Under the pieces are notes generated by a model. That model made no database searches, had not been told where the DNA came from, and worked only from the letters and a program-made list of their open reading frames with translations. A program made the translations under genes and the position numbers. This document shows positions 1-30,971 of a DNA stretch of 30,971 bases, one piece after another; the stretch's first letter is position 1, and every line of letters begins with the position of its first letter. This DNA comes from a virus. The stretch spans positions 1-30,971 of IMG/VR virus record IMGVR_UViG_3300025840_000158; one strand, given 5' to 3'.

Positions 1-129
1 TTCCTCACCGCGCTCGACCGCGTCAACATGGCTGCGCCAATCTTCAACTACGTCATAAGATGACTTGTCATCTCTATAGCTAAAAAGCGCATAGACCTTG
101 CTGTGGATTTGCTCTGCTACTTCTTGCAC
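1..129 (-). CDS. Partial unknown protein, cut by window end
   Basis: A minus-strand frame stays open from a GTG at 127-129 to the window edge, giving 43 residues beginning VQEVAEQIHSKVYALFSYRD. A GGAG lies 8 bases upstream of the GTG, which supports this start, and the gene follows the upstream stop codon after 15 bases. The peptide is charged, without a motif I recognise. The 3' part lies outside the window, so the length and function cannot be judged. Position after the tail-fibre gene suggests a late or post-tail gene, by inference only. Confidence 0.55.
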   Translation of the reverse strand, partial: MQEVAEQIHSKVYALFSYRDDKSSYDVVEDWRSHVDAVERGEE

Positions 130-144
130 CAGATCGACTCCGGG

Positions 145-339
145 TTATTCTTGCACAGCGTCAGGTGGCCCATCGGCGTCGTCGTTTTCTGGTTGCTCTG
201 CATTGGCGGCTTGTTGGGACTGCACGACGCCAGCGAAATGATTGCGAACAGCGATAAACAGATCAGCTTCAGACGCATTGATTTGTGCCTTGTTCAAAAA
301 GTGAAGGGTTGCTTGCTCAAGCGATACGTTCTCAGACAT
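145..339 (-). CDS. Small acidic protein, unknown
   Basis: This encodes 64 residues with a helical, hydrophobic-patterned N-terminal half (LEQATLHFLNKAQ) and an acidic, proline-rich tail (ENDDADGPPDAVQE). The ATG overlaps the end of the upstream gene by 8 bases and has a GAGG about 9 bases in front of it, a typical coupled arrangement. It has no membrane segment, cysteines or recognised domain. It belongs to a trio of small genes after the tail fibre. Such proteins could be fibre chaperones or non-virion products, but the sequence does not say which. Confidence 0.6.
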   Translation of the reverse strand: MSENVSLEQATLHFLNKAQINASEADLFIAVRNHFAGVVQSQQAANAEQPENDDADGPPDAVQE

Positions 340-571
340 CTTGAGCTGCCTCGTATGCCGAGATCACTTCGGCGGTGTGAACAGCAGCGCAGACGGCCTG
401 AACTTTGGCGTCCTCGTTGCTGTAGCTGTCGCCCGGTGCAACCACATGACGGTGGAATGAGCGGTTAATTTCTTCGTCGTCACGCTTGATGACGGTTGCT
501 GTGCGGACTTGAACGGTGCCGTTTTCAACGACCTCAATCTTATCCACGGTGTTTTCTTCTGTTAGTGCCAT
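332..571 (-). CDS. Small conserved-looking protein, unknown
   Basis: This encodes 79 residues. The N-terminal half reads as beta strands (VDKIEVVENGTVQVRTATVIKRDD), followed by HRHVVAPGDSYSNEDAKVQAVCAAVHTAEVISAYE. The latter resembles segments in small genes downstream of tail fibres in marine phages (from memory). An AAAGG lies 9 bases before the ATG. The gene starts 30 bases after the tail-fibre stop and overlaps the next gene by 8 bases, so it is probably co-transcribed with the fibre. No catalytic motif is visible. Confidence 0.7.
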   Translation of the reverse strand: MALTEENTVDKIEVVENGTVQVRTATVIKRDDEEINRSFHRHVVAPGDSYSNEDAKVQAVCAAVHTAEVISAYEAAQDV

Positions 572-601
572 GTTATCGAACCTTTCATGGGTTAGGGTTA
601 A

Positions 602-3600
602 TTAAGCCGCAGCTTCATAAATAATGCTTAAGTAAATGTCCCCACTCCCAGAAGTTACGTCTGACACCGTGAGGGATGTGTCTCCAACACCACTTACAAT
701 TTTACGTAAATCTAAGGCTGATGTGGAGCCAAATACACTAGCAACGACATACCCACTAAAAGAAACTGCATCAAGAACAGGGGCTGCGCTGCGATAGTTA
801 GCGCCAGCAGTACCCGCCACAAAAGGCAGGTTCCTGATATAAAAAATGTTTCCGCCCGTCATTCCCGTTGTGTCGATGTCCTGACATCGGATTGTGACAT
901 ATACTAATCGGCCTACTTTTGTGTACGAGCCGTCAAAAGTGCCGCCGGCGGCGGTATTTCCACCTGTAATGGCGTCTGCAAATACTGGAGTAAACGTCCC
1001 CTCCTCATAATCATCCAGCGCGTTAGCCGCTGCGGTATCGCCGTTGAATTTGAGACCGTCAGCGTCAAAGGCCATACCAATAGAACCAGAGGTTCCAGCA
1101 TAGAAATTAATCTTGGAACCTGAAACTTGCCCAGCAGCTAGAGTAAGTGCACCAAGGCTTCCATTCTCATTACCGTAAAGTTCGATCAGCGCACCCCGAC
1201 TGATCGCGCTACCACCACCACCAGAAAGCGTGAGGTACTTGTTGTCTGAACCATCAGAAGTGTCCGTGCGAAGGCCAGCACTAGACGTGCTAAAGACAAC
1301 ATCACCCGCGAAGGTGGCTGCGCCAGTAGCGCCGTCGATAGTTAATTTCTCAGACGGAGTGGCACCAGTGACAAACACGATGTCGCGGTCAACGTTGGCG
1401 CGGCTTTGCAGAATTAAATTCCCCGCTGCGTCAAACGGATAAGAACCTCCAGTTGTCCCGGTCATGCCGATAAAGCCGTAAGATACTCCCGACAAGTAAG
1501 AAGTCCGAGCGCTAGCTTGGTTCGCTGTAATTAGGATTTCCGGGTACTGACTATCCTCAAGTTGAAGCTGCGCCGTGATGTCAACAATGGTTGGCCCCAC
1601 GGTTAAAACGTCGGCTGTTGCGTTTACTCCAAAACGCATGGTGTTGTCGCTATGGGTGTAGCGAATAATTCCTACATCACGATCATTCGCATCGCCAAAC
1701 TCAACACGACTGTCACCAGATGTACCGCTAATCAGTGAGATTACAGCATTATCCGCAATATTAGCGTTATGCTGTACGATAAGTCCGTTGTTTGTACTGG
1801 ACGGGAGCGTACCCGCACCTTGCTCAATTAGGACATATTCACCAGCGAAGGTGGCGTTCTGGCTGCTGTCTAAGGTGAGGGCGGTTACATCAGCCGTTGA
1901 TAGCGAAAACGTATCCGTCGCCATCTCGTACAGCAAACCACCACGGGAACTATCGACTTCCGTTCCAAACAGAAGACGCCCCTGCCCCGTTGCGGCATCA
2001 CCAAGAATGTTAATCCCAACGGCACCACTGTTCATGACCACAAGGTCATCGGCGTTCCCGTTGCGCGTCCAACCCTTGTCGTTGTGGTCAATCGTAACAC
2101 GCTCACTGAAATCCGTTTCACCCGCCACGTCGAGTGTGCCAGCAAACGAGGCGTTGCCCGTGCTTCCAATCTCTAGCGCATTCGTAAACGTGACGTTCGT
2201 TCCAGCCGTGCCACTTGCCGCAACATTAAGGCGAATAGTCCCGCCGCTCTGATAGACCTGACTTGCGCCCGCCGTGGTGGAATACTTGTAGTTCGTGCCG
2301 TCGAAATAGCTGTTCTCGTTGACGTAAAGGCCAGTGCCTCCCGCCGCCGTGAACAAACCGCCGTTTTCCAGTTGGAAGGCGTCGAAGCCCGCTCCCCACG
2401 ATTTGAGGGTTGCACCGCCAATGGCAGCGTTACCAGCGAAGGTGGCCGTTTCGGAACCAGCGGCACCGGAGAGGGTGAGGTTAGGTGTTTGATTATCGCC
2501 CCAAATAACCGTCGAAGCGCCGGACTTGGACGTTCCAAAATAGCCAGTTGAGGCGTTGTAGTTCCACCGAGCAAGCATCCCAATAACATCGGAAGGCGTG
2601 CCAAATCGAAGATCAATATTTGAAGCGTCAACACCGAGCAACGACATACCGCCCGCGCCAGACATTTCAACAACAAGATCATCGCCATCACCCGCAGCCG
2701 ACGCACCACTTGCGCCGCTGTTGATTACGGCTGTGCCAGCGAAGGTGGCGTTGCCTGTGGTATCTGCGATGGTCAAATGTGCAGCAACACCGTTTTCGGT
2801 AAACTCAAGGTGATTGCTTACGCCGTCATATTCGACGCGCCATTTCTTTGTCCCAGCCTCAGCGAAGTTGATACGGCTATAGGCGTTTGCACCGCCAGCG
2901 TTATCAACAACAATTTCGCCTTGATCTGCACTGTCAATGTAAAGACCAGAGGAGGACGTTGAGAACCCGCCGCCAGCACCAAAGATATTCACATCACCTG
3001 TGAAGGTGGCGTTGCCTGTGCTACCGCCAATCGACAAAAGATCAGTTGCATTTGAAGCATCAGAGCGTCGGGATGAAAATGTGATCGTTCCATTGGTGGA
3101 GGTATTTGGGCCTAAAGAAACGACTCGCATATTTCCAGAAGCGTTGTCTATATACCCCGTGCTTGCCCCTGTGATTGTACCAAAAGTTGTCGTTACCTTC
3201 AGTGCGTCAAATGTGCCATCGCCAGCACTTAAAGCGTTGCCCAAAAGATCAAACGTGGACGCGCTATTATCCCACCGCATGACGTTAGTTGTATCAGACC
3301 TAAAAATAATATCGTTCGGAACCGATGGATGGCTATCTGGAACCAGAATGATATTGCCGCCCAAGTCTTTTGTGGTGGACCCGCTGATATAGAGAAAGGT
3401 GCTATTGTCGCCGGTCAATATTTCAGGATTGCCCGCCGTTAAAGTTAAGTCGCCAACCGAAGCAAGGCCACTAGCCGTCAGCGTCGTGACAGTCGCAGCA
3501 GCCGCGCTAGAGCCGCCGATCACCGTGCCGTCGATGGTGCCGCCGTTGATGTCGGCGGTGGTAACAGCCCCAAGGTTGGTGATAGTTTGACCTGCAAAGG

Positions 3601-4366
3601 TGCTCGTGCCAGCAGCAGTAATACCGCCGTCCTTGACAAGAAGGGAGTCAATCGTCACACCTGACGCGGCGGTCGTTTCATTGATGGTATTCGTGGTGAT
3701 TACGTCGCCGGACGACACCACAATGTCTGTCCCGCCGGTCGTATTACCGTTGGCAAGAATTTCCGCAAGAGTGTCGACCGTACCAACCTGACTATCAACA
3801 TAAGCCTTAATCGACTGCTGCGTGGCCAAAGCGGTCGCGCTGTCTGAGGACATATCGTCTTCATCAAGAATCGCGGTAACCGAAACCGAGCCGAGACGAA
3901 GGCCGTCGAAATAAGCGTTATTGAAAACGTTAGCCGCAACGGCGCCCGTGCCGCCGCCATTGAAATACACGACAGCCGTCGTTCCGGCGGGTACCTCATA
4001 GTCGTTAGAGGCGTTATACGTCCCTTGGAACAACAGAATGGACCGACTTCCGGAGAGGGCGTTACGAACATAAATAATCTTTTCGGAGTCATTCGGAGTG
4101 AGCTGCACATACGCCGTCGCCCCGAGATCGCCGCCGTCATCAAAGATGACCATACGGTTCCGGCCGTTTGACGCGGCACCGTCGCTAATCGGAAGCGCAT
4201 TGGGGGACCCCGAGCTCCCCGCAGAGGCCAAGGTAACCGTTACTTGGCCGTCAAGGGCGGTATCGACCAACTCCAGATTGACGTTGGTTGTCGCGCCCCA
4301 TGTGCCGGACTGCTCGCCCGTGGCAATGAGGGTAATACCGTTATTGAGAGTATATGTGCTAGGCAT
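602..4366 (-). CDS. Tail fibre / receptor-binding protein
   Basis: This 1254-residue protein is rich in Gly, Ser, Thr, Ala and Asn. Its N-terminal 200 or so residues (MPSTYTLNNGITLIATGEQSG, then the motif DSATALATQQSIKAYVDSQVG near 180) match the attachment region of marine phage fibres. The middle carries at least seven copies of a repeat centred on ATFAG or close variants, preceded by GN or GA, as in trimeric beta-helical fibres. The last 138 residues start LDDYEEGTFTPVF and look like a compact beta domain, probably the receptor-binding tip. It is the largest gene here and lies downstream of the neck genes. The predicted role is host recognition at the tail. No intramolecular chaperone (S74) motif was seen. 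Confidence 0.85.
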   Translation of the reverse strand: MPSTYTLNNGITLIATGEQSGTWGATTNVNLELVDTALDGQVTVTLASAGSSGSPNALPISDGAASNGRNRMVIFDDGGDLGATAYVQLTPNDSEKIIYVRNALSGSRSILLFQGTYNASNDYEVPAGTTAVVYFNGGGTGAVAANVFNNAYFDGLRLGSVSVTAILDEDDMSSDSATALATQQSIKAYVDSQVGTVDTLAEILANGNTTGGTDIVVSSGDVITTNTINETTAASGVTIDSLLVKDGGITAAGTSTFAGQTITNLGAVTTADINGGTIDGTVIGGSSAAAATVTTLTASGLASVGDLTLTAGNPEILTGDNSTFLYISGSTTKDLGGNIILVPDSHPSVPNDIIFRSDTTNVMRWDNSASTFDLLGNALSAGDGTFDALKVTTTFGTITGASTGYIDNASGNMRVVSLGPNTSTNGTITFSSRRSDASNATDLLSIGGSTGNATFTGDVNIFGAGGGFSTSSSGLYIDSADQGEIVVDNAGGANAYSRINFAEAGTKKWRVEYDGVSNHLEFTENGVAAHLTIADTTGNATFAGTAVINSGASGASAAGDGDDLVVEMSGAGGMSLLGVDASNIDLRFGTPSDVIGMLARWNYNASTGYFGTSKSGASTVIWGDNQTPNLTLSGAAGSETATFAGNAAIGGATLKSWGAGFDAFQLENGGLFTAAGGTGLYVNENSYFDGTNYKYSTTAGASQVYQSGGTIRLNVAASGTAGTNVTFTNALEIGSTGNASFAGTLDVAGETDFSERVTIDHNDKGWTRNGNADDLVVMNSGAVGINILGDAATGQGRLLFGTEVDSSRGGLLYEMATDTFSLSTADVTALTLDSSQNATFAGEYVLIEQGAGTLPSSTNNGLIVQHNANIADNAVISLISGTSGDSRVEFGDANDRDVGIIRYTHSDNTMRFGVNATADVLTVGPTIVDITAQLQLEDSQYPEILITANQASARTSYLSGVSYGFIGMTGTTGGSYPFDAAGNLILQSRANVDRDIVFVTGATPSEKLTIDGATGAATFAGDVVFSTSSAGLRTDTSDGSDNKYLTLSGGGGSAISRGALIELYGNENGSLGALTLAAGQVSGSKINFYAGTSGSIGMAFDADGLKFNGDTAAANALDDYEEGTFTPVFADAITGGNTAAGGTFDGSYTKVGRLVYVTIRCQDIDTTGMTGGNIFYIRNLPFVAGTAGANYRSAAPVLDAVSFSGYVVASVFGSTSALDLRKIVSGVGDTSLTVSDVTSGSGDIYLSIIYEAAA

Positions 4367-4375
4367 ATTTTAACC

Positions 4376-5146
4376 CTATGCTGCTATCCGTTCCCACGAG
4401 GGGTTTTGATTCGGCTCGATCTCACTAAATGTCGGACTTTGAGCCGGGTTTATCTGACTATACCCCGGGCTTTGCGCCGGTCCAATGGCGACGTAACCCG
4501 GAGCTTGGCTCGGGGTTATTCCACTATACCCCGGATTTTGATCGGGGACAATATTTGACCAAACCAAAACATTGCCCGCGTAGCCAGACGCAGAAACGCC
4601 GATGGGATATACTTTTGCGTCAGAAATCGTACTGACGACACCGACCGCGCTCGTCGCCTCTACCCCGGAAACTTCTATAAGTGCTCCGGCATCGACGGTG
4701 ACCGTCCCGACATTGGCCGTTGCAGAGATACCGGAGGGGTAAACATTGGCGTCGGCTGTTACTGTTACGGAGCCAACATTCCCGAACGCCCCTAGGCCGG
4801 TGACCGGAACATTAGCATCAGCCGCAACGGAGACTGTACCGGTGACCCCGGTAGCCTCGACACCAGTGACAAGCACATTTGCTGTGCCTGTGACCGTGAC
4901 AGAGCCAACGGTACCTGTTGTTGAAAGGCCTGTAACATAAATATTAGCTTCCGCAACTACCGTTACGGAACCAACATTACCTGTTGCTACTAAACCAGTA
5001 ACCGGAACACTGGCATCAGCATTTACAGTAGCTTCGCCAACGTTCCCTGCGGCCCCGGGAAGCGCAATGTCCCCACCCCATGTACCGTCGCCCCATCCAA
5101 CGGTGGAAGAGTTCCAACCTTGAAATGCGACGACCGCGTCGGTCAT
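4376..5146 (-). CDS. Two-module repeat protein, probable virion surface
   Basis: These 256 residues are built from two repeat types. Residues from about 30 to 190 hold six to seven copies of a roughly 23-residue beta unit of the form VTGLxATGNVGSVTVTADAN. Residues 199-253 are five exact-length 11-residue units with pattern IxPxQxPGYSx (the last two drift to PTF and PSW). The start codon directly abuts the stop of the upstream gene, and it lies 9 bases ahead of the fibre gene. PxQxPxW-type repeats are common in structural proteins of marine phages. It may be a fibre adaptor or a head/tail decoration protein; the exact place in the virion is inference. Confidence 0.75.
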   Translation of the reverse strand: MTDAVVAFQGWNSSTVGWGDGTWGGDIALPGAAGNVGEATVNADASVPVTGLVATGNVGSVTVVAEANIYVTGLSTTGTVGSVTVTGTANVLVTGVEATGVTGTVSVAADANVPVTGLGAFGNVGSVTVTADANVYPSGISATANVGTVTVDAGALIEVSGVEATSAVGVVSTISDAKVYPIGVSASGYAGNVLVWSNIVPDQNPGYSGITPSQAPGYVAIGPAQSPGYSQINPAQSPTFSEIEPNQNPSWERIAA

Positions 5147-5596
5147 TTACGCAATCCGGATGATCGCGTTGCTTGCGTCTGCGGAGGGGAAGATTACCGT
5201 GAAATCGCCAGCGGTAGACGTCTTGTCGCTGCCGAAGTCAAGGACAACAACAGACGGGTTGGTCAGAGCAATGGACGTCGTATTCGGCGTCGAATTGTAG
5301 ATCAATGCGCCGCGCGCCGTGATAGTCGCGGTAGACCAAGTTTCGTCCGCGAAGTCGGTAAAAGCGGTAGTACCGCTGCTCGTCGGGTCAACATTAGTCA
5401 GATCCTGACCAGTCGCAGAGTAACCGGTGCCGCTAACCTCATTACTGGCGGTATATGCCGTCGTGGACGCATCCAGCGTCGCGGACGACGTATACAAAGC
5501 CATCTTCATCGTATCTGCACCATTCGCAAAGTCGTGCGCCCCGAACAAGAGTTCTTTCTTGAACGAGGTGCACATGTAATTTCCGCTGAACGCCAT
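5147..5596 (-). CDS. Predicted virion structural protein
   Basis: These 149 residues begin MAFSGNYMCTSFKKELLFGAHDF and continue as a Thr/Ser-rich beta protein (MKMALYTSSATLDASTTAYTA, later GALIYNSTPNTTSIAL). This pattern is widespread in marine phage genomes next to tail and neck genes, where it is treated as structural. A GGAGG lies 5 bases before the ATG. It abuts the repeat protein on one side and follows the 99-residue gene by one base on the other. It lacks transmembrane segments. A role in the tail knob or tail-fibre attachment is plausible but not shown. Confidence 0.8.
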   Translation of the reverse strand: MAFSGNYMCTSFKKELLFGAHDFANGADTMKMALYTSSATLDASTTAYTASNEVSGTGYSATGQDLTNVDPTSSGTTAFTDFADETWSTATITARGALIYNSTPNTTSIALTNPSVVVLDFGSDKTSTAGDFTVIFPSADASNAIIRIA

Positions 5597-5597
5597 G

Positions 5598-5897
5598 TCA
5601 TAACCTCCTGATTAAATCGGCCAGTTCGGGGTGCCCTGCGTCATTCAGGGCATTGAACACCGTGGTCCGGTCGCTCCGGATCGCATCACGCATATAAAAC
5701 TCTAACAGTCTAACAAGTTTGTTGCGGAAAGCATACGCCTGATCTCGTATCGCTGGGTCAGCAGTGTCGGATACAACAAGTATCTTGTCGGCACACCGCT
5801 GCGCAATTTCCTCCGGGGTAAACCCGCGGTTAGTCGTTGTCCGAACCTCAACGCCGAAATCTGCCCCGAAGGACATATCTATGGGATTCACCTTCAT
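5598..5897 (-). CDS. Small neck-region protein, unknown
   Basis: These 99 residues are mostly helical. After MKVNPIDMSFGADFGVEVRTTTNRGFTPEEIAQRCADKILVVS come charged helices ending NDAGHPELADLIRRL. The start overlaps the adaptor-like gene stop by 4 bases (ATGA), so translation is probably coupled. Similar small proteins follow neck genes in marine podovirus-like genomes as far as I recall. No motif gives a function; a small connector or assembly factor is the likeliest reading. Confidence 0.75.
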   Translation of the reverse strand: MKVNPIDMSFGADFGVEVRTTTNRGFTPEEIAQRCADKILVVSDTADPAIRDQAYAFRNKLVRLLEFYMRDAIRSDRTTVFNALNDAGHPELADLIRRL

Positions 5898-6544
5898 TGC
5901 TGCTGCCTTATAACCATGCCAGTGCGATACTGGTCAGTTACTTCTTTGGCTTCTCCGAACATCTTGAGCGCCGAGATGGCTTCGACAAAACGTTTTTCGT
6001 ACTGAGCCATGACATCCGGCTCCCCCTTCATATAAATGTAAGCCTCGATAAGACTGCCATAAAGGAGGGTGAGTTCGGCATTTTCACTGAGCCATGTCGT
6101 TCCGCTACCAGAACCGGCGGTGAGGCTGGCTGGACGGTAGAAATAGTGCAGTTCGGTCGTGTAGGCGCCGTCCGGCGTCGGCCCGAGGATGAAAAAATCT
6201 ATGTCAAAAACGGCGTAATACCGAGGGTTTCCCGTCGTTGCCGCATCCGGGTTGAACGACTGGATGAAATCCACGTCCTTGAAGTCCAAAAAAACGTGAT
6301 CGCCTTCCGAATCTACAAACGAAAGAGAAAAAGGCGCGAGGAAATCAGTCGGAGCCGCCAGATACTTATTAGAAGCGGTCATATTTCCGCTGACGTTCTT
6401 CCGAAAAAGACTAAGTTGGACATTCTTCAGGATGCGCTCTTCCGCGAGCCGAATAAACACGGGAAGATTGTTTACGAAAGACGTTTCCGTGTTCTCCGTG
6501 TAGTCTTGTATCGCGGCTTTTAGCTGGTCATATGTAAAGCTCAT
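5894..6544 (-). CDS. Head-tail adaptor protein, SU10 type
   Basis: These 216 residues begin MSFTYDQLKAAIQDYTENTETSFVNNLP and continue FIRLAEERILKNVQLSLFRKN, the opening of the adaptor family named after Escherichia phage SU10. Later segments (YLAAPTDFLAPFSLSF; ELHYFYRPASLT; ENAELTLLYGSLIEAYIYMKGEPDVMAQYEKRFVEA) also match the family layout of a helical bundle plus beta insertion. Such proteins bind beneath the portal and join head to tail. It overlaps both neighbours by 4 bases. The identification comes from remembered motifs, not a search. Confidence 0.82.
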   Translation of the reverse strand: MSFTYDQLKAAIQDYTENTETSFVNNLPVFIRLAEERILKNVQLSLFRKNVSGNMTASNKYLAAPTDFLAPFSLSFVDSEGDHVFLDFKDVDFIQSFNPDAATTGNPRYYAVFDIDFFILGPTPDGAYTTELHYFYRPASLTAGSGSGTTWLSENAELTLLYGSLIEAYIYMKGEPDVMAQYEKRFVEAISALKMFGEAKEVTDQYRTGMVIRQQQ

Positions 6545-6849
6545 GGCGTGCTCACCGTTACTTGCCCGACTTGGCCGAAACCAGAACAGGGCCGTAAATT
6601 AGGGCCCTCTACCAACGGGACCCCTACAAATACGTCCATGGGCTCGACAATGTCAGGGCGAGCGTTTCTTAGCGCTTCAGGGTCGGAAACCTTCCGAAAA
6701 GGACCTAACTGAGGATGTTTCGGCTCATACTGATCGGGCCCGACCAGCAGGCCATTCCACTCTTTCTTCATGACCCGGTACGGATACCGCAAGCCAGACC
6801 GGTCGCATATCGCCCATGATTCTTTGCCTGAAGCGAACTTAGCCATCAT
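6541..6849 (-). CDS. Conserved neck-region protein, unknown
   Basis: These 102 residues begin MMAKFASGKESWAICDRSGLRYPYRVMKKEWNG and include LVGPDQYEPKHPQLGPFRKVSDPEAL. That block recurs between neck genes of many marine phages (from memory). It has two Cys and many Pro residues and no membrane segment. The start overlaps the upstream stop and its own stop overlaps the adaptor start, each by 4 bases. It is probably a small virion or assembly protein of the neck; no biochemical role is known to me. Confidence 0.8.
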   Translation of the reverse strand: MMAKFASGKESWAICDRSGLRYPYRVMKKEWNGLLVGPDQYEPKHPQLGPFRKVSDPEALRNARPDIVEPMDVFVGVPLVEGPNLRPCSGFGQVGQVTVSTP

Positions 6850-7514
6850 CGCGTCCCGTAATAATCATATTTCGGTGCGACATTGAAAGAAGCCCTATCC
6901 CGATCTTCGTCCGCCGCGCGCTGGAACTCCTCTTCGTATACGGCTTTGAGAAGCTGAACACGGTTGGGGGCTCTCTTGAGCGATAGATAGTAGGACAAAC
7001 CCGCGGCCAAGCACGGATAAAACCGGAACGGCATATCCATGGTGTTTACATAATTGTCAGCGTCGTCCATACGTGTCAGTGCATCGTAATACACAACATC
7101 AGTGCTGTTATCGGGAACCGGCCACAGTTTCAGATTCGGGGTTATTTGCCTATCAAGAAAGAACTGATTAGGCCGCCCCTGCGTTGTCTTATTCGGGATA
7201 TCCAAGTAGTCCGAACGGCTCAGTCGATCTAGGGAATAGTCCGTGCCATCGCGCCTGACAATTACCGACAGAACATCAATTACGTCTGTCGATAGATCAT
7301 ACTCGCCGTCCCCGGTAACCATAGTTACCGAGCGCTGTTTAATGGTCCACTGATTCAAGCCGCGATTGGCCCAATCGGCGAGAAGTAGATTAAGCGACCT
7401 CTTCGCGGTCTTGAGATCATACCCCGTCCGGACTTCAAGACCGCACCGCTCGAAGGCCTCCTCGATGTACTCGGAGACGTCCAGCTCAAAATTTTTGCTA
7501 CCGGACGAGGCCAT
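6846..7514 (-). CDS. Tail-tube / adaptor-like neck protein
   Basis: This encodes 222 residues: MASSGSKNFELDVSEYIEEAFERCGLEVRTGYDLKTAKRSLNLLLADWANRGLNQWTI opens the protein, followed by GDGEYDLSTDVIDVLSVIVRRDG and a helical C-terminus (LKAVYEEEFQRAADEDRDRASF). The order of helix pair, SxxTVxGxxEYDLPxDVIDVLxVxxR-like strand block and C-terminal helices is that of gp11/TTPA-like adaptor proteins of short-tailed phages. It sits next to the SU10-type adaptor, so the two likely form successive rings under the portal. It begins immediately after a double stop of the tiny upstream gene. Confidence 0.8.
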   Translation of the reverse strand: MASSGSKNFELDVSEYIEEAFERCGLEVRTGYDLKTAKRSLNLLLADWANRGLNQWTIKQRSVTMVTGDGEYDLSTDVIDVLSVIVRRDGTDYSLDRLSRSDYLDIPNKTTQGRPNQFFLDRQITPNLKLWPVPDNSTDVVYYDALTRMDDADNYVNTMDMPFRFYPCLAAGLSYYLSLKRAPNRVQLLKAVYEEEFQRAADEDRDRASFNVAPKYDYYGTR

Positions 7515-7517
7515 TTA

Positions 7518-7679
7518 TTACTCCTTGACCAGCTTATAGCCTTTATCTTTGGCCATGCGACGGATGTCAGCAACGCTAACGCCGCCTTTCTTCATCATTT
7601 CAGGTTTTTTAACCATGCCGCCGCCGCGCATCTTCTTAACCATACCGCCGCCGCGCATCTTACGAGGTTTCATAGCCAT
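7518..7679 (-). CDS. 53-residue Met/Gly/Lys repeat peptide
   Basis: This short gene encodes 53 residues. It opens MAMKPRKMRGGGMVKKMRGG, with the unit KMRGGGMVK repeated twice, then a short helical tail (VSVADIRRMAKDKGYKLVKE). The ATG follows the upstream stop after one base, with AAGGG 8-10 bases upstream, and the gene ends TAATAA directly before the next ATG. The tight fit in the operon supports it as real. It is strongly basic. Tiny basic proteins of this kind are frequent in marine phage structural operons; function unknown, perhaps DNA- or capsid-binding. Confidence 0.75.
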   Translation of the reverse strand: MAMKPRKMRGGGMVKKMRGGGMVKKPEMMKKGGVSVADIRRMAKDKGYKLVKE

Positions 7680-7680
7680 G

Positions 7681-8256
7681 TCAGGTACCCTTCAGCCTGT
7701 TGTAAAAAAGTTGACGCCTAAGATAGATATCTTGGGCATTGTACTCCTCCCCATAGCTATCATAATAGCCTTTTTTGCGCAACTTGTCCGCGGATTCTTG
7801 CAGTTTGGACAGTCTCTGGACAAAAATCATGGAATACCGAACATCTGACACAGGCTCGAAGTTAACGTCTTCCACGAAATCGCTGGGATCGTCGTCCGGG
7901 TGAAAACCCATAAGCCATATGTCGCGGTCTATGAAAAAACCATCCGATATGGCGTCGTTCAGGCCGTCTAGGTAGTCGTGAAACCCTTCCGGATCCGGCT
8001 CCGGATGCGTGTCTACAATAATCACAACATCAACGGTGTCCTCAAACTGCGATATTGTCGAGTACAGCGTCTGCATATCGCTACCTGCCTTAAAAAGTAT
8101 GATTACCCGGTCGTCTAGCCATGCTTGGCGGGCATAAGGACATGGGGACATCCCGGAAAAATGCGGGCTGGGGACCTCAAGGACCTCCCGGGACCACGCA
8201 ATTATCTCTTCCGCGATCTTCCTCTCGACCGGGTCCCCGAAAAACTCAAGCCTCAT
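7681..8256 (-). CDS. Conserved phage protein, unknown
   Basis: These 191 residues begin MRLEFFGDPVERKIAEEIIAWSREVLEVPSPHFSGMSPCPYARQAWLDDRVII. The block PSPxxxGxxPCPYARxAxLDxRVxI followed by a region rich in Asp (VVIIVDTHPEPDPEGFHDYLD) resembles a hypothetical protein found in marine phages and cyanophages. It has two Cys, neither in a metal-binding cluster. The fold looks alpha/beta and soluble. Overlap of 4 bases with the gene upstream puts it in the structural operon, but an enzymatic role cannot be excluded and none is claimed. Confidence 0.75.
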   Translation of the reverse strand: MRLEFFGDPVERKIAEEIIAWSREVLEVPSPHFSGMSPCPYARQAWLDDRVIILFKAGSDMQTLYSTISQFEDTVDVVIIVDTHPEPDPEGFHDYLDGLNDAISDGFFIDRDIWLMGFHPDDDPSDFVEDVNFEPVSDVRYSMIFVQRLSKLQESADKLRKKGYYDSYGEEYNAQDIYLRRQLFYNRLKGT

Positions 8257-8576
8257 AGCTTAGTTACGGCGCCTTTCGTGCGTTTGCGCCGGTTTGACAT
8301 GATCGCGCCGCAGCCACGAGCCACGACCCCACCATCGGCCATCCTGCGCACTTTTGCTTTGGAGGTATTAGGTACTACCTTTTTCCCAGAAGCGCCGCCG
8401 CGCTTCTTTTTAGCCGCAGTCGCAGCTCTTTCAGAAACGCTGAGACTTTCTGCCTTATTCCTTGGTAGGCAACGGTCAGGGCGCTTTTTATTTTTAGAAG
8501 TGCCGCACGGACCTGCGATGTTACCGCGGCTATCAATTCTGACCCAATCTTCATCTAGCCATTCCTTTAAAGACAT
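8253..8576 (-). CDS. Small basic Cys-containing protein
   Basis: These 107 residues open MSLKEWLDEDWVRIDSRGNIAGPCGTS, then KRPDRCLPRNKAESLSVSERAATAAKKKRGG, ending in a Lys/Arg/Gly-rich tail. The pattern W-V-R-I-D-x-x-G-x-I-x-G-P-C ... C-L-P-x-x-K-A-x-S-L-S is one I associate with a small protein of marine phages and some large DNA viruses, often paired with the next gene. It overlaps the following gene by 4 bases and the preceding one by 1 base. The high positive charge suggests a packaged DNA-binding or capsid-interior protein (inference). Confidence 0.75.
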   Translation of the reverse strand: MSLKEWLDEDWVRIDSRGNIAGPCGTSKNKKRPDRCLPRNKAESLSVSERAATAAKKKRGGASGKKVVPNTSKAKVRRMADGGVVARGCGAIMSNRRKRTKGAVTKL

Positions 8577-8815
8577 TATCGACCCTTCCTTTTGCCGCCC
8601 TTAGATGATTTGGCGTAGTTAGGGTCCTTACAGTATTTAGATGCGGCAAGGTTAGCATAGGCGCTTGGGTATGTGTCAAAAGTCCTTTCAGCCCAAGCCT
8701 TGCCTTCGGGGCATATTTTGCTGCCCTTTGACTTTTTCCTAACAGCCCCACCTTTACGATAATAAGTAACACCGCAAGGAGATGACTTAGGACCGGTTTT
8801 TACGCGGGATCCCAT
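8576..8815 (-). CDS. Small basic protein with YPSAYAN motif
   Basis: These 79 residues start MGSRVKTGPKSSPCGVTYYRKGG and contain CPEGKAWAERTFDTYPSAYANLAASKYC before a Lys/Gly-rich tail. The core K-x-W-A-x-x-T-F-x-x-Y-P-S-A-Y-A-N-x-x-A-x-x-Y is a widespread motif in phages and nucleocytoplasmic viruses. An earlier in-frame ATG at 8851 would add 12 residues overlapping the upstream gene. I prefer the ATG at 8815, which lies one base after that gene's TAG. Function unknown; a basic virion protein is likely. Confidence 0.75.
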   Translation of the reverse strand: MGSRVKTGPKSSPCGVTYYRKGGAVRKKSKGSKICPEGKAWAERTFDTYPSAYANLAASKYCKDPNYAKSSKGGKRKGR

Positions 8816-8816
8816 C

Positions 8817-8999
8817 CTAGCCCCACAATTTATGAACCAAGGGGGAAACAACGATCAATACGGCCAACCCCCAAAGTTTGATATCTAAGCTTTTCAGGTT
8901 GTTTTTGTGATCGTCTAAGCGTTCCTCAATACGAGTGTACCGAAGGTTACATTCCGCTTCATGCTTTTCAAGCTTGCTGAGAACTTCTTCAACGCGCAT
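8817..8999 (-). CDS. XhlA-like coiled-coil plus membrane protein
   Basis: These 60 residues form an N-terminal amphipathic coiled coil (VEEVLSKLEKHEAECNLRY, then TRIEERLDDHKNNLKSLD) and one C-terminal membrane helix (LWGLAVLIVVSPLVHKLWG). The layout is that of haemolysin XhlA-like small phage membrane proteins. The longer open frame up to 9236 is a shadow of the upstream gene. The ATG at 8999 follows that gene's stop by 7 bases and has a GGTGAGG in front. It may assist lysis or anchor something at the membrane, although it sits among structural genes. Confidence 0.75.
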   Translation of the reverse strand: MRVEEVLSKLEKHEAECNLRYTRIEERLDDHKNNLKSLDIKLWGLAVLIVVSPLVHKLWG

Positions 9000-9006
9000 C
9001 TCGACC

Positions 9007-9291
9007 TCACCAAGCCTTACAGGACCAATAACGGGCGCTAAACTTGTCCTTGGCGGTATCGCAAGAATGACGAGCACGAAAGTTTTTTCGACGTCCCGGC
9101 TGATCTTTTTTGATCGACATTTTGGGGTCGCCGAATCGAACCAGCTTAATCTCGGAGCCCTTCTTAGCAAGGACCGCGCTTTTCTTGCTTTTACCGGGAG
9201 TACGCTTGGGTTTGTTGAAACCTGCAAACGTCTCATCGCGATACTTTATCCTTCCAGAGGGGAGACGCTTAACGTCTTTCGTAGTAGGCAT
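9007..9291 (-). CDS. Small conserved basic protein, unknown
   Basis: These 94 residues include SEIKLVRFGDPKMSIKKDQP, then GRRKNFRARHSCDTAKDKFSARYWSCKAW at the C-terminus. The block IKLVRFGDPxMxIKKDQPGRRxxFRARHxCDT is very recognisable in marine phage genomes, where it has no assigned function. It has two conserved-looking Cys and is strongly basic. The ATG overlaps the upstream stop by one base. A structural or DNA-binding role in the particle is a guess from charge and location. Confidence 0.82.
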   Translation of the reverse strand: MPTTKDVKRLPSGRIKYRDETFAGFNKPKRTPGKSKKSAVLAKKGSEIKLVRFGDPKMSIKKDQPGRRKNFRARHSCDTAKDKFSARYWSCKAW

Positions 9292-10088
9292 TACAGCGTA
9301 TCCCCGTTCTTAATATAAGTGATGTCAAGAGTAGCCGAGGCAGTAATTGTTCCCCCCACGGAGTCAGCTATTGCACGAACTTCGATATCTGTTTTCTCTG
9401 TAAGGACAATCGGGTTCCAGTACGGAATGCTGGTTGAGTTATTGGCTAAAGTTACCCGATCTTTAACATTGAAGACCCCACCATCTGGTCGCGTGACCAA
9501 CGTAAAAATAGCAAATTTGCCCGCAGAAGAAGAAGCTGAAACATCTTTTTGGTGAAGATAGGCCGTGTAGCCTACCGGAACAGTCCAAAGACACATGAGT
9601 GTCTGGTTATCTCCGATAGCAACGGTGGCGTATTTATTTGTGGGAACACCGCCGGAAGGAGTTGCCTCCGTGCCCACATACAAAACGCCCGCATTAGCTC
9701 CACCAGAACCTGCGGTGTTTACAACAATGCGATTGACGCGATACCAGTTCAAAGCACCGTTTAACTGGACGCCGGTTTGACCGTTTAACGAGACTGTTAC
9801 GCTTATCTGCTCAAAATCAGCGTCCAATCCATAAACCGTGGCTGTTCTAGCGCCGGTTCCAGCCGCTGTGTCCGCTGCGGAACTGCTAGAGATATACATG
9901 GTAGAGGCTGAAGTGGGGTACACATAAAGGCCCCCTTCCGACCAAATTGTCTCGTCTGCGGCTCCAATACTGGGGTTATACCCAAATTTGTGAATAAATT
10001 CGTGGTAAGCGATTTGTCCACGAGAAACTTGGAGTTCGAATGGCTCGCTAGTGCCAACCCGCGTTATTGAGCTAACTTCACGAGCCAT
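9291..10088 (-). CDS. Predicted virion structural protein
   Basis: These 265 residues begin MAREVSSITRVGTSEPFELQ, then VSRGQIAYHEFIHKFGYNPSIGAADETIW, followed by a long beta-rich region (YGLDADFEQISVTVSLNGQTGVQL; YATVAIGDNQTLMCLWTVPVGYTAYL). I recall this as a common marine phage protein encoded between capsid and neck genes and treated as structural. It lacks Cys clusters and membrane helices. A good GGAGG sits 6 bases before the ATG. A head-surface fibre or decoration role is possible but unproven. Confidence 0.82.
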   Translation of the reverse strand: MAREVSSITRVGTSEPFELQVSRGQIAYHEFIHKFGYNPSIGAADETIWSEGGLYVYPTSASTMYISSSSAADTAAGTGARTATVYGLDADFEQISVTVSLNGQTGVQLNGALNWYRVNRIVVNTAGSGGANAGVLYVGTEATPSGGVPTNKYATVAIGDNQTLMCLWTVPVGYTAYLHQKDVSASSSAGKFAIFTLVTRPDGGVFNVKDRVTLANNSTSIPYWNPIVLTEKTDIEVRAIADSVGGTITASATLDITYIKNGDTL

Positions 10089-10099
10089 TCGAATGCCTC

Positions 10100-10504
10100 C
10101 TAATTAAACTGCTTACGCAGATAAAGGATAACAGTGTACGTGTCGGCAGTCGTGGCCCCAACAGTCGTAAACTTGATATCACCATTTTTACCAGTACCGG
10201 CGTTATTAGTAAGTCCGCCGAATATGGTATAGTCGTGGTTTCCGCTCTGGTTCTCGCCCAGCTCAATGCAGAACTGGTCGGAAGTGGCATCCCAAAGGAT
10301 CTGCACCTTCATACCAATGCACTGCCACCAGATACGCTCGATGACGACGCCCGTGCAGGCGTCGCCATCCGCGCTAGAAGCAAGAGCGGATACATCCACC
10401 TTAGTCACAGCACTCTCGCCGGTTCCGTCCGAAATATTGGTGAATTTCATCACCGCATACTTAGGACCATCGGAAAGAGTCTGGGATGTTACCGCATCAG
10501 CCAT
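10100..10504 (-). CDS. Predicted virion structural protein
   Basis: These 134 residues start MADAVTSQTLSDGPKYAVMKFTNISDGTGESAVTKVDVS. The middle (IERIWWQCIGMKVQILWDATSD) and the end (TYTVILYLRKQFN) are typical beta strands of a compact jelly-roll-like domain. The gene lies between two other presumed surface proteins, 12-14 bases from each. The family is widespread in marine phages next to the MCP (from memory). A minor capsid or decoration protein is the best guess. Confidence 0.8.
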   Translation of the reverse strand: MADAVTSQTLSDGPKYAVMKFTNISDGTGESAVTKVDVSALASSADGDACTGVVIERIWWQCIGMKVQILWDATSDQFCIELGENQSGNHDYTIFGGLTNNAGTGKNGDIKFTTVGATTADTYTVILYLRKQFN

Positions 10505-10517
10505 CGTTTATCCCCTC

Positions 10518-11027
10518 TTACTGATCGGAGAACGCAGGTGCAGTAGCTCCAGTGACAGAACCCCAGACGTACCAATTCGTATCGTCTTTAGCCACGATGT
10601 TCACGACCGCAGAACCCGGAACATTGACCTGAAGCTTGCTGTTGGAATTGCCGTCAGCAAAAACAACAGAAGCCGCGCCATCGTCAGTGTCGTTAAAAGC
10701 AACATTGCCGATGAAGTAGTTAGCGTCGTCGCCCGCATCTACGATGAAATCCGTAGCGTCTGCCGCGGCGCCACCGTAAACAAACACAAAATTGGCGCCC
10801 GCAACAGGGCTCGGGAGGGTGTAGGTGTTATCCTGACCACCATCGGGAACGATAAGAACACGCCCGCTGTGTGTTGCGTTGGTGAGGGTTACGTCACCGT
10901 CGCTTAGAGCAACCGGGGCGCCGCCGTAGGTGGAAACTTCGGTAACCGCTCCTGTGGTAGAGCTTTTGTTAATGGATTTGAATCCATTTTCCGAGCGTAC
11001 CGGACCCGTAAAAGTCGTATTCGCCAT
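10518..11027 (-). CDS. Predicted head decoration/structural protein
   Basis: These 169 residues start MANTTFTGPVRSENGFKSIN, an N-terminus shared by many marine phage structural proteins encoded directly after the major capsid gene. The remainder (SGRVLIVPDGGQDNTYTLPSPVAGANFVFVYGG and later NSKLQVNVPGSAVVNIVAKDDTNWYVWGSV) is beta-rich and acidic with few charged Lys or Arg residues. It is the first gene after the capsid terminator, and a weak promoter candidate lies 60-85 bases upstream. Head decoration is inferred from position. Confidence 0.82.
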   Translation of the reverse strand: MANTTFTGPVRSENGFKSINKSSTTGAVTEVSTYGGAPVALSDGDVTLTNATHSGRVLIVPDGGQDNTYTLPSPVAGANFVFVYGGAAADATDFIVDAGDDANYFIGNVAFNDTDDGAASVVFADGNSNSKLQVNVPGSAVVNIVAKDDTNWYVWGSVTGATAPAFSDQ

Positions 11028-11085
11028 GATATTCTCCTGTCTTGGCTTGTCGACCGCGGAATGCGGCCGTCAGGGACAAACACAG

Positions 11086-11112
11086 TTTATATCAGAAAAG
11101 CTTATCCGGCAA
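11086..11112 (-). promoter_or_regulatory. Weak sigma70-like promoter candidate
   Basis: On the minus strand TTGCCG is followed after 15 bases by TATAAA, just downstream of the capsid terminator and about 60 bases before the ATG of the next gene. The spacing is short and the -35 match is poor. Position between a strong terminator and a gene is the main argument. It could instead be chance. Confidence 0.22.
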
Positions 11113-11118
11113 CCGCAC

Positions 11119-11147
11119 AAAAAAATAGGGCCGCCCGAAGGCGGCCC
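11119..11147 (-). terminator. Intrinsic terminator after major capsid gene
   Basis: On the minus strand an 8-bp stem GGGCCGCC/GGCGGCCC closes a UUCG tetraloop and is followed by TATTTTTTT. The C(UUCG)G loop is an exceptionally stable hairpin. It lies about 25 bases after the capsid stop codon, so it should end or attenuate the capsid transcript and give the capsid gene a protected, abundant mRNA. Confidence 0.9.
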
Positions 11148-11171
11148 CATCTCTTACTCATCGGGAACCGC

Positions 11172-12080
11172 TTACGCGGCGCCCGCAGTACCGAAGACCG
11201 CACGCCAGTCCGAGACGCCGAAGCTATAACGCTCACGGGCCTTAAACCGCATGTTGCCGGTGTCGAAGTCACCTTCCATCGCCGTCTTGATGGGCGAACG
11301 ATTGAAGTACTTGAAACCATTCGGCGCGTCAGTTTTGATGAAGTAGGCGTCCGAGTCGGTGAGGAAGTGGTTAACCACCGCACCTTCCGGAAGCATACCC
11401 ATAGACTTCATGGCATTCGTATCGTTGTCCGCGGTGCCAGAACGGAGGTTCGAGTTGATAACTCGCTCCGCAATGAACTGAAGCTCCTTCGGAATGATGA
11501 GCTTCATACCACGAACCGCGATCTTGAGACCACGTTCGTCCGTCAGACCCGCAATATCAATCAGCATCTGCTCAAGCGAGGTCTCATTGAGATCCGCCGC
11601 CACAGAAAGCTGGTTGCGCTGGTTGCCGGAAAGGCTGGGATGCGCCGATGAGCAAAGCGCCGCACCATCACCAATCGGGTAGCTGGTGTCAAACGCATTG
11701 TTCAGGATGGCCGCAGCTTTGATCTGCTTGGTCTGAGCCATCGAACGGGCAAGAGCCTTCGTGTAGCGCGAAGCCAAACGATCATAGAGGTTATCTTCGA
11801 CAGCCTCTTCCGTGATCGAGAAGGCGAGCGCGACCGTCTCATGCGTGTAACGAGCCGTATAGGTCTCCTGAGCATCGTCAAAAGTGATGGCGGTGCCTTC
11901 ACCCTTGACCGGTGCGGTGGAGAACCCACCGAGCATCACCTCTTCTTCGAAAGCGCGGTCCGAGGACTCCTCTTCGAAGATTTCAGCGTGCTCGTTCTCG
12001 TAACGATCATATTCGAGCCCGAACAAAGCATTAAGGCCGGGTTCCAGCTCTTTCGCGAGTTGTGCGCGAGAAATAGCCAT
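11172..12080 (-). CDS. Major capsid protein, HK97 fold
   Basis: These 302 residues start MAISRAQLAKELEPGLNALFGLEYDRYENEH. The acidic N-terminal helix is followed by EEVMLGGFSTAPVKGEGTAI (E-loop region) and TARYTHETVALAFSITEEAVEDNLYDRLASRYTKALARSMAQTKQ (spine helix). The end is the typical KTAMEGDFDTGNMRFKARERYSFGVSDWRAVFG. This layout is that of the Mu gpT-related capsid group. It follows the scaffold-like gene and is followed by a strong terminator, as expected for the most abundant virion protein. No maturation protease gene is evident nearby. Confidence 0.92.
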   Translation of the reverse strand: MAISRAQLAKELEPGLNALFGLEYDRYENEHAEIFEEESSDRAFEEEVMLGGFSTAPVKGEGTAITFDDAQETYTARYTHETVALAFSITEEAVEDNLYDRLASRYTKALARSMAQTKQIKAAAILNNAFDTSYPIGDGAALCSSAHPSLSGNQRNQLSVAADLNETSLEQMLIDIAGLTDERGLKIAVRGMKLIIPKELQFIAERVINSNLRSGTADNDTNAMKSMGMLPEGAVVNHFLTDSDAYFIKTDAPNGFKYFNRSPIKTAMEGDFDTGNMRFKARERYSFGVSDWRAVFGTAGAA

Positions 12081-12093
12081 TTTCTATCCCTCC

Positions 12094-12741
12094 TTAAATG
12101 CCGGTGCTGTCCGCAGTCGTCTGAGAGTCAGACGAGCTAGCGGGAGCGTTGTGATGAAAATTGAACCGGACAACATAGTTCACGCCCGCCGCATCATAAT
12201 CGAGATTCGCCACATCAGTGGTGAGCCCGACAACACGCATGAAAAGCGTGGCCGTGGTGGCAACAGTGGAAATGTCCAGTTCAGCCGTCGAACGACCATT
12301 AGCCGTCGAACCCGAAGTGCCGCTCGCGAGCGAGACGTTCGAGAACAGATGACCGATGGCAGTGGCCTTGTTAGTGACACTACCGTCCGCAGCGCACATG
12401 AAGAGCTGGTTCGGGTTGTCCGCAACAAAGGCCTTAACCGGGAAATTGCTATCAACGCTGACGTTGTTAGCGCCCGGCCAATAGTTCTTCCAAACAGTCT
12501 TTTTGGAAGAGCTATCAACATATTCAACGCCCATCAGAACTCCAAGCGCAGGGACAGTACCGCCATTCGCGTTGCCCACGATATCCACAAAACCAGTAGA
12601 CAGCGGAATGACCGGCGAATACTGGTAAATGGCGTTCGTGTTGGCAGCGGCGATTTCGTACTGCGTAACACCAGTGGTGTTAGCACCCGCCCCGTTGAGC
12701 CCGATAGGACGAAGACCGAAGGCAGTATCTTGATTTGCCAT
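12094..12741 (-). CDS. Head structural protein, unknown role
   Basis: These 215 residues start MANQDTAFGLRPIGLNGAGANTTGVTQYEIAAANTNAIYQYSPV. The opening MANxxxAFGLRPI and the following strands (NGGTVPALGVLMGVEYVDSSSKKTVWKNYWPG) characterise a marine phage protein encoded immediately before the major capsid gene. It is beta-rich and ends in a disordered Ser/Asp/Thr tail. A decoration or minor head protein is likely. It is separated from the capsid gene by 13 bases with an AAGGAGG before the capsid ATG. Confidence 0.85.
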   Translation of the reverse strand: MANQDTAFGLRPIGLNGAGANTTGVTQYEIAAANTNAIYQYSPVIPLSTGFVDIVGNANGGTVPALGVLMGVEYVDSSSKKTVWKNYWPGANNVSVDSNFPVKAFVADNPNQLFMCAADGSVTNKATAIGHLFSNVSLASGTSGSTANGRSTAELDISTVATTATLFMRVVGLTTDVANLDYDAAGVNYVVRFNFHHNAPASSSDSQTTADSTGI

Positions 12742-12767
12742 TTTAGGTTTCTCCTATTGAGGCAGCC

Positions 12768-13253
12768 CTATTTTCGTGGGCCACCGAAGGTTACACGAGA
12801 TTGACGATCAGGTCTGTTGATCGTCATTGTTGAGTGTGCGTTCTCGCGCATCATGTCATGATCGACGGCCTGCATCTGGTCCATACTCCTCTGCTGGAAG
12901 TATGCGGTCCGTTCCGCAACCGTCTCGTCAGGAATGCGAGCAAGAAGCAATCCGCCAATGCCAAAGACACCTTCATATTTACCTGATTCAACTACCGGGG
13001 CCTCAAAGTCCGGGTATTCGTCCTTACGGACAAGTTCCCAGCCTTCGCGCATCTTAGCGCTCACGTTTTTTGTATCATCAAACCCGCGCGTTTCGGCACG
13101 AATCCAACGATGCTTAAAACCGTCCGGTGCAGGCGGTGCTTCTAGCATTGAGGGGGGAGCCCACGGCTTACGCACAGCCGTCTTTTCCCGGGTCTTATTA
13201 GCGCGAGAAGTTCTGTTGATGGGCGCTTCCATCTGGTTCTCAAATTCGCTCAT
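12768..13253 (-). CDS. Conserved capsid-operon protein, unknown
   Basis: These 161 residues contain FKHRWIRAETRGFDDTKNVSAKMREGWELVRKDEYPDFEAP and later FGIGGLLLARIPDETVAERTAYF. This block is common between scaffold and capsid genes in marine phages (from memory). Two ATGs are possible. The one at 13259 overlaps the upstream stop but leaves only 2 bases after AAGGAG. The one at 13253 leaves 8, so I place the start there (MSEFENQMEAP). The protein is charged and soluble; an assembly role such as a scaffold partner is inferred. Confidence 0.8.
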   Translation of the reverse strand: MSEFENQMEAPINRTSRANKTREKTAVRKPWAPPSMLEAPPAPDGFKHRWIRAETRGFDDTKNVSAKMREGWELVRKDEYPDFEAPVVESGKYEGVFGIGGLLLARIPDETVAERTAYFQQRSMDQMQAVDHDMMRENAHSTMTINRPDRQSRVTFGGPRK

Positions 13254-13258
13254 CTTCA

Positions 13259-14134
13259 TTACTCCTTCACGTATTTCGCGTATTCTTCAAGCGGCACACC
13301 CAATTTTTTCGCTATCGCGACTTGGCTCGGGGTGAGACGAACCTTTTTCCCACTGCGCCCAGAAGTCGTTCTATTCGCACCGGCAACCGTCTGAGCGGGT
13401 CGTCTGCTGGCGTTACTTGCACCGTTTCCAAACTTATCGGAAATACGGCGATCAAGTTCAGTATAGTAGTCATCACTCTGCGGGTCAAATCCCTCATCTT
13501 CCACCAATGCTTTGTGGATTCCAAAGGCCGCGTAAGTCATGGCTTCATCTTGGCCGAACCAACTGTTACGCAGAGCCCACTGCTCTGCCTTCGGGTCCGG
13601 TCGCTTGGGAGCCTGAGCGGGCATCGGATTACGAGCCGCGTAAATCCGCGCGGCCTCCTCCTGCTGGCGAACCCGCTCCTGCTGGACTTTGGCCTGCTCG
13701 GCACGGTCCGCCTGAATGGCCAAAGCCGTCAGCTTGCGCTGGGCCTGTACCGTGGCCTCAGAGTCACCAATCTCAATAGCCCGGGCCAATTCATTCTCGG
13801 CCTGCTGCATCTGAGAGGAAACCCGGTTTGAGTATTCCGCCACATAATTATCATCAAGGGCGTTCATCCGGCTCTTTAGCTGCGTTGCCTCGTTCTGGAC
13901 AGCCTGAGCATAGCGGATAGCCTCCTGCTCGCGCCGTTCAGCCTCCCGCATTTTCTTCGTCAGACGATCTATGCGTTTCTGGGTCGAAGTCTCGGCTTTC
14001 TGGAACGGGTCATCAGCCCCATCATCATGGGTTTCGCTATTTTCGGAAGCCGCAACAGACTCAATCTCTACCTCGGCGTCGGGACCGGCGGTATCAATAT
14101 CAACGTCAAGCTCGGAAGTATTTTCTTCAGCCAT
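13259..14134 (-). CDS. Scaffold-like protein
   Basis: These 291 residues show an acidic N-terminus (1-45, rich in Asp and Glu), a long charged coiled coil from about 48 to 165 with many Gln, Glu and Arg residues (KKMREAERREQEAIRYAQAVQNE), a Pro/Ala linker, and a basic C-terminal helix-turn (VRLTPSQVAIAKKLGVPLEEYAKYVKE). That arrangement, placed upstream of the capsid gene, is typical of phage scaffolding proteins, whose basic C-terminal helices bind the coat. No protease domain is visible. Scaffold is inferred from composition and position. Confidence 0.8.
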   Translation of the reverse strand: MAEENTSELDVDIDTAGPDAEVEIESVAASENSETHDDGADDPFQKAETSTQKRIDRLTKKMREAERREQEAIRYAQAVQNEATQLKSRMNALDDNYVAEYSNRVSSQMQQAENELARAIEIGDSEATVQAQRKLTALAIQADRAEQAKVQQERVRQQEEAARIYAARNPMPAQAPKRPDPKAEQWALRNSWFGQDEAMTYAAFGIHKALVEDEGFDPQSDDYYTELDRRISDKFGNGASNASRRPAQTVAGANRTTSGRSGKKVRLTPSQVAIAKKLGVPLEEYAKYVKE

Positions 14135-14143
14135 TTTTTTCTC

Positions 14144-14614
14144 CTAGAGATGATGGATGTCTTCGGGATCAAGGATTGTGGCCAAAATCTCGTCGTCGTT
14201 GAGAATCCTGACCTCCCCGCCGTCAATCTGGAACCGGGACCCAGCATAACGGGCGAACATTACCCACTGTTTCTCCGCGCACCACGGTCCTGACGGGAAC
14301 TTCTCCGGGTCTTTGTAGGCCAATGGGCCAATTTTTAAGACGTACCCCACCTGCGTGGAGATCTGAGCCCTATCTTGGGTCTCAGAAGGCAGATAAATCC
14401 CGCCTTCCGTCTTACCCTTTCCTCGATATGGAAGAATCAGGATGCGCCAGCCAGTCGGCTCCGGCATCCTATCTAGGAGACTTTTCCCGATCATGTCGGG
14501 GTTGAGTCTGGGGGATTCGATGTACACCTCGTCGAGGGTCTGTCCCTTCGACTTCTTAGTGATCTTTTCAACGGCTTCCCCGATAGCCGATAGATCAATT
14601 GCTTTTTTAGCCAT
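14144..14614 (-). CDS. Phage GroES-like co-chaperonin
   Basis: These 156 residues carry a Cpn10-like core from about residue 55: TGWRILILPYRGKGKTEGGIYLPSET. Within it, GGIYLP (71-76) corresponds to the mobile loop whose hydrophobic tripeptide docks on GroEL. Then come VGYVLKIGPLAY, WVMFARYAGSRFQIDGGEVRILNDDEILATI, matching GroES strand order. It is longer than bacterial GroES (about 97 residues) through an N-terminal helical extension of about 50 residues. Lying just before the scaffold and capsid genes, it probably recruits host GroEL for capsid folding, like T4 gp31. No GroEL gene is present. Confidence 0.87.
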   Translation of the reverse strand: MAKKAIDLSAIGEAVEKITKKSKGQTLDEVYIESPRLNPDMIGKSLLDRMPEPTGWRILILPYRGKGKTEGGIYLPSETQDRAQISTQVGYVLKIGPLAYKDPEKFPSGPWCAEKQWVMFARYAGSRFQIDGGEVRILNDDEILATILDPEDIHHL

Positions 14615-14804
14615 CTGTTCGCTCCTGTTTTTCCAGCAGGCCCTTGAGTTCCTGTTCCACGTGATTTATGGACTCCAGATTGCCCATGAGCTCACGATAA
14701 TGCTCCATAGACTTCACGTTGCCGTACAACATGATGTCCGCTATGCCCTGCCGCCTCTCTCTCAAGATCTTAAAGACGGCCTCGGCGATAAAAAGCTGAT
14801 CCAT
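14607..14804 (-). CDS. Conserved small helical protein
   Basis: These 65 residues read as two helices: FIAEAVFKILRERRQGIADIML, then YGNVKSMEHYRELMGNLESI plus a Glu/Lys-rich tail. The YGNVKxMEHYRELMGxLxxxxxVEQELKxLL block recurs beside co-chaperonin and endolysin genes in marine phages (from memory). Its end overlaps the co-chaperonin start by 8 bases. No membrane segment. Function unknown, possibly capsid assembly. Confidence 0.75.
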   Translation of the reverse strand: MDQLFIAEAVFKILRERRQGIADIMLYGNVKSMEHYRELMGNLESINHVEQELKGLLEKQERTDG

Positions 14805-14830
14805 GCTTCTCCCGCATATTATCGAACAAT

Positions 14831-15331
14831 TTACGATAATATCGTAGCACGTTTCATTTCAGATAGATAGGGGTCTTGCCAATTTAATTCAAAATGAGGC
14901 GCGTCTATGAAGGGGCGCCTACCCTCGGACCGGCGTAGATCGATGTACTCGTTCATAAGCTCTTCGGAGGTGCCTTCAAAATCCGTCAAATTGCGGTGCC
15001 AAGCAGCGCCCCAACGGAGGCTTATGCCTAGCTCTAGCGCGGAGGCCTTCATGGCATCCGCAATGTCATCATAAAGATTCAGCTCCCAAGACGCCCGCGG
15101 CCCGATGTAAGCGACAAGATCGACGGCCAAGCCTAAGACGTGCTTGCCACCTTCCTTAATCTGGCTGGCGCCTTTTTCGTACAATTCCAACTGACGTTCC
15201 GGAGTTCGTAGGCCTTCTATAACCCCGAAATCCACCTTTGTGATATGGATGGCTTTTTTAACGCAAACAGCGAGGCCGTCCTCAACCTTGATTAATTTTT
15301 CTTTGCTGCGTGTGGATAAGAAAAAACTCAT
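14831..15331 (-). CDS. Endolysin, M15-family peptidase
   Basis: These 166 residues match the VanY/L-alanyl-D-glutamate peptidase fold that cleaves peptidoglycan stem peptides. Likely zinc ligands are H64 and D71 in KHVLGLAVDLVAY and H146 in DAPHFELNW, with D143 as candidate catalytic acid. The upstream IEGLRTPERQLELYEKGASQ segment is the usual substrate-loop region. There is no signal peptide, so it should need a holin for access to the wall; a 3-TM holin gene lies two genes upstream. It overlaps the nuclease gene by 4 bases. Confidence 0.9.
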   Translation of the reverse strand: MSFFLSTRSKEKLIKVEDGLAVCVKKAIHITKVDFGVIEGLRTPERQLELYEKGASQIKEGGKHVLGLAVDLVAYIGPRASWELNLYDDIADAMKASALELGISLRWGAAWHRNLTDFEGTSEELMNEYIDLRRSEGRRPFIDAPHFELNWQDPYLSEMKRATILS

Positions 15332-15648
15332 GATTCATCCTCTTCAAGGGGAGGAACGATATGAACCTCGCCCGTGTCAATGTTGACATACGCTACTCTG
15401 ACGTTAAGAAGTCTCTGAGTAGCGGACAAAGGGCGGTGTATCCTATGCGGATTCTTTCTGTCTTTAGTCGTCCTAATCGCGTCTTGTTTGGCATCCAAGA
15501 AATAAACCTCCCCGTCGTCGTTATAAGCAACAACATCAACAGGACCAGTCCCCGACAAAGGCCGACAGACATAGAACCCCTTTCGGAGAAGCCACTCCGT
15601 CAATATTGTTTCGCAGATTTGACCGTTCTGCTGTCTAAAATCGGGCAA
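15328..15648 (-). CDS. PD-(D/E)XK nuclease, resolvase-like
   Basis: These 106 residues carry a compact PD-(D/E)XK core: E13 in the first helix, D38 in GPVDVVAYND and the D52-A-K54 pair in VYFLDAKQD. Then a basic segment KDRKNPHRIHRPLSATQRL follows. Size and order resemble archaeal-type Holliday-junction resolvases. It may resolve branched DNA before packaging or act in recombination. The location between lysis genes is odd, but nuclease genes of this type are found there in related marine phages (from memory). Confidence 0.8.
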   Translation of the reverse strand: MPDFRQQNGQICETILTEWLLRKGFYVCRPLSGTGPVDVVAYNDDGEVYFLDAKQDAIRTTKDRKNPHRIHRPLSATQRLLNVRVAYVNIDTGEVHIVPPLEEDES

Positions 15649-15669
15649 GACAACGCCCAGAAAGCCCCC

Positions 15670-16062
15670 TTACGAGGAGACTTTCTTGACCTTCTCGAAG
15701 CTTCGATACGCTCCCAGACCCAACAGCCCAAAAAGAACAGTCATGAGCTGATTCATGTCGAACGTCGGAAGCGGCGCATACGCCACATTGAACATTGTCA
15801 GAATGAAAATTGCAACTGGCTGTCCCAAAAAGTGCCAAAACAAGGCCAGCCCACAGGACCAGCCGACAAAAGGGCGCCACCCCCCGCGGAACCATCCACC
15901 CGCGGCTTCGACTTTATTCACTTCGATCTGGGCCAGCGCAATTTCGTGCGCCTGCTTTTCAGCCATCGTGGCAATTTCATGAGCTAGGCGCTGCTTTTCG
16001 CCAGCGTCAGGAATAAATTTATCGAGTAGCCCGGTTACCGGACCAATAAGGGCTTGAAGCAT
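15670..16062 (-). CDS. Holin, 3-TM superfamily
   Basis: These 130 residues have a soluble N-terminal helix (EKQRLAHEIATMAEKQAHEIALAQIEVNKVEA), then GGWFRGGWRPFVGWSCGLAL at 56-73, the signature of the 3TM holin family first noted in gene-transfer-agent clusters. Hydrophobic spans sit near 63-80, 82-98 and 105-120, ending in a basic tail. It should oligomerise in the inner membrane and release the M15 endolysin. It begins 8 bases after the coiled-coil membrane protein gene. Confidence 0.88.
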   Translation of the reverse strand: MLQALIGPVTGLLDKFIPDAGEKQRLAHEIATMAEKQAHEIALAQIEVNKVEAAGGWFRGGWRPFVGWSCGLALFWHFLGQPVAIFILTMFNVAYAPLPTFDMNQLMTVLFGLLGLGAYRSFEKVKKVSS

Positions 16063-16070
16063 ACCTTCAC

Positions 16071-16499
16071 CTATTTGTTGTTGTAGCCATTAGCTTTCAA
16101 CTGGAGTGTAGCATCTTTCAGTTTCTGCAACTCAGACTCCATGTTCGCAACACGCCTTTCAAAAAACTCCAAGGTCAGTTTCTGTTGACGGTCGAAGGGC
16201 GCCTCGCCGCGCTCCAATGTATTCGTGAGTTTTGTGAGCTCGTCCTCTAAGTGCCTTAGCTTCATAAACTGTTCCGCATCGGCTGGCAAACTGCCAAGCT
16301 CGCCACGGGGCCAGCGTATACGGAACTCGCTATTAAGCTTTTGCTCATGCCGCGTCATTTCCGCGGCATGTTCTAGCTGGTTAATCCTTTCCAGAACCCC
16401 AAAATACCCCCACGTGGCCACAGATGCAAAAATGACCATGCTGATTAAGTTGCGGAGAGGAACTTGGAGTTCCGTATTTTCGTTTATCTTCGCGGCCAT
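16071..16499 (-). CDS. Membrane-anchored coiled-coil protein
   Basis: These 142 residues have an N-terminal membrane helix (about 17-36, LISMVIFASVATWGYFGVLE), then a charged coiled coil, the segment SEFRIRWPRGELGSLPADAEQFM, and a second long coiled coil to the end. I recall the same RIRWPRGELGSLPADAEQ block in marine phages. Topology with a membrane helix and periplasmic coiled coil resembles an inner-membrane spanin, but no lipoprotein partner was found. It is likely part of the lysis module; its exact role is open. Confidence 0.8.
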   Translation of the reverse strand: MAAKINENTELQVPLRNLISMVIFASVATWGYFGVLERINQLEHAAEMTRHEQKLNSEFRIRWPRGELGSLPADAEQFMKLRHLEDELTKLTNTLERGEAPFDRQQKLTLEFFERRVANMESELQKLKDATLQLKANGYNNK

Positions 16500-16502
16500 G
16501 CG

Positions 16503-16718
16503 TCACCCGTCTTTCTTGGGCACGTCCTTCTCATGGCCGATCCATACGGCAAAAGCGCCTGTCATGGCGCCGGTAACGACGGATACCAGAGCAGCCTGCG
16601 AAGGAGTCGGGTCGTCGAGCGTCATAAACCATTCGACTACACGCCAGCTCATAATGGTCATCGCGGCCATCATGATCCGCGGAATAATCTTCCAGCGCAA
16701 AAATGTCTCTACGGACAT
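16503..16718 (-). CDS. Small two-helix membrane protein, holin-like
   Basis: These 71 residues have a basic N-terminus (SVETFLRWKIIPRI), one hydrophobic stretch (MMAAMTIMSWRVVEWFM), a short loop DDPTPSQ and a second stretch (AALVSVVTGAMTGAFAVWIG), ending HEKDVPKKDG. The size and two-helix hairpin fit class II holins or antiholins. The block WFMxLxxPTxxQxALVSVVTGAxTGAFAVW is common in marine phages. It is first in the lysis cluster, after a gap with a promoter candidate. Confidence 0.8.
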   Translation of the reverse strand: MSVETFLRWKIIPRIMMAAMTIMSWRVVEWFMTLDDPTPSQAALVSVVTGAMTGAFAVWIGHEKDVPKKDG

Positions 16719-16732
16719 GACAAACCCCGTGC

Positions 16733-16752
16733 AATTAACTTATTAGTTAATT
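16733..16752. promoter_or_regulatory. Palindromic site before lysis genes
   Basis: AATTAACT, four bases, AGTTAATT: a perfect 8-bp inverted repeat in the gap between the small basic gene and the holin-like gene. It lies just downstream of a -10-like TATAAT and about 15 bases before the holin-like ATG. An operator is plausible. It is AT-rich and lacks a T tract, so a terminator is unlikely. Confidence 0.4.
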
Positions 16753-16761
16753 TAGCACAAA

Positions 16762-16789
16762 ATTATACCGGCTAGAAGACACCTTTGAA
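16762..16789 (-). promoter_or_regulatory. Candidate promoter for lysis cluster
   Basis: On the minus strand TTCAAA is followed after 16 bases by an exact TATAAT, placed across the end of the small basic gene and pointing at the holin-like gene. The -10 is perfect but the -35 matches only four of six bases. It could give the lysis genes their own timing. Confidence 0.38.
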
Positions 16790-16990
16790 TCGCTGCGGGC
16801 GGGCGATGGGACTATACCCGCGGACCACGCCGCCCTTTGCAGCCTTCATCACCTTTTTAGGCTTATTTTTGGACTTACCGGCACTAGACAACGCAATAGC
16901 CACCGCCTGCTTCTGAGGGTAGCCCTCATCGACAAGCTTGCTGATATTGGAGCTAATCGTCTTTTTGCCGCCGCCCTTCTTTAGAGGCAT
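16772..16990 (-). CDS. Small basic protein, [10 protein letters not shown] motif
   Basis: These 72 residues begin [20 protein letters not shown] and contain [19 protein letters not shown], followed by a Lys-rich and Gly/Arg tail. This motif is very common in small proteins of marine phages and some bacteria. A longer frame to 17029 starts inside the upstream gene. I choose the ATG at 16990, which overlaps nothing beyond the upstream gene's final bases and sits after AAAGACTTTATGGGCTGCTA-like leader without a strong RBS. The protein is probably DNA-binding or virion-associated (inference from charge). Confidence 0.78.
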
Positions 16991-16991
16991 C

Positions 16992-17189
16992 TTAGCAGCC
17001 CATAAAGTCTTTGCCTTTGATGGCCGCACCAGTACCGCGCATCTTCATTTTGCGGAAAGTGTTACCCGCCATCGGCGCATCAGCCGTCTTGCCGTAGGGA
17101 ATCCGGCCCTGACCCTTGATGTCAGCGTAATCAACCGCCTTCTGTGCCGGACCCGGCTTGTTCGTCACAATCTTAACTGCACCCTTCAT
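16992..17189 (-). CDS. 65-residue basic protein after portal
   Basis: These 65 residues start [20 protein letters not shown] and end [19 protein letters not shown]. The C-terminal M-R-G-x-G-A-A-x-K-G-x-x-F-x-G motif occurs in a tiny gene next to portal genes in many marine phages (from memory). The ATG is one base after the portal stop and has GAGGG upstream within the portal's last codons. A longer open frame running to 17666 is only a shadow of the portal. Function unknown. Confidence 0.78.
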
Positions 17190-17190
17190 A

Positions 17191-19632
17191 TCACTGCCCT
17201 CTCTGCTGTTTGAGTAATTCACGTTCCATCGCAGACTGAATACGCGCCTGCGTCTGCTTCTCTTGCGACGCCAATCTTTGCTGGAACTGTTCCGCCCTAA
17301 TCTGCTGATTCTGCGCGTCAAGCTGCAATTTGGCTTGGTCATTCTGTGCGTCCGCCTGCTCCGCCTGCGCTTTGATCTGGAGCTCCGCTTCCTTGAGCTG
17401 CACCAGAGGATCGGGGGCATCCGCGCCAGACAACTGACCAGAAAGTTCTTTGAGCTGCTGCATACCTTCCGCGATGAACTGAGCGGTAAGCTGCTCGATC
17501 TGGAGCATCTGTTCCTCGTCGGCGGGCTGCCCGCCCTGCTGCTGTACCTGTTGCAGGTAAGCAACAGCAGCCTGCTCCTGCGCGGCAATCTTGACATGCT
17601 CCATGACGTGCTTCTGCAATTCCATCGCGACAGGCGGAAGAGCCGATACCATCGGCGTAGAACCAAAAATCATATGAGCCATAATGTGCGCCTGATGGTT
17701 CTGGCCCTCAAATGCCTTCAACCGCAACATATCCAGAGCGTTGACATTCTCCTGCGCCGGATCAATCGGCAGCGGATCTTCGCTCGGGACCGTCTTCATG
17801 ATCCGGTCTACATCCGTGACGCCAAGCGCCTCGTACATATCCCGGAAAACTTCGTGCATGTTGTGCAGTTCCGGAGCCTGCGCGGCAAGCTGAAGTTTCG
17901 TCTGGGCCTGCAAGATGCGCTGCGCCTGACTAAACACATTCGGATTGCTGACCGGGATCACGTCCACACGGTCATCAAAGTCTTCCCGCATGATCTTCTG
18001 GTCGCCACCAGCGATGGAATACGGGTACTCCTGCGGCAGCGACTCGCTCATCACACGAGAAAGAATTTTAAACTCCTGCCGCATAGCGTAGTGCAAGCGC
18101 TTATGTACGGCGCTCATGACCCGCGAGCCTTGCTCGATCATAGCAATGGTCGTACCGACCGCCGCCTGATCGTTGCCGTCCCCAACCTTCAGATCAGTAA
18201 TCGTCGCAAACCGCTGGCCCGCCTGAACCACAAAACCAAGAAGATTGAACAGGGTCTGGTCGGGGCCCTTGAACGGCAGCGGCATAAGGCTGTCACGAAT
18301 AGCCCCTCCGGGAGCGTCCACATCACGGAACTCACCGGGCTGAAGCGGGTCATTGTCGTCCCTGATACGCAGTCCTCGGGCTTTAAAGCCCGCCGGGAGA
18401 TTGGACAGCGTACCGGCGTCAATAAGCTGCCTCAGTGCCGCCGTGGCGGTCCGTGACAGACCGCCAATAGTGTGGATTAGACCAAGGCCATAGAAGCCAA
18501 AGCCGGGAAGGAACTTGAAGTGCGTGAAATACGCAATCTTACGCTTTTTCTCATCGTCTTCGCGATAATTGCGCCGAATTGACAAAACCTGACCGTTATC
18601 CTGCGAAATCGTCACGATATACGGGATCTTGATTCCCGTCGGCTGGCCGTCCTCGTCAGTATCTTCGTACCCCTCAAGGTCCAGATCAACGTGGCATTCA
18701 AGGATTGTGCAGTCGTAATCAACCTGCGACGGCTCAAAACCCTCAATCCGGTCCATCTCTTCACTCAGGCTGCTCATCTCAGCCTGCGCCGGAATAACCT
18801 CGACGTCTCGGTAAAACCCGGCAACCTGATTCTTCCGCAAATCGTTCAGAGACATGCGGACAACCTGCGTGATATTCGGGCAAGTCTCCAAATCAGCCGT
18901 CTCATACGGCACAACAAGGTTCTCGGCCGGGACAAACCGCGACACCGCCCGGCCCAAGGTCTCGTCATAATACGTCTTCTTAAACGTCGAACCCGCCAAC
19001 GGCAGATAGAACAGCATCTGATCCATGTCAGGCGTGTATTCTTCCATCACATTCGTGACGTAATAATTCATGAACTGCTTGACGCGATGGGCCTGCTCGA
19101 CCTTCGCCCGCGTCTCCTTGCCCATAACGACAGTCCGGACAGGACCCGACGGCGGCAAAAGCTCATTGAAAGCCTGCGCCTGAAACTGCGTCGCCGCTTC
19201 CGCCAGAAGCGGATGTGTCACACCAGAAGCCCCGCGGAACGGCTGCGTCCGCTCCTCATACGTAAAACCAAGAAGCTCAAGCCCGTTCGAATAAGTCTCC
19301 TCCCACTCTTGGCGACTCGCCTTATTGGAATCAAACTCACCCATAAGCTCGCTCGAAATACGACCAAGCTCGCGATCCGGTATTTCTTCCGCCAGATTCG
19401 CATAAAAATCTTCATCCTCCCCGCGCTGATCCTGAGGGTCGAAATCAATCGTCACGCCGCCATCTTCGTCCGGCGTAATCTCAATCTCTCCAATATTCTC
19501 AGCGTCAATCATCGCCAGAACACGGTTCTGCGAGTCAGGAAGCTCCAGCTCTACCTCGGCCGCAAGATCCTCCTCGTCAAGCTGGGAAGGGACCCTCGTG
19601 TCCATCAAGCCACCAATAGGTGCTCTCGCCAT
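17191..19632 (-). CDS. Portal protein
   Basis: These 813 residues form the dodecameric ring through which DNA enters the head (family knowledge). The N-terminus is acidic and disordered to about 90. The core begins LAEEIPDRELGRISSELMGEF and contains QPFRGASGVTHPLLAEAATQFQAQAFNELLPPSGPV, FYLPLAGSTFKKTYYDETLG, YFTHFKFLPGFGFYGLGLIHTIGGLSRTATAALRQLIDAGTLSNLP and a crown/stem region. From about 700 it is a Gln/Ala-rich coiled coil (QIKAQAEQADAQNDQAKLQLD), likely the barrel inside the head. Length and motifs resemble portals of N4- or SU10-like podoviruses. Confidence 0.93.
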   Translation of the reverse strand: MARAPIGGLMDTRVPSQLDEEDLAAEVELELPDSQNRVLAMIDAENIGEIEITPDEDGGVTIDFDPQDQRGEDEDFYANLAEEIPDRELGRISSELMGEFDSNKASRQEWEETYSNGLELLGFTYEERTQPFRGASGVTHPLLAEAATQFQAQAFNELLPPSGPVRTVVMGKETRAKVEQAHRVKQFMNYYVTNVMEEYTPDMDQMLFYLPLAGSTFKKTYYDETLGRAVSRFVPAENLVVPYETADLETCPNITQVVRMSLNDLRKNQVAGFYRDVEVIPAQAEMSSLSEEMDRIEGFEPSQVDYDCTILECHVDLDLEGYEDTDEDGQPTGIKIPYIVTISQDNGQVLSIRRNYREDDEKKRKIAYFTHFKFLPGFGFYGLGLIHTIGGLSRTATAALRQLIDAGTLSNLPAGFKARGLRIRDDNDPLQPGEFRDVDAPGGAIRDSLMPLPFKGPDQTLFNLLGFVVQAGQRFATITDLKVGDGNDQAAVGTTIAMIEQGSRVMSAVHKRLHYAMRQEFKILSRVMSESLPQEYPYSIAGGDQKIMREDFDDRVDVIPVSNPNVFSQAQRILQAQTKLQLAAQAPELHNMHEVFRDMYEALGVTDVDRIMKTVPSEDPLPIDPAQENVNALDMLRLKAFEGQNHQAHIMAHMIFGSTPMVSALPPVAMELQKHVMEHVKIAAQEQAAVAYLQQVQQQGGQPADEEQMLQIEQLTAQFIAEGMQQLKELSGQLSGADAPDPLVQLKEAELQIKAQAEQADAQNDQAKLQLDAQNQQIRAEQFQQRLASQEKQTQARIQSAMERELLKQQRGQ

Positions 19633-19644
19633 ACTCTATCCTCC

Positions 19645-20946
19645 TCAATCACTCGAATATCGCTGGCGCGAAAATCCAAGAATCGGACGCATCGTTGCAA
19701 AGTACCCGCGCTCGTCCCGCGGATAATACAGATCAGGGCCCCCCTCGGGACTCTTAAAGTTCCGCGGGGCGCGGGCCATCTCAGAAGGAGGCGTCATCTG
19801 CTCCTCACGGGTCCGCCCCATGATCCTGTCCAACTGGTTAAACACCTCGCGGTCAACCATCCGCGTCAGCGTCGGAAGATCCGCAGCAATACCAGCCTTC
19901 TTAAAAATCTGGACACCAACCGCATTGTTCCGCGTATCCATCGCGCGATCCCCTAAACTAGAACCACCAACCGGGAAAGGCGCAAACGTCTCTACAAACT
20001 CCGCGACGTCCCCAGCAAGTTCCGCGGTCCGCGGACCATACTTGCTAGCCACATCCGCCGAACCAAGCATGTGCGCCCGCGCATCCTCTAGCTCAGGGTA
20101 CGAAGGCAAATCATAACGGCCCGCGGGCCGCGCATAACGCTCCGCCTCAGTATACCGCGTTCTGTCCGTCGGGATAACATACTTGCCAAGCTCTGGATCG
20201 TAAACAGACGGATAACCATAATCCGTAATCAACTGATCCATAAACGTAGGACCCGAGCCATACAAAGCATCAGACCGGCGGGCCCCAGTGCGAGCAGACT
20301 CCCGCAAACCCTCGTCGCTGTAACTACCCGTCAACTTGTCCCATATCAGCGACCCAATGCCCTCCTCTTGGTCCGCGGGCCGCGATTTGTAAACATCGGC
20401 TAGGACAACCTCGGCAGAAGGTCCGCGGCTCACGGCCATCGGGTCAGGAATATCCATCTCGTACGGAGCAGCGCCGCCTTCTTCAAAGCGGAAAACCTTG
20501 CTGGCAGAAATGCCGTAGTCAGGACGACCGCCGGGCATGGCAGGCCTATAATAGCCCTCGAACCGCGGGCCGCCTTTAGGCTCGTAATATCCGCGGTACT
20601 CAGTCGGCTCGACCCCGCGAGTGCCATAAGTAACTTTTGCGGGGGCCCCGTAGCGTTGCAGTTGTTCCGGGAACTTCGTGCTGCCACGCGCGTATGCGCC
20701 CGACACCGCGCCGCCAAACCGGTCTCCGCCGGGAGAAACTATGTCCGCACCTATCTTCCCCGACGCCTGCATCATCTTCTGTTCAAGAAGGACATCGCCT
20801 TCAGGCAAATATACATATGGCGTGCTGCCGCCGTAGCTTCCTTCAACATAGGCGCGAGGCGAAATTTCGTAACCGCCAACTTCAAACGAAAAGTCCCCGG
20901 CTCCACCGGGGGCCCCTGCACCTAAATTTACTCGCGATTCGTCCAT
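19645..20946 (-). CDS. 433-residue unknown protein between terL and portal
   Basis: The first 170 residues are rich in Gly, Tyr and Pro with alternating beta patterning (GDFSFEVGGYEISPRAYVEG; QRYGAPAKVTYGTRG). The second half is helical and charged (ELEDARAHMLGSADVASKYG, then AMDTRNNAVGVQIFKKAG). I recognise segments like AHMLxSAxLAxKYGPxTA and DxRNNAxGxxxFKKAG from marine phage proteins encoded near portals, none with known function. The gene lies 14 bases from terL and 12 from the portal. A packaged internal protein or a head-opening component is possible but not shown. Confidence 0.8.
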   Translation of the reverse strand: MDESRVNLGAGAPGGAGDFSFEVGGYEISPRAYVEGSYGGSTPYVYLPEGDVLLEQKMMQASGKIGADIVSPGGDRFGGAVSGAYARGSTKFPEQLQRYGAPAKVTYGTRGVEPTEYRGYYEPKGGPRFEGYYRPAMPGGRPDYGISASKVFRFEEGGAAPYEMDIPDPMAVSRGPSAEVVLADVYKSRPADQEEGIGSLIWDKLTGSYSDEGLRESARTGARRSDALYGSGPTFMDQLITDYGYPSVYDPELGKYVIPTDRTRYTEAERYARPAGRYDLPSYPELEDARAHMLGSADVASKYGPRTAELAGDVAEFVETFAPFPVGGSSLGDRAMDTRNNAVGVQIFKKAGIAADLPTLTRMVDREVFNQLDRIMGRTREEQMTPPSEMARAPRNFKSPEGGPDLYYPRDERGYFATMRPILGFSRQRYSSD

Positions 20947-20960
20947 GATGGCGATGCTTC

Positions 20961-22424
20961 CTAATAGTATGCGTGGACTTTAGCAGAGTTTTCTTCGTCC
21001 GCCCAGTCATCTGTAGGTAATTGCACAAAATTGCCCTGACGATACCTCATCAAAGCCTGTGTCATACTATCGACCAAGTCATCATGCTCCCCATTCGGGA
21101 ATGCCGCAACCTCTTCAATCATCTCGTCCGCAAACGTCTCGTCGGGGACCCAAACAAACCCGGCCTCAAACAACGGCGACACACTATGCACCCGCGTCAG
21201 CTTGTCGTTGCCACGAGACGGCGTAAAATTCACAACCGGAATACCCATGCTCCGCAACTCTTGGGTCAAAGGCATACCAGACGCCTTCGCTTCAATAATT
21301 ACCGTGTCCGGCTCCCAGAACTTGTAGTTATCCAGAGCAATGTCCTTTAGTTCCGGGAAATCCCATCGACCCTTTTTACTGTCCAATAAGATCAGATTAG
21401 GCCCACTCCCGCCCTCGTTTGGGTAAAACACACCCCACGTCGTAATCGCACTGTAGTCCGACGTCTCACGCTTGCTAAACGCCGTGTCATAACTCTGAAT
21501 CACATACTCAAGCTGCGGAACCGTCTCCTTCTCCCAACGACGCCACCATTCGCGCTTGATAATCGCGTTCTCTTCACCCGTCGGATTCTGCTGGTACTGC
21601 GCATTCCACTTGCTCGGAGGAATAGATGCGCGGACCGCGGTCAGATCTTCAAGACTCCAGAACTCCGGCCAACACGGCGTCTCGTCATCAAATATCGCAG
21701 GAAGCTCCACAATCTCCCACTGGTCAGCCAAAGGGTCCTTGGCCATGGCCCGCAGAAGCTGACCCGTCATATCCTTCTCAGACCACCGCGTCTGAACAAG
21801 AACAATGCTGCCGCCGGGCTGCAAACGCTGGCGAGGACCGCCCGTGTACCACTCCCACGCATCGTCAAACCCGCTGTTCGACATAGCCGTCTGTTCCGAG
21901 TGCGGGTCATCAATGATAACCAAGTCACCACCACGACCCGCGAGGTTCGAACCAACGCCCACGGCGTAGTACATCCCACCTTTGGCCGTGTCCCACCGAC
22001 CAGAAGCCTTGCTGTCCGCCGCCAACCGAACGTCAGGAAATATCTCCTTGTACTCATCACTATCAATCAGGTTCTTCGTCTTGCGGCCAAAGTTAACCGC
22101 AAGCTCGGTCGTATGCGTCGCCTGAATGATCTTCATCCGCGGATTACGGCCCATCATCCACGCGGGGAACAGATAGCTCGCGAACTCCGACTTCGTGTGT
22201 CGGGGGGCCATGTTGATAATCAGGCGTTTTAATTCTCCCTTAGCCACACGCTCTAGCTTGTCGGCAATTATCTTGTGGTGCCTGCCCGCAATGAACTCGG
22301 GCCAAACCGTCTTGACGAAGGTCAAAAAATTATCTTGGCAGGCTTCGTTTTTCTCCAACTGCGCAAGGCGCAGCTCCAGTTTCAGCCTCTTTTCATCGAT
22401 TACTGGATTTTCAGACACTGCCAT
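20961..22424 (-). CDS. terL: Terminase large subunit
   Basis: These 487 residues form the ATPase-nuclease that drives DNA into the capsid. The Walker A-like loop is MAPRHTKS (72-79), the Walker B is LVIIDDPH (168-175) and the coupling motif is QTRW (211-214). The RNase H-like nuclease domain has candidate metal ligands D313 in SYDTAFSK, E378 in VIIEAKASG and D448 or D449 in GEHDDLVDS. The length is normal. An AAGGGG lies 6 bases before the ATG. A perfect parS palindrome lies 28 bases upstream of the start codon, in the presumed leader. Confidence 0.95.
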   Translation of the reverse strand: MAVSENPVIDEKRLKLELRLAQLEKNEACQDNFLTFVKTVWPEFIAGRHHKIIADKLERVAKGELKRLIINMAPRHTKSEFASYLFPAWMMGRNPRMKIIQATHTTELAVNFGRKTKNLIDSDEYKEIFPDVRLAADSKASGRWDTAKGGMYYAVGVGSNLAGRGGDLVIIDDPHSEQTAMSNSGFDDAWEWYTGGPRQRLQPGGSIVLVQTRWSEKDMTGQLLRAMAKDPLADQWEIVELPAIFDDETPCWPEFWSLEDLTAVRASIPPSKWNAQYQQNPTGEENAIIKREWWRRWEKETVPQLEYVIQSYDTAFSKRETSDYSAITTWGVFYPNEGGSGPNLILLDSKKGRWDFPELKDIALDNYKFWEPDTVIIEAKASGMPLTQELRSMGIPVVNFTPSRGNDKLTRVHSVSPLFEAGFVWVPDETFADEMIEEVAAFPNGEHDDLVDSMTQALMRYRQGNFVQLPTDDWADEENSAKVHAYY

Positions 22425-22451
22425 GGGGGCCCCTTAGAATTATTCTAGAAA

Positions 22452-22467
22452 TGTTTCACGTGAAACA
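22452..22467. promoter_or_regulatory. parS: Perfect parS site (ParB-binding palindrome)
   Basis: The sequence TGTTTCACGTGAAACA is an exact 16-bp palindrome identical to the bacterial chromosomal parS consensus bound by ParB, and the symmetry extends to 18 bp with one more A and T. It is 28 bases upstream of the terL start codon. No parA or parB gene is seen in the window. A host ParB could bind it. Alternatively it is the operator of an unrelated regulator. Chance occurrence of a given 16-mer in 31 kb is of the order of 1 in 100,000. Confidence 0.8.
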
Positions 22468-22532
22468 TCGCTAAACGCGGACGATATAGGTAAATATACG
22501 ATATTAGGGCCCAAAATAAAATATTTGATTAT

Positions 22533-22547
22533 TGTTTGTGAGAAACA
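22533..22547. promoter_or_regulatory. Degenerate parS-like dyad
   Basis: TGTTTGTGAGAAACA has the same outer arms, TGTTT and AAACA, as the perfect parS site 66 bases away, but a different 5-base centre and one base less. It may be a decayed or alternative binding site. It lacks the central CACGTG, so ParB binding by the known mode is doubtful. Confidence 0.3.
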
Positions 22548-22720
22548 TGGCCCTAGCCGCCGTCTCTCCCCCCGGGGCCGCGTTCCGCGCGGCGCGGCCG
22601 ACGGACCGCCGGGCCCCGGCGCCTGACCCGATCGCGACGGGCCCCGGGCCGGGGACCCGGCGTCGCGGGCGGCGGGTCCGGGCGCCGGGATCCGATAGCG
22701 CCGGGCGCCGCCAGCCGCGC
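22548..22720. other. Very GC-rich non-coding stretch upstream of terL
   Basis: This region of the 22440-22782 gap is almost entirely G and C, packed with GGGCCC, CCCGGG and CGGCGCC words, and abruptly switches at 22547 to an AT-rich segment containing the parS site. Open frames here encode low-complexity Pro/Arg/Gly sequences and are not genes. It may hold a packaging signal or strong secondary structure; no direct evidence for either. Confidence 0.6.
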
Positions 22721-22754
22721 AAGAAAAACCCCCGGCGGAGTGATCCGCCGGGGG
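22721..22754 (-). terminator. Intrinsic terminator, 10-bp GC stem
   Basis: On the minus strand CCCCCGGCGG, a 6-base loop and CCGCCGGGGG are followed by TTTTTCTT. It lies about 30 bases after the stop of the 55-residue gene and should end the transcript of the accessory genes before the terL region. Confidence 0.9.
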
Positions 22755-22782
22755 CAGGCAACCCCGATACACGGGCCGGGGA

Positions 22783-22950
22783 TTAGGCGGCGCGGTCCGC
22801 TCTCATGGCGTCGACGATATCGGCTAGGCGCAACAGCTCTTCACGCGCGGCCCTTTTGCCTTCTTGGCTGTCCCCACGCTCGAGAACTTCAACGTATATG
22901 GTGACGGCGGTGCGCCACGAGGGCGGCGCTATTTTTTCATATTCGGACAT
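22783..22950 (-). CDS. 55-residue helical protein, unknown
   Basis: These residues begin MSEYEKIAPPSWRTAVTIYVEVLERG, then DSQEGKRAAREELLRLADIVDAMRADRAA: two amphipathic helices. The W-x-x-A-V-x-I-Y-x-x-V-L-E-x-G ... A-R-x-E-L-x-x-L-A pattern is one I recall from small marine phage genes. A longer frame to 23049 starts in non-coding sequence. GGAG lies 8 bases before the ATG at 22950, which decides the start. Its leader shares AACCATGGAGT with the leader of the next gene upstream. Terminators flank the gene on both sides. Confidence 0.72.
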   Translation of the reverse strand: MSEYEKIAPPSWRTAVTIYVEVLERGDSQEGKRAAREELLRLADIVDAMRADRAA

Positions 22951-23023
22951 GATTGACACTCCATGGTTTTCGGGGCCGGGAAATACCGGCCAGCCAGTTA
23001 TATGCGATACGCCGCATAGGCGC

Positions 23024-23058
23024 AAGAAAAACCCCGGCCCATGGATCACGGGCCGGGG
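23024..23058 (-). terminator. Intrinsic terminator, 9-bp GC stem
   Basis: On the minus strand CCCCGGCCC, a 9-base loop and GGGCCGGGG are followed by TTTTTCTT. It lies about 55 bases after the stop of the cysteine-rich gene and separates it from the following 55-residue gene. The trailing TTTTTCTT is the same as in the next terminator downstream. Confidence 0.88.
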
Positions 23059-23060
23059 TG

Positions 23061-23116
23061 CGCGGGCCGTTACGGCCGGGCGGCGTAACGCGGGCCGTTA
23101 CGGCCGGGCCGCGTTA
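23061..23116. repeat. Imperfect 28-bp tandem repeat, two copies
   Basis: The 20-mer CGCGGGCCGTTACGGCCGGG occurs at 23061 and 23089, within two tandem 28-bp units that differ at two positions near their ends. Each contains the inverted repeat GGCCG-TTA-CGGCC, and the second runs into GCCGCG-TTA-CGCGGC covering the stop of the next gene. It could be a protein-binding array, an mRNA 3' structure, or recent duplication. Confidence 0.75.
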
Positions 23117-23785
23117 CGCGGCGATAGCATCAGCCTTGCGTTTGTGCACTCCATGGGCGGGAAATCCCACGATAACCTTGCGGTCGCGTTTGGCGCACAA
23201 CCCGCAATCGGCGCACGTTGTGTCCCGGTAGGTGGCAGGGCATTGAGCGACACGGCGCCCGGCCGGGGTTTCCGTCTGGCGGCCGTCGAACCCGGCGGGA
23301 AGAACAACCGCAACCGGGCCGATATCCAAGGCGGCGAGATCGTCGGCATGGGCTAGGTTATTGGCGGAAAGGTTAATCGTGAAACCTTCGCGGTTCGCAA
23401 TCGATATCGGAACCGCGTTCTCAGGCTTTGCAGGGTTGTAATGCGTGAAAGTAAACCCGCGGCGGCCCATGTTGGCGATCACGATTTCCATCAATTCGGC
23501 CGCGTTGATTTCTTCCCCGTCGCCGGGCAGGTCGCCTGCCTGATTATGGCGCCATAACTGGCCAGCCGGTAAGGCGGAGATTTTCTCGCACAGGGCCGCC
23601 AGCGACCCGCCGCGCGCGCCCCGCGTTACTTCATCCCAACGGCCCTTGAGCGGGTAACCGTCGGCGTAACAGCCGTTCCCACGGAAAGGGCAATCGTTCG
23701 GGCATGTATCGGCGGACGTTGTGGAAACCGGGATCGGCCCGGTTTTCGCGTTGCGGGATTTTTCGGTCAGGTAGTAATTGGTCAT
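23114..23785 (-). CDS. Cysteine-rich phage protein, DUF7227-like
   Basis: These 223 residues start MTNYYLTEKSRNAKTGPIPV. Cysteines cluster at C28, C32 and C39 (CPNDCPFRGNGCYADGYP) and at C182, C191, C194 and C197 (CPATYRDTTCADCGLC). The middle has QLWRHNQAGDLPGDGEEIN and INLSANNLAHADDLAALDIGPV. The end is RKVIVGFPAHG. This is the pattern of a conserved phage family (DUF7227, from memory). The Cys arrangement suggests an iron-sulphur or zinc centre in a radical-SAM-like or Gp37/Gp68-like barrel, but the reaction is unknown. Confidence 0.82.
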   Translation of the reverse strand: MTNYYLTEKSRNAKTGPIPVSTTSADTCPNDCPFRGNGCYADGYPLKGRWDEVTRGARGGSLAALCEKISALPAGQLWRHNQAGDLPGDGEEINAAELMEIVIANMGRRGFTFTHYNPAKPENAVPISIANREGFTINLSANNLAHADDLAALDIGPVAVVLPAGFDGRQTETPAGRRVAQCPATYRDTTCADCGLCAKRDRKVIVGFPAHGVHKRKADAIAA

Positions 23786-24017
23786 GTGTAGGACTCCATG
23801 GTTAAGGCGGCCGGATAACTGGTCGCGAGTTATTTATAAGCGATTTATCCCATAGCGTCAACACGGCCCGGGAACGGCCCGCCAGGGCTCACGGGGCGCG
23901 GGGGCCGGTTCACCCCGCCCGGACCCCGGAACGCGGCCCACGGCCCGCCGTACGCGGCCCGCGGTACGTTTAAGCAGGGAGGGGGAGGCGGGGGCCGCCT
24001 TGTTTCACTCTTAAAGT
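23786..24017. other. Non-coding GC-rich spacer
   Basis: No credible gene lies in this stretch. It holds the leader of the cysteine-rich gene (AACCATGGAGT close to its ATG), a short AT-rich part near 23820-23850 and then about 130 bases of very GC-rich sequence with words such as GCGGCCCACGG and CGCGGCCCGCGG. It ends in a half parS word (TGTTTCAC at 24001), probably chance. Confidence 0.6.
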
Positions 24018-24049
24018 TAAAAAGAAAGGGGCCGCACAATGGCGGCCCC
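24018..24049 (-). terminator. Intrinsic terminator after DUF932 gene
   Basis: On the minus strand GGGGCCGC, a 6-base loop and GCGGCCCC are followed by TTTCTTTTT. It starts about 25 bases after the DUF932 stop codon. Confidence 0.88.
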
Positions 24050-24073
24050 AAGTTAGCGTTTATGCGGCGCGGG

Positions 24074-25264
24074 TTAGGCGGCGACTTTATCCAACAGGGC
24101 GCCCGCCTTGCGCTCAATCTCGATCCGCGCGTCTTGATGCGGAACATCGCGGGCGATGGCGGTAATGGCCTGCGCCATGTCCCAAACGGAACTGGCGGGC
24201 TTGCCCTCTTCCTCGACATGGCGGGCCATGGCCGCACGGCCCATGCGGGCGGACAACCCGGCCCGTTTCGTGAGGAAATCCAGCCGGTCGTCATCGTCGC
24301 GGGCGACAATGGCGGACTGGGCAGCCTGCACGCCTTCCACAAAATTCCGGGTCGCGCCGGTGGCGAAACTTTCCAGCGCCGGGCGAGCTTCCGCCGCGAA
24401 CCGATCCGGCGCGAATTTAGTGTGCCGGATTTTGATTTCGTGGAAATTCTCGACGCCCCAGAGGTTGCGGTTCATACAAACGCCCCGCAGATACATCGCC
24501 GCGATGCCTGCCGTCTTGCTGCCGGTTTCGCTGTTCCACGCATAAAACCCGCGGAACATCAAATCGGGTTCGCCGTTCGCAAGCTTGCCGACTTCAATGG
24601 GGTTGCGGTCGTCGACAAGGAACACAAACACGTCGCGGTCGGATGCGAACAGGGTTGTGGTCTCTTTCGTGACAGGCACGTCGGGATCATAGACCGCCAT
24701 GCCGTCGCGGCTCCCGGTCATCATCCCCGGCACCTTCCAGCGTCCACCGCTAGCGTCCACAAGGTCGCTGATCGGCTTGAGGATTTCCCAGTCGAAAATC
24801 CGGCCGTAGTCCGGGCCGGTCGCGGCGCGGAGTTCCCCGCCGTCCTGTTGGTGGCCGTAGACCTTCACGAGCTCGCGGTTCCGGTTATAGCGCAGTCCCC
24901 ACTGAATGCAGTCGGCCGCAAGAGGGGCGGGAAGGTCTCGCAAGTAAGCCGCAGGCGCGCCGGATAGCTGCGAGAGCTGGCCGAAGGACCAGTTGGTCGG
25001 CAGGTTGAAATGCTCGCGCCCGTTCTCGTCGGCATACTCAATGGACAGGTCGCCCCGGCTTGGGTTCTCTTCGTCCACGCTGCCGACAACCCGAAGCTTG
25101 TGGGTGTCCACGGTCCGACTCGTCATCTGCTCCGCGTCGCGGCGCTTGAATTGCAGCATCTCGAAAAGCGACAGGAACTTCTGATCGTCGGGGCGGCTGT
25201 ACCAGTTGCTGCTGACAGCGCTGTTACCAATACCGTGGGCGATTGCGTTTGTAGTGTAGGACAT
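24074..25264 (-). CDS. DUF932 phage/plasmid-like protein
   Basis: These 396 residues match the DUF932 (phage/plasmid-like) family. The N-terminus is polar; then LPTNWSFGQLSQLSGAPAAYLRDLPAPLAADCIQWGL, YGRIFDWEILKPISDLVDASGGRWKVPG, SDRDVFVFLVDDRNPIEVG, FRGFYAWNSETGSKTAGIAAMYLRGVCMNRNLWGVENFHEIKIRHTKFAPDRF and a helical C-terminus follow. The family is common on phages and plasmids and related to the yfjQ/yubP genes; its biochemical role is unknown to me. GGAG lies 8 bases before the ATG, directly after a terminator-like hairpin, and a true terminator follows the gene. Confidence 0.9.
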   Translation of the reverse strand: MSYTTNAIAHGIGNSAVSSNWYSRPDDQKFLSLFEMLQFKRRDAEQMTSRTVDTHKLRVVGSVDEENPSRGDLSIEYADENGREHFNLPTNWSFGQLSQLSGAPAAYLRDLPAPLAADCIQWGLRYNRNRELVKVYGHQQDGGELRAATGPDYGRIFDWEILKPISDLVDASGGRWKVPGMMTGSRDGMAVYDPDVPVTKETTTLFASDRDVFVFLVDDRNPIEVGKLANGEPDLMFRGFYAWNSETGSKTAGIAAMYLRGVCMNRNLWGVENFHEIKIRHTKFAPDRFAAEARPALESFATGATRNFVEGVQAAQSAIVARDDDDRLDFLTKRAGLSARMGRAAMARHVEEEGKPASSVWDMAQAITAIARDVPHQDARIEIERKAGALLDKVAA

Positions 25265-25280
25265 TTGATTTTCTCCGTAT

Positions 25281-25308
25281 AAAAAAGGGGCGGGATTTGC
25301 CCCGCCCC
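25281..25308 (-). terminator. Terminator-like hairpin ahead of DUF932 gene
   Basis: On the minus strand GGGGCGGG, a 6-base loop and CCCGCCCC are followed by TTTTTTAT. It lies between the 32-residue gene and the DUF932 gene, and only about 16 bases separate the T tract from the DUF932 ATG. If it terminates, DUF932 needs read-through, so it may instead be a regulatory or mRNA-processing hairpin. Confidence 0.8.
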
Positions 25309-25355
25309 TCTTGTCTCATATTATCGCGTATGACGCAACAGTAATTTTTATAAAA

Positions 25356-25454
25356 TTATCTCCGCCTCCGCCGGGGCGGATTGCGCCGCGCACGTTCCAC
25401 GGCATCCGCGCCATACAGAAGCTTGGCCAGCCATTCGAGTAGGAAGAACATCAT
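25356..25454 (-). CDS. 32-residue hydrophobic/Arg-rich mini-protein
   Basis: A short frame encodes MMFFLLEWLAKLLYGADAVE followed by a strongly basic tail ending RRRRR (five arginines). The ATG is preceded by CCGGAGAAAAG, part of a 26-base leader that also precedes the pentapeptide-repeat gene, which is the main reason to believe it is translated. The N-terminal 14 residues could insert in or lie on a membrane, with the basic tail in the cytoplasm. A second ATG codon follows the first immediately. No homologue known to me. Confidence 0.5.
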   Translation of the reverse strand: MMFFLLEWLAKLLYGADAVERARRNPPRRRRR

Positions 25455-25455
25455 C

Positions 25456-25497
25456 TTTTCTCCGGGTTGTGTGCCGGGGGCGGGGTTGCCCCCGGCA
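25456..25497 (-). repeat. Hairpin-RBS leader cassette, copy 1
   Basis: On the minus strand an 11-bp stem GTGCCGGGGGC/GCCCCCGGCAC is followed by ACAACCCGGAGAAAA and the ATG of the 32-residue gene. A 26-bp stretch (25456-25481) is identical to copy 2 at 25819-25844. The hairpin has no T tract, so it is not a classic terminator. It may protect mRNA 5' ends or be a processing site. Confidence 0.75.
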
Positions 25498-25503
25498 CAT
25501 TGC

Positions 25504-25815
25504 TCATTCAACGAAATCAATGTGAAGCGCGGTTAAAAATGCGGAACACTGGCTAGGCTCTAACATGACGCCGTAAAGTGAAGTTTCATTGAGATTAGTA
25601 CCCTCAAGATTTGCGCCGCTAAGGTCGGCGCCGCGAAGATCAGCGTGGCTAAGATCAGCGCCGCTAAGGTTGGCGCCGCGAAGGTCAGCGCCGCGAAGGT
25701 TGCGGCCGCGAAGGTCAGCGCCGCGAAGGTCAGCCTCGCTAAGATCAGCGCCGCGAAGGTTGGCGCCTTCATGGGTGTGGACGACTTCGCCCTTGGTGCT
25801 TTTAATCTCGATCAT
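25504..25815 (-). CDS. Pentapeptide-repeat protein
   Basis: These 103 residues begin [20 protein letters not shown], then about 12 pentapeptide units A(D/N)LxG or close variants ([16 protein letters not shown]...), from about residue 17 to 80, and a short C-terminal part ([19 protein letters not shown]). The family forms a right-handed quadrilateral beta helix; some members mimic DNA and inhibit gyrase, but most are uncharacterised. With about three coils this one is short, and nothing proves a gyrase role. The leader is copy 2 of the hairpin-RBS cassette. Confidence 0.9.
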
Positions 25816-25818
25816 CGT

Positions 25819-25857
25819 TTTTCTCCGGGTTGTGTGCCGGGGGCTTCGGCCCCCGGC
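25819..25857 (-). repeat. Hairpin-RBS leader cassette, copy 2
   Basis: On the minus strand GCCGGGGGC, a CGAA loop and GCCCCCGGC are followed by ACACAACCCGGAGAAAA and the pentapeptide-repeat ATG. The 26 bp at 25819-25844 are identical to copy 1; the loop and far arm differ, with compensating pairing kept, which supports a selected RNA structure. Confidence 0.75.
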
Positions 25858-25863
25858 GTTGAG

Positions 25864-26037
25864 CTATTCGATCTCAGTGTTGGGGTGTTCAAACGCGCGA
25901 GTCAGCTTGCGCTGAATGCGGATCACTCGATGAGCCTCAGACTGGCCGGGTTCGTCCGCCGGGTTCTGCTGCCACCATACGGCGTCCAGCGCGCGGCTTA
26001 ACATCTCAAGCTCTACGTCTGTTAAATTGATATTCAT
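25864..26037 (-). CDS. 57-residue helical protein, unknown
   Basis: These residues start [20 protein letters not shown], then [37 protein letters not shown]: two predicted helices around a Trp pair. The pattern LTxxELxxLxxAL...AHRVxxxxRKL is seen in small phage proteins of unknown role. GAGGAG 7 bases before the ATG at 26037 decides the start; the longer frame to 26130 overlaps the upstream gene in another frame. It overlaps that gene's end by 32 bases. Confidence 0.7.
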
Positions 26038-26218
26038 GTTCGTTCTCCTCTTTTTCGGCTTGATAAATCTCCCACCGCGGGGCGAGATCAAAATCAAGCC
26101 CTGTCTGCTTCTCAATTTCGTAAACCTCACGCCTCGCGTCTTCTAACGTAGGGGCGTAGATTTCAAGGTATTGGAGGGTATCGAAGACCCAGAGCTTTTC
26201 TTTTGCGGTATCGCTCAT
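26006..26218 (-). CDS. Small protein with acidic/basic helices, unknown
   Basis: These 70 residues start MSDTAKEKLWVFDTLQYLEI and continue YAPTLEDARREVYEIEKQTGLDFDLAPRWEIYQ, ending in a charged tail. The strand-helix-strand pattern with a short helix resembles small phage proteins in the early region. The ATG overlaps the stop of the next upstream gene by 4 bases (ATGA), suggesting coupling. No motif indicates a function. Confidence 0.65.
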   Translation of the reverse strand: MSDTAKEKLWVFDTLQYLEIYAPTLEDARREVYEIEKQTGLDFDLAPRWEIYQAEKEENEHEYQFNRRRA

Positions 26219-26430
26219 GCCACCGCCCGTTCGATACGAACGTCCCCCTCGTCACGGTTCCAGTGATAGGTGACCGGGTCTTCGGTCTCCTCCACCTCAT
26301 ATCCGGTCGGCAGGGTCCATGCCGCGAAGCGGTCGGCGGCGCTGTTCAGCGCTTCCTCGCGGGTTGCAAACACCTGCGCGTTGGTGGCCCGGTCTCCTGC
26401 CGGGAAAGTAAAATAGATTCGATAGTTCAT
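26215..26430 (-). CDS. Small protein, unknown
   Basis: These 71 residues begin MNYRIYFTFPAGDRATNAQVFATREEALNSAADRFAAWTLPTGYEVEETED. The arrangement of an N-terminal strand, helix (REEALNSAADRFAAW) and strand (GYEVEE) resembles small ferredoxin-like-fold phage proteins. GGAGG lies 7 bases before the ATG. The gene is coupled to the next by ATGA. Function unknown. Confidence 0.7.
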   Translation of the reverse strand: MNYRIYFTFPAGDRATNAQVFATREEALNSAADRFAAWTLPTGYEVEETEDPVTYHWNRDEGDVRIERAVA

Positions 26431-26474
26431 ACCGCGTCCTCCGTGGTTTGTTGAGAGGCCTCCATCGTATGCGA

Positions 26475-26939
26475 TTATCTAGGACATATCAAGTCTATTA
26501 TCTGCTGCCAGTCGAAATGGCCTTCGGCATGGTAGGCGGGCTCGACAGCGGTTAGGCCTTCCATCTTCAGATCAACAGCCCGATCCCCGTGGAACAGAAA
26601 TACCTGCTGCGCCGCGTTTTTAGTCGGCACCTTCTTCACCAGCACCCAAACACTAGCGCGGCGGTGGTTTACCAACCACGCGACTTGATGCGGGCGCAAC
26701 TCGACCGCGTTGCCCGCAGTGGCCTTCAGCTCGACGAAGTGAAAAGCACCACGCTCGTCACAGATCAGGACGTCCGGTATCCCCGGCGTCGCCCACGTCT
26801 CCAGCCTCGTCGTATTCAGGTTCCGGTCCGTCTTCGCTAGACCTTCCTTCATTTGCCTCCAGAAGCCTGCTTCGCGCTTTTGCGCGGTTGCCGGAATTGC
26901 TCTCTCCCTCTGGGGTAACATCAATCGTGATCGGGGCAT
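26475..26939 (-). CDS. VRR-NUC-like nuclease overlapping terS
   Basis: These up to 154 residues show the PD-(D/E)XK pattern of VRR-NUC enzymes: TRLETWATPGIPDVLICDER with G-I-P-D (D56), then FHFVELKAT (E70, K72) and ELRPHQVAWLV (Q85). Such enzymes cleave branched or nicked DNA in replication and repair. The start is uncertain. An ATG at 26939 makes it overlap terS by 182 bases, while the ATG at 26852 (residue 30, before KEGLAKTDRNLN) gives a 95-base overlap and a GGAGG only 3 bases away. The family-like part begins near FWRQMKEGL, so at least the shorter overlap is real. Confidence 0.8.
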   Translation of the reverse strand: MPRSRLMLPQRERAIPATAQKREAGFWRQMKEGLAKTDRNLNTTRLETWATPGIPDVLICDERGAFHFVELKATAGNAVELRPHQVAWLVNHRRASVWVLVKKVPTKNAAQQVFLFHGDRAVDLKMEGLTAVEPAYHAEGHFDWQQIIDLICPR

Positions 26940-27438
26940 ACTGGTTCTTAATCTCCTCTAGGGCCTTCAAAACCTCTTCCTTACTCATGCTATCGATGGA
27001 GCCATGCCGGATTTCGGATTTGCTGACATAGATATTGCCCTGCGCCTGTCCTCGGCGGTACTCGGCTTGAACGGCTGCCGAATAAGCTCCGTTCTGCAAC
27101 GCCATGTCGCGGATAATCTGCAAGTCTCGGACATGCCGCTTGTAACTAATGCCGTACTTTTCATCTAGCTCGTCCCGGTAGGCGCGGATCGCGGCACAGA
27201 CATGGGGGCTGACGTTCGGGTTTGTCAGCTCATATGCGCGACTGTGGGCAGACCCCGCCGTGTATCCGGCATTGATTGCGGCTTCACGGAGAGTGATCTG
27301 GCCGTCCTTCGATACAAGCTCTTTAACGAATAGTTCTTGGCGTCGGGTCAGTGGGGTATTTACAGAGACCGGGGGGCGACCAGTCCTGCCCGTGAGAGGG
27401 CCGTTTTTCCCCGCCGGTTTCTTCTTTTTCGTCGGCAT
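26758..27438 (-). CDS. terS: Terminase small subunit
   Basis: These 226 residues start with a Lys-rich segment, then TPLTRRQELFVKELVSKDGQITLREAAINAGYTAGSAHSRAYELTNPNVSPHVCAAIRAYRDEL, the HTH region typical of terminase small subunits, which bind the packaging site. A helical middle and a disordered acidic C-terminus (PEPEYDEAGDVGDAGDTG) follow. It has a GGAG 8 bases before the ATG. It lies 4.3 kb from terL with accessory genes between, and its acidic tail is the part overlapped by the nuclease gene. Confidence 0.82.
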   Translation of the reverse strand: MPTKKKKPAGKNGPLTGRTGRPPVSVNTPLTRRQELFVKELVSKDGQITLREAAINAGYTAGSAHSRAYELTNPNVSPHVCAAIRAYRDELDEKYGISYKRHVRDLQIIRDMALQNGAYSAAVQAEYRRGQAQGNIYVSKSEIRHGSIDSMSKEEVLKALEEIKNQYAPITIDVTPEGESNSGNRAKARSRLLEANEGRSSEDGPEPEYDEAGDVGDAGDTGRPDL

Positions 27439-27728
27439 CAGGCTTCTCCAGTTAATAAGCAGTAGATTTTACCAAAATACGGTCTCTGTTTATACAGAGC
27501 CAGAAAAAAAATAATTGAAGAAGCAGCGCGCACCCCCTTAACGCAAACCCGCCCTTTATAGGTAACGTAAACTGGTATACACCCCAAAACTCCGTTACCT
27601 ACTTATGATACCTTCTAACCCCTTATAACATAACGCTATTATCCGAAAGGTAACGCGGTAACACCGGTAACAGGGTGTTTTTCAAAAATTTTTTTTTCAA
27701 TTTTGTCCCTATATATACGTAGTTTGCG
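27439..27728. other. Non-coding region, candidate origin or control region
   Basis: No gene is visible in these 290 bases. They hold six GGTAAC words (one extending into the DnaA-like gene end), a long A/T tract at 27678-27719 with TATATATA-like steps, and near terS the inverted repeat CTCTGT-TTAT-ACAGAG at 27484-27499. Together with the adjacent DnaA-domain gene this looks like an origin or an early/late control region; a terS promoter is probably also here but I cannot place it safely. Confidence 0.55.
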
Positions 27729-28046
27729 TTACCGGACCCGTGGGCCGCGGGCCACGGACTCCGCCAACTGCTCCACAACCCGTTGTAATTGTTCGCTTTC
27801 CTCGATTTTCCGCATCGCATATATGACTGTTGTGTGGTCACATTTTAGGGCACGTGAAATTTGTGACCCGGTGTAACCCATGTAACCTTTGAGGATAGCG
27901 ATGACGACCCATCTGGCGTGCACGACTTCTTGTCGGTGCGATCTGCCGGGTCCGGCGATATCTTTTATCTTTACTCCATAATAGGTTGCTGCCTCGTCGA
28001 GGACTTTTTGTCGTTCCCCGGCGGGGAATATGTAGGTACCTGTCAT
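27729..28046 (-). CDS. Stand-alone DnaA domain IV protein
   Basis: These 105 residues match the C-terminal DNA-binding domain of the replication initiator DnaA: AATYYGVKIKDIAGPGRSHR, HARWVVIAILKGYMGYTGSQISRALKCDHTTVIYAMRKIEE, with DHTTVIYA at 70-77 corresponding to the DnaA signature that contacts the DnaA box. The AAA+ domains are missing, so it cannot act as an ATP-dependent initiator by itself. It could regulate transcription, load a phage factor at an origin or compete with host DnaA. The C-terminus ends ARGPRVR over a repeated GC word. The upstream 20 bases hold a GGTAACG dyad. Confidence 0.88.
   Translation of the reverse strand: MTGTYIFPAGERQKVLDEAATYYGVKIKDIAGPGRSHRQEVVHARWVVIAILKGYMGYTGSQISRALKCDHTTVIYAMRKIEESEQLQRVVEQLAESVARGPRVR
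27738..27750 (-). repeat. GC 13-mer, copy 1 of 4
   Basis: CCGTGGGCCGCGG. The same 13 bases occur at 29839, 30074 and 30478. Here it codes for RGPR at the end of the DnaA-domain protein, and the + strand continues into GCCACGG, making a near-palindrome. Confidence 0.65.
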
Positions 28047-28049
28047 GGT

Positions 28050-28067
28050 GGTAACGGCTGCGTTACC
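28050..28067. promoter_or_regulatory. GGTAACG inverted repeat before DnaA-like gene
   Basis: GGTAACG, four bases, CGTTACC: a perfect 7-bp dyad 3 bases upstream of the DnaA-domain ATG, replacing a normal RBS spacing. Combined with the same half-site downstream, it is a likely operator, perhaps for autoregulation by the DnaA-domain protein. It also overlaps the stop codon of the upstream gene. Confidence 0.6.
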
Positions 28068-28191
28068 GTCTTTTCCGCCATGCGGACTTTGGTCCGAGGC
28101 TTTTGCGGTGATTCAGGGGGTATGGTTTATGCCTGCGGCGGTGTTTTTTGCGCGGCGTGAACTTGTTGGCGTCTTTAGATTTTTGGGCCAT
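28063..28191 (-). CDS. 42-residue very basic protein
   Basis: A short frame encodes MAQKSKDANKFTPRKKHRRR, followed by HKPYPLNHRKSLGPKSAWRKRR. Nearly half the residues are Lys, Arg or His. A GAGGGAG is 3 bases before the ATG; the longer frame to 28311 begins in unlikely coding sequence. It ends in the dyad just ahead of the DnaA-domain gene. The charge suggests nucleic-acid binding. A real gene is likely but not certain. Confidence 0.5.
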   Translation of the reverse strand: MAQKSKDANKFTPRKKHRRRHKPYPLNHRKSLGPKSAWRKRR

Positions 28192-28240
28192 TGGCTCCCT
28201 CAACGGTAGGGGTGTGGTTGAGGGGTAACTATACGATGTT

Positions 28241-28367
28241 ATGGGACGACCGGCAAAGAAAATAAGAAGGCGGAGCAAGAGAACCGCGCTCGGCTTCTGC
28301 ACGACAAGCAATCGCCTATGTAGACGAGGAGAAACGCACCATCTGGATCAAACCGCCGTTGGATTAA
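28241..28367 (+). pseudogene. Possible decayed plus-strand small gene
   Basis: Between two minus-strand genes, plus-strand reading with two single-base frame changes gives a sensible peptide: MGRPAKK, then ENKKAEQENRARLLHDK, then AIAYVDEEKRTIWIKPPLD and a stop at 28367. Each block lies in a different frame, so one base appears to be missing at two places. A GAGGGG is upstream. This would be the only plus-strand gene. It may be a pseudogene, a sequencing artefact or coincidence. Confidence 0.22.
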
Positions 28368-28371
28368 GTCT

Positions 28372-28668
28372 CTAGGAATCTCCGATGAGAGACACCAAGT
28401 CCTTCGGTTCGTACTGGTCGTCGTACGCCCCGTCTTCCCACCGCTTGCGGGTGGCGTTGGACCAGTGGCTCGGGATCGGGACGGGAAGGCCCGCAGCACC
28501 GCGGAGGCCCTGCATGTTGTATGTGACCGTTGCGCGGGGCAGCCCTGTCTCCTCGGCAACCTGCATGGGCGTCGGGCATTCGAGGTGCTGCGTCATGTAC
28601 TTCTTGAGGAACCGGAACACGATGTAACGGTTCGCTTTTCCGGTGATGGTGGATTTTTTGCCTTTCAT
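28372..28668 (-). CDS. Small HTH DNA-binding protein
   Basis: These 98 residues start MKGKKSTITGKANRYIVFRF, with a winged-helix/HTH core LKKYMTQHLECPTPMQVAEETGLPRATVTYNMQGLRGAAGLP: helix, turn and recognition helix TGLPRATVTYNMQGLR. The C-terminal part (SHWSNATRKRWEDGAYDDQYEPKDLVSLIGDS) is acidic. The ATG at 28668 overlaps the upstream stop by 4 bases; a longer frame to 28749 is a shadow. It is probably a transcription regulator of the early region. Confidence 0.72.
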   Translation of the reverse strand: MKGKKSTITGKANRYIVFRFLKKYMTQHLECPTPMQVAEETGLPRATVTYNMQGLRGAAGLPVPIPSHWSNATRKRWEDGAYDDQYEPKDLVSLIGDS

Positions 28669-29318
28669 TTTTCTTGTTCCTTTCCATTGATCGCTTTTCT
28701 CAGCATGCGGGTGAGGCGGCGGTTCTGCTTCGCGAGTGCGGCATCCCATGCGGCATCCCGTTCGGCAGCCCGTGAGGCATCACGTGAGGCAGCCTGTGCG
28801 GCATCCCATGAGGCATTCCATGCGGCATCCCACGCGCCGGTACACCGTTCGGCAGCCCCTACGGCAGCCCGTGCGGCATCCCGTTCGGCAGCCCCTACGG
28901 CATCCCGTTCGGCAGCCCCTACGGCATCCCATGCGGCATCCCGGATGCTTTCATCGCCGGTTTTCAAATACTGAACGACGATTTCCGGCGCATCCCACAG
29001 GTGGACGACGTCGAGCGCGCACATGCGGGCGAATTTCCGCAGTGTGTCGGAAACGTCGATTCCGCCCGAGATGTAGGTGCGTTCGGAACAGGCCAGTTTG
29101 TCATTCTCCTGAACGACGGTTCCGCCGCATTCCACCCGCCAGACGATGTTTCCGGGCGCATACGAAAGCGCGTCGATGGCGCGCACGCTGGCGTGCAGGC
29201 CGTTCTCGCAAGGGACGACTTCGCCCTTGATTTTGTGCGTCTTACCGAGCGCAACTCGTCGCATGTCGCCGTGCGGAAGCGTGTTCCCTTCGGAAAACCA
29301 CCATGCGGTAACTGTCAT
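28665..29318 (-). CDS. DUF7666-like protein with Ala-rich repeats
   Basis: These 217 residues have an N-terminal domain (1-115: MTVTAWWFSEGNTLPHGDM..., KIKGEVVPCENGLHASVRAIDALSYAPGNIVWRVEC, NDKLACSERTYI) that resembles the DUF7666 family, with a strand-rich fold and a C-E-x-G-L-H-A motif. From about 125 to 195 it is a low-complexity series of D-A-A-W-D-A or R-D-A-A/A-V-G-A-A-E units, encoded by tandem DNA repeats. A charged C-terminus follows. AGAGGG lies in front of the ATG. Function unknown; the repeats may form a helical rod. Confidence 0.72.
   Translation of the reverse strand: MTVTAWWFSEGNTLPHGDMRRVALGKTHKIKGEVVPCENGLHASVRAIDALSYAPGNIVWRVECGGTVVQENDKLACSERTYISGGIDVSDTLRKFARMCALDVVHLWDAPEIVVQYLKTGDESIRDAAWDAVGAAERDAVGAAERDAARAAVGAAERCTGAWDAAWNASWDAAQAASRDASRAAERDAAWDAALAKQNRRLTRMLRKAINGKEQEK
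28734..28946. repeat. Tandem repeats inside the Ala-rich coding region
   Basis: Multiples of a 15-base unit of the form CGGCATCCC(A/G)TxCGGCAGCCC are repeated about 14 times, with a 30-base double unit perfectly repeated near 28874-28930. All changes keep frame. Copy number probably varies between isolates, because such short identical units invite slippage. Confidence 0.75.
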
Positions 29319-29383
29319 CTCATTCCCTCTTCACTTCCTGTCCTTGTGGGTTAGCAGTTCTTGCTACCGATGCGCGAGGGCTT

Positions 29384-29611
29384 TCATGATCCTTTCCTGC
29401 GCCGTGGCTTCCAGATCAGCTCCCAGCGGTTCTCGCCTTTTTCCCCTACGCGGCGGTGCACGAGCCAAATTTTGTCGTTCAAGGCATCGGCGACGTAGCC
29501 TTTCAGGACTTTGTTGCGATGGAACTCTGAGCGGTTTTGGTCATCGGACGTGAGAACCCACATGTGAAGGGTTTCTGGGGATCGTTTAGCAATAACTTTC
29601 CACGGCTTCAT
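29384..29611 (-). CDS. Small basic protein, unknown
   Basis: These 75 residues start MKPWKVIAKRSPETLHMWVL and end RWELIWKPRRRKGS. The repeated strand-like hydrophobics (WKVIAK, KIWLVHRR, RWELIWK) suggest a small beta domain with a basic tail. The leader has only a weak AGAG. It lies between the zinc mini-protein and the Ala-repeat gene. No function can be assigned. Confidence 0.6.
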   Translation of the reverse strand: MKPWKVIAKRSPETLHMWVLTSDDQNRSEFHRNKVLKGYVADALNDKIWLVHRRVGEKGENRWELIWKPRRRKGS

Positions 29612-29615
29612 TTAA

Positions 29616-29783
29616 TTACTCTTCTTCATATTTGATTTCGATTTCTCCGGCTCCGTCGCAGACGTAACAATCGCCCCATTCTGAGTCAATGAAACCACCG
29701 TTATTCCAATCGACGACGGGCTTGTCGTATTCGAGACGACCGGTTCCCCCGCACTCGGGGCATTCTTTATACTCCGGCTGCAT
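29616..29783 (-). CDS. DnaJ-like two-CxxC zinc mini-protein
   Basis: These 55 residues read MQPEYKECPECGGTGRLEYD, then a linker, and DCYVCDGAGEIEIKYEEE. They contain two CxxCxGxG-like knuckles (CPECGGTG at 8-15 and CYVCDGAG at 39-46), as in the zinc domain of DnaJ chaperones, which would form one zinc site. The gene is too short for the usual domain and has no J domain. An AGGGG is 5 bases before the ATG. Such mini-proteins are common in phages and may bind zinc and other proteins, role unknown. Confidence 0.75.
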   Translation of the reverse strand: MQPEYKECPECGGTGRLEYDKPVVDWNNGGFIDSEWGDCYVCDGAGEIEIKYEEE

Positions 29784-29791
29784 AGCGGCCC

Positions 29792-30238
29792 CTATTTCTT
29801 TATCGAAAAATATGGTGGTTTGAACTTTGGCACGGGGGCCGTGGGCCGCGGTTTATCCACGTAGAATATATGAGAACCAAATGTGGCGACAGGTGTCATA
29901 TTCTTTGCCCATTTCGGTTTAACCGAGGTCGAGTGGTAATGGGTGGCGTTGTGGCCGACGCGAACGCCGCTGAGTGCCATTTCTGCGATATCGCGGGCCG
30001 TGGACCACGCTTCGATTTCTTTGGGCCTTTCGGGCTTGCCGTCGCACCAGAATGAGAACTGGCAGTCCCAGCGCCGTGGGCCGCGGTCCTCCTTTACAAC
30101 GTCGCAGACATTGTTGGGGAACACGGGGCTCACGACGCGGTTGACCACGACCTCGGCCACGGCGAGCTGTGCTACGACGGGCTCTCCGCGAGCTTCGTAG
30201 TAGACCGCCATGGCGAGGCACGTGATCGCGGTTATCAT
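29792..30238 (-). CDS. Cell-wall hydrolase, SleB-like
   Basis: These 148 residues match the SleB/CwlJ-type lytic transglycosylase domain (Hydrolase_2). The motif AMAVYYEARGEPVVAQLAVAEVVVNRV contains the expected catalytic Glu (E15). Then come VCDVV, CQFSFWCDGKP (60-69), ATHYHSTSVKPKWA and FGSHIFY. The ATG at 30238 overlaps the TGA of the upstream gene. A TTG start 18 bases earlier is possible but unlikely. No signal peptide is visible. It could degrade peptidoglycan at late lysis or entry. It lies about 15 kb from the M15 endolysin, so the phage has two unlinked wall hydrolases. Confidence 0.88.
   Translation of the reverse strand: MITAITCLAMAVYYEARGEPVVAQLAVAEVVVNRVVSPVFPNNVCDVVKEDRGPRRWDCQFSFWCDGKPERPKEIEAWSTARDIAEMALSGVRVGHNATHYHSTSVKPKWAKNMTPVATFGSHIFYVDKPRPTAPVPKFKPPYFSIKK
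29839..29851 (-). repeat. GC 13-mer, copy 2 of 4
   Basis: CCGTGGGCCGCGG inside the SleB-like gene, near its 3' end. It is read in a different frame from the other copies, encoding PRPT, which argues that the DNA rather than the peptide is repeated. Confidence 0.6.
30074..30086 (-). repeat. GC 13-mer, copy 3 of 4
   Basis: CCGTGGGCCGCGG again inside the SleB-like gene, encoding RGPR in the segment between its VCDVV and CQFSFW motifs. Confidence 0.6.
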
Positions 30239-30666
30239 CAATGACCGATACCCCAAAGGATACCGCAGATGGCTCCGACGATAGCAGCAGTGACGAACAT
30301 GTGATTTATCCTCCGTTTAGGTTGTGTGTCTTCTTGGTAGTATTCAGCATCAGGTACTGTTGGGTCAATATGGGAATTTCTACCAGACTTCATGGCTTCC
30401 TCTTCCAGCTTTTGGTAGTACACCTGTTCCTTGATTTTCCAGTTCATGATCTCATCCGTGCTCCATCTGTTCACGATCCGTGGGCCGCGGACATGCGGGC
30501 TTTTGACCTTACGTGGGGCGGGGAATGTCCCTTTCTCCACGCGCCGGTACACCGTATTACGTGAGATACCGGCTGCGGCGGCCGTTTCATTGATGTTGAG
30601 TAGTTTTTTCGGAAACAAGACGGTCAGGTTGTCTGCCATTTGTTTTAGGTTTTGCTCCTTCGTCAT
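30238..30666 (-). CDS. HTH protein with C-terminal membrane helix
   Basis: These 142 residues have an AlpA/excisionase-like HTH at about 24-52 (NINETAAAAGISRNTVYRRVEKGTFP), then a basic patch (KVKSPHVRGPRIVNRWSTDEI) and a charged linker. The last 21 residues (HMFVTAAIVGAICGILWGIGH) form a hydrophobic helix long enough to cross a membrane. The combination suggests a membrane-tethered DNA-binding protein. It overlaps both neighbours by a few bases, so it is co-expressed with the wall hydrolase. Without data, a role as regulator or DNA anchor remains inference. Confidence 0.75.
   Translation of the reverse strand: MTKEQNLKQMADNLTVLFPKKLLNINETAAAAGISRNTVYRRVEKGTFPAPRKVKSPHVRGPRIVNRWSTDEIMNWKIKEQVYYQKLEEEAMKSGRNSHIDPTVPDAEYYQEDTQPKRRINHMFVTAAIVGAICGILWGIGH
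30478..30490 (-). repeat. GC 13-mer, copy 4 of 4
   Basis: CCGTGGGCCGCGG in the HTH-membrane gene, encoding RGPR in the basic patch after the HTH. Confidence 0.6.
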
Positions 30667-30971
30667 TTGTTTTCTCCGTCTGGTTGGTTAAATAAGTGTT
30701 CTAGTCCCGGAAGGTATGCGGTCTCCGGTTTCAACGCGAGAGTATTAAACTGCAAGCGTTCGGGTGGGGGCGCTAAGAAACCTCCCGGACCAATTTCTTC
30801 TGCGCCATATCCGGTATTCTGGAAAAGGTCGGCACAGTTTTCGGCGTCCTCGCGGGTCAGGCAGGGGCCAGCGTAGATCAGGTTGTCGAACCATGACTTA
30901 CGGTCTGAAGCTTCGTCTCCCTCTCGGGCGACGGCAAACCACCAGTCGTCGTTTGAATCTTGGTATATGAA
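30663..30971 (-). CDS. Partial unknown protein, cut by window end
   Basis: The frame is open at the window edge and ends at 30663, with 102 residues visible. It reads FIYQDSNDDWWFAVAREGDE, later DRKSWFDNLIYAGPCLTREDAENCADLFQNTGYG and a Pro-rich tail. The start lies beyond the window. The ATG of the following gene overlaps its stop by ATGA. Two Cys and several Trp residues are present, no motif is recognised. Confidence 0.7.
   Translation of the reverse strand, partial: FIYQDSNDDWWFAVAREGDEASDRKSWFDNLIYAGPCLTREDAENCADLFQNTGYGAEEIGPGGFLAPPPERLQFNTLALKPETAYLPGLEHLFNQPDGENK

Follow-up and report, generated by a model that had tools for sequence, protein, structure and literature searches.

The parS site and its surroundings

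The window, a stretch of 30,971 nucleotides comprising positions 1 to 30,971 of the IMG/VR virus record IMGVR_UViG_3300025840_000158, carries at 22452-22467 the exact 16-mer TGTTTCACGTGAAACA, and the bases on either side extend it to a perfect 18-bp palindrome (22451-22468). The site lies in the leader of the gene for the large terminase subunit (terL). The features around it are listed below by coordinates and strand.

17191..19632, minus strand: portal protein gene (PHROG 1216, E 1.6e-56), downstream of terL in the same late block
20961..22424, minus strand: terL, terminase large subunit, 487 aa (PHROG 38, E 2.4e-111), with its ATG at 22424
22425..22434, minus strand: palindrome GGGGGCCCCC abutting the terL ATG; relatives have GGGGCCCC or GGGWCCC
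22425..22560, minus strand: terL leader, AT-rich and intergenic, which holds parS; a module conserved in relatives with and without the site
22452..22467, no strand (palindromic): parS TGTTTCACGTGAAACA, within the palindrome 22451-22468; equal to the co-crystal consensus (PMC7383237)
22533..22550, minus strand: conserved leader block CCATGTTTCTCACAAACA, a single copy in the window and present in each relative's terL leader
22728..22755, minus strand: strong intrinsic terminator with a 12-pair stem, upstream of the leader in a GC-rich stretch
26758..27438, minus strand: possible terminase small subunit, a weak Terminase_2 match below the cut-off; also in the relative G003

The first-pass annotation of this DNA had taken the 16-mer for the consensus bound by chromosomal ParB, placed just before terL in an AT-rich segment next to a GC-rich stretch, and our analysis confirmed each of these points. 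The 16-mer exactly matches the 16-bp palindrome TGTTNCACGTGNAACA of chromosomal-type parS and is identical to the idealised chromosomal parS, TGTTTCAC-GTGAAACA, with which ParB was assayed for binding and crystallised, a sequence bound by every ParB orthologue tested (PMC7383237). The gene directly downstream is terL, with 27 bases between parS and the ATG, and parS itself sits in the AT-rich leader. No other match was present in the window even when up to 3 mismatches were allowed; shuffling of the window gave an expectation of 0.12 matches at this loose threshold, so that an exact parS match by chance would be far rarer.

Because the terminator (22755-22728, minus strand) splits terL from the upstream genes, terL probably has its own promoter in the leader between the terminator and the ATG. 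The leader block at 22533-22550, CCATGTTTCTCNCAAATATT, was found in relatives with and without parS and is perhaps part of a late promoter or a packaging signal. The short palindrome immediately 5' of the terL start is present in nearly all relatives, and similar palindromes occur throughout the late genes.

Conservation of parS upstream of terL

Relatives were taken from IMG/VR by TerL alone, blind to the site, which yielded 74 upstream regions. Results showed that 43 of these contained parS with at most 2 mismatches (0 in 36, 1 in 1, and 2 in 6); in the other 31 the best match had 5 to 8 mismatches, and none was intermediate. Of the trials with scrambled palindromes, 0.07% came within 2 mismatches; the reversed site gave no such match. 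When diverged leaders were aligned on the site (1017 pairs), identity was 0.96 in parS and 0.29-0.30, the random level, in the flanks. Variation within the core was confined to positions 5 and 12 and was nearly always symmetric, with T/C paired with A/G; the invariance elsewhere is partly built in, since the sites were picked by a pattern permitting any base at 5/12, and a looser scan of the leaders gave the same picture. The published degeneracy of parS, TGTTNCACGTGAAACA (PMC7022226), fits the variation at these two positions. The leader sites thus combine selective conservation (96% versus 29% identity) with degeneracy of the parS type.

Absence or mutation of the site in close relatives was one of the outcomes that the first-pass annotation had named as refuting its reading, and the comparison went mostly in favour of that reading. 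Most relatives keep parS, often with TGTTTCACGTGAAACA and TGTTCCACGTGGAACA side by side as a tandem (-77/-53, the order varying), but about 40% have none at all, so the site is dispensable. No parS was found upstream of terL in the relatives HTVC027P, HTVC023P, 023Pt_psg01 and DSL-LC04, and parS is therefore not superfamily-wide.

On a TerL tree of 66 relatives, parS was present in 36 (34 in the leader and 2 distal) and absent from 30, with at least 11 changes of presence; these counts are approximate, as one row without usable upstream sequence was scored absent. Inheritance by close kinship alone was rejected on the basis of these changes and of flanks that are random between clades. The position of parS within the leader also differs by clade, being after a promoter-like TATAAT-like block, in its place, or beside the CCATGTTTCTCNCAAATATT block. 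In three relatives (L078-L080) about 1 kb with a gene lies between the leader and terL, and parS stays with the leader. The relatives of 47-58 kb each hold a single copy, located in the terL leader, although this leader accounts for 4-7% of their intergenic bases and ranks only 5th to 10th by size among the gaps. Such fixation in a small leader suggests that placement matters in this marine family.

Multiple sites were seen around other terL genes. In a second phage clade from IMG/VR (TerL about 29% identical; L123, L096, L132 and L153) up to five exact parS lie within 1.5 kb upstream of terL, and in L134 and L162, of a TerL group at 52% identity, two exact parS flank terL, each about 2 kb off.

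parS in other phages

At least 120 stretches in IMG/VR contained TGTTTCACGTGAAACA and at least 120 contained TGTTCCACGTGGAACA, whereas the reversed control had 1 hit. By crude gene calls, 44% of the sites from outside the TerL family were not within a called ORF; for random positions the figure was 14%. INPHARED was queried with the 16-mer padded with N, and exact copies were counted. The 16-mer was found in 286 records (Listeria, Microbacterium, Arthrobacter, Gordonia, Bacillus, Lactobacillus and others), the TTCC form in 58 (17 of them Pseudomonas) and the mixed form in 147 (Pseudomonas, Arthrobacter and Bacillus), while two control palindromes of equal composition gave zero records. Enterobacteriaceae are without chromosomal par genes (PMC7022226), and among the matches listed their phages were represented by only 10 Klebsiella records, mostly RaK2-like jumbo phages with an often intragenic site; the record counts are un-normalised, and Escherichia and Klebsiella phages are abundant in INPHARED. 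Mycobacteriophages, whose hosts have parS, were likewise outside the top groups among the INPHARED matches listed.

ParB_N was absent from 13 of 14 sampled carrier phages, the exception being Microbacterium phage Quhwah, which has one. The genes next to parS varied. It precedes the scaffolding gene in Enterococcus phage Athos and the head protease gene in Bo-Finn, lies in the terminal repeats of Vibrio phage phi 3 and of P. syringae phages, and in other carriers is found in early genes or in genes of unknown function. Such varied neighbours, terminal repeats and early regions included, suggest a function independent of terL. Records with parS inside the terminal repeats are L417 (KP280063.1) and the P. 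syringae phages phiPsa315, phiPsa347 and phiPsa374, in which two copies may thus enter per genome. The 5.9-kb inovirus L422 (PQ006149.1, bajarodino virus 6) has six exact parS and no ParB.

A chance origin of parS was rejected by the shuffles, the scrambled palindromes and the control palindromes in two collections. We regard the parS of the window as almost certainly a real, selected parS-type element rather than a coincidence.

Search for phage-encoded partners and for the host

The statement of the first-pass annotation that the window has no ParA or ParB gene agreed with our domain searches: ParB_N, HTH_ParB and AAA_31 were not detected in the window, which is an incomplete genome. The relatives searched were likewise negative, for ParB_N (PF02195) in 22 TerL-family records and for HTH_ParB (PF17762), the ParA domain AAA_31 (PF13614) and the integrase domain (PF00589) in the 18 largest or best-known family records, and positive controls worked. 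With no ParB or ParA domains in the window or the searched relatives, a phage-encoded ParABS system of the phage-plasmid type was rejected. One relative, G003, resembles a virulent phage: it has genes for DNA polymerase A, for UvrD and SNF2 helicases and for a primase of the archaeo-eukaryotic type. A tRNA search for clues to the host found none. Scanning of GTDB genomes placed relatives in mixed MAG bins (Verrucomicrobia, Rhodobacteraceae, Maricaulis and others) that are probably binning errors, and for this reason no host is claimed.

Discussion

The conservation of the site, the control counts and the precedent of phage phi29 together indicate that host ParB very probably docks at parS in the cell. 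Recruitment of host ParB had been put forward by the first-pass annotation and, judged from sequence, is still the best reading of a selected parS without a phage partner. As a whole that annotation was supported in part; it missed both the presence of the site in many unrelated phages and the phi29/Spo0J precedent.

ParB binds parS, closes as a CTP clamp and spreads (PMC12704722, PMC7383237). We propose that the phage may keep a genuine chromosomal-type parS in order to load the ParB of its host. Host ParB dimers would bind parS, close as CTP clamps and slide over the adjacent packaging and head genes, and the clamps at the terL leader would damp late transcription as long as the cell contains few phage genomes. 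As these replicate, ParB would be spread over many sites and the late genes would be released. Coated with ParB in this way, the genome may in addition be positioned or partitioned, as Spo0J does for phi29. For this explanation as a whole, host-ParB loading with a local effect on late genes, we see the chances as evenly balanced. That timing or damping of late genes is the main effect in this marine family falls somewhat short of an even chance; it is favoured because parS is fixed in the terL leader and because of the repression at parS3/parS4 in P. aeruginosa (PMC5521831).

Positioning or partition of the genome is favoured instead by the scattered sites in other phages and by the phi29 case. 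Host ParB and ParA would carry the phage genome with the nucleoid and keep it in daughter or resting cells during slow or deferred infection, and the terL leader would be a convenient neutral place. phi29, with its four exact sites, provides a precedent (PMC9437464), plasmids can be stabilised by one parS together with par genes (PMC7022226), and parS lies beside unrelated genes in unrelated phages, including the inovirus with six copies. Against this, parS is fixed in the terL leader within the family despite larger gaps, and neither an integrase nor anything else pointing to a long-lived state was found, although phi29, too, is a virulent phage. We consider this rather unlikely as the main effect and rate late-gene timing slightly above it for this family. 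An improbable main effect is titration or SMC loading, by which replicating genomes would absorb host ParB, or SMC via ParB, and so disturb the host chromosome or help to compact phage DNA for its packaging. Many clamps can be loaded at each parS, ParB recruits SMC (PMC7333895) and parS adjoins packaging genes, but a decoy might be expected to multiply, and usually one copy is present per genome.

The leader location and an HTH_17-like protein encoded in the window at 30238-30666 would suit an operator for a phage-encoded regulator that recognises the same palindrome. We hold this to be very unlikely: neither ParB_N nor HTH_ParB was found in the family records searched, a phage regulator would not usually have just one site in a genome, and the same 16-mer recurs in unrelated phages, 13 of the 14 sampled being without ParB_N, for which a shared host factor is simpler. 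The palindrome might instead act as an RNA hairpin in the terL leader, as an attenuator or in translation control, rather than as a DNA site. In a folding run the leader folded somewhat better than shuffles (z -2.24); the palindrome gives a stem of 7-8 bp, and the symmetric 5/12 changes preserve its pairing. However, the loop bases ACGT are conserved, covariation is restricted to the position at which parS is degenerate, parS in one clade lies upstream of the promoter-like block or replaces it, and the exact 16-mer occurs at non-leader positions of unrelated phages, which makes the hairpin highly improbable. Chance or a relic of host DNA could appeal to the relatives without parS, but given the IMG/VR, INPHARED and scrambled-palindrome controls and the difference in identity between site and flanks, its probability is negligible.

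Returning to the loading of host ParB, a broader version of the proposal is that parS is a widespread, repeatedly acquired device of virulent dsDNA and some ssDNA phages without ParB, which loads the ParB of hosts with chromosomal ParABS; here it would be tied to the late packaging operon, with host ParB as a copy-number-sensitive gate. In this full form the proposal is doubtful. If it is true in many lineages, chromosome segregation proteins join the infection cycle well beyond phi29 and spores, and whether ParB is a helper, a delayer or a defender becomes a question for tractable hosts such as Bacillus, Pseudomonas putida and Ruegeria. For uncultured marine phages parS would be a predictor of host interaction that needs only sequence, and phages could serve as a test system for the effect of ParB spreading on transcription.

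Comparison with known systems

Exploitation of host ParB by a phage is already known from phi29. The open-licence literature searched contained no report of host-type parS in phages, and both findings, a marine family whose packaging operon is linked to a single parS and the wide spread of parS among phages that lack ParB, appear to be new in that literature. With the parS of chromosomal ParABS systems the window site shares the identical 16-bp consensus and the same 5/12 degeneracy; it differs in being phage-borne, in being without parA/parB, in its usually single copy and in having no demonstrated origin proximity. Phage-plasmids and extrachromosomal mycobacterial prophages carry partition genes of their own (PMC7157519) and resemble the window's family in having a centromere-like site on a phage genome. 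They encode ParA and ParB for their own sites, whereas the window's family has neither.

The parS3 and parS4 of P. aeruginosa, where ParB represses adjacent promoters, resemble the window site in being intergenic and beside promoters (in the window, the probable terL promoter); unlike it, they are chromosomal, near oriC and control host genes (PMC5521831). In B. subtilis, ParB affects transcription little (PMC5521831), which speaks against the late-gene reading. Another likeness is found in the CtrA sites of alphaproteobacterial phages ('lytic deferment'), in which a host cell-cycle DNA-binding protein is used through repeatedly evolved sites in promoter regions (PMC9437464). CtrA is a transcription factor, whereas ParB is a CTP-dependent clamp and partition protein.

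In phi29 (L425, NC_011048.1) four exact TGTTTCACGTGGAACA lie at 10445, 15903, 17243 and 18760. These are dispersed, with at least one intragenic, whereas in the window's family a single site, or else a tandem, sits in the terL leader; the host of phi29 sporulates, whereas the host of the window's phage is apparently marine with no sporulation known. What the two share is a virulent phage with exact host-type parS and no ParB of its own (none is annotated in NC_011048). In spores, host Spo0J (ParB) is reported to entrap the genome of phi29 (Meijer et al. 2005, cited by PMC9437464), and the use of host ParB by a phage through parS is thus a known kind of interaction.
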